Of a stretch of 64,000 bases of DNA, positions 1 to 64,000 are shown piece after piece. The position numbers were made by a program, and so were the translations under genes. Position 1 is the stretch's first letter. Every line of letters begins with the position of its first letter. Under the pieces are notes generated by a model. It did not search any database. It saw only the letters and a program-made list of their open reading frames with translations, and had not been told where the DNA came from. The DNA is from Thiovibrio frasassiensis (GTDB lineage: Bacteria > Desulfobacterota > Desulfobulbia > Desulfobulbales > Desulfurivibrionaceae), in assembly GCF_029607905.1 (NCBI RefSeq), contig NZ_JAPHEH010000001.1, positions 1,393,530 to 1,457,529 on the forward strand. The letters run 5' to 3'.

Positions 1-1899
1 CCGGCCGGTGGCGGTGACCGTCTGGTTGAACGAGGTGTGGATCCGGCCGGTTTTGGGATGGATGAGCTCCGGCAGCTTGTCCACATAGGTGTTTTTAAGC
101 TTGCTCAGGGTCCGGTGGGCCAGGATCGCCGCGGGCAGATCGTGCTGTCGGGCCAGGCTTTCCAGAACCTTGACATCGGTGGAGTAGCCGGTTTTGGTTT
201 TTCGCCCCTGGGGCAACCCCAGCTTGGCAAAAAGGATCTCGCCGAGCTGGCGGGTGGAATTGATATTGAACTCCTCCCCGGCCAAAGCATAGATGGTCTT
301 TTCCAGCTCTGCCAGCTGGAGGCCGAAATCCTCGGACAACCGCTGTAGTTGCGCCTGATCCACGGTGATCCCGGTCTGTTCCATCCGAACCAGAATGGGA
401 ACCAGCGCCATTTCCAGGGAGGAAAAAAGCTTCCAAAGGCCGAACTCTTCGAGCTGGGGGTGGAACCGTTGCCAGAGGAGAAAGGCGCCGATCACATCCT
501 CGCAGGAATAGTTTTTGGCCGCTTCCGGGGCAACATAGGCAAAGCTGTCGGGCCGCTTGTCGCCCTCGGTGACTTCAGCGAAACTGGTCAACCGTTTGCC
601 GAGCATCTCCAGGCACAGGTCGTCTAGTTTCTGGGAGCGGCGAGAAGGGTCCAGGAGGTACGAGGCGAGCATGGTGTCCCACAGGGGACCGCTCAGAGGG
701 AGGCCATGGCTCTCCAGGATGGGGAGATCGAATTTGAGGTTATGGCCGAGCTTGGGCAGGTTGGGGTCGGAAAAAAGCGGCGTCAGGTGTTCCCGGGCCA
801 GGGCAAGGGGGAGCTGGTTGGCCAGCAGGTTTCCCTCGCTGTCCCGGTGGCCGATGGGCAGGTAATAGGCTTCTTCGGCCGTGGAGCAAAGAGAGATGCC
901 CACAAGTTCGGCCACCAGCGGGTCAAGAGAGGTGGTTTCCGTGTCCAGCACCAGCACGGGTCCCTTGCTCAGCTGTTGGCAGATATCCTGAAGCGCTTTT
1001 TCCGTCTGGACCAAATGGAACCCCTTGGTCTCGAGGGCAACGGCGGTGGTCTGGGGTGCTTTCACCAGACGGCTGAAATCGAGGAAGGTATAGAGCTCCT
1101 GGAGCTTTTCTTCGTTGGGCTCCGGGATCTCGTATTCCTGCAACTCCGGGGTGGCAAGATCTTCAATGAGGGTGATGAGTTTCCGGGAGAGGAAGGCGTT
1201 CTCTCGGTCGGCCAGAAGTTTTTCCCTAAGCTTTGCCTGGGAGATGGTCTCGAGATTCTGGTAGATCCCATCGAGGGAGCCGCATTGCGTGATCAGCTTT
1301 TCCGCAGTCTTCGGGCCGATGCCCGCCACCCCCGGCACGTTGTCCGAGCTGTCGCCCATCAGGGCGAAAAAATCGAGGAGCTGCTCCGGGCCGAGATTGT
1401 ATTTTTTCCGCACTGCGGCAGGGTCCATGAATACGTCCCGCATGGGATCCCAGACGGTGATGGACTCTGAAACCAGCTGCAGCAGGTCTTTGTCCCCGGA
1501 GACCACGATCACCGGGTGGCCTTGACCGGCAAGCTTTTTGGCCGCCGAGGCGAGCAGGTCGTCGGCCTCATAGCCCTGACGTTCCAGGCAGGCGATGTTG
1601 TGGGCGGCGACGATCTCCTTAATATAGGGGATCTGGCAGGCAAGGTCGTCGGGCATGGTCGGACGATTTGCCTTGTACGCTTGGTACATCTCGTGGCGGA
1701 AGTTGGGCCCTCGGACATCAAAGGCGATGCCGAGAAACCTGGGCGCTTTTTCCCGCAAAACCCGGAGGAGGATGTTGGTGAACCCGTAAACCGCATGGGT
1801 GGGCAGGCCGCTTTTGTTGGTAAGCGGCGCAATGGCATGGTAGGCCCGATAGATATAGGCGCTGCCGTCGATGAGATAAACCGGTTCTTGTTGATTCAT
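1..1899 (-). CDS. polA: DNA polymerase I, N-terminal 633 codons (cut by left edge)
   Basis: DNA polymerase I fills gaps and removes RNA primers in replication and repair. The ATG lies at 1899-1897 and the frame stays open to base 1, so the 3' third (most of the polymerase domain) is missing. The protein starts MNQQEPVYLIDGSAYIYRAY, the 5'-nuclease signature, and continues with GDSSDNVPGVAGIGPKTA, the nuclease helix-hairpin-helix. A 3'-5' exonuclease domain follows, with LDTETT near residue 317 and GHNLKFD near 385. That intact DxE motif suggests active proofreading. The polymerase domain begins near residue 545 (FNINSTRQLGEILF). It is divergent from flgM across about 300 bp. Antisense open frames over this stretch are GC-rich shadows. 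Confidence 0.97.
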   Translation of the reverse strand, partial: MNQQEPVYLIDGSAYIYRAYHAIAPLTNKSGLPTHAVYGFTNILLRVLREKAPRFLGIAFDVRGPNFRHEMYQAYKANRPTMPDDLACQIPYIKEIVAAHNIACLERQGYEADDLLASAAKKLAGQGHPVIVVSGDKDLLQLVSESITVWDPMRDVFMDPAAVRKKYNLGPEQLLDFFALMGDSSDNVPGVAGIGPKTAEKLITQCGSLDGIYQNLETISQAKLREKLLADRENAFLSRKLITLIEDLATPELQEYEIPEPNEEKLQELYTFLDFSRLVKAPQTTAVALETKGFHLVQTEKALQDICQQLSKGPVLVLDTETTSLDPLVAELVGISLCSTAEEAYYLPIGHRDSEGNLLANQLPLALAREHLTPLFSDPNLPKLGHNLKFDLPILESHGLPLSGPLWDTMLASYLLDPSRRSQKLDDLCLEMLGKRLTSFAEVTEGDKRPDSFAYVAPEAAKNYSCEDVIGAFLLWQRFHPQLEEFGLWKLFSSLEMALVPILVRMEQTGITVDQAQLQRLSEDFGLQLAELEKTIYALAGEEFNINSTRQLGEILFAKLGLPQGRKTKTGYSTDVKVLESLARQHDLPAAILAHRTLSKLKNTYVDKLPELIHPKTGRIHTSFNQTVTATGR

Positions 1900-2078
1900 G
1901 GGGCATGATACTACCAGCCGCGGGGTGGTTTGGCAACAATGTCGCGCGCGTCCTGGTGGGCAACAACATCCGGAGTCGGAGTCGGATCATTTTGAGGAGA
2001 AGGAGAGTTGGGTCGGGAGGGGAAATGTGTTGTTTCAGGTTGAATTATGGTCCTTTTTTGGTGACGATGTTTTTTATT

Positions 2079-2105
2079 TTAAGTTTGTAATTAAAAGGCC
2101 GATAT
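2079..2105 (+). promoter_or_regulatory. Sigma-28 (FliA) promoter for flgM
   Basis: TTAAGTTT (2079-2086), an 11-base spacer, then GCCGATAT (2098-2105). The FliA consensus is TAAAGTTT-N11-GCCGATAA, so this is 7/8 at -35 and 7/8 at -10 with exact spacing. It ends about 100 bp before the flgM ATG. The rest of the 1900-2207 gap shows only a purine-rich stretch and no gene. A FliA promoter would let flgM respond to completion of the hook-basal body, as is known in other bacteria. Confidence 0.8.
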
Positions 2106-2207
2106 GATAGATACAAAGCTGTCGGTGGGTAAGGGGACAGGGTGTCCCCCGGAGCTTCAATCTCCATCAGCGGCTACAAAAACCTGCAGAGAATCAAGGA
2201 TCCGGTC

Positions 2208-2507
2208 ATGAAACTAACAGGCATTTTTCCTCCGATCAAAACAGAGAAGGTTCAGGTTAAGAAATCTGAAGGCGCTGCCCCTGCCACGGCTGCCAAGAGT
2301 GCTGCTCCGACGGATCGGGTAGTGCTGTCGGCTGGTTCCCTGGAAGTGCAGAAGGCAAAGGATATTCTTGAGCAGACTCCGGAGGTTCGTGCGGATAGGG
2401 TTCACGCGCTCAGGGAAGAAATTTCCCGCGGCGAGTATCAGGTCGATCCTTACCGTCTTGCCGATAAAATGATGGCCAGCCTCCTTTCCGAGACCTTGGT
2501 CGAGTAA
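2208..2507 (+). CDS. flgM: Anti-sigma-28 factor FlgM
   Basis: FlgM binds and inhibits the flagellar sigma factor FliA until it is exported through the finished hook. The 99-residue product starts MKLTGIFPP, has an Ala/Lys-rich flexible N-terminal half, and ends in the conserved sigma-binding helices (VVLSAG near residue 42, then VRADRVHALREEISRGEYQV and LADKMMASLLSE). Length and layout fit the family. The start was chosen over an upstream in-frame ATG at 2142 because AAGGA lies 7 bases before 2208. The gene has its own sigma-28 promoter and points at the convergent csrA-fliW end of the flagellar operon. Confidence 0.92.
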   Translation: MKLTGIFPPIKTEKVQVKKSEGAAPATAAKSAAPTDRVVLSAGSLEVQKAKDILEQTPEVRADRVHALREEISRGEYQVDPYRLADKMMASLLSETLVE

Positions 2508-2526
2508 CGGCCGGCCGGCCGTTACT
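2503..2526 (+). terminator. 24-bp perfect palindrome over the flgM stop codon
   Basis: AGTAACGGCCGG followed at once by its reverse complement CCGGCCGTTACT. The TAA of flgM lies inside the left arm, and a pyrimidine-rich run (CTCTTTTCCCTTTC) follows. This fits a GC-rich terminator between flgM and the convergent fliW, although a perfect palindrome has no natural loop and could instead be a protein site. Confidence 0.5.
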
Positions 2527-2609
2527 CTCTTTTCCCTTTCGGTTTTCCTCAAAGCAGCTCCTGTTTCCCCTCTTTTTTCGCGCATTCCTGCCCCTTGCCG
2601 TTGCCCCTG

Positions 2610-3110
2610 CTATTCCGCCGGTTCATCCGTGGTGAAAACGGGCCAGCAGGCATCGTAGCGCGTGGGATCCTGTAATACCTGCTTGGCCAAACGTTTCTCG
2701 GGGTTGATTGCCACCGGTCCGAGCAGGTTGGCCGTCATCCCTTCGGGGTTGTCCTTGGGGATGGTCAGGATGAGCAGAATTTCCAGCGCTTGTTCCGGCA
2801 AAGCTTGCAGCTCCTGGCGGGTCGAGGCGGAGATTTCCGCTTGGTATTGCGGGATCAGCAGAGCGGCCTGGATCACCACAAAGGCGAGCTTCGGGTCGTT
2901 CAGGGACTGCAGCCAGAGAAACGGCGATTCTTCTCCGTGCGGCTTGACAAAGAACCGCATCGAATTCGGGAAGCCCAGAAAAGGGGAGGTCATGGTAATG
3001 ATCTTCTCGGGGTTTACCGACAGTGCGCCAAAGCGGCTGGTGGGCACCGTGATTGCTCCCTTTTTTTCTGTCTTTTCAGTGCAGGGTGTTGTGGCCATGG
3101 CGTGCATCAT
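2610..3110 (-). CDS. fliW: Flagellar assembly factor FliW (CsrA antagonist)
   Basis: FliW binds CsrA and flagellin, relieving CsrA repression of flagellin translation as flagellin is used up (known from Bacillus and Campylobacter). The product has about 166 residues. Family features are TSRFGALSVNPEKIITMTSP, FLGFPNSMRFFV, an acidic FLWLQSLNDPKLAFVV core and ILLILTIPKDNPEGMTANLLGPV-type strands near the C-terminus. An ATGATG start sits after GGAGGAAAGG, so the second ATG (3107) may be used. It is the last gene of the leftward flagellar operon, 75 bp downstream of csrA, the usual csrA-fliW pairing. Confidence 0.93.
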   Translation of the reverse strand: MMHAMATTPCTEKTEKKGAITVPTSRFGALSVNPEKIITMTSPFLGFPNSMRFFVKPHGEESPFLWLQSLNDPKLAFVVIQAALLIPQYQAEISASTRQELQALPEQALEILLILTIPKDNPEGMTANLLGPVAINPEKRLAKQVLQDPTRYDACWPVFTTDEPAE

Positions 3111-3185
3111 CCTTTCCTCCCTCGGGGCTGCAGATCGGTATAATGGAGTGTGGTCGTTCTCATCGTGTCATTCCCCGGGTTGAAT

Positions 3186-3452
3186 TTATTTGCCCTTTTC
3201 AGGCGGCGGCTTGATTCGTGTTTTCTCGTCGCCAAAGACAGAGGTGAGGGAAGCAAGATCTTCCGGGGCCTCCGTTGCGGCGCGAATGTTTTCCTCCACG
3301 ATGCGGAGGTAAATCTCTTCCCGGTGGACCGTGACCTCGGCCGGGGCCTCGATTCCGATCTTGACTTGGCCGCCTTTTATCTCAAGAACCCTGACTGTAA
3401 TCCCGTCGCTTATGGCAATGGCTTCTCCCGGTTTCCGGGTAAGTATCAGCAC
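3186..3452 (-). CDS. csrA: Carbon storage regulator CsrA
   Basis: CsrA is a small RNA-binding dimer that blocks ribosome binding at GGA-containing hairpins. The start is taken as the GTG at 3452-3450, because the protein then begins (V/M)[11 protein letters not shown], the invariant CsrA N-terminus, and GGGAGGG lies 7 bases upstream. A longer frame from 3491 adds 13 residues with no homology. Core strands [20 protein letters not shown] and [10 protein letters not shown] are intact. At 88 residues it carries a C-terminal tail of roughly 25 residues ([15 protein letters not shown] onward) beyond the shortest CsrA proteins. It lies between flgL and fliW. Confidence 0.95.
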
Positions 3453-3459
3453 TGTGTCG

Positions 3460-3507
3460 CCCTCCCTGGCTTGCTTGATGATCGAATACACTCTTCCCTG
3501 AGTGTAT
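3460..3507 (-). promoter_or_regulatory. csrA leader: hairpin with AGGGA loop plus AGGGA in the ribosome binding site
   Basis: Read on the minus strand, ATACACTC (3507-3500) pairs perfectly with GAGTGTAT (3493-3486) around the loop AGGGAA (3499-3494). The csrA ribosome binding site AGGGAGGG (3467-3460) repeats AGGGA. CsrA is known to recognise A-N-GGA, best in hairpin loops, and often one site in a loop and one over the ribosome binding site. The layout therefore looks like negative autoregulation of csrA. The binding itself is inferred. Confidence 0.6.
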
Positions 3508-3537
3508 CTTCCTTTTTTTGCAAAGAGAAAACAATGG

Positions 3538-5523
3538 TTACTTAAGGAAATCCAGCAGGCTCATCTGCATGGTTTTGGCTGCGGCCGCCAGCGCAGCTTC
3601 GTAGGCGGTTTCCTTGGACTTGAGTTCCAGCAGCGCTTTGGTGAAATCGGTATCTTCTTTTTCCGAGAGATTTTCCGTGGTGGCCAGCTCGAGCTTTGAA
3701 TAGATCTGCTGCTGGACCATGATCCGATTCACCCGGGCGCCAAAGTCGGAGACCTGGGTGGAAAGGTTATCCATTACCGTGTTGGCATCATCAACGGCCT
3801 TGTTGATACTCTGTACCTGCATGGTGTCGGGGGTGATGCCCGACATTTCCAGGAAATTGCTGGTGTCGGTGTAGGTAAAGCTGTATCGCTCGGTGTCGGT
3901 GGTTTCAAGTTTTAGGTAGCCATCACTATTCCAGGAGGCGGTCATGCCGGGGATGCCGTTTATTCTCGCGGCAATATCTGCCGGGCTGTCAGTGGCAAGA
4001 GCGATCCCAATATCCATGGTGCGATTCGTGGGCGGATACGTGGAGTGGTCGGTCACCGTAAAGGCGATTGTCCCGGAGGTAAAGGCGGTGTCCTGTTTCT
4101 CAAGTCCGGTGTTGCCGCTGTCCAGCTTGGCGGTGGTGTCGGTGGCTTTGTTCAGGCCCGTTACGGAGCTGAATTTCTCGCCGAGCAAGCTGTCTTCCAA
4201 TTTTTTCAGCATGGCAAAAATACCGGTGTCCAGCACGGCGGTTTTGCCGTTTTTGGCCACCTCCAGGGTGCTGATCTTGCCAACCTTGATTGCCAGGTCA
4301 TGGTCAGGATCCCCGGCATAGCGGACGTTGCCATCTTGTTTTTGGATGGTGATCATTGTCAAGAGGCCATCCCCGACGGTATCGCTGCTTTCGCCGGTGA
4401 TGGCTGTTCCCCCATCCAGGCCGAGGGCGACGAGGCCTGGTTCGGTAATCGGGGTGGTTTGCAGGCTAAAGGGCTGATTCGAGGAAAGTTGTACGGTGCC
4501 GAAGTAGACAGTATCGCCTGCGGCGCCGTTAAGCTGGGAAATGGCTTCCCCATTGGCGTTTGTTGCAACCTCGATATTCCTGCCATCCACTGCGGTGAGC
4601 GAGAGGATGCCGCTGCTGTCGCGGGAAGCGATAACGCCGGTGGTCGCAGAGTGGGCATTGATCGCATTTACCAAGGTGTTGTCTGAGTCCTGGCCAAGAA
4701 CGGCAGCCGCGGCAGGATTGGTTACGCCGTCAAAAATATCCTGCCCGTTAATCAGCAGATCGCCTGAGGCGATGTTTGTGAGAGGTGGAAGGGGCAGCGT
4801 TTGCGTTACAGCTCCAGCGGCGACTTTGTTTGCCGGAGTGATGTCTGCCCTTACTCCGGTAGAGGCAAATTTGGCATTGATCGCCGATGCCTTGGCTGCT
4901 GCCGAGGCATCGGCATGGGCGGTGGAATCGGCATCAGCAACGGTGGCGTCAATGGGGAGTCCGTTGATGGCCAAGTCACCGGTGTTCAGGTTGTATTGTG
5001 TCGGTGCGGCAGCGGCGAGGGCGGGTAACGGTTGGCCGTTGATGTGATACCCTGCTGTCAGGTCGGCGACAAAAGGTTCCGGCTCAATGTCCGTGTAGCC
5101 GGTGGTCCGGTAGCCGCCAAAGATGTATTTGCCGTTCACGTCGCTGTTGGCAAGGGTAATGGCTTCTTCCCAGAGGTGACGGACCTCTTCCGCCGCACTG
5201 GCCCGGTTTTGCGTATTGACCGTGGCATTTGCCTGTTGCAGCCCCAAAACCTTGGCGCGCAAGGTGAGGTCCTTCATCTGGGTGAGGGCGCTTTCCGCGG
5301 CGGAGATGCTCTTGTCGCCGAAGGTAAGATTGTCCTGGTAGGTGGTGATCTGGGTAAGCGTGGACCTGAGCCCCAGGGCGGTTATCAGATTGACCGGATC
5401 TTGGGAGATCGTTGATATTTGTTTTCCCGAGGAAATCTGTGAGTTGACCCGGCTCATGGACGTGGTGAGGTTGTTGAGATCCCTCAGGGTCTTGTTATGG
5501 ACTGACTGCATGGTAATCCGCAT
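3538..5523 (-). CDS. flgL: Flagellar hook-associated protein 3 (hook-filament junction)
   Basis: FlgL forms the outer ring of the junction between hook and filament. The N-terminal D0/D1 helix is typical ([18 protein letters not shown], then [20 protein letters not shown]). The C-terminal helix is also typical ([20 protein letters not shown], then MSLLDFLK). At 661 residues it is about twice the size of enterobacterial FlgL. The extra length is a Thr/Ala/Asp-rich beta-type region near residues 150-560, probably surface-exposed variable domains. AGGAG lies just before the ATG, and flgK ends 10 bp upstream, so the two are co-transcribed. Residues in the middle do not resemble anything I can name. 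Confidence 0.94.
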
Positions 5524-5533
5524 GGGTTATCTC

Positions 5534-8074
5534 CTATCGTACCGAATCAAGCAGGGTCTGCAGCATTTCGTCCGACATGGTGATGAGGCGGGCGGCGGCG
5601 GTATAGGCGTGCTGGTATTTGACCAGATTCGCCATTTCTTCATCAAGGGAAACGCCGGAGACCGAATCGCGCATTTCGCTCACCTGATTGTTTACCAGCA
5701 CCGTAGAATCGTAAGTGCGGCTGATGGTGCGGGTGGTGTTGGCAACCTGGCCGACCAGGGTATTGTAAAAGCCATCCAGAGTGTTTTTTGCGCCCCCGGT
5801 ATACTTAATAGTCTCATCGTGCTGGATGCTCGTGATCTTGAGGGAATTAGTGTTGTCCCCGCTAAATATTTGCCCTTGGGCGCCAACGGTGCCTGCGGCC
5901 AGGTTGTTGAAATTGTTCGTAATCACGCTGTTAACGCCGATGGTTGCCGCGCTGCTGCCGGTGAAAAAGGTGTTCAGCCCGGCAACCTGCAGAAGGTTGG
6001 AGGTGTCATTGGCAAAGACGAACTGGTGGTTGGTGTCCGGGGTGAGGCGCAGGCTGGCGTTGGAGGGGGAGGCCTCCACCCAGCGTGTACCCCCGGTAAC
6101 CGCGCCGGCGTTCGTCATGGCGGTGTTGATGGCGCGGACCACACCGTTTAAATCGTAGGCCCGCTCCAGGGAGACGGTAACGGGCTGGGGCAGGGCCAAG
6201 GAGCCATCGGTGTTGTAAACCCAGATATCGAAGCTGCCGCTGGTGTCGAGTTCGTCAAAATAGTCGAAGCCGGGCAGCAGGGGGCCTTGGGAACTCACTT
6301 CCGGGCCATAGGTGATGGAGCCGTCGCCGGTTTGCGTGTCAAAAGAAGAGACCGTGGTTCCGGTAAGGCCGAGCTGGGCCAGGATGGAATCGGTGGCCCC
6401 GGCTTTGAGGGTAAAGGTGTTGGTGGAAAACAGGGTGATCTTGCCCGTGTTGTGGGTGGCATCGGCGGTGTAGGTGTTGCCGGCGACAGTGGCGAGACCC
6501 AGGTCCGCGATGGTCGCTGGGCCAGCGGCAAAAAGGGTTATGTTCAGGTTGTCCACGGTGATTGAGGAGCCGTCTCCCTCATTTTCGTTGTAAAAGACGA
6601 GGGAGTTGGCAACGCCGCCATTGCTGCCGGTGCCGGCGGTGGCTTTGATGGTCACCGGATTGCTGGTGGTGGCGAGGCCGTTGTAGGTGGAAAGGTCACT
6701 GGTGATTTCGGCGGCCAGGTGTGTGGCAAAGGCGGCATTGTCGCCCAAGTCTCCGCCCACGCCGCCGACCACCGTGTAATTCACGGCAACACCATTGACG
6801 GTGAGGCTGATTATGTCTCCCGCCTGAATGTTGCTCGCGTCAACCGACAAGCTTCCCGCCATCTGGGTGGTGAGTCTTGCGGTGACGTCGGTTGCTGCTG
6901 TATTGATCGCGGTCACGGCGTTGTAAGCCTTGATCGTGGCCAGACCATTCAGCGGGGTGCCGCCAATGATTTCTCCGACAGCGCGGTTGTTGATGGTGAT
7001 GCTGTCCGGGGCAATGGTCAAATTTGCGGTGATCGGATCGATGGTGGCGGTGAGCCGGGCAACATCTTTCGCCTGCGCCGAACCGGTCAGGGCATCGCTG
7101 AACATGGTAAGTCCGACCCCTTGGGAGTGTTGCTGGTTGATCTCCCGGATCATCGCGTTGGCAAAGGCGTCGAGGCGGCCGAGGAAATTGTTCGGGTCGC
7201 CTTCAACCAGATTGCCGCGGACCTCAAGCCAGCCTCCGATCTTGCCGCCCAATTCGGCCCCGCCGCCGATGGGCCGGCGGGTTTCCAGGCCATTGCTGTC
7301 TTTGTTTACCCAGATGAGTTCGTTGTTTTCCCAGTCCACCTGCCAGGATTGGTTGCTTTCCACCAGGGTGTGGCCGTCGGCCATGAGAATGGTGTAGGCG
7401 CCGTTTTTATCTTCGAAGAAAGAGACGTCGAGCAGCTGGGAAAGCTCCCGGACCAAGCCGTCTCTTTTGTCGCGCATGTCGTTTGCCTCGCCAGCCGCGG
7501 ATTCCGCGCCGGAAATCTGGACATTGAGGTCTGCGATCTGGGTGACAATGGAGTTGACGTCTTCGATGGCTGTGTCGAGACTGATCCCGATATCGAATTT
7601 GGCCTGGGTCAATTCGCCGGTCATGGTGTGCAGCTGATCAATGATCAGCTGGGAAGACTGGACCACCTGTTGTCTGGTCGCGGATATTTCCGGGTTGTCG
7701 GCCAGCTCCTGCCAACTGGACCAGAATTGGTTCATCAGATCGTTGATGGCCAGGCCCGGCGCTTCATTGAACACGGTTTCCACCAGCCGCATGGATTGCT
7801 GCTGCGCTTCCAGGCTGCCCAGGGTTGATTCCTGGTTGGCGAGGCGCTGCACCATGAACTGGTCGTAATTTCTCAGGATGCTTGTGCCCTTAACCCCGCC
7901 GCCGAGCATACCGGAGCTGATGGGGGTCGCATTATGGGTTTCAAGCTGCAGCGACTGTCTGGTGTAGCCGGGGGTGTCAACATTGGCAATATTGTGCGAC
8001 GCCACCTGGATAGAAAGCTGGTGGGTGAGGAGCGCCTCCTTGGCAATGCTCAGCACATGTCCAATGCCGGCCAT
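5534..8074 (-). CDS. flgK: Flagellar hook-associated protein 1
   Basis: FlgK is the inner ring of the hook-filament junction, next to the hook. The 846-residue product begins MAGIGHVLSIAKEALLTHQL and has the rod/hook signature NIANVDTPGYTRQ at about 27-40. It ends with VSLDEEMANLVKYQHAYTAA and MSDEMLQTLLDSV, the C-terminal D0 helix. Typical FlgK is 450-650 residues, so a large Thr/Asn/Gly-rich insertion occupies roughly residues 330-720. GGAGG precedes the ATG. The gene follows flgN by 4 bp and precedes flgL by 10 bp. Its enlargement together with flgL suggests matched outer domains of the junction. Confidence 0.95.
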   Translation of the reverse strand: MAGIGHVLSIAKEALLTHQLSIQVASHNIANVDTPGYTRQSLQLETHNATPISSGMLGGGVKGTSILRNYDQFMVQRLANQESTLGSLEAQQQSMRLVETVFNEAPGLAINDLMNQFWSSWQELADNPEISATRQQVVQSSQLIIDQLHTMTGELTQAKFDIGISLDTAIEDVNSIVTQIADLNVQISGAESAAGEANDMRDKRDGLVRELSQLLDVSFFEDKNGAYTILMADGHTLVESNQSWQVDWENNELIWVNKDSNGLETRRPIGGGAELGGKIGGWLEVRGNLVEGDPNNFLGRLDAFANAMIREINQQHSQGVGLTMFSDALTGSAQAKDVARLTATIDPITANLTIAPDSITINNRAVGEIIGGTPLNGLATIKAYNAVTAINTAATDVTARLTTQMAGSLSVDASNIQAGDIISLTVNGVAVNYTVVGGVGGDLGDNAAFATHLAAEITSDLSTYNGLATTSNPVTIKATAGTGSNGGVANSLVFYNENEGDGSSITVDNLNITLFAAGPATIADLGLATVAGNTYTADATHNTGKITLFSTNTFTLKAGATDSILAQLGLTGTTVSSFDTQTGDGSITYGPEVSSQGPLLPGFDYFDELDTSGSFDIWVYNTDGSLALPQPVTVSLERAYDLNGVVRAINTAMTNAGAVTGGTRWVEASPSNASLRLTPDTNHQFVFANDTSNLLQVAGLNTFFTGSSAATIGVNSVITNNFNNLAAGTVGAQGQIFSGDNTNSLKITSIQHDETIKYTGGAKNTLDGFYNTLVGQVANTTRTISRTYDSTVLVNNQVSEMRDSVSGVSLDEEMANLVKYQHAYTAAARLITMSDEMLQTLLDSVR

Positions 8075-8078
8075 GGTC

Positions 8079-8594
8079 TTAGACCTCCCGACTGATAAAG
8101 GAAGGTTGATTCAGGGAGGGCTTTTTGCTGCGCCCGGTGAGGCCGTACATGGGGCGTTCCGCTATCCCGCTGGTGATAAGGGAAATGGCGTCATTGAGAT
8201 ATGTTTTTACATCCGCGGCAAAGTGCTTGTTGATTTGGGTGCGGCTGAGGATCTCTTCCCGCAGTCCGCTCAGTTTTGTGCGATACAGGTTCAGCGTTTC
8301 CCCCTCTTCCTGGCTGAGGAGGGGGATGAGGGCCCCAAGTCTTGCAGTTTTTCCCTTTGCTTCCGGGCAGAGCTCCCTGGTCAAATCGGCGAGCAGAGAA
8401 TCCAGGGCCTGGAGGCGGCTCAGTCTGTTTTCTTTCTTGTTGCTCAAGAGAATGAGGGCCTGCATGTCCATGATCACCAGGGCTTTTTGTTCTTCGTTCA
8501 AGATGACGAGCAGGTCCTGGGAAAGGAGGATCTCCTGCTCCAGGGCTTCGAAGAATTTAGCCGGCAGGGCGTGTTGCTCTGTTGTCTGCTGCAT
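8079..8594 (-). CDS. flgN: FlgN-like export chaperone for FlgK and FlgL
   Basis: FlgN is the cytoplasmic chaperone that holds unfolded FlgK and FlgL for the flagellar type III export gate. The 171-residue product is almost all predicted helix. A coiled segment ALEQEILLSQDLLVILNEEQ near residues 17-36 is followed by LLSNKKENRLSRLQALDSLL near 48-67. Its tail (GLTGRSKKPSLNQPSFI) is a short disordered segment of the kind that contacts export components. Sequence conservation in this family is low, so the call rests mostly on helix pattern, length and position directly before flgK and after flgJ. Confidence 0.8.
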   Translation of the reverse strand: MQQTTEQHALPAKFFEALEQEILLSQDLLVILNEEQKALVIMDMQALILLSNKKENRLSRLQALDSLLADLTRELCPEAKGKTARLGALIPLLSQEEGETLNLYRTKLSGLREEILSRTQINKHFAADVKTYLNDAISLITSGIAERPMYGLTGRSKKPSLNQPSFISREV

Positions 8595-8597
8595 GGT

Positions 8598-8918
8598 TTA
8601 CTTCTCCTTACTCGTTGGGCTCTGCGGGGCATGGGCTTGTGAGAGTTGCCGGTAGAGCATCTCGCCAAAGCCGAGGCCGGAGCTTGCCGCCATTTTCTGG
8701 GTCATCTGGTCATCCTGGATGGACTGAAACATTTCCTCGCCATAGCCGCCGTCAAGCAGACCGCTTTTTTCGATCCCCTGGCGGGCTTGGCTCAGAATCT
8801 GTTTGAGCATCAGGGCTTCAAAGCCGGCGCAGGCCTCGCGGAGTTTCTTCTCCTTGAGCGTATCGGCAGAATTGCTGATTCCCTTAAGCCCGCTTGTTGC
8901 TTCGCTGATAATATCCAT
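8598..8918 (-). CDS. flgJ: Rod-binding protein FlgJ, N-terminal domain only
   Basis: The FlgJ N-terminal domain caps and scaffolds the growing rod in the periplasm. The 106-residue protein contains LREACAGFEALMLKQILSQA, then GGYGEEMFQSIQDDQMTQKM and GLGFGEMLYRQL, the full rod-binding domain. The C-terminal peptidoglycan hydrolase domain of enterobacterial FlgJ is absent, which is common outside gamma- and betaproteobacteria. A separate hydrolase must then open the wall; none is encoded in this operon. It lies between flgI (80 bp upstream) and flgN (3 bp downstream). Confidence 0.9.
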   Translation of the reverse strand: MDIISEATSGLKGISNSADTLKEKKLREACAGFEALMLKQILSQARQGIEKSGLLDGGYGEEMFQSIQDDQMTQKMAASSGLGFGEMLYRQLSQAHAPQSPTSKEK

Positions 8919-8963
8919 GCCGTTTCGTTCCTAGTCCCGATAAACGGGGTAAGTGTGTTAACG

Positions 8964-8990
8964 AAATTATTTTCTGCCGGAAAATAATTT
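8964..8990 (-). other. AT-rich hairpin between flgI and flgJ
   Basis: AAATTATTTTC (8964-8974) and its exact complement GAAAATAATTT (8980-8990) flank the 5-base loop TGCCG. It sits in the flgI-flgJ gap of the leftward operon. No T-run follows on the minus strand, so it is more likely an RNA processing or stability element than a full terminator. Confidence 0.4.
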
Positions 8991-8998
8991 TTAACTCG

Positions 8999-10111
8999 CT
9001 AAATGATTTCCAGTTCGGCCTGCAAGGCGCCTGCGGCCTTGATGGCCTGAAAGATGGCGATGAGTTCCCGGGGCGCGACGCCCACCGAGTTCAAGGCCCG
9101 GACCACCTCGCCCAGGGTGACGCCCGGTTGCAGGGTTACCACCTTTTGCCCGACCTTGGCCGTGTCAACCGGGGCATTGGCTGCAGCACCGGGCTGGGGC
9201 GGGGGCTTGACTTGCAGGCTCAGATTCCCATGGGAAAGGGCCATTTGACTGATGGTGACATTGTCGCCCATGACCACCGTGCCGGTCCGTTCGTTGAGGA
9301 CCACCCTGGCCCGCCGTTCCGGGTTGATTTCGATGTTTTCCAGGGCTGCCAGCAGCGCGACCTCCTGCGCCTTGAATTTTGGCGGCACTGCGACATCCAC
9401 CGAGGCACCGTCCCGGGCGGTGGCGTAGGCGCCGCCCAGATAGGCGTCAATGGCGGTTTTCATCAGGGAGATCGTGGTGAAATCCGGGGCGGCCAGGCTG
9501 ATGGTGATGCTCTCCTTGTTGGCAAAATTCACCGGCACTTCCCGTTCCACCGAGGCGCCGTTGGTGATCCGGGCCACGGTCAGATGATTTGCTTGTTTTG
9601 CCGCGCCCCGGGCTGCGGGGTCGGCTCCGGTGCTGATGGGCCCCTGGGCCATGGCATAGACATTATTGTCCAGACCCTTAAGGGGGGTGACCAGCAGGGT
9701 GCCGCCTTGCAAGGATGTGGCATCGCCCACCGAAGATATGGTTACGTCGATCCTCTGGCCCACCTTGAAGAAGGGCGGCAGGGTGGCGGTGACCATGACG
9801 CTGGCGATATTTTTCACCTTGGTAGCTTCCGGGTCCGCCTTGACCCCGAGATTGTTGAGCATATTGGTCAGCCCCTGGCCGGTAAAAGCGGCTTTGTTGC
9901 CATCGCCGGTGCCGTTTAAGCCGACCACAATGCCGTAGCCCACCAGCTGGTTGTTCCGCACCCCCTTTACCGAAGCCAGATCTTTTAAGCGGACGGCATG
10001 GGCAAACCCGGTGTTCCAGAGAAAACCGAGCAGAAGCGCGGCGACAAAGAGCAGGGTTGTTCGCCGTATGGTCTGGCTTGTATTTGTGAAGGGTACGGTT
10101 GTCGTCTGCAT
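8999..10111 (-). CDS. flgI: Flagellar P-ring protein FlgI
   Basis: FlgI forms the periplasmic P ring in the peptidoglycan layer around the rod. The 370-residue product has a signal peptide (TTLLFVAALLLGFLWNTGFA, cut before VRLKDLASVKGVRNNQLVGY). It keeps GLNGTGDGN, the conserved LLVTPLKGLDNNVYAMAQG, and a C-terminal GVTLGEVVRALNSVGVAPRE, then LIAIFQAIKAAGALQAELEI. The ATG at 10111 was preferred over an in-frame upstream start at 10468 because it gives a proper signal peptide and has GAGGA 7 bases upstream. It has its own sigma-54 promoter in the 175-bp gap to flgH. Confidence 0.96.
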   Translation of the reverse strand: MQTTTVPFTNTSQTIRRTTLLFVAALLLGFLWNTGFAHAVRLKDLASVKGVRNNQLVGYGIVVGLNGTGDGNKAAFTGQGLTNMLNNLGVKADPEATKVKNIASVMVTATLPPFFKVGQRIDVTISSVGDATSLQGGTLLVTPLKGLDNNVYAMAQGPISTGADPAARGAAKQANHLTVARITNGASVEREVPVNFANKESITISLAAPDFTTISLMKTAIDAYLGGAYATARDGASVDVAVPPKFKAQEVALLAALENIEINPERRARVVLNERTGTVVMGDNVTISQMALSHGNLSLQVKPPPQPGAAANAPVDTAKVGQKVVTLQPGVTLGEVVRALNSVGVAPRELIAIFQAIKAAGALQAELEII

Positions 10112-10159
10112 GGAGCTGTCCTCAACCTGTATTTTTTTGAGCCTGTACCTTGTAATCCT

Positions 10160-10175
10160 AGCAAGCAGCGTGCCA
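10160..10175 (-). promoter_or_regulatory. Sigma-54 promoter upstream of flgI
   Basis: On the minus strand TGGCACG-CTGC-TTGCT, an exact match to the sigma-54 consensus TGGCACG-N4-TTGCW. It lies about 50 bases before the flgI start, inside the otherwise empty 175-bp gap after flgH. Sigma-54 promoters need an enhancer-binding activator such as FleQ/FlrC; none is in the window. Confidence 0.85.
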
Positions 10176-10286
10176 CGGGAGATGGGTGTGTTGTAATGTG
10201 CTATTTTCAAAGGGAATATTCTTTTTATCATGGCGTCGCCCCATAGAGAGGAAGGAATATTTTGCCTAGCGCGTTGCTTTGCTCTC

Positions 10287-10988
10287 CTAAAACGGCCACA
10301 CGGTGTCCAGGGCCCTGGCCAGCCAGCCCGGTCGCTGCTTGTCGCCGAGAACCCCCTGGCCGCTGTATTCGATCCGGGCGTCGGCAACATGGGTCGAGAG
10401 GACCGAGTTGTCCTGGGCGACATCCTGCGGACGGATGATGCCGGAGAGGATGATGTGCTGGGTTTCATCGTTGACCTTCACCTCCTGGTAGCCGCGGATG
10501 TTCAGGTTGCCGTCTGTGGTGATGTCGATGACCCGGGCCGAGATGGTGGCGGTGACGTTGCTTTTCCGGTCGGTCTTGGCCTTGCCTTCGAAATCATTGG
10601 TCAGCCTGGCCTGGAGTTCGGTGAGCGAGGGGGTAAAACGGTGGTTGTTATCCGCCAGCCAGGTCTCCAGGCCGAACATGCTGGAAATGCCGCCGGTGGC
10701 GCTGGAGGTCCGCTGGGTTTTGGTGTTGGCTTCCTTGTTGGCCTTGGAGGTTTCCACGATGCGGACCAGAACGATGTCGCCGATCTTTTTCGCCCGGCTG
10801 TCCGCATACAGATCTAAGCCGCTGGTGCTGGCCGCGTAGATTGTTCCCTCCGGCTGGACTTGCGCGGCTTTGGGCGGGGTGGGCAGGGTGTAGCGCTCCG
10901 GCAACTGCTGGGCTTGCTGGCTGCCGGCGCAGGCGGAAAGGCCGGCGAGCAGAAGGATGCCGATGGTGGTGTGCTGTAGGGTGCGCAT
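10287..10988 (-). CDS. flgH: Flagellar L-ring lipoprotein FlgH
   Basis: FlgH forms the outer-membrane L ring. The protein starts MRTLQHTTIGILLLAGLSAC and has the lipobox LSAC, so Cys20 is the lipidated residue. Family segments follow: GLDLYADSRAKKIGDIVLVR, LVRIVETSKANKEANTKT, and VNDETQHIILSGIIRPQDV, then AYSGQGVLGD-like IEYSGQGVLGDKQRPGWLAR at the end. The ATG at 10988 has AAGGAG 6 bases upstream; an ATG 36 bases earlier would spoil the lipoprotein signal. It is 233 residues, normal for the family, and sits between flgA and flgI. Confidence 0.96.
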   Translation of the reverse strand: MRTLQHTTIGILLLAGLSACAGSQQAQQLPERYTLPTPPKAAQVQPEGTIYAASTSGLDLYADSRAKKIGDIVLVRIVETSKANKEANTKTQRTSSATGGISSMFGLETWLADNNHRFTPSLTELQARLTNDFEGKAKTDRKSNVTATISARVIDITTDGNLNIRGYQEVKVNDETQHIILSGIIRPQDVAQDNSVLSTHVADARIEYSGQGVLGDKQRPGWLARALDTVWPF

Positions 10989-11020
10989 AATCTTCTCCTT
11001 TGATGGATGGGATAGCTGTC

Positions 11021-11749
11021 TCAAAATTCTGCCTCCACAAGGCCGACGTCCAGAACCCGGGCATGGATCTCCCTGCGGCTCATGAGGTTTTTGACCCGGA
11101 TCATTTCGCCGAGTGCCCCGGAATTTTTTGCTTCTCCAGGCGCGGTTATCTGAATTGCCTTCGATTTTGCCATGATGGTCACCCGCTCGCCCCGTTTTAC
11201 CAAGTTTGGGGCATCAAGGGATTGTTCATAGAGGATGGCTCCGGCCGGCAGCGAGATTTTGAGCTTTTGCCCGACCGCCTGCTCCGGGTCTTTAATGATC
11301 CCGCCATCCAGCATGGAGATATCCTGCCGCCGCATGGCGATGTCATCGCGGCTGAGGATATCGTTTCGGTTCAGCCGTTTTGTGGTGTTGGCCACCGTGC
11401 CGAAAAGCCGGAGATCGCCGCTCATCTTCACCTGGCCTTGCTCCAAACCCTCTTGCAGGATGTCGATGCTGACATTCTTTTTGCCGGGCCGGAAGTCGGA
11501 TGGCCTCTGGGTGACCCGGTAATCAAAACTGCCCGCCGGGATGGTCATGGCCAGGGGCTGGACGTTGAAATTGGTGATCTTGACGTCCTCCTTGGGCCAA
11601 GGGGCATTTCCAAGGACAACCTTGCTGAAGATCGTTTCCAAGGCGGCAAGTTCCGGGGCGGCAATGCTCTCCGCCGCCTGTCCGGAAAGAGGACAGGCAA
11701 GGCAGAACAGCATTGCAACCAAGAGGAGACGTGTAATACGCAGCAGCAT
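11021..11749 (-). CDS. flgA: P-ring assembly chaperone FlgA
   Basis: FlgA is a periplasmic chaperone that helps FlgI assemble into the P ring. The 242-residue product has a signal peptide (LLRITRLLLVAMLFCLACPL, SGQAA). It then has a variable N-terminal domain and the C-terminal SAF-like region: RNDILSRDDIAMRRQDIS, VGQKLKISLPAGAILYEQSL, VKRGERVTIMAKSKAIQIT, and GALGEMIRVKNLMSRREIHA. Length and domain order match the family. AAGGA precedes the ATG. It lies 12 bp after flgG and 32 bp before flgH. Confidence 0.93.
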   Translation of the reverse strand: MLLRITRLLLVAMLFCLACPLSGQAAESIAAPELAALETIFSKVVLGNAPWPKEDVKITNFNVQPLAMTIPAGSFDYRVTQRPSDFRPGKKNVSIDILQEGLEQGQVKMSGDLRLFGTVANTTKRLNRNDILSRDDIAMRRQDISMLDGGIIKDPEQAVGQKLKISLPAGAILYEQSLDAPNLVKRGERVTIMAKSKAIQITAPGEAKNSGALGEMIRVKNLMSRREIHARVLDVGLVEAEF

Positions 11750-11761
11750 CTTAAATTCCTT

Positions 11762-12544
11762 TTAACGGACCAGGGTGTTGGCCACTTCCAGCAGCTTGTC
11801 CGCGGTGGTGACCGCCTTGGAGTTTACTTCGTAGGCGCGCTGGGTAATGATCATGTTGACCAGTTCCTCGGTGACATCCACGTTTGAGACCTCTATAAAG
11901 CGCTGCTGGATGGTGCCCAAGCCCTCGGTGCCGGGGTTGGCCTCGGTGGGGGCGCCGGAAGCCAGGGTTTCCTGGAAAAGATTGGCGCCGTAACTGCGCA
12001 AGCCGCCGGGATTGATGAAGCTGTGCAGGGTGATCTGGACCGTGGCGAGCACCTGCTGCTGGGCATCCTTGGCGGTGAGAAGGCCATTGCTGTTGATGGC
12101 GATGGAGGTTGTTCCCTGGGGCACGGTAACTTCAGGCTGCAGCCGATCGCCGTTCTGGGTGACTACGTTGCCGTCGCCATCAAGGCTGAAGGCGCCGGCC
12201 CGGGTAAAGTAATCCTCGCCATCGCGGATCACCTTGAAAAATCCGGCGCCCTCAATGGCCCAGTCCAGGTCGTTGCCCGTTTCCGTCAGGCTGCCCTGGG
12301 TGAAGATTTTTTGCACCGAGGTGGGGCGCACACCGAGGCCGACCTGGATGCCGGAGGGCACCCTGCCGCCATCGGCGGTTTCCGTGCCCATGGCCCGGAT
12401 TTCCTGGTAGTAGAGATCCTCGAATTGGGCCCGGCTTTTCTTGAAGCCGGCGGTGTTGACGTTGGCCAGGTTGTTGGCGATGGTGTCCAGCTGCAATTGC
12501 TGGCCGGTCATGCCGGAGCGTCCGGAGAATAGTGAGCGGATCAT
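11762..12544 (-). CDS. flgG: Flagellar distal rod protein FlgG
   Basis: FlgG is the distal rod subunit. The 260-residue product, the usual length, begins MIRSLFSGRSGMTGQQLQLD and carries the rod signature NNLANVNTAGFKKSRAQFED at about 27-46. Its D1 region has GLGVRPTSVQKIFTQGSLTE, then DLDWAIEGAGFFKV. The C-terminus, VTEELVNMIITQRAYEVNSK then LEVANTLVR, is the FlgG D0 helix. It is the second gene of the operon, 29 bp after flgF. Confidence 0.97.
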   Translation of the reverse strand: MIRSLFSGRSGMTGQQLQLDTIANNLANVNTAGFKKSRAQFEDLYYQEIRAMGTETADGGRVPSGIQVGLGVRPTSVQKIFTQGSLTETGNDLDWAIEGAGFFKVIRDGEDYFTRAGAFSLDGDGNVVTQNGDRLQPEVTVPQGTTSIAINSNGLLTAKDAQQQVLATVQITLHSFINPGGLRSYGANLFQETLASGAPTEANPGTEGLGTIQQRFIEVSNVDVTEELVNMIITQRAYEVNSKAVTTADKLLEVANTLVR

Positions 12545-12573
12545 GCTGGTCCCCTTGTCTTAATTGGTAACGG

Positions 12574-13299
12574 TTATCCTGCCAGGCTGCCGACCCTGCG
12601 CACGGCAAGGTCGTCCAGGTCGTCCACGGCCCGGATCATTTTTTGTTGTCCTTCGTAAGCGCGGTAGAGATCGATCATCTCCGTCATTTCCGTGACGGTG
12701 TTGACGTTTGATTTTTCCAGATGCCCTTGCAGGATCTGGACACTTTCCGGGGTTTCCACCGCCGCGCCCTCCACCAGACGGAAAAGGTTTTCGCCTTCTT
12801 TTTTCAGCCCCAGCGGGTCAACGGTGTTTACCGACAGGCGGTCAACCTTGATGCCATCGACAAAAACGTTGCCGTCGCGGGCGATATTGACCTTGTTGCC
12901 GTTGATGGTGATGGGGCCGCCATCGCCCAGCACCGGGTAGCCATTGGCGGTGACCAGCACCCCTTCGTTGTTGCGCTGGAAGTTTCCGGCCCTGGTATAA
13001 CGCTCCCCGGCCGGGGTCTCGACCCGGAAAAAACCATCCCCGGAGATGGCCAAATCAAGGGGTGCGTCAGTTTTTTGAACAACGCCCTGCTCCTGGACCG
13101 TGTTGATCCGCAACCCCTTGCCGACCCGTTGGCGGGAGCGATTCGCCTGGTAGAGCATCTCGTCGAAAGTGACGGTTTCTTTCTTGAACCCAGGGGTATC
13201 AACGTTCGCCAGGTTGTTTGATACCTGGTTCAGCCGCTGTTCCTGGTTGATCAGGGTTTCAACGCTTTCCAGTAATCCGAGTCTGTTGTTGATGAACAT
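12574..13299 (-). CDS. flgF: Flagellar proximal rod protein FlgF
   Basis: FlgF belongs to the rod/hook family and builds part of the rod. The 241-residue protein starts MFINNRLGLLESVETLINQE and has NNLANVDTPGFKKETVTFDE (residues about 28-47). The central DLAISGDGFFRVETPAGERY segment and the C-terminal VNTVTEMTEMIDLYRAYEGQ follow. The N-terminus lacks the early Gly/Ser of FlgG, and the gene is shorter, supporting FlgF over FlgG. It heads the operon, 35 bases below a sigma-54 promoter. AGAGAGGG lies a few bases before the ATG. Confidence 0.92.
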   Translation of the reverse strand: MFINNRLGLLESVETLINQEQRLNQVSNNLANVDTPGFKKETVTFDEMLYQANRSRQRVGKGLRINTVQEQGVVQKTDAPLDLAISGDGFFRVETPAGERYTRAGNFQRNNEGVLVTANGYPVLGDGGPITINGNKVNIARDGNVFVDGIKVDRLSVNTVDPLGLKKEGENLFRLVEGAAVETPESVQILQGHLEKSNVNTVTEMTEMIDLYRAYEGQQKMIRAVDDLDDLAVRRVGSLAG

Positions 13300-13333
13300 G
13301 GCATCCCTCTCTGTGTGTGATGCATTCTATTGT

Positions 13334-13349
13334 TGCAAGAGGCGTGCCG
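13334..13349 (-). promoter_or_regulatory. Sigma-54 promoter of the flgF operon
   Basis: On the minus strand CGGCACG-CCTC-TTGCA: one mismatch (the first base) to TGGCACG-N4-TTGCW, with GG and GC at the right spacing. The -12 end is 35 bases before the flgF ATG. The remaining part of the 243-bp gap (13350-13542) is AT-rich and could bend DNA or hold activator sites, but I recognise no motif there. Confidence 0.8.
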
Positions 13350-13542
13350 GAATCTTTGCTTGGCGGGGGCGAGGTTTTTGTGCTGCTATAAATTAAATAA
13401 ATACAGCAAGATGTGTGATTTTTTGTGGCTGGTTTGGTCTGGGGAGGCGGGTGTCAAAAAAATGGATGCGGGGCGGGGAGGACCGGTATTTTTTTCCTAG
13501 TGTCGCGGTGAATCGGACGGGGGGAATGAATGAGGTTTTTTT

Positions 13543-13821
13543 TCAGGAGGGCGTCATCTTGGTGTTGGCCCGGTAGATAAAGGCGAGGATTTCCGCCACC
13601 ACCAGATAGGTTTCCGGGGGGATGTCCGCATTCAGGTCCAGTTTGGCCAAAACCTCGACCAGATCGGCATCCTCTTGAATGGGGATGCCATGTTCCTTGG
13701 CCAGGGCGATGATTTTTAGGGCAATGTCTCCCGCTCCCTTGGCGATAATCTTGGGCGCGGGATCCTGGCTTGTATCGTAGCGGAGGGCAACAGCCTTTTT
13801 TTTTGCTGGTCTATCTGGCAT
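13543..13821 (-). CDS. Stand-alone FlhB C-terminal-domain-like protein
   Basis: The 92-residue protein matches the cytoplasmic C-terminal domain of the export switch protein FlhB (EscU/YscU/HrcU family): KAVALRYDTSQDPAPKIIAK, then GAGDIALKIIALAKEHGIPI, DLVEVLAKLDLNADIPPETY and LVVAEILAFIYRAN. The autocleavage NPTH motif is missing; KKKAVALRYD is found in its place. Such small FlhB-like proteins (FhlB/YlqH type) occur in several phyla with full-length FlhB elsewhere, and may influence export specificity. The ATG has AAGG upstream. It is on the flgF strand, 243 bp ahead of flgF, and divergent from sfsA. Confidence 0.88.
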   Translation of the reverse strand: MPDRPAKKKAVALRYDTSQDPAPKIIAKGAGDIALKIIALAKEHGIPIQEDADLVEVLAKLDLNADIPPETYLVVAEILAFIYRANTKMTPS

Positions 13822-13909
13822 TATGGATGCCTTGGGAAAAGTGGTGTTGGTATGGTTGCGTGCCCCGGTAATTCACTTAAAAGAGTATACCCCACAACAA
13901 TCGGATCGG

Positions 13910-14620
13910 ATGAAAAAAATGGAATTCGGACAAATCTTGCAGCAGGGAAGGCTGGTCTTGCGGTACAAACGGTTTCTCGCCGACGTGGCCATGGACGATG
14001 GCCGGCTGCTCACCGTGCATTGTCCGAATTCCGGCAGCATGTCGGGGTGCAAGGAGCCGGGAAGCCCGGTGCTCGTTTCCTTGGCGGACAACCCCAAACG
14101 CAAGTATGGCCATACCCTGGAGATGGTCCGGGTCGGCACGACCTGGGTGGGGATCAACACCGCCCGCACCAATGGCTTGGTCGCCGAGGCCATCCGTGCC
14201 GGGGTGGTGGCGGAGCTGGCCGGGATTGAGATGATCCGGCCCGAGATCAAGGTCTCGGACAAGAGCCGCTTGGATTTTTTGCTCACCCGCGGGGAGGAAC
14301 AGATCTATGTGGAGGTGAAAAACTGCAGCCTGGCCCTGGATCGGGCGGCCATGTTTCCCGATGCCGTGACCACCCGGGGGGCGAAGCATCTGGCCGAGCT
14401 GCTCACCCTGCGCCAAACCGGCTGCCGGGCCGTGGTTTTTTTCTGTGTCCAGCGGGAGGATGTGGATTATTTTGCCCCAGCCGCGCACATTGATCCGGGT
14501 TATGCCCAGGCGTTGCGGGAGGTGGCGGCTCAGGGGGTGGAGGTGCTGGCCTATGGGGCAACGTTAAGTCCGGAGGCGATCACCATTGTCCGGCCGCTGC
14601 CGGTGCGGTTGGACTTGTAA
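13910..14620 (+). CDS. sfsA: SfsA, DNA-binding sugar fermentation stimulation protein homologue
   Basis: SfsA proteins have an OB-like N-terminal part and a nuclease-fold core; the E. coli protein was linked to maltose gene expression and its exact job is unsettled. The product (236 residues) shows [83 protein letters not shown] and [16 protein letters not shown], all diagnostic of the family. The likely active site is the D...EVKN pair. The start is ATG 13910 or 13919; the 29 residues upstream look unrelated. It is divergent from the FlhB-like gene. Confidence 0.93.
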
Positions 14621-14720
14621 AAAGCAAAATGCACAGGGTAATTTTCTCAGCTTGCTTCGCAGCAACCCTTACAATAGAGTGGATACAGAAAACGGCCGCC
14701 TGTTGCGGCCAGGGGAGAAT

Positions 14721-15416
14721 ATGATGCAGAAAAAACCAAAAGCAGTGGTCTTACTCAGCGGCGGCCTTGATTCGGCCACGGTCTTGGCCATGGCCATGGG
14801 TGAGGGGTATGAGTGTTGCTGCCTGAGTTTTGCTTACGGTCAGCGCCAGCAGGTGGAGCTGGAGCGGGCCAAGGCCAATGTGGCCCGGCAGGGGATCGAA
14901 AAGCATCTCATTCTCCGCCTCGACCTCGACGCCATCGGCGGCTCGGCCTTGACCACGGATGCGGCGGTGCCCAAGGGGCGCAGCCAGACGGAGATGAACG
15001 CCTCCATCCCCATCACCTATGTGCCGGGTCGCAACACCATCTTTTTGTCCTATGCCATGGCTTGGGCCGAGGTGCTGGGCGCAGGCGATGTCTTTATCGG
15101 GGTCAATGTCATGGATTACAGCGGCTATCCCGACTGCCGCCCGGAATTTTTGGAAGCCTTTGAGCGGGTGGCCAACTTGGCCACTAGGGCCGGGGTGGAA
15201 GGGGAGACCCGTTTGCGCGTCCATGCCCCGCTTCTCAAGATGACCAAGAAGGAGATCATCGAGAAGGGGTTTGAGCTGGGGGTGGATTACGGGTTGACCC
15301 ATAGTTGTTATGACCCGGACGGGCAGGGGAGGGCCTGCGGGAGTTGCGACAGTTGTCTCTTGCGGCTCAAGGGGTTTGCCGAGGCTGGGCGGGTTGACCC
15401 GGTGGAGTATCAGTAA
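14721..15416 (+). CDS. queC: 7-cyano-7-deazaguanine synthase QueC
   Basis: QueC converts 7-carboxy-7-deazaguanine to preQ0 with ATP and ammonia, on the path to queuosine in tRNA. The PP-loop ATPase motif is [15 protein letters not shown] near residue 13. The zinc site is [19 protein letters not shown] near the C-terminus, and [15 protein letters not shown] and [11 protein letters not shown] also fit. Length 231 is normal. AGGGGAGA precedes a double ATG (14721 or 14724). Upstream, GGCCGC-CTGTT-GCGGCC (14694-14710) forms a hairpin next to the ribosome binding site; I see no preQ1 riboswitch. Other queuosine genes are not in the window. Confidence 0.95.
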
Positions 15417-15439
15417 TAATGCACAATGAAGAGGGCAAA

Positions 15440-16435
15440 ATGAAGAATGCATTGGGCGGGTTGTTCATGGTCGGCCTACCTGGGACGGAGCTGGATGATT
15501 CCACCCGCGACCTTATTAATAGGTATGGGATCAACAACTTCATTCTGTTCAAGCGAAACGCCGAGAACCCCGAGCAGATCCGTACCCTTTGCCTCGAGCT
15601 TGTTGCGGCCTGCCGCGCCGCTGGGCTGGGTGCGCCGCTGATCTCCATCGATCAGGAGGGCGGCACCGTGGCCCGGCTCAAGGGACCCCATTTCACCGAG
15701 TTTCCCGATGCCAGGGTGCTGGCGGAAAGCGAGCGGGCCGAGGAGTTGCTGGTCGAGTATGCCAAAACCTGCGCCCGCGAGCTGCTGGCGGTGGGGATCA
15801 ACATGAACCTGGCTCCGGTGCTGGATGTGAGCCCTGCCGGATTGGGCTTGTTCATGGAACGCCGCGCCCTGGGCGGCACCCCGGAGCAGGTGGCTCGTCT
15901 GGGCGCGTTGGTGATCACGGCCATGCAGGAGAACGGGTTGGCTGCCTGCGGCAAGCATTTTCCCGGCTTGGGCGGCGCAACCCTGGACCCCCATAAGGTG
16001 TTGCCCGTGGTGGATCGTTCCCTGGAGGAGCTGCGCGGGTGCGATTTGGTGCCCTTTGCTGCCGCGATCCGGGCGGGGGTGGCGGGGGTGATGACTTCCC
16101 ACACCGTGTACCCGCAACTTGATCCGGATCAGCCCGCCACCCTGTCGTCGCGGATCTTGGGCGGAGTGTTGCGTGACGAGCTGGGCTACGACGGCATGGT
16201 GGTTACCGACGACCTGGAGATGGGCGCCATCGAAAATGACGGTACGGTGGCGGATGCCGCCCTTGTTGCTTTTAAGGCCGGGGCGGACATGTTGTTGATC
16301 TGCCATGAGCATGTGAAGATCATTGCGGCTTATGAGTTATTGAGTAGGGCTGTGGGCGGGGTGGTTTCCGGGGAGAGGGTGCGGAGGTCGCTGGAGCGGA
16401 TTGGTGCTGTGCGGAGGCGGTTTGCCAGGGGGTGA
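15440..16435 (+). CDS. nagZ: Family 3 beta-N-acetylhexosaminidase
   Basis: NagZ removes N-acetylglucosamine from anhydro-muropeptides in cell-wall recycling. The 331-residue glycoside hydrolase family 3 protein has SIDQEGGTVARLKGPHFTEF, GINMNLAPVLDVSP, the signature CGKHFPGLGGATLDPHK and the nucleophile motif VVTDDLEMGAI. No signal peptide is seen, which suits cytoplasmic NagZ, though NagZ and other family 3 exo-enzymes are hard to separate by eye. GAGG lies before ATG 15440; 7 residues more are possible from 15419. It follows queC closely. glmS and three transglycosylase genes are elsewhere in the window. Confidence 0.9.
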   Translation: MKNALGGLFMVGLPGTELDDSTRDLINRYGINNFILFKRNAENPEQIRTLCLELVAACRAAGLGAPLISIDQEGGTVARLKGPHFTEFPDARVLAESERAEELLVEYAKTCARELLAVGINMNLAPVLDVSPAGLGLFMERRALGGTPEQVARLGALVITAMQENGLAACGKHFPGLGGATLDPHKVLPVVDRSLEELRGCDLVPFAAAIRAGVAGVMTSHTVYPQLDPDQPATLSSRILGGVLRDELGYDGMVVTDDLEMGAIENDGTVADAALVAFKAGADMLLICHEHVKIIAAYELLSRAVGGVVSGERVRRSLERIGAVRRRFARG

Positions 16436-16539
16436 GGGTGGGGTTTTTGTGTATATTTCCGACCATCATGATTTTTGGGGTGATGGGCAGAGACTACAGA
16501 ATAACTTATTATACGGTAACTCATCATCTGGTGTAGAAA

Positions 16540-17082
16540 TTGAGCGATGACAATTACAAAAAAGAACTCGAACTTGAAGTTCTTGAATATTTCAATCCCG
16601 TCTATGAGGAGATAACTAATGACTGCCTCGAAGTAATCGAGGCCACGGAACGCCCAGATTTCATATGTAAACGCAGTAATGGGTTACATGTTGGGGTTGA
16701 AATTGTTCAAGTTAGGAGGGGACACCCAAACGATGTTTTCTTCGATAAGTTTATTAATAAAAACATAAAGATAGATCCAGAAAAATCATTAGACATCATC
16801 TCGTCACTCATATATGAAAAAGAGAAAAAACGTGACTCGGAAAATTGGAAATTTCCAAACGCCACAATACTCATAGTGCAACTTCAGGAGTCACCTCTTT
16901 GGGAATTGGCTAACGCTCTTACCGAGGAGATGTTTCCAGATTTAAAAAATTATGGTTTTTGTGAAATATGGTTGGCTGATTTTAGCGAGCTTGATGCATA
17001 CAACAACATTGAATTATTTTGTTTGTTCCCCTCAGACTTAAGAGGGTATTACAAACGGCCTATCCAGAAACCATATGGATAA
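16540..17082 (+). CDS. Uncharacterised protein, possible PD-(D/E)XK-like fold
   Basis: I do not recognise this 180-residue protein. It is in a stretch that is clearly AT-richer than its neighbours, between nagZ and mscS. An acidic helix (ELELEVLEYFNPVYEEITND) is followed by ATERPDFICKRSNGLHVGVE and IVQV. The pattern PD, about 15 residues, E-x-V resembles the core of PD-(D/E)XK nucleases, but the usual lysine is V. Next come a charged helix (SSLIYEKEKKRDSENW) and a strand ILIVQLQES. The frame opens with TTG at 16540 and no clear ribosome binding site, so the true start is uncertain. Codon use and base composition suggest horizontal acquisition. Confidence 0.55.
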   Translation: MSDDNYKKELELEVLEYFNPVYEEITNDCLEVIEATERPDFICKRSNGLHVGVEIVQVRRGHPNDVFFDKFINKNIKIDPEKSLDIISSLIYEKEKKRDSENWKFPNATILIVQLQESPLWELANALTEEMFPDLKNYGFCEIWLADFSELDAYNNIELFCLFPSDLRGYYKRPIQKPYG

Positions 17083-17154
17083 GGATAACCGTATAGCAAG
17101 GCAATTCAGCGGAAAACTAGGCCTGCGGCCTAATTTCGGCGGGTCTTTGTCATT

Positions 17155-17583
17155 ATGATGTGTAAAGGCGAAACGATATCAGGGCCAGATTTTTTCAGAT
17201 TGCTTTATGAGGACGACAAATTTTGTGCAGAACTCGGGCGTGCCGTCCTAGCTGCAGGTCGGCTGGAAAGCCTTCTTAAGCAATACATTGCCAAGCACGC
17301 CCCAGAAACAAATATGTCAAAAGCGGCATTGGGCGAATTGATCAAGTTTGCCAGAAAACATACACTTCTCCATCAAATGTTACCAGCCCTGGAAACATTG
17401 AAGGACCAACGCAATTATCTCACGCACAATATTCACGCACTCCTGTCGGGGCTGATCGAAGAAACTATTTTGGAAAGATCTGGACTGCTTGATTCGGATA
17501 TCCATACTTATACTGAGCGGGCCTGGCAGCTCAAAGAAAACCTCAATGGTCTTGCGGACATTATCAATGAGAATCATACATAA
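17155..17583 (+). CDS. Small helical protein with HEPN-type R-x4-H motif
   Basis: The 142-residue product is all-helical by inspection and contains KDQRNYLTHNIHALL, giving R86-N-x3-H91. This R-x4-H with N after R is the hallmark of HEPN ribonucleases and nucleotide-binding HEPN proteins. Helices ELGRAVLAAGRLESLLKQYI and LGELIKFARKHTLLHQMLPA flank it. ATGATG at 17155 has only a weak ribosome binding site. It lies 72 bp after the previous gene, in the same AT-rich insert; a hairpin TAGGCC-TGC-GGCCTA (17118-17132) stands between them. HEPN proteins often act in toxin-antitoxin or phage-defence modules, but no partner nucleotidyltransferase is present. Function is inferred only from the motif. 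Confidence 0.6.
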   Translation: MMCKGETISGPDFFRLLYEDDKFCAELGRAVLAAGRLESLLKQYIAKHAPETNMSKAALGELIKFARKHTLLHQMLPALETLKDQRNYLTHNIHALLSGLIEETILERSGLLDSDIHTYTERAWQLKENLNGLADIINENHT

Positions 17584-17659
17584 CCACTGCATGTGCCGGA
17601 TCATCGATAAATTCCGCTCCCGGTGATGCGGGGCGATATCAGCCAATCGCAGTAGTCAG

Positions 17660-17880
17660 AGAACTAGGCTTTACCCTTCTGTACTTTTTCTTTGCTTGCC
17701 CAAAGAAAAAGTACCAAAAAGAAAAGGCACCCTGCCACTTGTCCCGCCGTTGGCGGGATGCCCTGTGCTCCTCGATGCTGCCGGGGCTTTGCAAACTCGG
17801 CTGCGCCTCAAACAGTGCAAAGCCCTTTTTCGGCAGCCTCTGCGGTGCTCGGCGGCGTGACAATGGGAATAGGGCAAAAG
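17660..17880. repeat. Non-coding multi-hairpin dispersed repeat
   Basis: Within 220 bp there are three strong inverted repeats. GTACTTTTTCTTTG (17681-17694) pairs perfectly with 17701-17714 around CTTGCC. TCCCGCC-GTT-GGCGGGA lies at 17742-17758. CTGCCG plus GGGCTTTGCA (17778-17793) pairs with TGCAAAGCCC (17816-17825) and CGGCAG (17831-17836). Sequences with this CTTTTTCTTTGCTTGCCCAA core recur in many proteobacterial genomes, by my recollection, as intergenic repeats. Open frames of 72-74 residues on both strands are artefacts of the repeat. It marks the right end of the AT-rich insert and the 337-bp gene gap before mscS. Confidence 0.6.
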
Positions 17881-17920
17881 CCCCTCCAAATCCTTAAATC
17901 AACAATAATTGAGTGAACAC

Positions 17921-18991
17921 ATGGAACTCTCCCCTTTTCTGCAAGACCTCTCCCGGCAACCCATCATCCAGCGGCTCATGGTGGTGGCGATTTACGCTTT
18001 GCTGGCCAAGGCGGTGGATATCTTTGTCAACCGCATCCTCAAGCGGTTGGCTGCCGCCTATACCACCACGGACCTTGACGACAAGGCCATCGATATCCTC
18101 CACACCCCCATTGTGGTCAGTATTTTCTTTGTCGGTATCCTCCATGCCTTGAGCATGGAGCCGGGACTTTCCCCGCCCTGGGAGAAATTTGTGCCGGACG
18201 TGGCAAAAAGTATTGCCCTGGTCATCTGGACCCTGGCCGCGCTGCGCCTCTTCATGGTCCTGGGCGAGCATTATCTGGACTCCATTTCCGAGCGGGGCAA
18301 GATCGGGGCGGATCTCTTTCTTCTCCTTAAGAATGTGGTCCGGGTGGTTATCTTTGTTTCCGCCCTGCTTTGGCTTCTTTCCATCTGGAACGTCAACCTG
18401 GCCCCGCTCTTCGCCTCCGCCGGTATCGCCGGTATCGCCGTGGCCCTGGCGGCCAAGGACAGTCTGGCCAATTTCTTCGGCGGCATCAGCATCTTTGCCG
18501 ACAAGACCTTCAAGGTGGGCGATTACATCATCATCGACAACGATCAGCGGGGCGAGGTGGTGGAGATCGGGGTGCGCTCCACCCGGATCATGACCCGGGA
18601 CGATGTCCTGATCACCATTCCCAACTCCATTTTGGCCAACAGCAAGATCATCAACGAAAGCGCGCCGGTCCCTCGTTTCCGGATCAGGGTGCCGGTTGGG
18701 GTTGCCTACGGCAGCGACTTGGCCCAGGTGGAGGCGGTGCTCCTGGCGGTGGCCGCCGCTAATCCCGCGGTGGTTCAGGAGCCTGAGGCCCGGGTACGGA
18801 TGCGCTCCTTCGGCTCCTCGTCCGTCGATTTTGAGCTGCTCTGTTGGGTCGAGGATCCCCGGCTCAAGGGGCTGGAGATTCACAACCTCTTGAAGGGGAT
18901 CTACAAGGCCTTTGCCGAAAACAAGATAACCATCCCCTTCCCGCAGCAGGATGTGTACATCAAGCAACTCCCGGAAGCGGGTGAAAAATAG
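17921..18991 (+). CDS. mscS: Small-conductance mechanosensitive ion channel (MscS family)
   Basis: MscS channels open on membrane tension and release osmolytes during osmotic downshock. The 356-residue protein has four or five hydrophobic segments (LMVVAIYALLAKAVDIFV, TPIVVSIFFVGILHAL, SIALVIWTLAALRLFMVL, VVRVVIFVSALLWLLSI). The pore helix is ASAGIAGIAVALAAKDSLAN, followed by FFGGISIFADKTFKVGDYII and the beta domain GEVVEIGVRSTRIMTRDDVL, then ITIPNS. It is larger than E. coli MscS (286) through extra N-terminal helices. The ATG at 17921 was preferred to TTG 17909. A strong terminator follows at 19106. Confidence 0.92.
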   Translation: MELSPFLQDLSRQPIIQRLMVVAIYALLAKAVDIFVNRILKRLAAAYTTTDLDDKAIDILHTPIVVSIFFVGILHALSMEPGLSPPWEKFVPDVAKSIALVIWTLAALRLFMVLGEHYLDSISERGKIGADLFLLLKNVVRVVIFVSALLWLLSIWNVNLAPLFASAGIAGIAVALAAKDSLANFFGGISIFADKTFKVGDYIIIDNDQRGEVVEIGVRSTRIMTRDDVLITIPNSILANSKIINESAPVPRFRIRVPVGVAYGSDLAQVEAVLLAVAAANPAVVQEPEARVRMRSFGSSSVDFELLCWVEDPRLKGLEIHNLLKGIYKAFAENKITIPFPQQDVYIKQLPEAGEK

Positions 18992-19105
18992 GGAGCTGAT
19001 TTTTCCGCTGAGGATCCAAAAAAAAATCTTGGCGTTGCGTGGGCGCAGGATGTTCCGTTCGCTTCCTGCGTGTGCTTCTTGGTACATAAGGTTGTTCCCC
19101 TAAAA

Positions 19106-19154
19106 CCGGGGCAAAAGAGAGGGGATTCCCGCCTCTTTTGCCCCGGCTTTTTTA
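19106..19154 (+). terminator. Rho-independent terminator after mscS
   Basis: CCGGGGCAAAAGAG (19106-19119) pairs exactly with CTCTTTTGCCCCGG (19133-19146), and CTTTTTTTATTTT follows. A 14-bp stem with a T-run is a strong intrinsic terminator. It lies 114 bp past mscS; the bases between show no gene. Confidence 0.88.
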
Positions 19155-19274
19155 TTTTCCCCCACACGAAGAGAAGCTGTTTTTCGCCCATCATTATGGT
19201 AGAATACAATTGAAAGCTCTCCAGTCGGCTGCCCCTTGCGGGCGGCAACCTAATCACTGTGATGGAGGAAATGC

Positions 19275-19808
19275 ATGGAACTACAAGTTGAAGGAAGGAA
19301 TCTGGAAATTCGTAAGGCCTGGCAGGACAAAATCGAAGAGGAGAAGGGGCGCCTTGATCGCCACCACCCCGGTCTTGTTCATCATCTCCGTGTCTCCATT
19401 GAGGAGACCGCCGGGCATAAGGCAGGCGGGCATGAGGTCCGCGTCATCGCTTCCGTTCCCAATGATACCGTGGTTGTGAAAAGAAAAGGGGAGACGGTGC
19501 GGCCCCTGCTGGTGGAAGCGTTTGACACCCTTGGCCTCCAGTTGAAGGAGCTGCAGCGCAAGCGGCGGCAGACCGTCAAGGAGCCGGAGGGTGTTGCCGC
19601 GGGTCCGGCCATGGGTACCATTAAGAGCCTGTTTCCCTATGAGTCCTACGGCTTTCTCATGACCATGGACGGCCAGGAGGTCTATTTTCACGAGAATGCC
19701 CTCAAGGATGTGACCATGGCCCAGTTGGCCGAAGGCGATGAGGTCCGCTTCGGCGAGGGTGAAGGGGACAAGGGGCCGACCGCTGCCTGGGTAAAGCTGG
19801 TAAAGTAA
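19275..19808 (+). CDS. Ribosome hibernation factor-like protein fused to a cold-shock domain
   Basis: Residues 1-100 match the HPF/RaiA (sigma-54 modulation) fold: MELQVEGRNLEIRKAWQDKI, then LRVSIEETAGHK, GGHEVRVIASVPNDTVVVKR, and LVEAFDTLGLQLKELQRKRR. Residues 112-177 form a cold-shock OB fold: GTIKSLFPYESYGFLMTMDG, QEVYFHENALKD, and LAEGDEVRFGEGEG. The RNP1-type aromatic run is GYGF-like (SYGFLMT) and RNP2 is VYFHENAL, so RNA binding is plausible. Single-domain HPF is about 100 residues. It may couple ribosome dimerisation or stalling to RNA binding in stress. GGAGG lies 6 bases before the ATG. It stands alone between two terminators. Confidence 0.88.
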   Translation: MELQVEGRNLEIRKAWQDKIEEEKGRLDRHHPGLVHHLRVSIEETAGHKAGGHEVRVIASVPNDTVVVKRKGETVRPLLVEAFDTLGLQLKELQRKRRQTVKEPEGVAAGPAMGTIKSLFPYESYGFLMTMDGQEVYFHENALKDVTMAQLAEGDEVRFGEGEGDKGPTAAWVKLVK

Positions 19809-19843
19809 CGGCCGCTAAAAGAAACAAACGCTGAGTCGCAACG

Positions 19844-19878
19844 GGCGCAAGGATTTTTTCTTATCCTTGCGCCTTTGC
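19844..19878 (+). terminator. Rho-independent terminator after the HPF-cold-shock gene
   Basis: GGCGCAAGGAT (19844-19854) pairs exactly with ATCCTTGCGCC (19863-19873) around TTTTTCTT; TTTGCCTT follows. It separates the stress gene from nadA. Confidence 0.75.
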
Positions 19879-19929
19879 CTTACATATCATGATGCTCTCC
19901 CGGGGTGCCTGGGAGTGAAGGACAGAGAG

Positions 19930-21021
19930 ATGACCGTGCTGCAGCAGGTTGAGCTTGGCTCGGAATACCTGCAGGAAAATGAAGAAATAATCTGCCAAAA
20001 GATTGCCGCCCGCAAGAAAGAGCTGGGCGGCAATCTTTTGATTTTGGGACACCATTACCAGCAGGAGGCGACCTTCCGGTTCGCCGACCTGACCGGGGAT
20101 TCCCTCAAGCTTGCCCGTAATGCCGCCGAGGCCACGGACCGGAAGTACATCGTCTTCTGCGGCGTGCATTTCATGGCGGAATCCGCCGATATTCTAACGG
20201 CCCCGGATCAGGTGGTCATCCTCCCCGACCTGCGGGCCGGTTGCCCCATGGCCGACATGGCCACCAGCGAAGAGGTGGCCTGGGCCTGGGAGGATCTGGC
20301 CAAGGTGACCAGCGGTCGGGTTATCCCGGTGACCTATGTGAACTCCTCCGCCCTGCTCAAGGCTTTTGTCGGCAAGCATGGCGGTTCGGTCTGCACCTCC
20401 TCCAATGCCGAGCGGGTGCTGACCTGGGCGCTGGCTGAGGGAGAGAAGGTCTTCTTTTTCCCGGACGAGCATCTGGGGCGCAATTCCGCCAGCGCTTTGG
20501 GGATTGCCGAAGACGAGGTGGTCCTCTGGCAGCGCGCCAAGCCCTTGGGCGGCAATACCCCGGCCCAATTGGAGAAGGCGAAGGTCATCCTCTGGGATGG
20601 CTACTGCACGGTACACATGCAATTCACCGCCGCCCATGTCGCTGGTTGGCGGGAGCGCGATCCCGAGGTGCGGATCATTGTCCATCCCGAATGCCGCAAC
20701 GAGGTGGTGAATCGGGCCGACCAGTACGGCTCCACCGAGGCGATCATCACGGCGGTGCGCGACTCCCCGGTGGGCAGCAAGTGGGCCATAGGCACCGAGG
20801 TCAACTTGGTGAACCGGCTTAAAAGCCAGTACCCGGATCGGGAGATCCATTCCCTCTCGCCCTTCCAGTGCCTCTGCTCCACCATGTACCGGATCAAACC
20901 AGGTTACCTGCTCTGGGTGCTCGATAACCTGGCCCAGGGCAGGGTGGTCAACCGGATCACCGTCTCCCCCGAGGTAGCGGCCGAGGCCAAACTCTCTTTG
21001 GACAGAATGCTGCGGATCTGA
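19930..21021 (+). CDS. nadA: Quinolinate synthase NadA
   Basis: NadA condenses iminoaspartate with dihydroxyacetone phosphate to quinolinate for NAD synthesis, using a [4Fe-4S] cluster. The 363-residue protein has GGNLLILGHHYQQEATFRFA, DLTGDSLKLARNAAE, LPDLRAGCPMADMA and NSSALLKAFVGKHGGSVCTS. The three cluster cysteines are in IVFCGVHFMAE, VHPECRNEV and FQCLCSTMYR (one of the last two). The start ATG 19930 follows AAGGACAGAGAG; a 21-residue upstream extension from 19867 looks unrelated. The next gene, 4 bp on, is a cysteine desulfurase, a natural source of sulfur for the cluster. Confidence 0.96.
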   Translation: MTVLQQVELGSEYLQENEEIICQKIAARKKELGGNLLILGHHYQQEATFRFADLTGDSLKLARNAAEATDRKYIVFCGVHFMAESADILTAPDQVVILPDLRAGCPMADMATSEEVAWAWEDLAKVTSGRVIPVTYVNSSALLKAFVGKHGGSVCTSSNAERVLTWALAEGEKVFFFPDEHLGRNSASALGIAEDEVVLWQRAKPLGGNTPAQLEKAKVILWDGYCTVHMQFTAAHVAGWRERDPEVRIIVHPECRNEVVNRADQYGSTEAIITAVRDSPVGSKWAIGTEVNLVNRLKSQYPDREIHSLSPFQCLCSTMYRIKPGYLLWVLDNLAQGRVVNRITVSPEVAAEAKLSLDRMLRI

Positions 21022-21025
21022 GCCC

Positions 21026-22174
21026 ATGCACACCATCTATTTCGACAACAACGCCTCCACCCCGCTGGACCCTGCGGTGCGAGCAGCCATGGCCCCTTAT
21101 TTGGCCGACTGTTTCGGCAACCCGGCAAGCTCCCACCGTTTCGGCGAGGCTGCCCGGCACGCAGTGGAGCTGGCCCGCGAGCAGGTGGCCGGATTGCTCG
21201 GCTGCCATCCGGGCCGGATTGTTTTGAACAGCGGTGGCACCGAAGGCAACAACACCGCCATCTTCAGCGCAATTTGGGGGAATCCCGGCAAAAAGCACAT
21301 CATCTCCTCGCAGGTGGAGCATGGTTCGGTTCTGGCGCCCTTGGAATTTCTCGCCTCTCAGGGCTACGAGGTGGAGCTGCTGGGGGTGGACGAAAACGGC
21401 ACCCTTGACTTGGACGCGCTCAAAGGCGCGATCCGGCCGGATACCGGTCTGGTCTCCCTCATGGTGGCGAACAACGAAACCGGCGTGCTCTGGCCCATGG
21501 CCGAAATCGCTGCCATCTGCCGGGCGCGGGGCGTCTTGTTGCATTGCGACGCCATCCAACTGGCCGGAAAGGCAGCTCTTTCGGCGGAAGCGTTGGGGGT
21601 GGATTACCTCACCATCGCCGGTCATAAGCTGCACGGCCCGAAAGGGGTCGGGGCGCTCTATGTGAGCCGCACCGCACCCTTCACCCCCCTGATCATGGGC
21701 ACCGGTCAGGAAAATGGCCGCAGGTCCGGAACCGAAAACGTGCCCGGCATCGTTGGGTTTGGCCAGGCCTGTGCTTTGGCCGCAGGGGTGGACGAGGCAG
21801 CGCATCGGCGGCTGGCCGCGCTGCGGGATCTGCTTGAGGCGGGGATTGTCGCGGCGATCCCGGAGGTGCGGATCAATGGTGCGCTCTCGCCCAGGCTGGT
21901 CAACACCACAAACGTGAGTTTCCGGCACGCGGCTTCGGCCGGGCTGATTCAGGATCTCGATGCGGGCGGCATCGCGGTTTCGGCCCATGCCGCTTGCCAG
22001 ACAGGCGATGTGGACCCCTCGCACGTGCTGCGGGCCATGCGGGTCCCTGAGCCCTATCTGCACGGGACCCTGCGCATTAGCCTCAGCCGGTATAATACGG
22101 CGGATGAGGTTGCGGCCCTGTTGACCCTTTTGCCGAACGCGGTAGCTAAAGCAAGACAGGGTTTCGCCCTCTAA
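21026..22174 (+). CDS. NifS/IscS-type cysteine desulfurase
   Basis: This PLP enzyme removes sulfur from cysteine as a persulfide for Fe-S cluster or tRNA thiolation. The 382-residue protein has YFDNNASTPLDPAVRAAMAP, NSGGTEGNNTAIFSA, HSVLAP-type VEHGSVLAPLEFL, ANNETGVLWPMAEIAAIC, the PLP lysine in IAGHKLHGPKGVGALYV and GTGQENGRRSGTENV. The catalytic cysteine is in SAHAACQTGDVDPSHVLRAM; the usual text there is SSGSACTS, so the local loop is unusual though Cys is kept. It starts 4 bp after nadA and appears co-transcribed. It probably serves NadA maturation, as nifS-like genes next to nad genes do elsewhere; that role is inferred. Confidence 0.92.
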   Translation: MHTIYFDNNASTPLDPAVRAAMAPYLADCFGNPASSHRFGEAARHAVELAREQVAGLLGCHPGRIVLNSGGTEGNNTAIFSAIWGNPGKKHIISSQVEHGSVLAPLEFLASQGYEVELLGVDENGTLDLDALKGAIRPDTGLVSLMVANNETGVLWPMAEIAAICRARGVLLHCDAIQLAGKAALSAEALGVDYLTIAGHKLHGPKGVGALYVSRTAPFTPLIMGTGQENGRRSGTENVPGIVGFGQACALAAGVDEAAHRRLAALRDLLEAGIVAAIPEVRINGALSPRLVNTTNVSFRHAASAGLIQDLDAGGIAVSAHAACQTGDVDPSHVLRAMRVPEPYLHGTLRISLSRYNTADEVAALLTLLPNAVAKARQGFAL

Positions 22175-22207
22175 GATAGCCCTCAGAAAAGAAAAACGGA
22201 GTTGAGT

Positions 22208-24052
22208 ATGTGCGGAATCGTTGGCTATATCGGACAGCGGCATGTGGTGCCCATCCTTCTTGAAGGCTTGAAGCGTCTGGAGTACCGGGGCTATGATTCG
22301 GCCGGGGTGGTGTATGTCCATGGTGGCAAGCTCCAGAAATATCGGGCCGCCGGCAAGCTCGGCAAGCTGGAAGAGCTGCTGGAAACCGTGCGGGACCGCG
22401 ACAGCCACATCGGCTTGGGCCATACCCGCTGGGCCACCCACGGGGCGCCTTCCGAGCTCAATGCCCATCCGCACTGCGATTGTAGCGGCGATCTGGTTGT
22501 GGTTCATAACGGGATCATCGAGAATTACCATACCCTTCGCGAGGAGTTGCAGGGGCGCGGGCATGTCTTCTGTTCGGAAACCGACACCGAGGTGCTGGCC
22601 CATCTCATTGAGGAACACCTCGGCGGTGGGGATCTGGTCAAGGCGGTGCGCCAGGCTCTGAAAAAGGTCGAAGGCTCGTACGCCATCGGGGTTTTGTGGG
22701 CCGGCCAGCCGGACCGACTGGTGGCGGTGCGCAATCAGAGTCCCTTGGTTCTTGGAATTGCCGAGGGGGGCGGATGCCTCATGGCCTCGGATATCCCGGC
22801 CTTGCTTCCCTACACCAACCAGGTGGTTTTTTTGGAGGATCGGGAGCTTGCCGTCCTCAAGCAGGGGGAATGGCAGGTGATGGGTCTTGGGAATGGCCGC
22901 AAGGTGGTCAAGGAGATCAAGACCATCGAGTGGAACGCGGCCATGGCCGAGAAGGCTGGCTACCGCCATTTCATGCTCAAGGAGATCTTTGAGCAGCCCC
23001 AGGCCATTCTTAACACCTTTCGCGGCAGGCTCGATCCGGAAACCGGCAAGGTGCAACTGCCGGAGATAGGCTTGAATGCGGTGGAGCTCAAAAAGATCAG
23101 CCGCATCTCCTTGGTGGCTTGCGGTACCTCTTGGCATGCGGCCCTGGTGGCCAAATACTGGTTGGAAAAATGGGTGGGTATCCCGGTGGAGGTGGATATC
23201 GCCTCGGAGTTCCGCTACCGGCGTCTGCTGCTGGACGAAACCGTGATGGTGGTGCCCATCTCCCAGTCCGGGGAAACGGCCGATACCCTGGCGGGGCTGC
23301 GGCTTGCCAAGAAGATGGGGGCCAAGGTCATCGCCATCTGCAATGTGCTGGGCAGCACCATCACCCGGGAAGCGCACGGCACGATTTACACCCATGCCGG
23401 ACCGGAGATCGGGGTGGCCTCCACCAAGGCCTTCACCTGCCAGCTCACCGCCCTGCTCCTGCTCACCCTTTTCTTAGGCGAGGTCCGCAAGACCATGAGT
23501 GCCAAGAACCGCAAGGCAATCGGTCATGCCCTTCTCGAACTGCCCGCGCTCATGGAGCAGGAGCTGCCCCGCTTGCAGGAGGAAACGGCCCGTATTGCCG
23601 AGGCCTTTACCCACAGCCGGGATTTTCTCTACCTGGGCAGGGGGAGCAATTTTCCCATCGCCTTGGAAGGCGCCTTGAAGCTCAAGGAAATATCCTATAT
23701 TCACGCCGAAGGGTATGCGGCAGGGGAACTCAAGCACGGCCCCATCGCGCTGATCGACCGGGATATGCCGGTTCTCGCCCTGGCCCCCAAGGACAGCGTC
23801 TATGAGAAGGTCATTTCCAACGTGGAAGAGGTCAAGGCCCGCAACGGCAGGATCATCCTGGTGGCGAATGCCGGCGACAAAAACTGCCGGCGCATCGCCG
23901 AGCAGGTGATCACGGTGCCTCTCTGCCACGAGGAGCTGAACCCGATCCTCTTTGTTGTGCCCCTGCAGCTGTTGGCCTACGAGATTGCCAATCTGCGCGG
24001 CTGTGATGTGGACCAGCCCCGGAACCTGGCCAAGAGCGTCACGGTGGAATAG
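22208..24052 (+). CDS. glmS: Glutamine-fructose-6-phosphate aminotransferase
   Basis: GlmS makes glucosamine-6-phosphate from fructose-6-phosphate and glutamine, the first step to UDP-GlcNAc for murein and LPS. The start is ATG 22208, so that after removal of Met the catalytic Cys1 of CGIVGYIGQRHVVPILLEGL is N-terminal; a TTG six bases upstream would bury it. The glutaminase part shows LGHTRWATHGAPSELNAHPH. Two SIS sugar-isomerase domains follow (SLVACGTSWHAALVAKYWLE, ISQSGETADTLAGLRLAKKM; YLGRGSNFPIALEGALKLKE). The C-terminus is DQPRNLAKSVTVE. Length 614 is standard. CGGAG lies 7 bases before the start. No glmS ribozyme is seen. It converges on the flavoprotein gene. Confidence 0.97.
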   Translation: MCGIVGYIGQRHVVPILLEGLKRLEYRGYDSAGVVYVHGGKLQKYRAAGKLGKLEELLETVRDRDSHIGLGHTRWATHGAPSELNAHPHCDCSGDLVVVHNGIIENYHTLREELQGRGHVFCSETDTEVLAHLIEEHLGGGDLVKAVRQALKKVEGSYAIGVLWAGQPDRLVAVRNQSPLVLGIAEGGGCLMASDIPALLPYTNQVVFLEDRELAVLKQGEWQVMGLGNGRKVVKEIKTIEWNAAMAEKAGYRHFMLKEIFEQPQAILNTFRGRLDPETGKVQLPEIGLNAVELKKISRISLVACGTSWHAALVAKYWLEKWVGIPVEVDIASEFRYRRLLLDETVMVVPISQSGETADTLAGLRLAKKMGAKVIAICNVLGSTITREAHGTIYTHAGPEIGVASTKAFTCQLTALLLLTLFLGEVRKTMSAKNRKAIGHALLELPALMEQELPRLQEETARIAEAFTHSRDFLYLGRGSNFPIALEGALKLKEISYIHAEGYAAGELKHGPIALIDRDMPVLALAPKDSVYEKVISNVEEVKARNGRIILVANAGDKNCRRIAEQVITVPLCHEELNPILFVVPLQLLAYEIANLRGCDVDQPRNLAKSVTVE

Positions 24053-24064
24053 GGAGGACCCCTC

Positions 24065-25513
24065 CTATTTGCAGGCCGGACCTCTGAAGCCGAAAAAGAA
24101 CTTGAGCCCCTTGCGTACCGGCGCGGAAAATATCTTTTTGGAAAAAATCGAGCCGACCACCCTTTTGTTGATCTCCCCCAAGGTGGGGTAGGGGTGGATG
24201 GCCGAGGCAATCTTCGACAGGCTCATCCCGCCGTTCATCACCGCAACCCACTCGCCCAAGAGCTCCCCGGCCTGGGGGCCGAGAATCTGCACGCCCAGCG
24301 GTTTTCCCCTTCGGCCCAGCAACAACTTGATCCTCCCGACACTTTCTCCCTCGGCCAACCCCCGGTCGTTATTGCTGAACTCCTCGCTCCACACCGTGTA
24401 GTCGATCCCGGCTTTTTGGGCTCTTTTTTCGTTGAGGCCGATGGAGGCCAGACCCGGATGGGTATAGGTGCACCAGGGCACCAGGGAGTAATCAACCTTT
24501 TTGGGCAGATGAAAGATCGCCTTGCTCAACACCACCCCGCCTTCGTAGCCTGCAACATGGGTGAACTGATAGCCGCCGATGACGTCGCCGGCTGCATAGA
24601 TATGGCGGTGGCTGGTCCGCAGAGAGCGGTTCACCGCAATCCCTCTCTGATCGAAAGGGACATCGATTTTCTCCAGTCCGAGCCCCGCCACGTTGGGGGA
24701 GCGGCCCATGGCGACCAGGATCGCTTCACCCTTAAGGCGCGTGGTAACGCCTGCCGCATTTTTCACCACCACCTCCCGTTCGTTGCCCAGATCGGCTACT
24801 CGGACCACCGAGGTGTTGAGCAGAAAGGTTACCCCCTCCTCCTCCAGCGCCTGCTGGACGATCTCGGCCATATCCCGGTCTTCCTTGCTCAGGATCTGGT
24901 CGCTGCGCTGGATCACCGTCACCTTGGAACCGAGTCGGCAAAAGGCCTGGGCCATTTCCACGGAAATGGGGCCGCAGCCGAGGATGATCAGGGTGGCGGG
25001 CAGTCTCTCCAGCGAGAAGATATCGCGGTTGGTGAGATAGGGGGTTGTGGCCAATCCTGCGATGGGGGGAATGGTTGCGGAGGAGCCGGTGGCGATGACC
25101 CAGGCGCGGGCGGAGATGGATTTGCCTCCCAGCTGCATGGCGTGTTCATCGGTGAACACCGGGTTGCCGAATTCCACCTGGGCCCCGAGCTTGCAAAACC
25201 GCGCCACCGAATCATGCTTCTGGATAACGCTGATCACCGACTGGATCCGGGCGGCGACCTGGCGGAAATCCACCTCCGGCGGGGTAATGGCTGGGAGGCC
25301 GAATTTCGGCCCGTTTTTCATGAGATGATAGACATGGGCCGTCTTGATCAGGGTCTTGCTCGGCACGCAGCCGTAGTGGAGGCAATCGCCGCCCAGGGCC
25401 GCTTCTTTTTCCACCAGCAGGGTCTTGGCCCCAAGCTGCGCCGCGCCGGAGGCGACGGTGAGTCCGGCCGCGCCGCCGCCGATGATGCCGAGATCATAAT
25501 CATAATCAGCCAT
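24065..25513 (-). CDS. Dihydrolipoamide dehydrogenase/MerA-like FAD disulfide oxidoreductase
   Basis: The 482-residue protein has the FAD motif DLGIIGGGAAGLTVASGAAQ, the redox-active disulfide GGDCLHYGCVPSKTLIKTA, an NAD(P)-binding GCGPISVEMAQAFCRLGSKV, IYAAGDVIGG near residue 310, and HPYPTLGEINK carrying the C-terminal His-Glu catalytic pair. The CLHYGCVPSK variant (in place of CLNVGCIPSK) is typical of the MerA-like branch of uncertain substrate. There is no N-terminal metal-binding domain and no C-terminal CC pair, so mercury reduction is unlikely. No 2-oxoacid dehydrogenase genes are nearby. AGGAGAAAGAGC precedes the ATG. Substrate cannot be assigned. Confidence 0.9.
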   Translation of the reverse strand: MADYDYDLGIIGGGAAGLTVASGAAQLGAKTLLVEKEAALGGDCLHYGCVPSKTLIKTAHVYHLMKNGPKFGLPAITPPEVDFRQVAARIQSVISVIQKHDSVARFCKLGAQVEFGNPVFTDEHAMQLGGKSISARAWVIATGSSATIPPIAGLATTPYLTNRDIFSLERLPATLIILGCGPISVEMAQAFCRLGSKVTVIQRSDQILSKEDRDMAEIVQQALEEEGVTFLLNTSVVRVADLGNEREVVVKNAAGVTTRLKGEAILVAMGRSPNVAGLGLEKIDVPFDQRGIAVNRSLRTSHRHIYAAGDVIGGYQFTHVAGYEGGVVLSKAIFHLPKKVDYSLVPWCTYTHPGLASIGLNEKRAQKAGIDYTVWSEEFSNNDRGLAEGESVGRIKLLLGRRGKPLGVQILGPQAGELLGEWVAVMNGGMSLSKIASAIHPYPTLGEINKRVVGSIFSKKIFSAPVRKGLKFFFGFRGPACK

Positions 25514-25799
25514 GCTCTTTCTCCTGTTGGATCATTGCATGCCATACTGCCATGGGCTTAAGGCAAGGGCAAGAGGGACTCTCAGGGTTGGCTTGAGAAT
25601 TTGCGCCTTCCATAGTAGGATGTGGGCCAGTATAGAGACGATGAATTTCTGCTTGCGAGCCAACCTTTCGAGATGCGTTTTTCATGAGTATACCCCATTA
25701 TTCTGCCACAGCGGCCACGGGAACACCAGGGGAGCGGTATGTTTTCTTGCCTGGCCCCGGGGTAAACCGTTTTTCTAACACCTTGAGATCTGAACAGTG
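25514..25799. other. Divergent intergenic region, no gene seen
   Basis: A 286-bp gap between the leftward flavoprotein gene and the rightward bioH-like gene. It must hold both promoters. I find no full biotin operator: a half-site-like GGTAAACC at about 25761 lacks a partner arm. No RNA gene is apparent. Confidence 0.5.
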
Positions 25800-26477
25800 A
25801 TGGTGCAACGCTGGATTTATGATGCAGAGGAGGGCGCAACATCGTTGCACCCTCCTGTCCTTTTTCTGCCCGGCTGGGGATTTCCCGGACAGGTGCTCGA
25901 TCTGGCGGAAAGGCGATTTTCCTGGGCAAGGCCGCTTGCGCCGCTGGACCCTGCCACCGCGCAGGCGGAGATTCTCGCTTTTCTTGGCGAACATAATCTG
26001 GCTGCCATTCATCTGGTCGGCTGGTCCATGGGCGCTAACCTGGCGGTGGATTGTGCCCGCGCCTTTCCCAGGAAAGTAGCGTCCCTGAGCCTGCTGGGCA
26101 TGCGGTCTTCCTGGCCAGCCTCGGAAATAGAAGCCATCCGCCAGGGTCTGGCGGCTGAGCCCCTCTCTTTTTTACGGGATTTTTACCGGAAGAGTCTTTT
26201 GGGGTATAAAAAAGAATCCCGTCGCTTTGTGGCCGAGCAACAGGAACCCTTGCTGGCTTCTCTCGATATGCAGCTTCTTGGCCGGGGCCTCGACTATCTG
26301 GCCCAATGGCGGTTGCCCAAGCAAGGGATGTCATGCCCGGTTTCCTGCTGGCATGGGCGGCGGGACATCATCGCCCCGGTAACGGAACAGGGAGTGATCT
26401 CCGGAGCCGGCACCAAAATCCTTGAGCATGGCGGGCATGCTCTTTTTCTTGACCCGGAGTGTATTGTTTGTGAGTGA
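25800..26477 (+). CDS. bioH: BioH-like alpha/beta hydrolase (probable pimeloyl-ACP methyl ester esterase)
   Basis: BioH-type esterases cleave the methyl ester of pimeloyl-ACP, ending BioC-dependent pimelate synthesis. The 225-residue protein has LFLPGWGFPGQVLDL (oxyanion region), the nucleophile elbow VGWSMGANLAVD, an Asp in WHGRRDIIAPV and a His in LEHGGHALFLD, giving a complete Ser-Asp-His set. The lid helices contain FLRDFYRKSLLGYKKESRRF. The role rests on its place directly before bioC, with an 8-base overlap, since hydrolase families in this pathway (BioH, BioG, BioK, BioJ) are diverse. A GTG one codon earlier (25797) is possible. Confidence 0.8.
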   Translation: MVQRWIYDAEEGATSLHPPVLFLPGWGFPGQVLDLAERRFSWARPLAPLDPATAQAEILAFLGEHNLAAIHLVGWSMGANLAVDCARAFPRKVASLSLLGMRSSWPASEIEAIRQGLAAEPLSFLRDFYRKSLLGYKKESRRFVAEQQEPLLASLDMQLLGRGLDYLAQWRLPKQGMSCPVSCWHGRRDIIAPVTEQGVISGAGTKILEHGGHALFLDPECIVCE

Positions 26478-27249
26478 TTCGCGGAAGCAAAGAATCCGGC
26501 AACGGTTTTCCCGAGCCGCCGGGACCTACGACGCCCATGCCGAGACGCAGAAGGATCTGGCCGCTCGCTTGCTCCGGGAGCTTCCCGAGGGAACGGGGGT
26601 GGAACGGATACTGGAGATAGGTTGCGGCACCGGGCATTTCACCGCTCTGCTCGCCGTCCGCTATCCGGAGGCGCGGATCACTGCCCTGGATTTTGCCGAA
26701 GGCATGGCCCGGCTGGCTGGAAAGCGGTTGGCAGAGAAGCGCAATGTTTCCGTGCTGTGCGAGGACGGGGAACGGTTTCTCTCCGGGTGCTCCGGGCATT
26801 TTGAGCTGATCTGCGCCAACTCCACCCTGCAGTGGTTTGATGACGTCGGAGGGGCCTTGCGCCGAATCGGTGGGCTGCTTTCCGAGAAAGGATGCTTTGC
26901 CGGGGTGCTCTTCGGCCCCAGGACTTTTGTTGAGTTGGCCCAGGGGCTGAGCCAGGTCTTTGGCCGGGAGGTGCGTCTGCCGCCCCACGGGTTTCCCCCC
27001 GGCAAGGATCTGGAGTCCATGTTGGCGGAGATCTTTCCCCGTTTTTCCGTGCAGGAAGAAAGCAGGGTCAAAAACTATCCCTCGCTGCTTGAGCTGCTGG
27101 ACCATATCCGCAAGACCGGTACCGGGGGGGGGCAGTTGCCGGCGCCATTGACCCGGGGGCGGCTGCAGCAGCTCGACGCCTGGTTTCAGGCAACCTATTG
27201 CGGGTATCCGGTCACCTATCAGGCCTTTGTCGTTAAGGGGGAACAATGA
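26470..27249 (+). CDS. bioC: Malonyl-ACP O-methyltransferase BioC
   Basis: BioC methylates malonyl-ACP so that fatty-acid synthesis can make the pimeloyl chain of biotin. The 259-residue protein starts (V/M)SDSRKQRIRQRFSRAAGTY, the BioC N-terminus, then has SAM motif I ILEIGCGTGHFTALLAVRYP, acidic LDFAEGMARLAGKRL and FELICANSTLQWFDDVGGAL, all family features. The start is the GTG at 26470, inside the bioH-like stop region, with GGAG about 10 bases upstream. The track of the frame extends upstream without homology. The 3' end overlaps bioD by ATGA. Confidence 0.92.
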   Translation: MSDSRKQRIRQRFSRAAGTYDAHAETQKDLAARLLRELPEGTGVERILEIGCGTGHFTALLAVRYPEARITALDFAEGMARLAGKRLAEKRNVSVLCEDGERFLSGCSGHFELICANSTLQWFDDVGGALRRIGGLLSEKGCFAGVLFGPRTFVELAQGLSQVFGREVRLPPHGFPPGKDLESMLAEIFPRFSVQEESRVKNYPSLLELLDHIRKTGTGGGQLPAPLTRGRLQQLDAWFQATYCGYPVTYQAFVVKGEQ

Positions 27250-27950
27250 ACGCGATCTTTGTCGCCGGCACCGGAACCGATGTGGGCAAGACCCATCTCT
27301 GCGGGCTCCTGCTGGATTTTCTTCTGAAAGAGGGAATCCAGGGCGGCTATCAGAAATGGGCGGCCACCGGGTCGGAATATCCGCCCGCCGATTTGGCGCA
27401 ATGCCTGGGTATGGCGGGGGTGTCCCTTGTCCCGGAGCTGGTCAGCAGTCAGGTGGTGCATCATTTCGCCCTGCCCGCCTCGCCCCATCTTGCCGCAGAG
27501 CAGGAGGGCCGGGTTGTCGAGCCGGAGTCGATCCGCAGGAATTTCCGGGAGATGTGTGGTCTCCATGAACTGCTGGTGGTGGAAGGGGTAGGCGGGGTGA
27601 TGGTGCCGCTGCGCCGGGACCTGCTGCTCATCGATCTTCTTGCCGAGTTGAAGATCCCCACTCTGGTGGTGGCCAAGAGCGGCTTGGGCACCATCAATCA
27701 TACCCTGTTGACCCTTGCGGCGCTGCGCCACCGGGAGATCCCCGTCCTGGGCGTGGTGTTTTCCGATGGTGCGCCGGAGGAAGATGCGCTGCTGGTTGCG
27801 GATAATATGCGGACCATCGGCGAGATGGGTCAGGTTGCGGTCCTGGGCCGCTTGCTGTATGCGCCGGATCCTGGCCGGGCCAAGGAAGGGTTTATCCCGA
27901 TTGGCCGGACCATTCTTGCGGCGATCCGGAAGGGCTCTTCCCTGGGCTAA
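27246..27950 (+). CDS. bioD: ATP-dependent dethiobiotin synthetase
   Basis: BioD closes the ureido ring of dethiobiotin from diaminopelargonate, CO2 and ATP. The 234-residue protein has FVAGTGTDVGKTHLCGLLLD (P-loop), YQKWAATGSEYP, and VVEGVGGVMVPLRRDLLLID, LLVVAKSGLGTINHTLLTL-type TLVVAKSGLGTINHT. The first motif and the VVEGVGG segment are diagnostic. Its ATG overlaps the bioC stop by 4 bases, so translation is probably coupled. bioA, bioB and bioF are not in the window, so the pathway must be split over the genome. No terminator is evident before the convergent KamA-like gene. Confidence 0.95.
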   Translation: MNAIFVAGTGTDVGKTHLCGLLLDFLLKEGIQGGYQKWAATGSEYPPADLAQCLGMAGVSLVPELVSSQVVHHFALPASPHLAAEQEGRVVEPESIRRNFREMCGLHELLVVEGVGGVMVPLRRDLLLIDLLAELKIPTLVVAKSGLGTINHTLLTLAALRHREIPVLGVVFSDGAPEEDALLVADNMRTIGEMGQVAVLGRLLYAPDPGRAKEGFIPIGRTILAAIRKGSSLG

Positions 27951-28011
27951 GCGCCCTGTCTTGCTGGCTTCCGGTTAGGTCCCCATTGAGATCTTCCGAC
28001 CTTTCCTTCCC

Positions 28012-29799
28012 TTAAAAATAGTGCCAGATGGTTTCGTAGTCGGAAACGCTTTCCCCGTCCTTGCTCAACCGTTCCAGATAGTGGAGGATCGGCACGTCCG
28101 TGGTGATGAAGGTGGAGGTGTCTTGAGCGACCTTTTTTTCCCAGGAATGAAATTCGTATACCCGCGCCCCGTCGGGAAGAATGGTGAGAAAATTACGGTA
28201 TCCCCGGTCGCGCAGGTAGCTTTTCCCCTGTCTGGGGACATTGAAGACCGCTTCGTCGGTTCTGGCCAAGCCCGGCAGGAGGCGGGCCTCTTCCTGCTGC
28301 TCCTGGAGAAGCCTGGCAATGGGGGTGCGGTAGGCAAGGGTCTCGTCCTTGCCCTTGGTGTTGAAGGTGTAATAGGGATCAATGCCGATCAAGCGCAGGA
28401 GACGGCGCAGGGCGGCGGCCTCGAACCGTTTTGAGGCGTAGTAGGTGTAGACCAACTGGTTGTAGACCGGGATGCCGCGCAGCCGGAATTTGTTTACCGC
28501 GGCAACCGTATCCGGCGTCACTTCGTAGGGATGCTGGACATGGGTCATAATCGTCACCTCCCTGCGGCCCGGCTCACGGTATTGGCTGATCAGCGCGGCC
28601 AGCCCTTCCGTGATCCGCATGGGCATGGTGACCAGGGTCCGGCTGCCGATGCGGATGCGTTCCACCGTAGGGATTTCCGCCACCTTGGCCAGGATGGCGG
28701 CCAGGGCCTCATTGCCCATGGCCAGGGGATCGCCGCCGGTGATCAACACTTCGTGGATCGCGGGATGATCGGAGATCCACTGGACTGCGGCATCGACCTT
28801 TTCCATGCCGGCAAAGGCGCCGCTGGCCATGACATCGTCGATCTCCCAGTTGCGTTGACAATAGACGCAGATCTGGGGGCAGGTGTTGTAGGGCTTGAGG
28901 ATGCAGATCGCCGGATAGCGCCGGGTAACGAGATCAAAGGGAGAGGTGTCCTCCTCGCCCATGAAATCGAGGCAGGAGACATCTTCCACCGCGGCGATTT
29001 CCTTCACATAGCTCATGGGCGGCAGCACCTGGGCGCGGATGGCCGCATCCCGCTTGCTCCCGATTTCATCATCCATCAGGGAAAGGTAATGGGGGGTGAT
29101 CCCGAAGGGGAGCCGATTTTCCTTGGCCGCCTTCAGGGCGTTGCGTTGCGAACCGCTGAGTTTCACCATCTTTTCCAAGGTGGCAAGATCGCGGACAATG
29201 TGCCGGATCTGCCAGCGCCAATCGTGCCAATTTTCCAGGCTGCCGCCCAACACCGAGAGGATCTTTTCCCGTCGTGCCTGTCGCCGCAGTATCGCCTTCT
29301 CCTCAAGACCGGACGGATAGGCGGACATGCGGCGGTCCACTTCATCCCAGAGATTGTCCAGCTGGCGGGAACGCTTGACTGCCGCCTTTCTCCCGCTTGA
29401 TCCCACCGCGGTCAGGTGGATGGCGTCCGGCGCCTTGCGAAGCGCTTGGCCCTGCATGCCAAGGAGCAGATGGAGGAGATCGGCAAAAAAGGCAGGGGAG
29501 AGTTCCGGCCGCGGGAGATCATGGCCGATATCCCAGAGGGCCTGGAGGATACTGAAGCCTGCGGCCTGCTCGGAACCTTTTTTGAGGATGGTGCGAAAGG
29601 AAAAGCCGCAATCGCGGATGCGGGCCAGCAGGCTGGCGTCATCGCTGCTGGCCTCTTCCACGGCCTGCTGTTCCACGTTGAAGGTGAAATCAATGAGCTG
29701 GCCGCGCAGCTCTTCGATATCCTGGGCCAGGCCAATGCGCTTGAAGATCCGCGGGTTGGTTTTTTTGAGGTATTTTGCGGTAAAGATCGAGATGTCCAT
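28012..29799 (-). CDS. KamA-family radical SAM protein (lysine 2,3-aminomutase-like), substrate unknown
   Basis: Radical SAM aminomutases move amino groups with SAM, a [4Fe-4S] cluster and PLP. The 595-residue protein has the cluster motif YNTCPQICVYCQRNWE (C-x3-C-x2-C) near residues 303-312, then EVLITGGDPLAMGNEAL, RIRIGSRTLVTMPMRIT and TIMTHVQHPYEVTP, as in the LAM core. FNVPRQGKSYLR may hold the PLP lysine. A 280-residue helical N-terminal region (WHDWRWQIRHIVRDLATLEK) is longer than in LAM, and CQRNWE replaces CRHCTRR-type text, so it belongs to a divergent branch. AGGAG precedes ATG 29799; the 50 residues upstream are spurious. Monocistronic. Confidence 0.85.
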   Translation of the reverse strand: MDISIFTAKYLKKTNPRIFKRIGLAQDIEELRGQLIDFTFNVEQQAVEEASSDDASLLARIRDCGFSFRTILKKGSEQAAGFSILQALWDIGHDLPRPELSPAFFADLLHLLLGMQGQALRKAPDAIHLTAVGSSGRKAAVKRSRQLDNLWDEVDRRMSAYPSGLEEKAILRRQARREKILSVLGGSLENWHDWRWQIRHIVRDLATLEKMVKLSGSQRNALKAAKENRLPFGITPHYLSLMDDEIGSKRDAAIRAQVLPPMSYVKEIAAVEDVSCLDFMGEEDTSPFDLVTRRYPAICILKPYNTCPQICVYCQRNWEIDDVMASGAFAGMEKVDAAVQWISDHPAIHEVLITGGDPLAMGNEALAAILAKVAEIPTVERIRIGSRTLVTMPMRITEGLAALISQYREPGRREVTIMTHVQHPYEVTPDTVAAVNKFRLRGIPVYNQLVYTYYASKRFEAAALRRLLRLIGIDPYYTFNTKGKDETLAYRTPIARLLQEQQEEARLLPGLARTDEAVFNVPRQGKSYLRDRGYRNFLTILPDGARVYEFHSWEKKVAQDTSTFITTDVPILHYLERLSKDGESVSDYETIWHYF

Positions 29800-30076
29800 G
29801 GCTACTCCTGAAACTGACAGTGCTGCCCCGAAAAAAAAAGGGTTTCCGCGAGGGGAAACGAGGGCAGAACGACACTGGTTGGAATTGAGTTGACAAGAAA
29901 ACAAGACACGGGTGCGCATGCTGCAATGACGAGGCATCCCGTGTCGCACTTGACGGCAGAAAAAAGCAGGGGGTCAATAGCCTGCCGGGATTTCAATACT
30001 GATTGAAGAGGAAAGTCAACAGAACTGCAGGGTAATCGAGAGCGCGGTCACGGTCAAGGCATGGGGAGAAAATGGA
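29800..30076 (-). other. Leader region of the KamA-like gene with two hairpins
   Basis: No gene is seen in this gap. On the minus strand GACACGGGATGC (29945-29934) and GCACCCGTGTC (29915-29905) can pair with one bulge. Nearer the gene, GTTTCC and GGAAAC flank a 5-base loop around 29831-29847. They may mark a structured 5' leader, but I cannot match it to a riboswitch class. Confidence 0.35.
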
Positions 30077-30077
30077 G

Positions 30078-30099
30078 GGGGGAGATAGAGCGCTCCCCC
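30078..30099 (-). terminator. Terminator after the DUF2892 gene
   Basis: On the minus strand GGGGGAG (30099-30093) pairs with CTCCCCC (30084-30078), followed by TCCATTTTC. It lies 23 bp past the end of the arsR-DUF2892 unit. The T-run is short. Confidence 0.55.
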
Positions 30100-30121
30100 T
30101 CCCGGTACTTGCTTGGGCGGT

Positions 30122-30340
30122 CTATTTGCTGCAGCAGCTCTGACCGGAACGGCTTTCCGGTACCCCGAGTTTCTTGAGGATCATGGCCAAAGGGCAAAAC
30201 TTGGAAAAGCCGTATTGGAAAAGATTCGCCCCGACAAAAGCGGTGAGGAAATACCAGTAGGGGTGAATCCAGGTGCCCAGGGCCAGGCTGATCAGGATGA
30301 AGGCGCCGGCAAAAACATGAACCCAGTCCGTGATGATCAT
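30122..30340 (-). CDS. DUF2892 (YgaP-like) small membrane protein
   Basis: The 72-residue protein has two membrane helices: VHVFAGAFILISLALGTWI and YWYFLTAFVGANLFQYGF. It ends SKFCPLAMILKKLGVPESRS, the signature tail of DUF2892 proteins, and finishes with a CC pair. In E. coli the same domain anchors the rhodanese YgaP, which handles sulfane sulfur or cyanide; here the rhodanese part is absent. It lies 28 bp after an ArsR-family regulator and is very likely co-transcribed, the same pairing as ygaV-ygaP. Confidence 0.85.
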   Translation of the reverse strand: MIITDWVHVFAGAFILISLALGTWIHPYWYFLTAFVGANLFQYGFSKFCPLAMILKKLGVPESRSGQSCCSK

Positions 30341-30368
30341 AGGAGCATCTCCTTAATGGTGTTTGAAC

Positions 30369-30656
30369 TCAGGGAACTTCGCAGAAGAGTTCCCGCATGT
30401 TTTTGATCAATTCGGTCACCCTGCCTTCGGCGATCCGGTTGTAGATGAAGTTCGCATCCTTGCGGTAGGCGATTATCCCCTGGTTGCGGAGGATGGAGAG
30501 ATGCTGGGAGACATTGGCATTGGTGGTGTGCACTTCTTTGTGGATGTCGCCCACGGTCAATTCCCCGGCCTGCAACAGGCAGAGGATCTTCAGGCGGATG
30601 GGGTGCGACATGGTCTTGAGGAGCTTGGCAATATCCTCGATATGCTGGTCGTGCAT
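30369..30656 (-). CDS. ArsR/SmtB-family regulator, possibly sulfide/persulfide responsive
   Basis: The 95-residue protein is a winged helix: MSHPIRLKILCLLQAGELTV, then NANVSQHLSILRNQGIIAYR as recognition helix and wing. The ELCVCDL metal box of ArsR is missing. Two cysteines remain, Cys26 in LKILCLL and Cys92 near the C-terminus. BigR/SqrR/YgaV regulators carry a pair in about these places that forms a disulfide or polysulfide bridge. With a YgaP-type membrane gene downstream, sulfur-species sensing is a reasonable inference. GGAAGG lies upstream of the ATG. Confidence 0.85.
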   Translation of the reverse strand: MHDQHIEDIAKLLKTMSHPIRLKILCLLQAGELTVGDIHKEVHTTNANVSQHLSILRNQGIIAYRKDANFIYNRIAEGRVTELIKNMRELFCEVP

Positions 30657-30724
30657 GGGGCTGTTTCCTTCCCTGAAGTTGAGCTGTAAATCGTGCGGGG
30701 CCTCTTCTCTGTAAACTGAAAAAG

Positions 30725-31552
30725 TTAGGCTCCTTGTGAGAGCGTCACCCGCACGGGATCACCCACCTTTCCCTCAAGAATCTTTGCCGCATTCCCCTTG
30801 CTAACAGCCAATTCAAGATAGCCGCGGCTGCCGATGAGGGCAAGAACTCGGTTGTCCGGCCGCGATGCGTAAGCGCTTGTCAGGCCGGTCACTTGCTGAT
30901 TCTTATGAAAGATCTGGATGGACGCCGGATCAGCTTTCAGGTCGGCAAGAACACCCTGGTGGATATTGGTGGTCAGGTTGCCGAAATGATCGATGTGGAT
31001 CACGGACCCCGCTATGTTGCCATGAATCCGGTCAATTTGCAAGGTGGGGGATGCAAGTTTTATAAGATTTTCCTTAAGTGCTTGCCTGCCAAGGCGGGAG
31101 AGGTCGGCACCATTGGCCAGGGCGGCTGCGACCGGGGCGAGGATGTCCCGGCCGTGAAAGGTGGCGCTCAGCGGCCGACGATACAGGTGCGGGCAGTCGA
31201 TGAAGATCGCATGCTGGAAAAGGGATTCACCAAGAAAAGGGGTGAGCAACCCGTTGTCCGGGGCAAGAAAATAGTGGTCCATGGCCCGCACAATCAGGAG
31301 CTCGCGCGCGGTTCCCACCCCGGGATCGACCACGGCGAGATGGATGGTGCCGTGAGGGAAATACGGGGCTGCTGCCTGGAGCAGAAAGGCCCCTTGGGCA
31401 ATATCCTGAGGGGCAATCGTATGGCAAAGGTCGATGCGTTGCGCTTGGGGAGCCTGAGCGGCCAGAATCCCTTTCATGACCCCCACATATTCATCCTGCA
31501 GGCCGAAATCAGTGGTTACGGTGATGATGGGCGGCATGGCGTATTCATCCAT
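30725..31552 (-). CDS. SAM hydroxide adenosyltransferase (DUF62 family)
   Basis: This family splits S-adenosylmethionine with water to adenosine and methionine and is related to fluorinase and chlorinase. The 275-residue protein has PIITVTTDFGLQDEYVGVMK, the family's first motif, then IDLCHTIAPQDIAQGAFLL, HLAVVDPGVGTARELLIV, LAPDNGLLTPFL, FHGRDILAPVAAAL and VIHIDHFGNLTTNI. The Asp-Arg-His set typical of the hydroxide-using enzymes appears present in FHGRD and HIDHFGN. Start is ATG 31552 or the ATG 15 bases inside (31537); neither has a strong ribosome binding site. It lies just after a decayed MOSC gene on the same strand. Confidence 0.9.
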   Translation of the reverse strand: MDEYAMPPIITVTTDFGLQDEYVGVMKGILAAQAPQAQRIDLCHTIAPQDIAQGAFLLQAAAPYFPHGTIHLAVVDPGVGTARELLIVRAMDHYFLAPDNGLLTPFLGESLFQHAIFIDCPHLYRRPLSATFHGRDILAPVAAALANGADLSRLGRQALKENLIKLASPTLQIDRIHGNIAGSVIHIDHFGNLTTNIHQGVLADLKADPASIQIFHKNQQVTGLTSAYASRPDNRVLALIGSRGYLELAVSKGNAAKILEGKVGDPVRVTLSQGA

Positions 31553-31567
31553 TCTGTTTAAAAAGAG

Positions 31568-31904
31568 TCATTGGCAAGGGTTTCTTGGGTGTCCAGGGAC
31601 TTGGTCAGGCCAGACGGTGGCGCAATTGTTCAGCAGGTCCTGAAAAGATTCCCGCCAGGAGGTGGAAAGCGCCGGGGCCGCAAGCACCGTTTCCCAGTGG
31701 GGGAGTGGCCACCATTGTCCGCGCAAACCGCCTTGTTGTCCTCCCCGCCATGGCGTTTTTTTTCTGCACCCCGTCGCCGAGAAAGCCCGTTTTCGTGAGG
31801 AACAGGCTCCTATGGACAGGGAGTTTGCAGAGGCCGGTAACAATCTCCCGGCCATGAAAATTTTCGACTGTGGGGATCCCGATATTGAGGGAGATGAGCT
31901 GCAC
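31568..31904 (-). pseudogene. Frameshifted YiiM-like MOSC-domain gene
   Basis: MOSC domains carry sulfur for molybdenum cofactor chemistry; YiiM-type proteins handle N-hydroxylated substrates. A GTG at 31904 with CGGAGG 7 bases upstream opens QLISLNIGIPTVENFHGREI, then VTGLCKLPV and FLTKTGFLGDGVQ, the YiiM N-terminal half. The family's next block, HGGEDNKAVCADNGGHSP, is found in another frame (around 31758-31704). PHWETVLAAPAL is in the third frame, and PGHPRNPCQ, like the QPRxPC end motif, is in that last frame before TGA at 31568. At least two frameshifts and a short C-terminus show a decayed gene. Long antisense frames here are not real. Confidence 0.75.
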
Positions 31905-32077
31905 GGCAGGGCCTCCGGAGGAGCAAAGCGAGAAAAGTGTTTGATCTCTCAAAAACTGCGACAATAACTGTAATCGAGAATTTGCGCTCAGGCGAGCAGG
32001 AAACGAAGGGTTAGGGAACCCTGACCTTCGCAAGGTGCTAATTGCAGGAAAAACAGTGGGTTGGGGGAAAAACAATT

Positions 32078-32104
32078 TACATTCAAAAAGCGTTCTGCTG
32101 ATAA
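32078..32104 (+). promoter_or_regulatory. Possible sigma-28 promoter of the chemoreceptor gene
   Basis: GCTGATAA (32097-32104) is 7/8 to the FliA -10 element GCCGATAA. At exactly 11 bases before it stands TACATTCA, a weak (4/8) -35. Chemoreceptor genes are often FliA-dependent. The rest of 31905-32165 shows no gene. Confidence 0.35.
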
Positions 32105-32165
32105 TAAACCGTATGGGTGGAAAAGAAAGAGGGGATGCAAGGGTAAACAACAAGGGAGGATGTAG

Positions 32166-33764
32166 ATGATCGGCGGCAATGTCTCTATAAAGGTAAAGAT
32201 CGGTGGGGGATTTGGAATCTTTCTCGTGTTGCTTGGGGTTATTTCGTTGGGCAGCTTTTTCGGCCTGCGGACTATTGAAGGGCATTCCCATCTCCTGCTG
32301 GAACATAATACGGACAAGAGTTTTCTTCTGGAAAAACAGATCGACCATCTCAACTGGCTGAACAAGGTCAACGAGATTTTCCTCCGGGACGGTGTGTCCA
32401 AGCTGGAGGTGGAAACCGACGATCATAAGTGCGGCTTCGGGAAATGGCTATACAGCGACAAGACCCAGGCCATGTTGCAGGAGGGCGGCCAAGAGGCGGA
32501 ACTGCTCAAGGCCATTGAGGGGCCGCACAAGAAACTGCACGAGTCGGCCATTGAAATAGGCCACACTTATGGTGCCGGGGATATTGCCGGGGCCAAGCAG
32601 GTATACAATACCAAGGCCCTCTCCGCCTACGGCGAGATCAAGGGGCTGCTGACCCAGATCAGAGAGATTGCGGATAAGGATATTGCCGAGGAAGATCAGA
32701 AGCTTGAAAAAGCTATCTCCGTCATCAATGCTTCCACCATCAGTCTCTCCATTTTCGGCATACTCTTCGGGGTTCTTGCCGCCATCTTTATCACCCGGGG
32801 CATCACCGTGCCTCTGATCCGGGCCATTTCCGGCATTACCGAGGGGTCTGCCCAGGTGGACCAGGCCTCCAATCAGATTGCCGATTCAAGCCAGATGCTG
32901 GCGGACGGGACCTCCCAGCAGGCCGCCGCCATCGAGGAAACCTCCGCCTCCATGGAGGAAATGGCCTCCATGACCAAGCAGAATGCCGACAATGCCAGCC
33001 AAGCGGACCGCCATATGAAGGATGCCCACAAGGTGGTGGCGGAGGCTGGGGCGGCCATGGAGGAGCTGACCCGTTCCATGGCGGAGATCTCCAAGGCCAG
33101 CCAGGATACCCAGAAGATCATCAAGACCATCGATGAGATTGCCTTCCAGACCAATCTGCTGGCGCTCAATGCCGCGGTTGAGGCGGCCCGGGCCGGGGAA
33201 GCCGGCGCCGGTTTTGCCGTGGTGGCGGATGAGGTGCGAAACCTGGCCATGCGTGCCGCCGAGGCTGCCAAGAATACCGCAACCCTCATTGAGGGGACGG
33301 TGGAAAAGATCGGTGCCGGTGCCCAGCTGGTGGAGAGGACCAGTACCGCTTTTTCCCAGGTCTCCGGCAGCACCGAAAAGGTGGGCGCCTTGATCAGCGA
33401 GATCAGCGAGGCCTCCAAGGAGCAGGCCGGCGGTATCGCCCAGATCAACAAGGCCATTTTCGAGATGGATCAGGTGGTGCAGCGGATTGCCGCCAGTGCT
33501 GAGGAGTCTGCTTCCGCGGCCGAAGAGCTGCATTCCCAGTGCGGTCAGGCGCAGGAGCATGTCGCGGACATGGCAGGCGTGATCTATGGTGCACAGGCCA
33601 AGCAGGTGAAGATGGGCACCGCGCAGATCAAAAGAATGGGCAGCACTGCCCCGAGGCGTCTTGCGACGCCATCGGGGCAAAAGGGTGGCAAGAGCCGGGC
33701 TGTGTCAGCGCCGAAGATGTTGCCGACAACCGGTGGAGAGGATGAAAATTTTACCGATTTTTAA
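32166..33764 (+). CDS. Methyl-accepting chemotaxis protein with CZB zinc-binding domain
   Basis: A membrane receptor signalling to CheA. The first membrane helix is near residues 13-34 ([20 protein letters not shown]). The sensor region has H61 (HLNW), C89 ([10 protein letters not shown]), H121 and H125 (GPHKKLHES), the three-His one-Cys zinc set of CZB domains. Similar domains sense hypochlorous acid or bind zinc. The second helix is near 193-213 ([18 protein letters not shown]), followed by a short linker that I cannot call a full HAMP. The signalling tip is [20 protein letters not shown], then [25 protein letters not shown] lies 6 bases before the ATG. No CheA or other che gene is in the window. 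Confidence 0.93.
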
Positions 33765-33810
33765 CCGATGACCGGGCCAGAATGATGGCCAAAGGACATT
33801 GGGGCAAGTA

Positions 33811-33846
33811 GGGGGAACGGAGAGGATTCGTTCCCCCTTTTTTTTT
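33811..33846 (+). terminator. Rho-independent terminator after the chemoreceptor gene
   Basis: GGGGGAACG (33811-33819) pairs exactly with CGTTCCCCC (33829-33837), followed by nine T. The convergent deacetylase gene ends just beyond, at 33871. Confidence 0.9.
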
Positions 33847-33870
33847 GTGCAGATCTCTGCCTGCTCTGCC

Positions 33871-34785
33871 TCAGCGCACGAGGCGGTGGATACCGACCAT
33901 TTCGGTGCGGCTGCGCAACTGGGTCTGGTAGCGGCGCAGGGCCTCTACCGTGGCCGGATAGGGATGGCCGATGCCCACCGCCTGTCCATGCTCTCCGGCG
34001 AGCTTGACCAGAAGCTCAAGTTGGGCCCTGATCTTGTCCGGATTCTGGTCGTTGTCGAGAAAGACGGTGCGGCGTTCTGTTTTAACCCCCATTTCCCGGG
34101 CAAGATCCGTGGCAACGGACTGGGGTGCGGTCACACTGTCCAGGAAAAAAAGGTTGCGGTTCCGGACGAGGGCCAACAGGGTCCGCATGGCCTCGGGGTT
34201 GGAGGTGAAACGGGAGCCCATGTGGTTGTTGATCCCGATGGCGTTGGGCACCGTTTGCAGGTCCTCATTGAAAAGGGTCCGCATGGTTTCCGGGCTCATG
34301 GCCGTGGTTAGGGTGCCGGGGCTGCCATTCCACTTTGGGTCCATGGGCTCAAGGGGCAGATGGAGAAGGATATCGCTCCCTTTGGCTCGGGCCTGTTTTT
34401 GCAACTCCGCGGAAAATGGGGTCCCTGGCAGGAAGGCGAAGGAAAGGGGCAGGTCTAGGGCGATGGCGGCCCTGCCGGTATTCTGTCGATTGCCCATATC
34501 GTCAATGACGATGGCCACAAGGGGTTTGTCCGACCGTGGCTTTTTTGCCGTTTTTTTGTGGGGGGGCACGACCGGTTGCGCCTGGGGAAGAGGTTTCTTC
34601 TTGGCCTGTTCGCTCAGCTGGGGAGGGGTAATTTCCCCCGACTTGCCCGGAAAGAGCAGCATGAAATAGGCGCCACCGGCCAGGGTCGCAACCACAAAAA
34701 AGAACAGGCAGAAGAAGCCGACACCTCGGTCCCCCTTCTTTTTCGCCCCTTTCCGGGCGGGTTTTTTGGAGGAGCCCTTGGGCAT
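33871..34785 (-). CDS. Divergent polysaccharide deacetylase family protein (YibQ-like)
   Basis: The 304-residue protein has a Lys-rich start (MPKGSSKKPARKGAKKKGDR), one membrane anchor (GFFCLFFFVVATLAGGAYFM), a Pro/Lys-rich linker to about residue 85, then the catalytic-type domain: PLVAIVIDDMGNRQNTGRAA, LPLSFAFLPGTPFS, DILLHLPLEPMDPKWNGSPG, INNHMGSRFTSNPEAMR, FFLDSVTAP and VGIGHPYPATVEAL. These match the divergent polysaccharide deacetylase family (DUF610), whose members often sit with envelope genes; substrate is unknown. It starts 3 bp after the polyprenyl synthase stop, so both form one unit. Confidence 0.88.
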   Translation of the reverse strand: MPKGSSKKPARKGAKKKGDRGVGFFCLFFFVVATLAGGAYFMLLFPGKSGEITPPQLSEQAKKKPLPQAQPVVPPHKKTAKKPRSDKPLVAIVIDDMGNRQNTGRAAIALDLPLSFAFLPGTPFSAELQKQARAKGSDILLHLPLEPMDPKWNGSPGTLTTAMSPETMRTLFNEDLQTVPNAIGINNHMGSRFTSNPEAMRTLLALVRNRNLFFLDSVTAPQSVATDLAREMGVKTERRTVFLDNDQNPDKIRAQLELLVKLAGEHGQAVGIGHPYPATVEALRRYQTQLRSRTEMVGIHRLVR

Positions 34786-34788
34786 CGC

Positions 34789-35769
34789 TTACTTGTCCCG
34801 GCTTAAGACATAGTGGGCCAAGCCGGCCAGAGGCGTCTTAGCCGGTGCCTCGCCGAAGATGGTAAGTCCGGCAAGCGCCTCTTGGATCAGTGCTTCCGCC
34901 TGCTCCCTGGCCAGGGAAAATCCCTGGTATTTTTCGATGATGGCCTGGGCGTGAGGCAGTTCTCGGCTGCGTTCCTGGGGTGTTCCCTTGAGTAAAGCGA
35001 TCAGCCGTTCGCGATCTGGGGCTTCGGCCTTTGCCAGGGTCTTGATCAGGGGCAGGGTCATCTTGCCTTCCTGGAAATCGTTGCCCACCACCTTACCGGT
35101 CTTGGCCGGGTCGCCGAGATAATCCAGCAGGTCGTCAACGATCTGGAAGGCCAAGCCCAGGTTGGTCCCATAGGTGCGCAGGGCGATCCGTTGGGCGGGG
35201 GAGCCCTGGTTGTGACCAATGCCCGCCTCGCAGGCCGCGGCAATGAGGGCGGCGGTTTTGCCCATCAGGACCTGGAAATATTTTTCCTCGGAGATGAGCA
35301 TCTCTGTGGCGTTGTGCATCTGCATAAATTCCGACTCGACCATGGCCGCCGTGGCGCGGCCGATTAGGGACATGGCTGTCGGGCCGCCCACCTCGCTGGC
35401 CAGGGCCATGGCATGGGCATGCAGATAATCCCCGGCCAGGATGACCGGCTCCATTCCCCAGAGAGTATTGGCGGTTTTGGCCCCCCGCCGCAGGGTGGCG
35501 TGATCGATGACATCATCGTGCAGCAGGCTGGCCGCATGGAGATACTCGAAAGAAATGGCCAAGCGCGGGGTATCTTCAGGGGGAGTCCCGACCAGGCTCG
35601 CGGCCAGCAGGGTGAGCAGCGGGCGGATGCGCTTGCCGCCCTGGAAGATGGCATGGCGGATGATCTGGGCCAGGAGCGGGCTTTCAACGATGGCCAGATC
35701 AGCCTCCATCACCGCGTCGATTTGCACCGCCTTTTCTTTGAAAAGCGCAAGCAGCTCGGAGTTGTTCAT
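34789..35769 (-). CDS. ispB: Long-chain all-trans polyprenyl diphosphate synthase (IspB-like)
   Basis: Makes the isoprenoid tail of a respiratory quinone by adding isopentenyl units. The 326-residue protein shows IFQGGKRIRPLLTLLAASLV, the first Asp-rich motif LLHDDVIDHATLRRG, GDYLHAHAMALASEVG, FQIVDDLLDYLGDPAKTGKV (second Asp-rich motif), and GNDFQEGKMTLPLI. The residue five before the first Asp is Ala, the small residue that permits long products, so an octaprenyl or heptaprenyl chain is more likely than farnesyl. Exact chain length is inferred. GGAGA precedes the ATG. A deacetylase-like gene follows after 3 bp. Confidence 0.9.
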   Translation of the reverse strand: MNNSELLALFKEKAVQIDAVMEADLAIVESPLLAQIIRHAIFQGGKRIRPLLTLLAASLVGTPPEDTPRLAISFEYLHAASLLHDDVIDHATLRRGAKTANTLWGMEPVILAGDYLHAHAMALASEVGGPTAMSLIGRATAAMVESEFMQMHNATEMLISEEKYFQVLMGKTAALIAAACEAGIGHNQGSPAQRIALRTYGTNLGLAFQIVDDLLDYLGDPAKTGKVVGNDFQEGKMTLPLIKTLAKAEAPDRERLIALLKGTPQERSRELPHAQAIIEKYQGFSLAREQAEALIQEALAGLTIFGEAPAKTPLAGLAHYVLSRDK

Positions 35770-35896
35770 GATCTTTTCTCCGTAATCGTTTTCATAATTT
35801 TCGGCTAGTCCTAGTATGGTAAACGTTCAGCAGTGCTGCAGATGCGCGGAAGAGGTCTGCAAGCTATAGCCAGCCTATGCGAGCAGGGTGATGACA

Positions 35897-35924
35897 AAGC
35901 AGCTGCGGTGCGGCTGAATGGTTA
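35897..35924 (-). repeat. 28-bp dispersed repeat, copy 1, supplying the helicase stop codon
   Basis: Read leftward it starts TAACCATTC, where TAA is the stop of the DinG-like gene, and contains CACCGCA and CTGCTT. It matches 25 of 28 bases of a copy at 40018-40045 that supplies the stop of another gene. Weaker similarity continues for about 30 bases beyond (CTCGC, AGCTAT-like blocks). Confidence 0.55.
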
Positions 35925-37889
35925 TGATTCCTCCTGGAAAAAATCCCGCACCGGACCAAGTTCTCGGCAGATCGGGCTCTGGGGCAGGCTTTTCAAGAAG
36001 AGTCTGCCATACTGCTTGCTAAAGAGGCGGACATCGCAGATGGCAAGCACCCCCCGGTCGGTGGAGCTGCGCATCAACCGGCCCACACCCTGGCGCAGGG
36101 TCAGGATGGCGCGGGGGATTTGAAAGTCGAAGAAGGGGTTGCCGCCCTCATTTTTGATCCGTTCCATGCGGGCCATAATAACAGGGTCCGAGGGGACTTC
36201 AAACGGAAGTTTGTCGATGATCACGCAGCTCAGCGATTCGCCCACCACATCCACCCCCTCCCAGAAGCTGGCCACCGCCAGGAGGACGGAATGGGTCTGT
36301 TCCTGAAACTGCTCAAGCAGTCGGGCCTTGGGCGCCTCCCCCTGCATCAGCACCGGAAATGGCAGGCGGCCGAGGAAAACCTCGTGGGCCGCGCGCATGG
36401 CGTTGATGCTGGTGAAAAGTACGAGGGTCCTCCCGTTGGCCGCCATGATCAACTCCTGCATCAGTTGCTGGGTAGCGGCCGGAAACTCCCGGGCCTGGGG
36501 CTCTGGAAACCCCTTGCCCGGCACAAAGAGCAGGGTCCGCTGTGCGTAATCAAAGGGGGTGGTCAGGGTTATGGTTGGGGTGTTTTTGGGCAAGCCGATG
36601 CGGTTGGCAAAGTAGGTGAAGGTATTGTCCGTGGTCAGGGTGGCTGAGGTGAAAATCACACTTCGGGTCTGTGCGTAGAGGAAATCCTGCAGCTCTGAGG
36701 CAATGTCAATGGGCGAGGCGGACAGGGCCACGGTTTTTTCCCGCCGCTCGTACCAGTAGACCGAGGAGGAGTCTTGCGCTTGGGTGATGGTGGTGAAGGA
36801 GGCCAGCATCTCTTCCGCCCTCCGCTGCATGCCTTGCCAGGACTCCCCGTTCATGGCCGTTTTGGCCAGTTGATTGCAGAGCCCCTTGATCTGGTCGATG
36901 AACCGTTGCCGTTCTTCATCCCAGCCGGGGAAGCGGTCGATGAATTGCAGCAGGGAGAAACGGCCCCGCTCCCTGGGGAAAAGCTCGGCAAAGAGATCGA
37001 CCTGTTTGGCCAGTGCCCGGGCGGTTTGGATAACTCCGTCCTTGGCGCGGCCCACCAGATCGGCTTGGGCTGCGGTTTCCAGATCCTTAACCAGATCCAC
37101 CACCTGATAATGGCTGAAGGAGGTGCCGAAGTATTGGGTTGCGACGCTTTCCAGGTGATGGGCCTCGTCGAAGATCACCGATTCGTAGCGGGGCAGAACC
37201 TCGGCATGGCCGAAACGGCGCAGGGCAAGGTCGGAAAAGAAGAGGTGGTGGTTGACCACCAGCAGCTGGGCCTGGCCCGCTTTTTTGCGTAGCTGCGTGA
37301 TGAAGCAGGAGGAATTGTCCGGGCAGTTGGTGCCCAGGCACTGGCTGGCCGAGGCGGTGATAGCCTGCCAGAGCGGGGCATTGTCCGCCAGCCAGGAGAG
37401 TTCGCTCCGGTCGCCGTTTTCGGTTTCTTCAAGCCAGTCGGCGAGCCGCTGGGTGTCGCGGTCGTCGGCAAAGAGATTTCGCTGGGGTGAAGCCAGGAAC
37501 TGCTGCCAGCGGTAGAGGCAGAGGTAGTTTTGTCTGCCTTTGATGCAGAGGGCGTTCAGGTTTGGGGCAAGGTGTTTTCGGATGAAGGGGATTTCCTTGG
37601 TGAGAATCTGGTCCTGCAGGTTGAGAGTATTGGTGGAAACCACCACTTTCTGGCCGCTGAGGATGGCCGGGACAAGATAGGCCAGGGTCTTGCCGGTGCC
37701 GGTACCCGCCTCTACCGCCAGCATCCCCGGCTGACCCAACCGTTCCTCTTCCGACAGTTCCAGAGTGGCAGCAATGGCTTCGGCCATGCGGAGCTGGCTG
37801 GGGCGCGATTCGTAGCCGGGCAGTTTTTGGGCCAGGATGCCGCCTTGGGCAAAGATTTCGGCCATGGTATCGGAGAGGGACGTGGACAT
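35922..37889 (-). CDS. DinG-like Fe-S DNA helicase
   Basis: A 5'-3' superfamily 2 helicase of the XPD/DinG type, likely for R-loop or damaged-DNA resolution. The 655-residue protein has Walker A VEAGTGTGKTLAYL near residue 60, motif Ia VVSTNTLNLQDQIL, the DEAH box VIFDEAHHLESVA, motif VIFTSATL and the C-terminal LRQGVGRLMRSSTDRGV. Candidate cluster cysteines are in NYLCLYRW and CLGTNCPDNSSC (residues about 120 and 184-195). No exonuclease domain is present, unlike Gram-positive DinG. The start MSTSLSDTMAEIF has an internal ATG alternative. It is divergent from the universal stress gene. Confidence 0.9.
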   Translation of the reverse strand: MSTSLSDTMAEIFAQGGILAQKLPGYESRPSQLRMAEAIAATLELSEEERLGQPGMLAVEAGTGTGKTLAYLVPAILSGQKVVVSTNTLNLQDQILTKEIPFIRKHLAPNLNALCIKGRQNYLCLYRWQQFLASPQRNLFADDRDTQRLADWLEETENGDRSELSWLADNAPLWQAITASASQCLGTNCPDNSSCFITQLRKKAGQAQLLVVNHHLFFSDLALRRFGHAEVLPRYESVIFDEAHHLESVATQYFGTSFSHYQVVDLVKDLETAAQADLVGRAKDGVIQTARALAKQVDLFAELFPRERGRFSLLQFIDRFPGWDEERQRFIDQIKGLCNQLAKTAMNGESWQGMQRRAEEMLASFTTITQAQDSSSVYWYERREKTVALSASPIDIASELQDFLYAQTRSVIFTSATLTTDNTFTYFANRIGLPKNTPTITLTTPFDYAQRTLLFVPGKGFPEPQAREFPAATQQLMQELIMAANGRTLVLFTSINAMRAAHEVFLGRLPFPVLMQGEAPKARLLEQFQEQTHSVLLAVASFWEGVDVVGESLSCVIIDKLPFEVPSDPVIMARMERIKNEGGNPFFDFQIPRAILTLRQGVGRLMRSSTDRGVLAICDVRLFSKQYGRLFLKSLPQSPICRELGPVRDFFQEES

Positions 37890-38048
37890 CTGGCTTTACT
37901 CTGGCTCAGGATTCAAGGGGATTTCTCTCCTGTTGACAAGGGGAAAAGCATTCTGCTAGCCTGATCAAGGAGAGAGGAAATGCGACCAGGCTTGGCCCAA
38001 GGTCGCGGTCATGGCTGAATTGTGACATCTATACCATAAGGAGGGGAA

Positions 38049-38495
38049 ATGAACGAAATTAAAAAGATTTTGGTTCCCGTGGATTTTTCAGAGAATTCGC
38101 AAAAGATTCTCGCTACGGCCGCTGATTTTGCCGCCAAGTTCAAGGCAGAGCTGGCGGTTGTTTTTGTGGTGCAGAGCTTTGACGATTATTCCGGTTTTTT
38201 CGTGCCCCACATGCCCATCATCCAGCTGGAAGAGGAGATGATCAAAAGCGCCACGGAAAAGATGAAGAGTTTTGTGGTGGAAACCCTTAATGGTTCGGTT
38301 CCCCATACCACGGCGATCCTGAGCGGCGACGTGGTCGAGGAGCTCAATCGCTATGCCGGGACAGAGAAGGCCGACCTGATTGTCATGGGCACCCATGGAT
38401 ACAAAGGACTGGATAAGATCCTTTTCGGCAGCGTGGCGGAAAAGATTGTCAAAACCGCGCCCTGCCCGGTGCTGACCATCAACCCTTACCGGTAG
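38049..38495 (+). CDS. Universal stress protein UspA family
   Basis: Cytoplasmic nucleotide-binding stress protein. The 148-residue single domain has KKILVPVDFSENSQKILATA at the start and the ATP-binding signature MGTHGYKGLDKILFGSVAEK (G-x2-G-x9-G-S) near residue 114, ending with PVLTINPYR. AAGGAGGGG lies 3 bases before the ATG, a strong site. It is a single-gene unit that converges on an uncharacterised gene 5 bp away. Confidence 0.94.
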   Translation: MNEIKKILVPVDFSENSQKILATAADFAAKFKAELAVVFVVQSFDDYSGFFVPHMPIIQLEEEMIKSATEKMKSFVVETLNGSVPHTTAILSGDVVEELNRYAGTEKADLIVMGTHGYKGLDKILFGSVAEKIVKTAPCPVLTINPYR

Positions 38496-38500
38496 AAGAT

Positions 38501-39595
38501 TCAGCTGAGAACCGCGAGCAGCCCGGTGGTTGTCGCCGGCCCTTGTTTCGGTTTGGCCATGGGGGTTCCGGTCAGTTCGGTAAAAAGGTCTCTGAGGGTG
38601 GTCCCCTCGTAGGCGTAAAAACGCAGACCCTTTTCGGTCGGCCGGTTTTCCAAAAACGGCAGGGAGGCCCGGTTCAGTTCGTTCCCAGCCCCTTGCAGGG
38701 CTGTAAGCTGCTCGGCAGAGATTGTCCCGCTGGCGGCAACCCCGAGCAGCTCCCGGTTGAAATGGACCCGGGCAGCCTCGATGGCGGTTTTCAATGCTTC
38801 AGTCTGGGCGTCATCTGCCATGTTTTCTTTTTGGGTCGGCAGGATGAGGCTGACCAGCAGCCTGGAAGGCTTGCCGGTGAGAGCCTCATACCTCTCGGCG
38901 AGCAGGCCCTGGACCTCTTCGTGGGTCGTCACCAGCAGGGGAAACTCCGGTGCCCTGGGATCCCGGGTGTAGAGGCGGCCCCAGGCCTTGATCAGCCGGG
39001 CCACGTTGATCGTCGGGCCGCTTGGCCCCGCGCTTGCAGCAAGTTCCCGGAGGGCCTGCCCCTCTTCTTCGTCTTCCTCCTCTTCCCCTGACGCGTCGCC
39101 CCGGATGGCGGCAAAGAGTTCCGCTTCCTTGCCCGAGATGGCCATGAAGCCTTGGTTGATTTCCCGCTCTTCCTCCCGGAACATCTCCGCCAGCTTCAGG
39201 ATGAGCATGGCCTGCCAGAGCACTTCGTTCTCTGCTTGTTGCGGCCGGTCGGTTGGCGTGCCGGAGCGCAGGCTTGCAGCCAGGGCGCCGACCGTGGCCT
39301 CGTCCCGGTCAGCATGTCCGGCGGAAAGAGAGGCGAGAAGTCCGCTGTGGAATTCCGCTTCATGGCCCCTGAGTTCTTTGGCCAGGGAGTGGAAACGATC
39401 CTGCTCTCTGTCGGAAAGCTGCACCGGCGTGTATCCTATGCTGGACTCGGGTGTTTCGTTTTTGTCGGCCAGGGGGGTGTTCGCGTCCGGCAGAGTATAA
39501 AAGAAGAGGGCGTCGCACAGGAGCCGGAAGGGTTGCAGGTCAGAGGGATGGGGGCTGGTTTCCGGAGAAAAAAGGGCGTTGAGCGATTGTCTCAT
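38501..39595 (-). CDS. Uncharacterised acidic protein, 364 residues
   Basis: I do not recognise this protein. It is soluble, rich in Glu, Ala and Leu, with no signal peptide or membrane helix. A strongly acidic linker (ASGEEEEDEEEGQALREL, about residues 167-184) separates a helical N-terminal half (FHSLAKELRGHEAEFHSGLL; EVLWQAMLILKLAEMFREEE) from a C-terminal half containing LIKAWGRLYTRDPRAPEFPL and LLVSLILPTQKENM. The coding signature is good: long frame, no interruption, GC-rich third positions. The neighbours (a stress gene, a small membrane protein) do not suggest a role. Confidence 0.75.
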   Translation of the reverse strand: MRQSLNALFSPETSPHPSDLQPFRLLCDALFFYTLPDANTPLADKNETPESSIGYTPVQLSDREQDRFHSLAKELRGHEAEFHSGLLASLSAGHADRDEATVGALAASLRSGTPTDRPQQAENEVLWQAMLILKLAEMFREEEREINQGFMAISGKEAELFAAIRGDASGEEEEDEEEGQALRELAASAGPSGPTINVARLIKAWGRLYTRDPRAPEFPLLVTTHEEVQGLLAERYEALTGKPSRLLVSLILPTQKENMADDAQTEALKTAIEAARVHFNRELLGVAASGTISAEQLTALQGAGNELNRASLPFLENRPTEKGLRFYAYEGTTLRDLFTELTGTPMAKPKQGPATTTGLLAVLS

Positions 39596-39680
39596 TTGTA
39601 ATTCCTGTTACAATGGGCTGGAAATCTCCCCGGGTAGAGCCAAGGGGAATATGTGAATAAAATTAAACAACAGGCTGCAC

Positions 39681-39977
39681 ATGCAAAAGATACAGGAGCA
39701 TATTACCCTGGCTATCCTGGGTATTGTCTATCTGCTGGCCAGTGTCCGTTATTTTCCCGGGCGGGCCATGCATTCCATCGTGGAAACCCTGATCCATATC
39801 CTCTCCGTGGCGCCGATCAATCTGGGGGCCACGTTGGTGATTGTCGCCGTTCTGCAACGCTTGGTCAAAGAGCGGCTGCCGTTCAGCAGGTCGCTGCGTT
39901 TTTTCCTGGTTATCGCTATTTCGCTGGAGTTCATCCTCGGGCTGGCCCATTATTTTGAAATAAATGGGGCGGTTTAG
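39681..39977 (+). CDS. Small integral membrane protein, uncharacterised
   Basis: The 98-residue product has three hydrophobic stretches: ITLAILGIVYLLASVRYF, INLGATLVIVAVLQRLV and FFLVIAISLEFILGLAHYF. A conserved-looking MHSIVETLIHILSVAPINLG lies between the first two. Only a weak CAGG lies before the ATG. The pattern slightly recalls PsiE/phosphate-starvation membrane proteins, but I cannot confirm that. It is divergent from the acidic protein gene and ends 40 bp before the second 28-bp repeat. Confidence 0.55.
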   Translation: MQKIQEHITLAILGIVYLLASVRYFPGRAMHSIVETLIHILSVAPINLGATLVIVAVLQRLVKERLPFSRSLRFFLVIAISLEFILGLAHYFEINGAV

Positions 39978-40017
39978 CCTGAGCGGATCAGGCCGAAGAT
40001 AGCTCAGCGAGAGTGCG

Positions 40018-40045
40018 AAGCAGATGCGGTGCTGCCGAATGGTTA
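40018..40045 (-). repeat. 28-bp dispersed repeat, copy 2, supplying the acyltransferase-like stop codon
   Basis: Same element as at 35897-35924, 25/28 identical, again placed so that its first bases TAA end the upstream gene. Beyond the core both copies carry CTCGC and a TAGC-type block with a short gap between them. Confidence 0.55.
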
Positions 40046-40840
40046 CCGGATCAGCGAGTTGCTGGTGTGCCAGCCGGAAGGCGCAGTGGTGTTGGGCAGG
40101 ACAATGGATTTTTTCCCGAGCACCGTGCCGGGGTTGGTCACCGCATTGCAGCCTGTCTGTACCTTGTCGCCAAATATTGCCCCGAATTTGCGTAATCCCG
40201 AACTGATGGGGCCGTCCGGGGTTTTCACCAGGACATCCCCGCCGGTGAAGCGCAGGTTTGCCAGTTTGGTTCCAGCCCCCAAGTTTACCTCGTTGCCCAG
40301 GATGCTGTCGCCCAGATAGGCGAAATGCCCGGCTTTGGCATCGTCGAGGAAGATTGCGTGCTTGACCTCGGTGACATGGCCGACCACGCAGCGCGCACCC
40401 ACCAGGCAATGGCCCCGCAGATAGGCGCCCTGCCGGATCTCGCTCTGATCGCCGATGATCACCGGACCCTTGATGAAGGCCCCGGATTCCACCAGCACCC
40501 CCTTCCCTATACTGAGCGGGCCGCCGGCCAATACCGCCCCGGCCATGAGAACGCTGGCTCCTTCCAGAAGCACGCCCTCGCGGAAAACCTTGAGCCTGCC
40601 CTTGGTGGCGTCACCAAATTCGATGGTGAGGTCGGTGGCTGCAAGCAACAGCGTGTCGTGGAGAACCAGGGTGGCCGGAAGGGGGCCTGGGTTTTGCGGC
40701 CAAGCGATTTGCGGCCAGGGATACTCCGTCATATAGCTTTTCAGCCGGGCCAGCGCCTGCCAGGGGTATTCCTCCGCGACGAAAAGAGAGGCATGCACAT
40801 AGTGGCTGAGATCAAAAAAAGAAGCGTTTGTAAGGTTCAT
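40043..40840 (-). CDS. Left-handed beta-helix (hexapeptide repeat) protein, GlmU acyltransferase-like
   Basis: The 265-residue protein has an N-terminal segment (FDLSHYVHASLFVAEEYPWQ), then repeating hexapeptide turns: VLLEGASVLMAGAVLAGGPL, SIGKGVLVESGAFIKGPVII, EIRQGAYLRGHCLVGARCVV and NEVNLGAGTKLANLRF. The last is like GlmU's NLGAGTxxANxRF, and HVTEVKHAIFLDDAKAGHFA, YLGDSILG matches the acceptor region of bifunctional GlmU/UAP enzymes. The uridylyltransferase domain is absent, so it could be a stand-alone acetyltransferase or sugar-1-phosphate modifying partner. Its stop codon is in a 28-bp repeat. No ribosome binding site is strong at ATG 40840. Confidence 0.8.
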   Translation of the reverse strand: MNLTNASFFDLSHYVHASLFVAEEYPWQALARLKSYMTEYPWPQIAWPQNPGPLPATLVLHDTLLLAATDLTIEFGDATKGRLKVFREGVLLEGASVLMAGAVLAGGPLSIGKGVLVESGAFIKGPVIIGDQSEIRQGAYLRGHCLVGARCVVGHVTEVKHAIFLDDAKAGHFAYLGDSILGNEVNLGAGTKLANLRFTGGDVLVKTPDGPISSGLRKFGAIFGDKVQTGCNAVTNPGTVLGKKSIVLPNTTAPSGWHTSNSLIR

Positions 40841-41120
40841 CGGGATCGGTTGCCGGTTGTTTTTTGTTGGCCGTCATGGCATGATTGCTTAAATGCTCTC
40901 TGTCGTCCCGGGGTGGAACACTCTGCCGGACGCAGGGGTACTATGGTGCAAAACCACGATTTCTTCAAGCAGATTTCAGGGCTGCTCCCGCTCAGCGGAT
41001 ATCGCCTTGACTTCATGGGGAGGCGTGCTTATGTTGCCAAACTTAAACCCTTGTTCTCTTCGCCACCCTCTTGTTTCGTCAAGGGTGGTTTGTCGATAAA
41101 ATATAACCTGGAGGCATGTT
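40841..41120 (+). promoter_or_regulatory. lon upstream region with leader hairpin
   Basis: A 280-bp gap divergent between the beta-helix gene and lon. At 41063-41088 CCACCC(TC)TTG pairs with CAAGGGTGG across a loop with a 2-base bulge, just ahead of the lon ribosome binding site. I find no clear sigma-32 promoter or CIRCE element. A 62-codon frame from 40943 lacks any recognisable feature. Confidence 0.35.
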
Positions 41121-43496
41121 GTGGATATTAATGATTCCATGACCTCAGAGTTGAATGATTTTCATGATTCCGAAGGGCAGGAGATCCCCGGGGAATTGCC
41201 GCTCATGGCGGTACGTGATGTGGTTATCTTCAATTATATGATCATCCCCCTCTTTGTCGGCCGGCCTGCTTCGGTGGGTGCGGTCAACGATGCGATGAGC
41301 AAGGACAAACTCCTCATGCTCGTTACCCAGAGGGACGCCTCTCTGGACGAGCCGCAGGCCGAGGATATGTATGATGTGGGCATGGTCTGCATGATCATGC
41401 GCACCCTCAAGCTGCCGGACGGCCGCCTCAAGGTGCTGGTTCAAGCCCTGCGCAAGGCGCGGGTCGAATCCTTTGTTCAGGAAGAGCCCCACCATATCGC
41501 CCGGATCGAGTTGATCCAGGATGAAGAGGAGGAGGAGGTCTCCGTGGAGATGGAGGCGCTGATGCGCAATGTCCGCGAGCAGACGGAAAAGATCCTCTCG
41601 CTCAAGGGCATCATGTCTTCCGATCTCATGGTTATCCTCAATAACGTGGAGGAGCCGGGGCGGCTCGCCGATCTGGTGGTCTCGAACCTCCAGCTCAAGG
41701 TTTCCGAGTCCCAGTCGGTGCTGGAAACCTTTGATCCGGCCCTGCGCTTGAAAAAGGTGGCCGACTATCTGCAAAAAGAGCTGGAAGTCTCCACCATGCA
41801 GGCCAAGATCCAGTCCGAGGCCAAGGAGGAGATGAGCCGTACCCAGCGCGAGTATTACCTGCGCGAGCAGTTGCAGGCCCTGAAAAAAGAACTGGGCGAT
41901 ATCGATGACCGCTCCCAGGAGATGGAGGAGTTGCGGGACAGGCTGGCCAAATGCCGGATGCCGCCCGAGGTGAAGAAGGAGGCGGCCAAGCAGCTGAAAC
42001 GGCTGGAGACCATGCATCCCGATGCCTCGGAGGCCTCCATTGTCCGCACCTATATCGACTGGATTCTCGACCTGCCATGGCGCAAGGGCACCAAGGACCG
42101 CATCGATCTCAAGCTCGCCAAGGCGGTGCTGGACGAGGATCACTACGGGCTGGAGAAGGTCAAGGAGCGGATCCTTGAATACTTGGCCGTGCGTTCGCTC
42201 AACAAGACGACCAAGGGGCCGATCCTCTGTTTTGTCGGACCCCCAGGCGTGGGCAAGACCTCGCTCGGGCAGTCCATCGCCCGGGCCATGGGCCGGAAGT
42301 TCCACCGTATTTCCTTGGGCGGCATGCACGACGAGGCCGAGATCCGCGGTCACCGCCGCACCTATATCGGCGCCATGCCGGGTCGGATCATCCAGGGGTT
42401 GAAAACGGCGGGGGCCAACAACCCGGTCTTCATGTTCGACGAGATCGACAAGGTCGGCGCCGACTACCGGGGCGACCCATCCTCCGCCCTGCTGGAGGTG
42501 TTGGATCCGGCCCAGAACACCGATTTTACCGACCATTACCTCAACATGCCCTTTGATCTTTCCAAGGTCATGTTCATCACCACCGCCAACATGGCGGATA
42601 CCATCCCGGCTCCGCTCTATGACCGGATGGAGGTGATTCGTCTGGCCGGTTACACCCTTGAGGAGAAGGTGGAGATCGCCCGCCGTTATCTGGTCCCCCG
42701 GCAGATTGAGGAAAACGGCCTCACCGCCAAGCATCTCAAGTTCGACGATGTGGTGCTGGCCAAGATCATCACCAACTATACCCGGGAAGCAGGGGTGCGG
42801 AATCTGGAGCGGGAGATCGGCACCATCTGCCGCAAGAATGCCAGGAAGGTCGCGGAAGGCAGCAAGGGGCCTTTTCCCCTCACGGATCGGACCCTGAGCA
42901 AGTTTCTCGGCCCGCCCAAGTTTACACCAGAGTCGGAAACCGAGATCATCGACCAGCCGGGCATGGCCACCGGTCTTGCCTGGACCGAGGTGGGCGGGGA
43001 GATCCTCTATATCGAGATCTCCATCTTGAAGGGGCGCGGCAACCTGACCATGACCGGCCAACTGGGCGATGTGATGAAGGAATCCGCCCAGGCCGCTCTG
43101 AGCTTCTGCCGCTCACGGTTGAAAAAGCTCAAGCTTGCCGATAATTATTTCGAGGAGATCGATATCCATGTGCATGTACCGGCCGGCGCCATTCCCAAGG
43201 ACGGGCCGTCCGCCGGGGTGACCATCGCCACCGCCATGTATTCGGCGCTTTCCCGGAAAAAGGTGCGCCAGGATGTGGCCATGACCGGGGAGATTACCTT
43301 GCGGGGGAGGGTGCTGCCCATCGGCGGTCTCAAAGAGAAGGCCTTGGCCGCCCTGCGGGCCGGGATCACCACGGTGATCATCCCGGAGCAGAACAAGAAG
43401 GATCTGGTGGAGATTCCCGAGGATCTCCGCAAGAAGATCAAATTCGTCCCCGTGAAGAACATGGATCGGATTCTTTCCATCGTTTTTCAGGATTAA
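41121..43496 (+). CDS. lon: ATP-dependent protease Lon
   Basis: Lon degrades misfolded and regulatory proteins in the cytoplasm. The 791-residue protein has the substrate-binding LON domain ([20 protein letters not shown]), a long coiled region ([20 protein letters not shown]), Walker [21 protein letters not shown], Walker [21 protein letters not shown], and the protease motif [20 protein letters not shown] with the catalytic Ser, plus the catalytic Lys in [14 protein letters not shown]. The start is the GTG at 41121, with GGAGG 6 bases upstream. Size is normal for Lon A. mltG follows within 40-70 bp. Confidence 0.97.
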
Positions 43497-43535
43497 GACA
43501 GCGACGCAGGCAGAGCGCGATTCGGCGCTGCCTCG

Positions 43536-44627
43536 TTGCATGGTGAAAACCCGCAGGAGATGACCTTCTTGGGCCAGGGAAATGGGTTCCAGAAAAAAGG
43601 CAGACGGCCGCCCAGCGGTACCCGGCGCATGGCTGTCTGCCTGGCTGGCGCGCTCTTCCTGGTTCTGGCTGGCTTCGGCCTCTGGCTCTGGGCCTACGCC
43701 ATCACCCCCCTGCCCATGCGGGCAGGGGCCGAGCTGCATGTCCTGATTCCTCCCAAAACAAGCCTCAGTCGGATCCAGGCCATTCTGGTTGAAAACGGGG
43801 TGATCCCGCCGGGCCGCAGCTTTTATTATCTCGCCAGAATCTCCCGGCTCAGCCAGCGCTTGCAGGCCGGGGAGTATCGCTTTACTTCCGGCCAAACCCC
43901 GTATCAAATCCTCAGTATTATTGCCACCGGCTCCACCGTGCGCTGGTCGGTCACCATCCCCGAAGGCGCCAACATCTATCAGTTTGCCGATATCCTGGCC
44001 AAGGGCGGCTGGGGGGAGCGGGAGATTTTTCTCGGTCTGGTGCGTGATCCGGAGATTCTTGCCCGGTATGGGGTGCGGGGGGCAAGCCTGGAGGGCTATC
44101 TGTTCCCCGACACCTACCAGCTGCTGCGCGGGCAGAATCCCAGGGAGATTGTCATTATGATGGTTGAACGGGGCAGGCAGGTGCGGCAGGAATTGGGCGA
44201 CTTGCGTGAGAATGTTTTGGGTCTTTCCCCCCACGAGGTGCTCACCCTGGCCTCCATCGTGGAAAAGGAAACCGCCGCCCCGGAAGAGCGGCCCCTCATC
44301 GCCGGGGTCTTTGTCAATCGCCTCCAGCAGCGGATGCGGCTGCAGACCGATCCCACCGTAATTTACGGCCTGGTCGACTTTGACGGCAATCTCACCCGGA
44401 AAGATCTGACAACGCCAACCCCGTATAACACCTATCTGATCAACGGTCTGCCTCCAGGACCCATCGCCAATCCGGGCCGTGCCGCCATTGAGGCGGTACT
44501 GCATCCTGCCTCGGAATCCTATCTCTATTTCGTTTCAAAAAACGACGGAACCCATTATTTCTCCCGCGATCTGGCGGAACATAACCGGGCGGTGTTTAGG
44601 TATCAAAAAGGCGGAAGCAAACGCTGA
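43536..44627 (+). CDS. mltG: Endolytic murein transglycosylase MltG
   Basis: MltG cuts nascent glycan strands at the inner membrane and sets their length. The protein (363 residues from the first ATG) has one membrane helix, AVCLAGALFLVLAGFGLWLW, a LysM-like part ending TIPEGANIYQFADILA, then GASLEGYLFPDTYQL, LASIVEKETAAPEERPLIAG, MRLQTDPTVIYGL and YNTYLINGLPPGPIANPGRA, with the catalytic Glu in IVEKET. The start is unclear: 43536, 43560 (AGGAG directly adjacent) or TTG 43569 (AGGAG 9 bases upstream). It follows lon, and a terminator lies at 44661. Confidence 0.94.
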   Translation: MHGENPQEMTFLGQGNGFQKKGRRPPSGTRRMAVCLAGALFLVLAGFGLWLWAYAITPLPMRAGAELHVLIPPKTSLSRIQAILVENGVIPPGRSFYYLARISRLSQRLQAGEYRFTSGQTPYQILSIIATGSTVRWSVTIPEGANIYQFADILAKGGWGEREIFLGLVRDPEILARYGVRGASLEGYLFPDTYQLLRGQNPREIVIMMVERGRQVRQELGDLRENVLGLSPHEVLTLASIVEKETAAPEERPLIAGVFVNRLQQRMRLQTDPTVIYGLVDFDGNLTRKDLTTPTPYNTYLINGLPPGPIANPGRAAIEAVLHPASESYLYFVSKNDGTHYFSRDLAEHNRAVFRYQKGGSKR

Positions 44628-44660
44628 TTGGGTTTTCCCGGGAAATCGGGGGAAAACTCC

Positions 44661-44703
44661 GGGCAGCAGCTGCAGCTGTCGCCGCATGGCTGCTCCCTTT
44701 TTT
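44661..44703 (+). terminator. Probable terminator after mltG
   Basis: GGG(C)AGCAGC (44661-44670) pairs with GCTGCTCCC (44689-44697) with one bulged C, followed by TTTTTT. The large loop lowers confidence. Confidence 0.5.
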
Positions 44704-44754
44704 GCTCGGCAAGTTCCTCGTAGAGGCGGGCGGGCGGTGGAGAAAAGTGCGGAA

Positions 44755-44786
44755 CCGAGGCGCATGCTCAGGGGCATACGCCTCGG
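44755..44786 (-). terminator. Hairpin after the RNase E/G gene
   Basis: CCGAGGCG and CGCCTCGG form a perfect 8-bp stem with an inner ATGC/GCAT pairing. Read leftward it is followed by TTCCGCACTTTT. It begins 9 bp past the RNase E/G stop codon. Confidence 0.5.
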
Positions 44787-44794
44787 CGGGGAGT

Positions 44795-46783
44795 TTATTC
44801 CTTAAGAAAGTCGATCTTGCTCTCGGTGGGCGGCATGTTTGCTTCCGGGATAATGCTGATCTCGACCTGATTCTCTTGTTCCAATTCGATCAGATCAGCC
44901 CGTTTTTTGTTCAGGATGTACTGGGCAACCTCCATGGGCAGGCGGCAAACCACCCGCTTGACATCCTTTCTGGTAACTCCGGTCTGGATATGTCTGAAAT
45001 GCACCAGGGCCTGGGTTTCCACGGATCGGACCATGCCGCGTCCTTGGCAATGGGGGCAGATCCGGTAGCTGCCCACCGCGACCGGGGCGGCCATCTTTTG
45101 CCTGGAGATCTGCATAAGGCCGAATTTGGAGATCTTGGAGAAATCCACCTTGGCCTTGTCTCGTTTCATGGAGTCGCGCACCTTTTTCTCCACCTCGCGG
45201 ATGTGTTTGGAATCGCGCATGTCGATGAAGTCCACGACGATGAGGCCGCCCAGGTCGCGGAGCCTCAGTTGGCGGGATAATTCCTCGGCCGCCTCCATGT
45301 TGGCGAGGAAGATGGCGTCTTCAAAGCTCTTGTCCTTGCCGGTACGGCCGGAATTGACATCGATGGCGACCAGCGCCTCGGTGGGGTTGATGACGATGGA
45401 GCCGCCGGAGTGCAGGGGCACGGTGGGCTGGTAGATCTGCTCGATCTGTTTTTCCACATGGTATTGGTGGAACAGGGGCTGGATTCCCTTGTGGAGCTTG
45501 GCCACGGTCGATTTGCGCTGAGCCGCCGGCAGCAGTTCCAGGAAGTTGTTGACCTGGGCCAAGGCCTCTTCATCGTCCACCAGGATCTCTTCGATCTCGG
45601 AGGTGAAATGGTCGCGCAAGAAGCGGGAGACGATGTTCTGTTCCTTGTGCAAGAGGGCCGGGGCCTTCAGGGTTTGCCCCTGTTTCTTGATCTCCTTCCA
45701 GAGATTGAGGAGGTAGCGGACATCCTGGGCCAGCGCGGTTTTGGTGATCTCCTGGCTGGCGGTGCGGACGATGTAGCCGATACCCTCGGGGATGCTGACG
45801 CTGTCCACCATCTCCCGCAGCTTGTTGCGTTCTTCCTCGGACTCGATCTTGCGGGAGATCCCGGCGCTGTCGCTGCCGGGCATGAGCACCAGGTACCGTC
45901 CCGGCAGGGAGAGATAGGTGGTGAGAGTCGCGCCCTTGTTTCCGGTGGCCTCCTTGACCACCTCAACCAGCACCTCCTGCCCCTTGCTCAAGACATCCTG
46001 GATGGGCAGATCCTTCCAGTGGGTGTCCGCGGCAACTTCGTTGGCGTAGTACTCGGGATGGATGTCGCCGAAGGGCAGAAAGCCGTTCTTTTCCGTGCCG
46101 TAATCGACAAAGGCGGCCTGGAGGTTGGCCTCAACCGCAGTGACCCGTCCCTTGTAGATGTTGCCCTTGGTCTGCGCCTGGCTGACCGTTTCCACGTAAA
46201 AGGATTCCACCTTGCCGTTTTCCAGCAGGACCAGACGGCATTCTTCCGGTTCATCGGTGTTGATCAGCAGCTTCAGGGTGGTATTGCCCTTGGCCGGCGG
46301 TCTGCTCTCCGTGGCCTTCGGAGCTTCCGTACTGCGCGCCGCGGCTTTTCTGGGCGGGCGTTGGCGCGGCTGTCTGGCCGGGGTGGCGGGCTTCTCTTTC
46401 ACCGCTTCGGCTTCGTGCGGGGCGGCTGGCGCGGCGTGTTCGCCCTCTCCGCCCGGTGCGGCTTGCTGCCCTTCCGGCCTCGGGGTTTTCGACCTTCTCC
46501 GGGGCGGTCTTTTCCTCCGGCGGGGCTTGCTGCCCGTGGGGGAGGTGGTGTCGCCCTCGGCCCTGGATGTTTCGCCGGAGGAGGGAGCGGGTGCGCTCTG
46601 GCCGGAAGCCGGGGCTGCTGCGGGGGAAGCCTGGCCGGCGGCTTGGCCTTCTTCCTCGCCGGGGCGGCCTGGCTTTTTCAACCATTTGCTCACCCGGGAG
46701 AGAATGGAGCGCTCTTCTCCGTTGTTCTCGGGTCCCTGGCCGTTTGGCCGTTCATCTGCTGGTTTGGTAGTATCGTTTGTCAT
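44795..46783 (-). CDS. rng: Ribonuclease E/G family protein with long disordered N-terminus
   Basis: RNase E/G endonucleases process rRNA and start mRNA decay. Residues 1-165 are Ala/Pro/Arg/Glu-rich and look disordered (SKPRRRKRPPRRRSKTPRPE). The catalytic core follows: an S1 domain (GNIYKGRVTAVEANLQAAFV, DYGTEKNGFLPFGDIHPEYY), the RNase H-like and DNase I-like regions with ALVAIDVNSGRTGKD, LGGLIVVDFIDMRDSKH (metal-binding Asp residues), and the Zn-link CPHCQGRGMV. RNase G usually starts at the S1 domain; RNase E has its scaffold at the C-terminus, so an N-terminal tail is less usual. It overlaps the upstream radical SAM gene by 32 bp. Confidence 0.92.
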   Translation of the reverse strand: MTNDTTKPADERPNGQGPENNGEERSILSRVSKWLKKPGRPGEEEGQAAGQASPAAAPASGQSAPAPSSGETSRAEGDTTSPTGSKPRRRKRPPRRRSKTPRPEGQQAAPGGEGEHAAPAAPHEAEAVKEKPATPARQPRQRPPRKAAARSTEAPKATESRPPAKGNTTLKLLINTDEPEECRLVLLENGKVESFYVETVSQAQTKGNIYKGRVTAVEANLQAAFVDYGTEKNGFLPFGDIHPEYYANEVAADTHWKDLPIQDVLSKGQEVLVEVVKEATGNKGATLTTYLSLPGRYLVLMPGSDSAGISRKIESEEERNKLREMVDSVSIPEGIGYIVRTASQEITKTALAQDVRYLLNLWKEIKKQGQTLKAPALLHKEQNIVSRFLRDHFTSEIEEILVDDEEALAQVNNFLELLPAAQRKSTVAKLHKGIQPLFHQYHVEKQIEQIYQPTVPLHSGGSIVINPTEALVAIDVNSGRTGKDKSFEDAIFLANMEAAEELSRQLRLRDLGGLIVVDFIDMRDSKHIREVEKKVRDSMKRDKAKVDFSKISKFGLMQISRQKMAAPVAVGSYRICPHCQGRGMVRSVETQALVHFRHIQTGVTRKDVKRVVCRLPMEVAQYILNKKRADLIELEQENQVEISIIPEANMPPTESKIDFLKE

Positions 46784-47684
46784 GGTGTATCGTCTCTATG
46801 ATGCGGCCGCTTGCGGCCAGTTGTTGTAAGATGCTCTGCGTGCTGTCCGGGTCCAGATTGAGGGCCTCGCTGACATCGGTGCTCGTGCAGGGTCTTCTTT
46901 TCAGCATTTCAATAATTTCATCTTCGGAAAGATTTCGGAATTTTTCCCGCTCCCGGGTGGTAAAATCAACCAGGATCTCCACCTCTCCTGGAAGCTGGCG
47001 GGCAACAGCTTCCAGTTCCGTCTGGCTCAGCGGCTTGGCAAAGCTTTCCAGCGGCGGCCGGGCCACGGTGTTGAGCTGTACCTTGTCCGGTCGGATCTTT
47101 TGCACCGCCGCGATCAGGGCCGCGATGTCTTCCGGGCTGTCGTTGATTTGGCGGGCCAGGAGGATTTCCAGCCAGAGTTTTCCGGAAAATTCCCTCCGGA
47201 AGGTGATGATTCCTTCGATCAGTTCGGCAAGGGGCGAGCAGGCCGCTGGTCGGTTGATGCGCCGGTAGCTCTCCTCCCTTGCCGAATCAAGGGAGGGGAT
47301 GACGATATCCGCCGCCAGCAGGTCCTGGCGCACTTCCGGAAGGTAGAGCAGGGAGCCGTTGGTCAGGACCACCACCGGCTTGTCGGCTTTTTTCTTGAGA
47401 TAGCGGATTACCTGGCCGATGCCGCTGTGCAGGGTGGGTTCGCCGCTGGCGGTGATGGTGAAAACATCAAGATGGTTCAGGAGTTGGCGGTCCGCCAGGA
47501 CGGTGTCAATTTCCGCCAGAAGATCGGGGAGGGGAATATACTCCTTGCGGGTACAGGTGAGGGTAGTGGTGGCGCCGATCTCGCAATAGATGCAGTTGAA
47601 ATTGCATATCTTGGGAGGAACGAGATCAATGCCTTGGGAAATTCCCAGGCGACGGGAATTAACCGGGCCGAATACATATTTCAT
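46752..47684 (-). CDS. Radical SAM protein with C-terminal helix-turn-helix
   Basis: The 310-residue protein has MKYVFGPVNSRRLGISQGID and the cluster motif C27-NFN-C31-IY-C34, then TASGEPTLHSGIGQVIRYLK and LTNGSLLYLPEVRQDLLAAD. These match the COG0731-type radical SAM group related to wyosine-tRNA enzymes, whose function in bacteria is unknown. Residues from about 230 on look like a winged helix: SEDEIIEMLKRRPCTSTDVS, EALNLDPDSTQSILQQLAAS, GRIIETIHHDKRYY. That fusion suggests nucleic-acid binding. Its 3' end overlaps the RNase E/G start by 32 bp, so the two are translationally linked. Confidence 0.85.
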   Translation of the reverse strand: MKYVFGPVNSRRLGISQGIDLVPPKICNFNCIYCEIGATTTLTCTRKEYIPLPDLLAEIDTVLADRQLLNHLDVFTITASGEPTLHSGIGQVIRYLKKKADKPVVVLTNGSLLYLPEVRQDLLAADIVIPSLDSAREESYRRINRPAACSPLAELIEGIITFRREFSGKLWLEILLARQINDSPEDIAALIAAVQKIRPDKVQLNTVARPPLESFAKPLSQTELEAVARQLPGEVEILVDFTTREREKFRNLSEDEIIEMLKRRPCTSTDVSEALNLDPDSTQSILQQLAASGRIIETIHHDKRYYQTSR

Positions 47685-47848
47685 GGAGTTTTACGGGTCC
47701 GCGGCGAAACGGCTGAGGATAGAGGTCTGTGCGTTAAGGGTCGCAGGAGTATTTTCCTCCGCTGATAGGGAGCCTTCTTCATTAATGGCTAAAATATAGC
47801 AATCCGCAGCTCTTGGCAAGGCAAATTTAGCCCCAGGAGACTTTTGCC

Positions 47849-47876
47849 TTGACAGCAGACGGCGGCCTGCTAGTAT
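47849..47876 (+). promoter_or_regulatory. Sigma-70 promoter for ilvD
   Basis: TTGACA (47849-47854), a 16-base spacer, and TAGTAT (47871-47876). The -35 is a perfect consensus. It ends about 54 bases before the ilvD ATG. The rest of the 245-bp gap shows no gene. Confidence 0.55.
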
Positions 47877-47929
47877 TTACAATTTTGATGAAAGTATGAA
47901 ACTTCGGGAAAATTGACGGGAATCGACCT

Positions 47930-49627
47930 ATGAAAAAGATGCGCAGTGATGCAATACGGAAAGGGGTGGAACGGGCGCCGCATCGTTCCCTGCTCAAGGC
48001 CATGGGCTACACCAACGAGGAGATCCGGCGGCCTCTGATCGGTATTGCCCACGCCCACAGCGAGATCGTCCCGGGACATTCCCATCTTGATAAGATTGTG
48101 GAAGCGGTGAAGACCGGGGTTCGCATGGCCGGCGGCACGCCGATTGCCTTCGGGACCATCGGGGTTTGCGACGGCCTGGCGATGAACCACAAGGGCATGA
48201 AATATTCCCTGGCCAGCCGCGAGATCATTGCCGACTCGGTGGAGATTATGGCCATGGCCCATCCCTTTGACGCCATGGTGTTGATCCCCAACTGCGACAA
48301 GGCGACGCCCGGCATGCTCATGGCCATGCTGCGGGTCAATATCCCGGCCATCATGGTGAGCGGCGGGCCCATGCTTACCGGGCGCTTTCGTGGCAAGGAC
48401 GTGCATCTGGTCAGTGTTTTTGAAGGGGTTGGCCGGGTGAAGGCCGAGACCCTGAGCATGGAAGAACTGGACGAACTCGAAGATAACGCCTGTCCCGGCT
48501 GCGGCTCCTGCGCCGGGATGTTCACCGCCAATTCGATGAATTGCCTCACCGAGGCCATTGGTCTTGGCTTGCCGGGTAACGGGACCATTCCGGCCGTTGC
48601 CGCCGCCCGAATCCGGCTGGCCAAGGAGGCGGGTATGGCGGTGATGGATCTGCTGGCCGAGGACATCCGGCCGCGGGATATCGCCACCCTCGCAGCCTTT
48701 GAAAATGCCATGGCCATCGACATGGCCTTGGGCTGTTCCACCAACACCGTTCTCCATGTGCCTGCGATCGCCAGGGAGGCAGGGGTTACGCTGCCTCTGG
48801 CCCTGTTCAACGAGGTGAGCGAGCGGGTGCCCCATCTCTGCAGCCTGATCCCCGGCGGGCCGCACAGCCTGCAGCAGTTGGACGAGGCCGGCGGTGTGCC
48901 TGCGGTGATGCACGAACTGATCAATACCGAGAAGGGGCTTAATCTTGAAGTTATGACCGTTACCGGCAAGACCTTGGGGGAAAACCTGGAAAAGGTTCGG
49001 GTGCGGGATGCCGATGTCATCCGCCCCGTGGATGACCCATACCACGCGTTCGGCGGCATCGCCGTACTCTACGGGAATCTTGCCCCGGACGGTTGCGTGG
49101 TCAAGCAGTCGGCGGTGGCCGAAGAGATGCTCAAGCACAGTGGGCCGGCCCGGGTGTTCGAGTCGGAAGACGAGGCTCAGGCCGCGATTTTGGGCGGCAA
49201 GATCAAGGAAGGCGACGTGGTGATCATCCGCTACTGCGGCCCCAAGGGCGGTCCCGGCATGCCGGAGATGCTTTCGCCGACCTCGGCCATTGTCGGCATG
49301 GGGCTTGGCAAGAGCGTAGCCCTGATAACCGACGGTCGTTTCAGTGGCGGAACCCAGGGGGCCTGCATCGGCCATGTTTCGCCGGAAGCGGCGGATGGCG
49401 GCCCCATTGCCTTTGTTGAAGAAGGCGACCGGATCACCATTGATATCCGGCAGAAATCGATTGAACTGGTGGTGGCGGAAGAGATTCTGGCCCAACGGGC
49501 GCACAACTGGCAGCCGCCCGCGCCGAAGATCACCACCGGCTATGTGGCCCGTTATGCCAAGCTGGTGACCTCCGGCAGCACCGGTGCCGTTTTGCGAGAG
49601 GATGCTTGCAACCGACAGGCGGATTGA
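47930..49627 (+). CDS. ilvD: Dihydroxy-acid dehydratase
   Basis: IlvD removes water from dihydroxy-isovalerate and -methylvalerate in valine, isoleucine and leucine synthesis, using an Fe-S cluster. The 565-residue protein starts [20 protein letters not shown], then has [20 protein letters not shown], the cluster motifs [15 protein letters not shown] and [37 protein letters not shown] and, near the end, [20 protein letters not shown]. Length is standard. It has a promoter of its own, 54 bp upstream, and is followed by lptD after 137 bp. Other ilv genes are not in the window. Confidence 0.97.
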
Positions 49628-49764
49628 AGAGCTGTTAGGAAATAACGGTTGCTTGCGGACCAGTACGCGACGACTTTTTGTGTTGTTTTTGCCAATGCGC
49701 ATGAGACACTTGTTTTTAATAACGGCTGAGGGCACGGTTTGAGCGTGGGGCTGACGGGGAAGAC

Positions 49765-52146
49765 ATGGCAGATAAACGGATAACTCCAGGCAGTGTCCTG
49801 TGCAGTATCGTGGTGACCTTGATCGCCCTCGTCGTCCTCGGCTCCGGCCCGGCCGCGGCTCGCCCCATTCCTTGGGAGATCACGGCGGACAGCCTTGTCC
49901 ATCTAGATGACCCCAATAGCATCCTGGCCGAAGGCAATGTCATCATGATCCGGCCCAAGAGCCAAGGGCCAGGCGGCATGTATATCCGGGCGGATTGGGC
50001 TCGCTACGACGTGGAGCGCGGCACGGTCAAGGCCCGGGGCAATGTCTACATCCTTTCCGGCCGCGACGAGATCACCGCCAAGCGCGCGGATCTGGATCTT
50101 GAGGCCGAGACCGGCACCTTTACCGAATCCACCATCTTCATGGCCGACACCCATATGTATGTCACCGGGGAAGAGGTGGAGAAAACAGGGGAGTTCAATT
50201 ACACCCTGAAAAAAGGGTGGGCCACCGCCTGTAAGCCCGAGGAGGGCAAAAGTCCGCCCTGGTCGTTTACCAGCAGCACCACCAAGCTCACCCTGGACGG
50301 CATGGCTCAGATGACCAACGCCGTCTTTCATGTGAAGGACGCGCCCGTTGCCTATACCCCGTATATGACCTTTCCCGCCAAGACCAAACGGGAAAGCGGC
50401 CTGCTCTTTCCGGAGTGGTCGACTTCCAGCCGGGACGGCCTCGGCCTCATGGTCCCGATTTTTCTCAATGTCTCACCGAGTACGGACATCACCCTCTATC
50501 CCGGCTACCTCGCCAAGCGGGGTGTTCAGTATGGGGGCGAGTTCCGTTATGTGCAGGGGCTTGATTCCCATGGCACCTTCATGCTCAACTATTTGCGCGA
50601 TAAGCTCGACGATGGCGCAGATCTTGCGGAAGAATATAAAAAGGACGGACTCATCCGGCGCGAGACCAACCGGTATTGGCTGCGGGGCAAGGCCAACCAT
50701 GATTTCGGCGACCACCTGATCGGCAGGCTTGATCTTGATCTTGTTTCCGATCAGGATTACCTGCAGGAGTTCAGGGACGGGGTCACGGGCTTTACGGCGA
50801 ACAACCTCCTGTTTCTTGATGAGTTTGGCCGGGATCTGCAGCAGGAAACACTGCGTGAGCGGGAGTCTTCCGTGCAGCTGGTCAAGTCCTGGTCCAACAT
50901 GGTGGCCAGCGCCGAACTGCGGACCAGGCAGAATACCGCCCATGACATCCGCCTTGTCTCGGACACCAACGGTGATGGCGTGTTGGAGGAGGGGGAATAC
51001 ACCTTTTTGTCCAGGGCGAACAGTCCCCTGCAGGCGTTGCCCAGGCTTGATTTCACCGGGAGAGTACCCATTAGCGGAACCCGGATGAGCGCGGCGTGGG
51101 ATTCGGAATACGTGAATTACTGGCGGTCAGAAGGGGTCGGGGCGCAGCGGCTGGATCTGCACCCCAAGCTGATCACCTTTCTGCCCCGGGGCGGATGGCT
51201 CGAGGGCAAGATCAGCGGCGGGGTGCGGGAAACAGCCTATCAGCTTGAATCCTATGGCGATTCCACCTGGGAGAAGGACAGCTTTTACGACCGACAGGCC
51301 TATGATTTTACCGGCAACATGGCAACCACCTTTCTGCGTGATTTTGACTTTGGTAGTGCTGGCTGGCTGGAGCATCTGGTGCGGCCGAACCTCCTCTACG
51401 AATACCTGACAAGAACCCAGGATCTGCCAAATATTGATGGGAGCGTGGGTACGGCTGCTTATTCCGAAAGCTCGGACCGGGCCACGAATATTTTTGACAG
51501 CGTCGATCGTCTGGAGCGGAAAAACTGGCTGACCTGGCAGCTCAACAATTACTTCACCCTGGGCGGCACTAAGGATAACGGCGATTTCTGGAGCCGCAAT
51601 CTCGGCCAGCTTAAGCTTTTGCAGACCTATGACCTGCGGCGGGAAAACCCGGAATCTTTAGGGCTGAGCATCACGGATCGACGCTACGACTGGTCCGATC
51701 TCCGGTTGGAGACGGCGGTGTCGCCGACGGCAAACTGGACGGTGGGGTATCAGACCAATCTGAGCATGTACGGCAAAAATATCACCCGCTACGAATTGAT
51801 CAATCAATACCGTCTTGCCAAAGAATATACCCTGGGCCTCAACTACCGCTATCTACAGGACAGCGGCATGGTCGCCCCCTATTTTTACACCGATCTCGGC
51901 GAGTCCTCCCATGACCTGATCGGCTCGGTGGGGGCGCGTCTGAGCGAAACGGTGACGGCCTCCTACTATCTGGTCAAGTCGTTTACCGAGGACCATACGG
52001 TGGAATCCCGTGCCCGCTTGGTGTATCAACCCGCCTGTTGGACCATGGAGCTGGAGACCAGCACCACCTCGGATGACCAGCGGGTGATGCTCATCTTTTC
52101 CCTTGAGGGTGTCGGCCGGGCCTTCCGGGTTGGGCGTGACCTCTGA
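49765..52146 (+). CDS. lptD: LPS-assembly outer membrane protein LptD
   Basis: LptD with LptE inserts lipopolysaccharide into the outer leaflet. The 793-residue protein has a signal peptide (VLCSIVVTLIALVVLGSGPA, cut near AAARPIPW), an OstA/LptA-like jellyroll (ITADSLVHLDDPNSILAEGN, VERGTVKARGNVYILSGRDE), and a beta-barrel: GLLFPEWSTSSRDGLGLMVP, IFLNVSPSTDITLYPGYLAK, RGVQYGGEFRYVQG and onward to MLIFSLEGVG. Only one obvious Cys lies in the jellyroll part (ATACKPEEGK) and one near the end (QPACWTMELE), fewer than in E. coli with its two disulfides. The next gene starts within 12-27 bp. Confidence 0.93.
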   Translation: MADKRITPGSVLCSIVVTLIALVVLGSGPAAARPIPWEITADSLVHLDDPNSILAEGNVIMIRPKSQGPGGMYIRADWARYDVERGTVKARGNVYILSGRDEITAKRADLDLEAETGTFTESTIFMADTHMYVTGEEVEKTGEFNYTLKKGWATACKPEEGKSPPWSFTSSTTKLTLDGMAQMTNAVFHVKDAPVAYTPYMTFPAKTKRESGLLFPEWSTSSRDGLGLMVPIFLNVSPSTDITLYPGYLAKRGVQYGGEFRYVQGLDSHGTFMLNYLRDKLDDGADLAEEYKKDGLIRRETNRYWLRGKANHDFGDHLIGRLDLDLVSDQDYLQEFRDGVTGFTANNLLFLDEFGRDLQQETLRERESSVQLVKSWSNMVASAELRTRQNTAHDIRLVSDTNGDGVLEEGEYTFLSRANSPLQALPRLDFTGRVPISGTRMSAAWDSEYVNYWRSEGVGAQRLDLHPKLITFLPRGGWLEGKISGGVRETAYQLESYGDSTWEKDSFYDRQAYDFTGNMATTFLRDFDFGSAGWLEHLVRPNLLYEYLTRTQDLPNIDGSVGTAAYSESSDRATNIFDSVDRLERKNWLTWQLNNYFTLGGTKDNGDFWSRNLGQLKLLQTYDLRRENPESLGLSITDRRYDWSDLRLETAVSPTANWTVGYQTNLSMYGKNITRYELINQYRLAKEYTLGLNYRYLQDSGMVAPYFYTDLGESSHDLIGSVGARLSETVTASYYLVKSFTEDHTVESRARLVYQPACWTMELETSTTSDDQRVMLIFSLEGVGRAFRVGRDL

Positions 52147-52172
52147 TCGGTCTTGGAGTGAGCGCTGAAGCC

Positions 52173-53135
52173 ATGACCCAAGCGTATTACGATATCTTTA
52201 ATGGCGATGCGGACGGCATCTGCGCCCTGCACCAGCTTCGCTTGGCCGAGCCCCGGGAGGCCGTGCTGGTGACCGGGGTCAAGCGGGATATCCGGCTGCT
52301 TGATCAGGTGGCCCAGGTGCGGGGCGGAGAACTCACCGTGCTGGATATCTCCCTGGACAGCAACAGGGGTGTCTTGGTGCGGCTGCTTGATTTCTGCCGG
52401 GTTTTCTATGTGGACCACCATTACGCCGGCGATCTTCCCGTAAGCCCCAATCTCATTGCCCACCTTGATCCCAGCCCCGAGGTCTGCACCTCCCTTATTG
52501 TCGATACCCTGCTGGGCGGGCGTTTCCGAGCTTGGGCCGTGGTTGCCGCCTTTGGCGACAATCTGCATGATTCGGCCCGCAAGAGTGCTGCCACCCTGCA
52601 TCTGACCGAGGACCAGATGGCCCGCTTACGGGAGCTGGGCGAGTTGATGAATTACAACGGCTACGGGCAGACGGTGGCGGATCTGCATCTGCCGCCCCAG
52701 GAGCTGTATGCCGCAGTCAAGCCCTATGCCGACCCTCTGGCCTTTTGTGAAGAAAGTCAGATCCTCCCCCTCTTGCGTCAGGGGTTTGCCGATGATTTGC
52801 GGCGGGCCAAGGCGGTGTCGGTCCTGCGGCAGACTCCCCATGGCCGTATTTTTGTCTTTCCCGCAGAAAAATGGGGGAGCCGGATAGCCGGGGTCTTCAG
52901 CAATGAAAAGGCCAGGGAACAGGTGGATATGGCCCACGCCTTGTTGGTGGACCAAGGCGATGGTAGTTTCATGGTCAGCGTACGCGCCCCCCTTTCCCGG
53001 CGGCATGGGGCCGACAGCCTGTGCCGGGCTTTTCCTACCGGCGGCGGGAGGGCTGCGGCGGCCGGGATCAATGCCTTGCCTGGTGACCAGGTTGAGGCTT
53101 TTTGTCAGAAATTCAATGAGGTCTTTTCCCCATGA
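52173..53135 (+). CDS. DHH-family phosphoesterase
   Basis: The 320-residue protein has the first DHH motif YYDIFNGDADGICALHQLRL, the second VFYVDHHYAGDLPVSPNLIA, and a C-terminal DHHA1-type SRRHGADSLCRAFPTGGGRA, AAAGIN. The metal-binding Asp/His residues appear complete. Family members cleave oligonucleotides or cyclic dinucleotides; the substrate is open here. There is no PAS, GGDEF-like or membrane part, so it is not GdpP-like. Start is ATG 52173 (or GTG 52158). Its stop overlaps the mltB start (ATGA at 53132). Confidence 0.85.
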   Translation: MTQAYYDIFNGDADGICALHQLRLAEPREAVLVTGVKRDIRLLDQVAQVRGGELTVLDISLDSNRGVLVRLLDFCRVFYVDHHYAGDLPVSPNLIAHLDPSPEVCTSLIVDTLLGGRFRAWAVVAAFGDNLHDSARKSAATLHLTEDQMARLRELGELMNYNGYGQTVADLHLPPQELYAAVKPYADPLAFCEESQILPLLRQGFADDLRRAKAVSVLRQTPHGRIFVFPAEKWGSRIAGVFSNEKAREQVDMAHALLVDQGDGSFMVSVRAPLSRRHGADSLCRAFPTGGGRAAAAGINALPGDQVEAFCQKFNEVFSP

Positions 53136-54190
53136 GGTTTTTCGTGCTCCACAGAATCGCTGTTGTTCTCTCCTTCTTGTGTGTCACTGTTTTTTTGTTC
53201 TACGGACCGAGTTATGCCGGAGCCGGGGCTGCAGAGCCGCAGCTTTTGGCCGCCGAGCTGGTTGAGGACGGACAAGCCATTGATCTTTCCACTCCGCGGT
53301 ATCAGGAGCTTATGCAGGAACTGGTGAAGCAGCACGGCTTCAGCCAGGAAGAGCTGGATCGGATCTTTGCCGGGGTCACCATCAAGAAACGGGTGCTGGA
53401 ACTCATGGATACCCAATGGGAGGCCAGACCCTATTTCGACTACTTTCCCCGTTTTATAACCCCGAAGATAATCCAAGAGGGAAAAAGACTTCTTGTCGAA
53501 CATCGGGCGTTGCTGGACAGGATCGAACAAGAGATCGGCGTGGAGCGGGAGGTTGTCGTGGCCATCTGGGGGATTGAAAGCAAGTTCGGCGACCACAAGG
53601 GAGCCTTCAGCATGTTCCAGACCCTCAACACCATGTTCGATGCCTATCCTCGGCGGAGCAAGTTCTATCGGGGCCAGCTGATCGAATACCTGCTCCTCTG
53701 CCGGGAGAACGGGGTTGATCCGCTGGCGATCACCGGTTCCTATGGCGGGGCCTTTGGCCAGACCCAGTTCATCCCTTCGAGTTTTCGGCTCTATGCCGTG
53801 GATTTTGACGGGGATGGACGCCGGGATGTCTGGGAATCCGTGCCCGATGTCCTCGCGAGTATCGCCAACTATCTCCATACCTTCGGGTGGACGTTTCAGG
53901 CCCCGATTTATCGGGAGATTGGCAATACCCTGAACGGAGAGAAGCTGGAAAAAGCCTATGCCAAAGGGAGAAAAGGTTTTGTTTCTTGCAAGGAGGTGAA
54001 AAAGATTCAGGGGATAGATCTGCCCCGTTCTCCGGAAAACAAGGATCTCACCATTGTCGGCCTGGAACTGCAGGACGGCGGGATGCGCTACGTGGCCGCG
54101 TATCCGAACTTCCAGGCCATCACCAAATGGAACAATTCCAACCGCTACGCCATGGCCGTTGTTGAACTGGCGGAGAAATTTAAGGAGTAG
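53132..54190 (+). CDS. mltB: Lytic murein transglycosylase B
   Basis: MltB cleaves glycan strands to anhydro-muropeptides in the periplasm. The 352-residue protein has a signal peptide (VVLSFLCVTVFLFYGPSYAG) with no lipobox, then VVVAIWGIESKFGDHKGAFS with the catalytic Glu, ITGSYGGAFGQTQFIPSSFR, AVDFDGDGRRDVWESVPDVL, and ASIANYLHTFGW, all of the MltB/SLT family 3. It overlaps the DHH gene by 4 bp. Products of this enzyme are substrates for NagZ after import. It converges on the symporter gene. Confidence 0.95.
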   Translation: MRFFVLHRIAVVLSFLCVTVFLFYGPSYAGAGAAEPQLLAAELVEDGQAIDLSTPRYQELMQELVKQHGFSQEELDRIFAGVTIKKRVLELMDTQWEARPYFDYFPRFITPKIIQEGKRLLVEHRALLDRIEQEIGVEREVVVAIWGIESKFGDHKGAFSMFQTLNTMFDAYPRRSKFYRGQLIEYLLLCRENGVDPLAITGSYGGAFGQTQFIPSSFRLYAVDFDGDGRRDVWESVPDVLASIANYLHTFGWTFQAPIYREIGNTLNGEKLEKAYAKGRKGFVSCKEVKKIQGIDLPRSPENKDLTIVGLELQDGGMRYVAAYPNFQAITKWNNSNRYAMAVVELAEKFKE

Positions 54191-54222
54191 CCCCGCTGGG
54201 ACTGCGGTCGGGCTCTCTTTTT
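54189..54222 (+). terminator. Weak terminator-like hairpin after mltB
   Basis: AGCCC/GGGCT with an inner CGC/GCG pairing and TTTTT at 54218-54222, starting inside the mltB stop codon. Internal mismatches lower confidence. Confidence 0.35.
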
Positions 54223-55543
54223 AGTGTTTGAAATACCGCTCGGTTTCCGCCTTGACCACCTGGGCCAGCAGGAGCAAGCCGACGATGTTGGGGATGGCCA
54301 TCATCCCGTTCATCAGGTCGGAGAAATTCCAGACGAATTCCAGTTTCATCATCGCCCCCACGATTACCATCGCGACGAAGACCACCCGGTAGGGGGCAAT
54401 AGCCTTGCGGCCGGCGAGGTATTCGATGGCCTTTTCCCCATAGTAATTCCAGCCGATCAGGGTGGAGTAGGCGAAGAGTGCCGTAGCCAGAGCGATGATC
54501 ACCACGCCGGTATGCCCCAGGGTCTCGCCGAAACTGACGCTGGTCAATTCTCCCGGTGCCACGCCTTGCAGCCATGCAGGGCTGGTCAAAATTACCAGTG
54601 CGGTCATGGTGCAGACCACCAGGGTGTCGATGAAGGTTTGGGTCATGCTCACCAGGGCCTGTTTGACCGGATCGCGGGTCCGGGCGGCGGCCGCGGCAAT
54701 AGGGGCCGAACCCAGTCCCGACTCATTGGAAAAGACGCCCCGGGCGATGCCGTAGCGCATGGAAGCGGCGACCATTGAGCCGGCAAAGCCGCCGCTGGCA
54801 GCGGCGGGGTTGAAGGCGTGGTAGAAAATCAGGCCGAGGGCATGGGGGATTTTCCCGGCGTTCAAGGCGAGCACCAACAGCGAGGTGGACACGTAGCCGA
54901 TGATCATGAAAGGCACCAGCAGGGAGGTGAAGCGGCCGATGGATTTGATGCCGCCCAGAATCACCAGCCCGGTCAAGAGCATCAGGGTTGTGCCGGTCAG
55001 CCAGGGTTCGATGTTGAAGGTCGATTGAAAAATGGTGGCCACCGCATTGGCCTGGGTCATATTGCCGATGCCGAAGGTCGCCAGGGCGGTAAACAGCGCG
55101 AAGAGCCAGGCCAGTTTGGGTAAGCCCGCGCCCTTGGCCAGATAGTACATGGGGCCGCCGCGCATGCCGTGTTCGCCCTTTTCCCGGTATTTCACGGCCA
55201 GCACCGCTTCCGCGTATTTGGTGGCCATCCCGACCAGCCCCGTCATCCACATCCAGAATACCGCGCCCGGACCGCCAAGGCTGATGGCGGTCGCCACCCC
55301 GACAATGTTGCCGATGCCCACAGTAGCGGCGAGCGCCGTCATCAGCGCGGCGAAATGGCTGATGTCGCCGTCGCCGGCGTGTTCCTTGTGCCAGATGAGC
55401 CGCAGGGCGTGGGGCAGGGCGCGAAACTGCATGCCCCGCAGGATTACGGTGAGGTAGAGGCCGGTCCCTACAAGCAGGGCAAGCATGGGGGGGCCCCAAA
55501 TCCAACCGGAAAGAGTGGAAATCAATAACTCGATGGAATGCAT
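54221..55543 (-). CDS. Alanine or glycine:cation symporter (AGCS family)
   Basis: A membrane transporter taking up alanine or glycine with Na+. The 440-residue protein has about ten helices and AGCS motifs: SHFAALMTALAATVGIGNIV, GVATAISLGGPGAVFWMW, GGPMYYLAKGAGL, QANAVATIFQSTF, IARGVFSNESGLGSAPIAAA, VSMTQTFIDTLVVCTMTALV and IGWNYYGEKAIEYLAG. The ATG at 55543 was chosen because it gives the family N-terminus; the frame upstream to 55687 has no homology. Monocistronic and facing mltB. Confidence 0.93.
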   Translation of the reverse strand: MHSIELLISTLSGWIWGPPMLALLVGTGLYLTVILRGMQFRALPHALRLIWHKEHAGDGDISHFAALMTALAATVGIGNIVGVATAISLGGPGAVFWMWMTGLVGMATKYAEAVLAVKYREKGEHGMRGGPMYYLAKGAGLPKLAWLFALFTALATFGIGNMTQANAVATIFQSTFNIEPWLTGTTLMLLTGLVILGGIKSIGRFTSLLVPFMIIGYVSTSLLVLALNAGKIPHALGLIFYHAFNPAAASGGFAGSMVAASMRYGIARGVFSNESGLGSAPIAAAAARTRDPVKQALVSMTQTFIDTLVVCTMTALVILTSPAWLQGVAPGELTSVSFGETLGHTGVVIIALATALFAYSTLIGWNYYGEKAIEYLAGRKAIAPYRVVFVAMVIVGAMMKLEFVWNFSDLMNGMMAIPNIVGLLLLAQVVKAETERYFKH

Positions 55544-55688
55544 ATGGGCGCGCCCTCGGTGGAGGTTTTTGGCTGAGACAAAAGCTTGTCTGGACAAAAT
55601 ACCTGAAAAGGCAGGGGAGGCAAAGGGGATAATGCTGGGCAGGTAAAGAGGAGAGGGGTCTTTCGATGAAATCATCGGGAAGCGCAAT

Positions 55689-55722
55689 AAAAAAGGAGCC
55701 GGGTTTCCCCGGCTCCTTTTTT
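55689..55722 (-). terminator. Bidirectional intrinsic terminator after acs
   Basis: Six A, then GGAGCCGGG (55695-55703), loop TTTC, CCCGGCTCC (55708-55716), then six T. Perfect 9-bp GC-rich stem with A and T runs on both sides. On the minus strand it follows the acs stop by 25 bp. Confidence 0.9.
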
Positions 55723-55746
55723 GGTAACACTTGAAATGGCAATCGT

Positions 55747-57738
55747 CTATTTGACGAAATCCTTGCTGCCGTCCACCAGGGTGGAAACCACCGAAGGGTC
55801 GGCCAGGGTGGAGATGTCGCCAAAGTCATGAGCTTCGGTCTCGCCGGCGGAGATCTTGCGCAGGATCCGCCGCATGATCTTGCCGCTTCGGGTTTTGGGC
55901 AGCCCTTGGGCAAATTGGATGAACTCCGGAGTGGCGATGGGGCCGATTTCCTTGCGGACATGGGTCCGCAAGGCAGCGCGCAGTTCGTCGCTGGGTTCTA
56001 TCCCGGTCTTTAAGGAGACATAGGCGTAGATGGTCTGGCCCTTGATCTCGTGGGGCGCGCCGACAACCGCGGCCTCCGCCACTTGCGGATGCGCCACCAG
56101 GGCGGATTCGATCTCGGCGGTACCCAGACGGTGGCCGGAGACATTGATCACGTCGTCCAGTCTTCCCATGATCCAGAAGTAGCCGTCCTCGTCTTTGCGG
56201 GCGCCGTCTTCCGGGTCGTAGATGCCTTCGTATCGGCTGAAATAGGTTTTTTTGTAGCGGGCCGGATCGCCGAACACCCCGCGGAGCATGCCGGGCCAGG
56301 GTTTACGGATTACCAGATGGCCGCCCTCGTTGGGGGCCGCTTCGGAGCCGTCTTCGCGGAGAATGGCCGCATCAATGCCGGGCAGAGGGTGGGTGGCCGA
56401 ACCGGGTTTGAGCGGGGTGGCAAAGGGGAGGCCGGAGATCATGATGCCGCCGGTCTCAGTCTGCCACCAGGTATCAACAATGGGCAGCTTGCTCTTGCCG
56501 ATATGCTCGTGGTACCACATCCACGCTTCCGGGTTGATGGGCTCGCCCACCGACCCGAGAACGCGCAGGGAGGAAAGGTCGTACTTTTCCGTCCACGTTG
56601 CCCCTTCCCGCATCAGGGCACGGATAACGGTGGGTGCGGTGTAGAAGATGTTGACCCGGAATTTCTCGCAGATATGCCAGAAACGGTCGGGTGCGGGCCA
56701 GGAAGGCACCCCTTCAAACATGAGGGTGGTTGCACCCAGGGCCAGCGGCCCGTAGAGGATGTAGCTGTGGCCGGTGATCCAGCCGATATCGGCGGTACAC
56801 CAGTGCACATCGTCGTCTTTGATGTCGAAAACCCATTGGGTGGTGTGGGCGACATAGGTCAGATAGCCGCCGGTCGTATGGACTACGCCCTTGGGCTTGC
56901 CGGTGGAGCCGGAGGTGTAGAGGATGAAGAGATTGTCCTCCGCCTCCATGCTTTCCGGGGCGCACTGGCCGCTGATCCCGTCGGCAGCCATTTCCTCGTG
57001 CCACCACAGGTCACGGCCATCCTGCATGGCAATCTCATTGCCGGCCCGCTTGACCACGATGCACTGGGTGACGGAATCGCAGCCCTGTAAGGCATCGTCG
57101 GCCGCGGGCTTCAGGGGGATGGTCTTGCCGGCCCGGAGAACGGCATCGGCGGTGACCAGCACCTTGGCCTCGCAATCCTGGATACGGCTCTTGAGGCTCT
57201 GGGCGGAAAAACCTGCGAAAACCACACTGTGGATGGCACCGATCCGGGTGCAGGCCAACAGGGTGATGGCAAGCTCGGGGATCATGGGGAGATATACGGC
57301 AACCCGGTCGCCTTTTTTCACGCCCTGTTTCTTGAGCACGTTGGCAAAACGGCAGACTTCGGTGTGCAGCATCTGGTAGGTGTAAACCCGGACATCTTCC
57401 TCGGGTTCGCCCTGGAAGATGATGGCGGCCTTGTTGCGGCGGCCGTTTTCCAGGTGGCGGTCAAGACAGTTGGCGGAGACATTCAGCCTGCCGCCCTGAA
57501 ACCATTTGATCTCGGGTTTGTGCATGTCCGCCTCAAGCACCCGGGTCCATGGTTTTTCCCAGGTGAGGAGCTCTGTGGTGCGATCTGCCCAGAACCCTTC
57601 CGGGTCATCCATGGAACGCTGGTAAATGGCTTCGTACTCAGCCATGCTCTTAACATGCGCTTTGGCCTGGCCCGCGACCGGGGGGGCGAACAGGCGGTTT
57701 TCCTGCATCGTACTTTCAATTTTTTTATCTTCGCTCAT
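55747..57738 (-). CDS. acs: Acetyl-CoA synthetase (AMP-forming)
   Basis: Acs activates acetate to acetyl-CoA with ATP. The 663-residue protein has [20 protein letters not shown], the AMP motif [57 protein letters not shown], and [20 protein letters not shown]. The lysine of [14 protein letters not shown] near the C-terminus is the acetylation site that controls Acs in other bacteria. The start ATG 57738 follows GGAGG by 5 bases; the longer frame upstream runs through the promoter region. It is divergent from mltA, and has a strong terminator. Confidence 0.97.
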
Positions 57739-57982
57739 TATTGCCTCCGAAATTTTCTTAACTCGAGGATATAGGGATATATACCTAAGGAAGTAGAAAT
57801 ATATAACGAGTGTGGGCGACAATTGCCACATTTTTTTATCAGATATCGAGCAGGTCCCAGCCTGCAACAGGCCGGGCGGCAGGGAAGCGAGGTTTTGCGG
57901 AGCGCAGTTCCCTGGGTGCGGTTTGGCCTCTTTTCTGCTATGGTGCAAACCGTTGAGAGATCATGGGGAGGTGCGGGAGCGG

Positions 57983-59179
57983 ATGCGGATTTTGGCGAAA
58001 ACAATAGGGATTGTGGTTGGGGTGCTTATCCTGGGCTGCGGGGTGATGTTTGCCGGGATTCCGCCCGTGGCAGGGCAGTGCGCTCAGGCGGAGGCCACGG
58101 CGCCCCTGGTGGCGGAATTGCCGTGGCTGCAGGATGACCTGGGGTATGAATCCCTTGGCCCGGCCATCGACCGGAGCGTGCATTATCTCAGGCAGCTTCC
58201 GGCGGAAAAAACCTTTCTTCTTTGCGGGGAGCACTATTCTGTAGCCTGGCTTATCGAGTCCCTGCTCAGCTTCAAACGAATCATCGCGGAAAAACCCTCC
58301 CCCCAGGCCTTGACCGCTCTTCTTAAAAAACAGTTCATCCTCTGTCAGGCCGCAGGCAGAGGTTCTGATCGCAAGATGCTGCTCACCGGCTATTTCGAGC
58401 CTCTTTTCAAAGCCAGCCTCACCAAGAGTGCGCGCTACCGCTATCCCTTATATCGCAGGCCCCCGGATCTGGTCACTATCCCTAGGGGGAAAGGGGAGGA
58501 GAAGAAGAGCGGGCGGATGGAGAACGGGACCCTGGTTCCGTATCCTACCCGGGCTGAGATCGAGAAAGGGGACTTGCTGGCCGGGCAGGAATTGGTCTAT
58601 CTGGCCGATCCCGTGGACGCCTTTATTCTGCATATCCAAGGTTCCGGTCGGATAGAGCTTGCGGACGGCTCGCAGCGCCGGGTGCAGTTTGCCGCGAAAA
58701 ACGGCCATGCATACCGGAGCATCGGGCGATTGTTGGTGGAGAAAGGGGTCATGCCTCGGCAAGAGGCAACCCTGCCGAGGATTGTCCGCTACCTCAAAGA
58801 GCATCCCGAGGAACAGGAGGCGATCCTGCACTATAACGATTCCTTTGTCTTCTTTCGCTGGGGGGATGGGCCCGCCGTTGGGCCCCAAGGGTGTCTGGGG
58901 GAACCGCTTACCCCCGGCCGCTCAGTGGCCCTTGACCAAAAGTGCTTTCCGCCGGGGAGTCTGGCTTTTCTCACGACCCGCAAGCCAAGAGTCAATGCGG
59001 CCGGGGAGATTGTCGGCTGGGAACCCCTAAGCCGTTTCGTGGTGAATCAGGATTCCGGTTCGGCCATCACCGGACCTGGGCGGCTGGATCTCTTCTGGGG
59101 GGGGGGGCGTTATGCCGAGGTGGCGGCGGGTAACATGAAACATCCGGGCGTGCTCTATTTTCTGGTGAAAAAGAAATAG
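57983..59179 (+). CDS. mltA: Membrane-bound lytic murein transglycosylase A
   Basis: MltA makes anhydro-muropeptides from murein. The 398-residue protein has a hydrophobic start (ILAKTIGIVVGVLILGCGVM) acting as signal or anchor; there is a Cys within it but no clear lipobox. MltA features follow: LLTGYFEPLFKASLTKSARY, PLYRRPPDL, AFILHIQGSGRIELADGSQR, and the 3D domain ALDQKCFPPGSLAFLTTRKP, VVNQDSGSAITGPGRLDLFW, GGG with the catalytic Asp. The start ATG 57983 was chosen over an in-frame ATG at 57812 because the extension has no homology. It is divergent from acs. Confidence 0.93.
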   Translation: MRILAKTIGIVVGVLILGCGVMFAGIPPVAGQCAQAEATAPLVAELPWLQDDLGYESLGPAIDRSVHYLRQLPAEKTFLLCGEHYSVAWLIESLLSFKRIIAEKPSPQALTALLKKQFILCQAAGRGSDRKMLLTGYFEPLFKASLTKSARYRYPLYRRPPDLVTIPRGKGEEKKSGRMENGTLVPYPTRAEIEKGDLLAGQELVYLADPVDAFILHIQGSGRIELADGSQRRVQFAAKNGHAYRSIGRLLVEKGVMPRQEATLPRIVRYLKEHPEEQEAILHYNDSFVFFRWGDGPAVGPQGCLGEPLTPGRSVALDQKCFPPGSLAFLTTRKPRVNAAGEIVGWEPLSRFVVNQDSGSAITGPGRLDLFWGGGRYAEVAAGNMKHPGVLYFLVKKK

Positions 59180-59332
59180 TTGTCAGAATCCGGCCCGTTC
59201 TTATACAATCCTTGCAGGGCATCGGTTTTGCCGGGGGAAGACAATAATCAGGCCGGAGAGGTGACAACGGCTGGGTTCCATGTGTAATGGCGCCTGAATC
59301 AAGGGACGGGACATGTTGGAGAGGGGAAGGTC

Positions 59333-60511
59333 ATGAAACAGACGGAAATAGATTACTGGATCACCAGCATGTTGGAAACCTACGGCAATGTTTCCGACCT
59401 CAATATCACGGTGGGCAAGCCCCTGCAGGTGGAAACCTCCGGACAATTGGTGCCGGTGTCGGTGGAGCCCCAGGTCCCTGCGCTCACCCCCTTTCAGGCC
59501 GAGGTCTTTGCCCTCAACCTCATCGGCGGCAATAAACGGCTGCTCGATGATCTGGTCAAGTATGGTTCCTGTGATCTCTCCTATTGGCTGGGGCAAAAGG
59601 CCCGCTTCCGGGTGAACGTATTCTCCCAGAAGACCAATCTCTCCACGGTGCTGCGGAAGCTGGAGATGAAGATCCCGACCATCAGCCAACTGAACCTGCC
59701 CAAGCTCTTTCATAATATGGCCGGGGAGCGCAACGGCATCATCCTCGTCACCGGCGCCACCGGCTCGGGTAAGTCCACCAGTCTGGCCGCGTTGCTGGAC
59801 AAGATCAATGACGAGAAGCCGGTGCATATCGTCACCCTGGAGGATCCCATCGAGTATGTGCATCAGCACAAGATGGCAACCTTCAACCAGCGTGAGTTGG
59901 GCAACGATTTCGACTCCTTCGCCTCGGGGTTGCGGGCCGCCTTGCGGCAGGCGCCCAAGGTCATCCTGGTGGGCGAGATGCGCGACCGGGAAACCATGGA
60001 GATCGGACTTTCCGCCGCGGAGACCGGGCATCTGGTGCTTTCCACCCTGCACACCGTGGACGCGGGCCAGACCATCAACCGTATCCTGGGCATGTTCGAG
60101 CAGGAGGAACAGGCCCAGGTTCGGAACCGGCTGGTGGATACCATCCGCTGGATCGTCTGCCAGCGGCTCCTGCCCAAGGTCGGCGGCGGGCGGGTGGCGG
60201 CCTTCGAGATCATGGGCATGAACCTGCGGGTCCGGGAGTTGATCATGACCGGAGAAACGGAAGACAAGACCTTTTACGAGATTATCGCCGATGCCAAGGC
60301 CCTTGGCTGGCAGACCTTTGACCAGCATATCCTCGAACTGTATGAGGATGGCTTGATTACCGAGGAAACCGCGGCCAGCTACTGCACCCGGAAAACCGCG
60401 GTCAACCGTGGGCTGGACTCCATCAAGTCCGCCCGGGGTGAGTCCACCACCGGAATCACCGGCCTGGCCATGGATATGAAAAAGGAAGAGAAGCGGCGCT
60501 CGGGTTTTTAG
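59333..60511 (+). CDS. PilT-like type IV pilus retraction ATPase
   Basis: A hexameric ATPase of the type IV pilus. The 392-residue protein has an N-terminal PAS-like part (SDLNITVGKPLQVETSGQLV), Walker A GATGSGKST at 141-149, the Asp box VHIVTLEDPIEYVHQHKMAT, Walker B VILVGEMRDRETMEIGLSAA, and the His box GHLVLSTLHTVDAGQTINRI, then LVDTIRWIVCQRLLPK. PilT has a C-terminal AIRNLIRE motif; here NLRVRELIMTGETEDKTFYE replaces it, so a PilU-like or accessory role is possible. A tail of about 30 Ser/Lys-rich residues follows. No other pil gene is in the window; the next gene is a pseudo-receiver protein. Confidence 0.9.
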   Translation: MKQTEIDYWITSMLETYGNVSDLNITVGKPLQVETSGQLVPVSVEPQVPALTPFQAEVFALNLIGGNKRLLDDLVKYGSCDLSYWLGQKARFRVNVFSQKTNLSTVLRKLEMKIPTISQLNLPKLFHNMAGERNGIILVTGATGSGKSTSLAALLDKINDEKPVHIVTLEDPIEYVHQHKMATFNQRELGNDFDSFASGLRAALRQAPKVILVGEMRDRETMEIGLSAAETGHLVLSTLHTVDAGQTINRILGMFEQEEQAQVRNRLVDTIRWIVCQRLLPKVGGGRVAAFEIMGMNLRVRELIMTGETEDKTFYEIIADAKALGWQTFDQHILELYEDGLITEETAASYCTRKTAVNRGLDSIKSARGESTTGITGLAMDMKKEEKRRSGF

Positions 60512-60582
60512 AAGCGGCCAGGAAAGAATCTCTGCGGACTTGACCAGTTCGTTATGGCACGTACCACTTTTCGGAGAAAAAT

Positions 60583-61371
60583 ATGCTAGCCCAGTGTCCC
60601 CATTGCCAACAGTCCCTCATGCTGAGCGAAGCCCAGCTTGAAAAGATCAAGGCTGCTCTTGCCACCCTCTCCGTGGGCAGAACCCTGAAGATCGGTTGTC
60701 CGAAATGCAAACAGCCCATCGAGCTGAATGCTGACGGCTCGGTGGCCGGTCAGCCGACGGGCGCTTTGATGGACGTGCTTTTTGCCGAGCACACCGGCAA
60801 TGAGGACCAGGCGGCAGCGGGGATTGTGGCTGCGGCCCAGAAAAGACCCCAGCCGGTGCGTCTGCCTCCTGCCGCCCCCAAGCCGCCCGATCTTGGCTGG
60901 CTGTCCAGCGGGGTGTACAGCGCAAGGGAAGCGGTGGAAAACGTACCCCACGCCCTGATCATGATCGGGGACGATGAGATTACCACCCAGGTGACCATGG
61001 CCTTCGGCGAGATAGGCTACCAGCCCACCTATGTCCGCTCGGCGGAAGAAGCCATCGAGAAGATGCAGTTCATGAATTTCGAGGCGGTGGTACTGCACAG
61101 CAGGTTTGAGGGGGGGAGTCTGGAGGGTTCCGCTGTCCACAAGTATCTGCAGGAAATGGCCATGTCCCGGCGGCGGTATATCTTCTATATCCTGGTCGGC
61201 CCGGAATTTCGGACCCTGTACGATCTGGAGGCGTTGGCCAACAGCGCCAATCTGGTGGTGAACGACAGTGATGCCGGTCATTTTTCCATCATCCTGAAAC
61301 GGGGGATGAACGATTACAACGAGCTGTTCGGCCCTTATCTGGAAGCCCTCGGCAATTATGGGGTGAAGTAG
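60583..61371 (+). CDS. Zinc-ribbon protein with degenerate response-regulator receiver domain
   Basis: The 262-residue protein begins with a zinc ribbon: C5-PH-C8 and C39-PK-C42, of the MJ0042/CXXC type. A Pro/Ala-rich linker (about 75-110) leads to a receiver-like domain: HALIMIGDDEITTQVTMAFG, EIGYQPTYVRSAEEAIEKMQ, FEAVVLHSRFEGGSLEGSAV. The strand that should end in the phosphorylated Asp reads VVLHSRF, and the conserved Lys position reads VVNDSD, so it probably cannot be phosphorylated. It follows the PilT-like gene by 71 bp on the same strand. A protein-interaction role in pilus or surface control is inference. Confidence 0.75.
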   Translation: MLAQCPHCQQSLMLSEAQLEKIKAALATLSVGRTLKIGCPKCKQPIELNADGSVAGQPTGALMDVLFAEHTGNEDQAAAGIVAAAQKRPQPVRLPPAAPKPPDLGWLSSGVYSAREAVENVPHALIMIGDDEITTQVTMAFGEIGYQPTYVRSAEEAIEKMQFMNFEAVVLHSRFEGGSLEGSAVHKYLQEMAMSRRRYIFYILVGPEFRTLYDLEALANSANLVVNDSDAGHFSIILKRGMNDYNELFGPYLEALGNYGVK

Positions 61372-61405
61372 GGTGTGCGGCCGCCTTTTTCCCTGAGAGG
61401 CAGAA

Positions 61406-63610
61406 TTACCTTGAGGCCATAACCACCCTGTTGCGCCCCTGCTCCTTTGCCTCGTAGAGCGCCTTGTCCGCATGGGCATAGGCGGCTTCCAGGCTTCCGG
61501 CCTCGGGGTCGAGTCGGCTGATCCCGATGCTGACGCTGAGGTGTCTCTCCGTCTCGTCCCGGCTAATGGTTTTTTCGGCAAAGTTTTTTCGGATTCGCTC
61601 GGCCACGGCCATGGCCTCCTCTTCGTTTGCCTCCACCACAATAGCAGCAAATTCCTCCCCTCCCATGCGGCCGAAGATATCCGCCCTTCGTAAGCCCTCC
61701 GTGCAGATCGCGGCAAAATCCTGCAGCACCCGATCCCCGGTTTCGTGGCCGAAGGTGTCGTTGATCTCCTTGAAAAGGTCAAGATCGAACATCAGGAAAA
61801 AAAGATCCTTGTTGTACCGCTTGCTCCGGGCAGCCTCTTGCTCGGCGAGCAACAGGAAATGGCGTCGGTTGAAGACCCCGGTCAGGCCGTCCATGGTGGC
61901 CAGCATCACCAGTTTTTCTTCCTTGACCTTGCGGTCGGTGATATCCATAACCGCGCCGACCGCCCAATAGGCGTCGTCCTTTTTCACCCGGGCGACAAAG
62001 ACCTCGGCCGGGAAGATCCTCCCATCTTTTTTCCTGGCCACGAGTTCCCGCGATTTGTCAAGGATGGGCCCATGGCCTGTCTGCCAGAACTCTGCCAACC
62101 CCTCGTGCGCGGCTTGCTGCATTTCCTCGACGACCACCAGCCGGTGGAGTTTCTGGCCTAGGATCTCCTCGCTGGTATAGCCAAAGATGCGTTCTGCCGC
62201 CGGATTGAAGAAGCGGACCGTGTCCTGGTCGTCGATGAGGATCACGGCGCTCTGTACCGAGTTGAAAACAACCCGGAAGATGTCCTCGCTCTCCTGCAGC
62301 TTGTTTTGGGCAGCCTTGCGTTCCTCTTCCATGGCGCCGTATCGGGACAGGAGGGAGTCCAGCTTGTCGGAAAATGCGGCAAGTTCCAGGACTCTGGTGT
62401 TTCTGCCGCACATGCTCTGTTTCTGTCGGAGAAGGGCTTCTTCCAGACAGGCAAGGAACTGGCCGGAAAGGCGGCGCACATATTTTGAAAAAAAGAAGGA
62501 AAGGAGCAGCGATACGGTCAGCAGCAGAGCAAGGGTCACCGCAATGGTGAGCATGATTTTTTTGCGGGCGGTCTGGACCGAGGCAAGATCAACCCTCTTC
62601 CCGGCCCACAGTGAAACGGTGTCGTTTTCTCCGGGGAGGAAGGGAATCCAGGCCATCTTTTGGTCGGCAATGTTCCAGATGGCGGTTTTTTTCGAGGCGA
62701 AAATCTGTTTGAGCCCGGGAAAATCCTGAAAGGCGGTGGGATTGCCCTTTGCCTCCGCCAGATAGCAGCCATCGTCCAAGACCCACCGTATCTGTGGAAA
62801 GAGTTGGGTGAGGACACCCATGTCGATGTCGGCAATATAGGCTCCGATTGTTTCTTCCTCCGCCCGGATCGGGCTGAAAATCCGGATAAGCAGCTGGTGG
62901 TCGGGTTGGTGCGGCTCTGCTTGCTGATTTTGGTGCAGGGGAACGAGGAGAAAGCCTTTGTCGTGCATGGCGAGCGTCTTTTTTACTGATTCCGGATCAA
63001 CGGTAAGCGCAGGGTTTTGCTCCTGCTGGTATTTCGTGGAACCCGGAATTCTGGAGAGGGAAAACCGCACCACCGAGTTCCGATCCAGAACATGGATGTG
63101 CACCACATCGCTATTCCTGGCAAAGGCGCGGTTTAGCACGCCTGTGTAACGGAGAAAGGCGGTCTCTCTGTCGATGCTGCCGGCCCTGCTTTTGCCGTGG
63201 TCCAGAATTTCCATGACCGCCGGAAGCTGCGAGACAAAATCGACCATCTGCTGGTAATGCTCAATCCGTGTTTCAAGGTGATGGAGCTCATCCTTCATGA
63301 AATGAAGTTCCGCGTTTTCTTCAATGGCATTCAGCTGGGCGAGGATGCCATTCAGGGTGAAGAATGAAAACGCTGTCAGTGGGGCAAAACTGAAAAGAAG
63401 GAGAAAGCCCAGCACCAGGGTGGCAAAGTTTATCTGCCGGGGGAAAAAAGGTTTTTTCAGGTCGTCTGCCATGCGGTGTCCGTGTCCTGGAGAGTGCAGT
63501 CTCATGCCGCGAGAAAAGATTTTTTTTAATCGTAACTTTTGGCGGCGGAAAAATCCAGCGATATCCTCGGCGAGCTGGCCGAGTTTTTTGGCTTTGTCCT
63601 TGTCCGGCAA
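61406..63610 (-). CDS. Diguanylate cyclase with extracytoplasmic sensor and PAS domain
   Basis: It makes cyclic di-GMP. Order: a membrane helix (FATLVLGFLLLFSFAPLTAF), a periplasmic double-Cache-like region of about 240 residues, a second helix (IMLTIAVTLALLLTVSLLLS), a coiled stretch, a PAS domain (DIFRVVFNSVQSAVILIDDQ, RFFNPAAERIFGYTSEEILG) and GGDEF with TMDGLTGVFNRRHFLLLAEQ and active-site MGGEEFAAI. RxxD for product inhibition is not in the usual place. The frame opens with TTG 63610 lacking a ribosome binding site; ATG 63505 or 63472 are more likely starts. It lies 12 bp after cbiB and faces the pseudo-receiver gene. Confidence 0.92.
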   Translation of the reverse strand: MPDKDKAKKLGQLAEDIAGFFRRQKLRLKKIFSRGMRLHSPGHGHRMADDLKKPFFPRQINFATLVLGFLLLFSFAPLTAFSFFTLNGILAQLNAIEENAELHFMKDELHHLETRIEHYQQMVDFVSQLPAVMEILDHGKSRAGSIDRETAFLRYTGVLNRAFARNSDVVHIHVLDRNSVVRFSLSRIPGSTKYQQEQNPALTVDPESVKKTLAMHDKGFLLVPLHQNQQAEPHQPDHQLLIRIFSPIRAEEETIGAYIADIDMGVLTQLFPQIRWVLDDGCYLAEAKGNPTAFQDFPGLKQIFASKKTAIWNIADQKMAWIPFLPGENDTVSLWAGKRVDLASVQTARKKIMLTIAVTLALLLTVSLLLSFFFSKYVRRLSGQFLACLEEALLRQKQSMCGRNTRVLELAAFSDKLDSLLSRYGAMEEERKAAQNKLQESEDIFRVVFNSVQSAVILIDDQDTVRFFNPAAERIFGYTSEEILGQKLHRLVVVEEMQQAAHEGLAEFWQTGHGPILDKSRELVARKKDGRIFPAEVFVARVKKDDAYWAVGAVMDITDRKVKEEKLVMLATMDGLTGVFNRRHFLLLAEQEAARSKRYNKDLFFLMFDLDLFKEINDTFGHETGDRVLQDFAAICTEGLRRADIFGRMGGEEFAAIVVEANEEEAMAVAERIRKNFAEKTISRDETERHLSVSIGISRLDPEAGSLEAAYAHADKALYEAKEQGRNRVVMASR

Positions 63611-63622
63611 AAGGAGGACTGC

Positions 63623-64000
63623 TCAGGGAAGCATGGCGGGGAGGAGGGCCAGCAGATGTTTGCGCAGGGCAATGCAGGCCAGCAGGGTAAAGGCGGAGGA
63701 AAGCAGCATCAAGCGGTTGGCGCGGAGAATGTCCTGCGGTTCGATGGGCCGGGTGGCATCGCCGATGGTGGGTTTTTTCACTACCCTGCCGAAGTAGCTG
63801 TTCGGGCCGCCCAGCTGCACCCCCAAGGCCCCGGCCACCGCAGCTTCGCTGTGGCCGGAATTGGGGCTGGCGTGGGCAAAGCGGTCGCGGAGCAGGAGCA
63901 GCAGAGAGCGTTTTGGCTCGAGCCCAAGCGGGAAGGCAGCGGCCGGGATCATCAGGGAGGTGATCCGGGCGGGAACAAAGTTGGCCAGGTCATCCAACCG
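63623..64000 (-). CDS. cbiB: Adenosylcobinamide-phosphate synthase CbiB/CobD, C-terminal part (cut by right edge)
   Basis: CbiB attaches aminopropanol phosphate to adenosylcobyric acid in vitamin B12 synthesis. The frame is open to base 64000, so only the last 125 residues are here. They contain RLDDLANFVPARITSLMIP, HASPNSGHSEAAVAGALGVQ, LGGPNSYFGRVVKKPTIGD and a final membrane helix (LMLLSSAFTLLACIAL). The DDLANFVPARIT and SPNSGHSEAA blocks are diagnostic. It ends with TGA at 63623, and the diguanylate cyclase gene follows. Other cobalamin genes may lie to the right. Confidence 0.93.
   Translation of the reverse strand, partial: RLDDLANFVPARITSLMIPAAAFPLGLEPKRSLLLLLRDRFAHASPNSGHSEAAVAGALGVQLGGPNSYFGRVVKKPTIGDATRPIEPQDILRANRLMLLSSAFTLLACIALRKHLLALLPAMLP

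Follow-up and report, generated by a model that had tools for sequence, protein, structure and literature searches.

The closest behaviours that have been described are those of two elements, Chunjie and QMITE2 (PMC10969869, PMC5896051). Chunjie of Geobacter uraniireducens is summarized in a review as a MITE of 178-235 bp whose dozens of intergenic copies have conserved terminal inverted repeats (TIRs) and direct repeats (PMC10969869). QMITE2 of Coxiella burnetii is found mostly in 3' untranslated regions, and in one case a copy terminates or lengthens the gene enhC (PMC5896051, PMC10969869). The locus considered here lies in a window of 64,000 nucleotides (the whole stretch of DNA that was analysed) from Thiovibrio frasassiensis, for which a preliminary description had reported a 28-bp repeat that provides the stop codon of two unrelated genes. 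The repeat itself is confirmed: the copies at 35897-35924 (AAGCAGCTGCGGTGCGGCTGAATGGTTA) and 40018-40045 (AAGCAGATGCGGTGCTGCCGAATGGTTA) differ at 3 of their 28 bases and agree at the other 25, and the TTA at 35922-35924 and at 40043-40045 is the reverse complement of a TAA stop, both genes being on the minus strand. Chance has been ruled out, as no match to the repeat occurs in 100 shuffles of the window; furthermore, a genome-wide search returns 12 close copies of the repeat pattern versus 0 of the reversed control pattern.

These 28 bp are one arm of a much longer inverted repeat. The flanks of the 12 close copies align over more than 100 bp, and in this alignment a hairpin at the centre separates the left arm, TAA(A/C)CGTTCAGCAG..GCAGATGCG, from the 28-bp right arm; the repeat is thus the right TIR of a non-coding hairpin element of ~105-150 bp. 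The ends of the element read GTAAC...GTTAC, with GTAACTATCC...GGATAGTTAC as the outer sequences. Many copies carry a left extension of ~46 nt, which starts with the same GTAA motif, giving a full form of GTAAC..(extension)..GTAAC-[hairpin core]-GTTAC and a size range of about 105-205 bp. With a covariance model (CM) built from the element and used to collect copies, ~30 sites were found in the 2.84-Mb genome of the window (G000; counts for this genome are based on searches and fetched stretches). The family is spread through the whole order of sulfur bacteria: of 58 relatives, 52 have model matches, among them all 16 genomes of the same genus. The element is short and non-coding, has TIRs and many dispersed copies, and is flanked by target-site duplications, and its insertion is evident from empty orthologous sites at the two loci discussed below. 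Taken together, these features are best explained, with a probability of roughly 0.87, if the repeat is the right TIR of a non-autonomous IS66-type MITE and the stop-codon register reflects the fixed end of the element together with the survival of in-frame insertions. Such a family has apparently not been described: the curated covariance models of Rfam give no match at either window copy and the literature searched holds no matching paper, ISfinder being outside the comparison. Dozens of weaker model matches are present in other genera of the order (G019, G024, G026, G043, G057, and other members) and probably mark IS66-type MITE subfamilies that are related but differ in sequence.

Table. 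Features at the two copies of the element in the window
Feature	Position	Strand	Basis
Copy 1, core of MITE, 105 bp	35820..35924	+	TAAACGTTCAGCAG..GCGGCTGAATGGTTA, long imperfect hairpin; CM 96.5 bits, E 2.1e-23, model 1-104
Putative degenerate left extension of copy 1 (GTAATCGTTTTC..TATGG)	35782..35819	+	By-eye alignment with subfamily extension GTAATCGTTCAYC..
TAA stop of dinG-like gene, from right end of copy 1	35922..35924	-	Sequence, ortholog comparison
Target-duplication copy, gene side (GGAGGAATC on - strand)	35926..35934	-	G014/G004 ortholog comparison
DinG-type helicase gene, 3' end abutting copy 1	35922..37889	-	Pfam Helicase_C_2 2.4e-44, DEAD 3.4e-9
Polyprenyl synthase gene, downstream	34789..35769	-	Pfam polyprenyl_synt 1.9e-66
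Copy 2, MITE remnant: right TIR and internal part	39992..40046	+	Pattern match; no full CM match
TAA stop of beta-helix gene, from right end of copy 2	40043..40045	-	Sequence, ortholog comparison
8-bp target duplication, gene side (CGGATCAG)	40047..40054	.	Sequence; empty sites CTGATCCGC-TAA/TAG in relatives
8-bp target duplication, far side (CGGATCAG)	39984..39991	.	Sequence; same duplication in orthologs L140, L147, L149
Left-handed beta-helix (hexapeptide) protein gene, 3' end abutting copy 2	40043..40840	-	Pfam Hexapep 6.1e-15
Convergent 98-aa ORF on far side of copy 2	39681..39977	+	No Pfam match

The target duplication is seen most clearly in a sister genome, G014, in which near-identical copies (GTAACTATCCAGCTC...CTGGATAGTTAC) have recently multiplied. 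The expansion is species-specific: the 20-nt arm pattern has 269 matches there on both strands, versus 52-111 in each of the other four genomes searched. Among 32 young copies in G014, 27 are flanked by a direct repeat that matches at 7-8 of 8 bases (18 perfectly), and in a mismatched-flank control only 3 of 188 pairs reach 7 and none reach 8. Older copies have a duplication of at least 7 in 21 of 74 cases, compared with 2 of 74 in the control. There are also very short derivatives (the L192:757 region in G014:C64, L195, and L180), which consist either of nothing but the left extension (~50 bp, GTAACTATCC..CCGTTAC) or of a bare hairpin; a derivative with only the left extension carries its own 8-bp duplication, GTTTTTTC, and the ends of the element alone seem enough for movement. 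Another copy, in L021 around 1501-1604, lies between direct repeats of ~20 bp (GGGGGGCGGCATGAGCAG), exceeding the usual 8 bp.

Members of the IS66 family generate 8-bp target duplications and have GTAA..TTAC ends; since the element shares both features, this family is indicated. Two elements that encode an IS66 transposase (PF03050, 5.7e-47 and 2.4e-41, respectively) are present in the same order as the hosts of the MITE, in different families. The first (L305) is 1729 bp long, with GTAACTATCCAGCT at both ends and an 8/8 duplication, GAATATTT; the second (L321) is 2414 bp long, with ends GTAACTGTTCAG / GTAACTGTTCAGGTCA and an 8/8 duplication, ATTTTATT. Their identity with the MITE is confined to the outer 12-17 bp of the ends. 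In the genus itself, PF03050 is found in 0 of 17 genomes, mostly draft MAGs, in which multi-copy IS elements assemble badly, and its absence despite the recent burst in G014 counts against the IS66 assignment. Neither the intervals separating widely spaced ends in G007 nor the surroundings of left-end-only copies in G014 contain a transposase, and a search for a plasmid-borne relative gave no match. As the genus yielded no PF03050 gene, the mobiliser is inferred rather than shown: an IS66 transposase would have moved the element in trans.

Two other origins have been weighed against these data. The ends start with TA, the size is near that of RUP, and the empty sites at the beta-helix locus at first fitted a TA duplication, all of which would suit a TA-target MITE of the IS630 type (RUP/Correia-like). 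Nevertheless, the young copies have 8-bp duplications outside the TA, and DDE_3 occurs in 0 of 7 good genomes of the genus, making this origin very unlikely; the TA duplication at the beta-helix locus was dropped in view of the 8-bp duplications. Equally hard to credit is a REP element moved by a RAYT (IS200-like) transposase. A dispersed hairpin near stop codons does recall REPs, and the genome has one Y1_Tnp gene, but the element is present at only 2 of 30 RAYT (Y1) loci, which is the level expected by chance, and 8-bp flanking duplications are not expected from Y1 transposition. The lack of linkage to Y1 loci thus led to this candidate being set aside.

Comparison of the two window loci with orthologous loci that have no element shows true insertion at both. 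By its orthologs, the beta-helix protein puts the group with uncultured Desulfobulbales/Desulfurivibrionaceae MAGs. In four genomes (G002, G003, G006, and G009), the empty site reads CTG ATC CGC TAA/TAG (CTGATCCGC-TAA/TAG), and a fifth, in G014, reads CGT TAA preceded by an ATT codon; in genomes with the empty site, the 98-aa ORF directly abuts the beta-helix stop. The filled site reads CTG ATC CGG TAA (CTGATCCGG-TAA), with the last G and the TAA coming from the element, and beyond the element a second CTGATCCG is followed by the old CTAA (L147, L149). The change from CTGATCCG^C-TAA to CTGATCCG-G-TAA therefore means that the element supplied the stop and left the old one stranded on its far side, without altering the protein sequence. 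At copy 2, the two target duplications match at 8/8, and the left end has apparently been lost by deletion at a CAG microhomology. The ortholog in G010 (L151) has an 11-residue C-terminal extension, AKSKRSAAQQE, that is absent from the others and is possibly the scar of a decayed insertion.

At the dinG locus, the dinG TGA overlaps the ATG of the polyprenyl synthase gene (ATGA) in 12 of 16 members of the genus, which is the ancestral arrangement. The element is present in G000, G014, and G004, with GGAGGAA duplicated. In the last two genomes, it sits between the dinG and polyprenyl synthase genes and has GGAGGAA, or more fully GGAGGAAA(C), on both sides, the Shine-Dalgarno region of the downstream gene having been included in the duplication. 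Consequently, the dinG product terminates in ..EET, and the gene for the synthase retains a Shine-Dalgarno sequence. Copy 1 retains a full core with the second, complementary arm at its left end, preceded by what is probably a degenerate form of the left extension. Its duplication is partly decayed (about 6/8), with the partner copy at 35773-35781, ahead of the polyprenyl synthase start, and such partial decay of the window copies' duplications weighs against the IS66-type reading. The two window copies are older versions of the insertion events seen in the relatives.

The preliminary description had gone further, suggesting insertion at, or selection for, gene ends, as if the element targets stop codons. 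The first suggestion is borne out by the other copies, whose positions relative to stop codons are not random. A count of 64 copies in five genomes was made with genes called by a home-made gene finder, which reproduces the obvious genes of the window and is not a curated annotation. Of 59 element ends that face the 3' end of a gene, 39 lie between -3 and +9 of the stop codon, and the closeness of element ends to the stop gives a KS p = 1e-13. In tandem gene pairs, 34 copies have their right end toward the upstream stop, compared with 9 in which the left end faces it (p = 1.7e-4). Furthermore, the TAA of the element serves as the stop in 12 copies, versus 1 copy that overlaps the gene more deeply, even though two of the three frames would read through. 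Placement is therefore strongly biased: beside gene 3' ends, right end inward, TAA in frame. In one intergenic region, the element has opposite orientations in G015 (L073:2001) and G014 (L087:2001), either by independent insertions or by inversion.

The second suggestion, that the element is site-specific and has stop codons or gene ends as its recognised target, is not supported. The strong concentration 0-9 nt from stops, the consistent orientation, and the share of recent insertions close to a stop (11 of 27, at -18..+11) are what such an element would produce. However, the 8-bp pre-insertion sites share no motif, and their position relative to the stop ranges between 18 nt ahead of it and 11 nt past it, other sites being in intergenic DNA, near starts, and occasionally inside genes. 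The TAA is not part of the target: it forms the invariant end of the element, and the old stop survives beyond the element. In addition, only about a fifth of the gene-end copies supply a stop; most copies have no such role, and others lie beside start codons, in longer intergenic DNA, or within genes. Stop-codon targeting is thus improbable, and we read the placement as at most a weak insertion bias combined with the survival of harmless in-frame insertions.

The data thus show a MITE that duplicates 8 bp of its target on insertion. At the two loci, an insertion close to the very end of a gene has left the coding sequence intact to its last codon or two, the duplicated target being followed by the outer GTAA, which provides a TAA. 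The other duplicate preserves the old stop at the beta-helix locus and, at the dinG locus, the Shine-Dalgarno region of the gene that follows. Copies would then accumulate at gene 3' ends because insertions in the NNG-TAA frame would be nearly neutral in a compact genome, and the shared register would arise from the constant end of the element and the retention of in-frame insertions.

Neutral insertion alone leaves unexplained, to the detriment of the IS66-type reading, both the orientation bias and the strand-polar stability of the hairpin. Twenty-one of 37 stem pairs have changed on both sides, a number equalled in 0 of 500 shuffles. Both arms have changed together in orthologous copies, with TAAACG..CGTTTA in one and TAACCG..CGGTTA in the other (L068/L072), and likewise in a second pair (L025/L088). 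In the 56-row alignment A4, to which the strand-bias argument is confined, the element strand has 203 G-T wobbles versus 20 A-C mismatches (111 versus 19 without two fixed wobble pairs), and it folds more stably than its complement in 56 of 56 copies. This co-variation of the arms and the better pairing of one strand hint at an added structural constraint. It is thus possible, though unlikely, that the element is a domesticated 3'-end hairpin (REP-like punctuation, an mRNA stabiliser, or an antisense RNA), in which selection explains the orientation and the arm co-variation; an origin as a MITE would be compatible with this. Yet the same loci are free of the element in many sister species, and therefore the hairpin has no conserved role at each locus; moreover, copy 1 has no terminator-like T-run or promoter-like site. 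Arm co-variation can also arise by quasi-palindrome template switching, and matches selected with the CM favour pairing on the modelled strand. One-strand selection, quasi-palindrome correction, and bias from the model that collected the copies could each contribute to the strand-polar structure. The prevailing orientation places the weaker-folding strand in the host mRNA. A more speculative proposal, to which still less weight is given, is that an order-wide IS66-type MITE has turned into strand-polar gene-end punctuation, its hairpin kept by compensatory change on one strand only and its copies retained in the orientation in which the weaker-folding strand enters the host mRNA immediately behind the stop that the element supplies.

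The present loci make clear, at the level of sequence, how operons and convergent gene pairs can take up a mobile element and stay undamaged, the 8-bp duplication and the terminal GTAA rebuilding the gene end. This large and old family has been active recently in one species, and its many empty and filled orthologous sites make the effect of a hairpin directly at a stop codon measurable across sister species. Among known systems, IS66 insertion sequences (ISBst12-like, transposase-only) and the MITEs derived from them are like the element in their 8-bp duplication and GTAA..TTAC ends. The element differs from them in being 105-205 bp long with no ORF, in its long hairpin core, and in having a second, internal GTAAC end with the ~46-nt left extension; its partner was not found in the genus. 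The REP elements of E. coli and other bacteria are also hairpins just after stop codons, but the present element has no association with RAYT, has 8-bp target duplications, and is much longer. Chunjie resembles it in size class, intergenic copies, TIRs, and direct repeats, a likeness drawn from the description in the review rather than from the sequence or the duplication length. QMITE2 has a different sequence and host, and whereas its effect on a stop arises by read-through or an indel, the element described here brings the stop with its fixed GTAA end.
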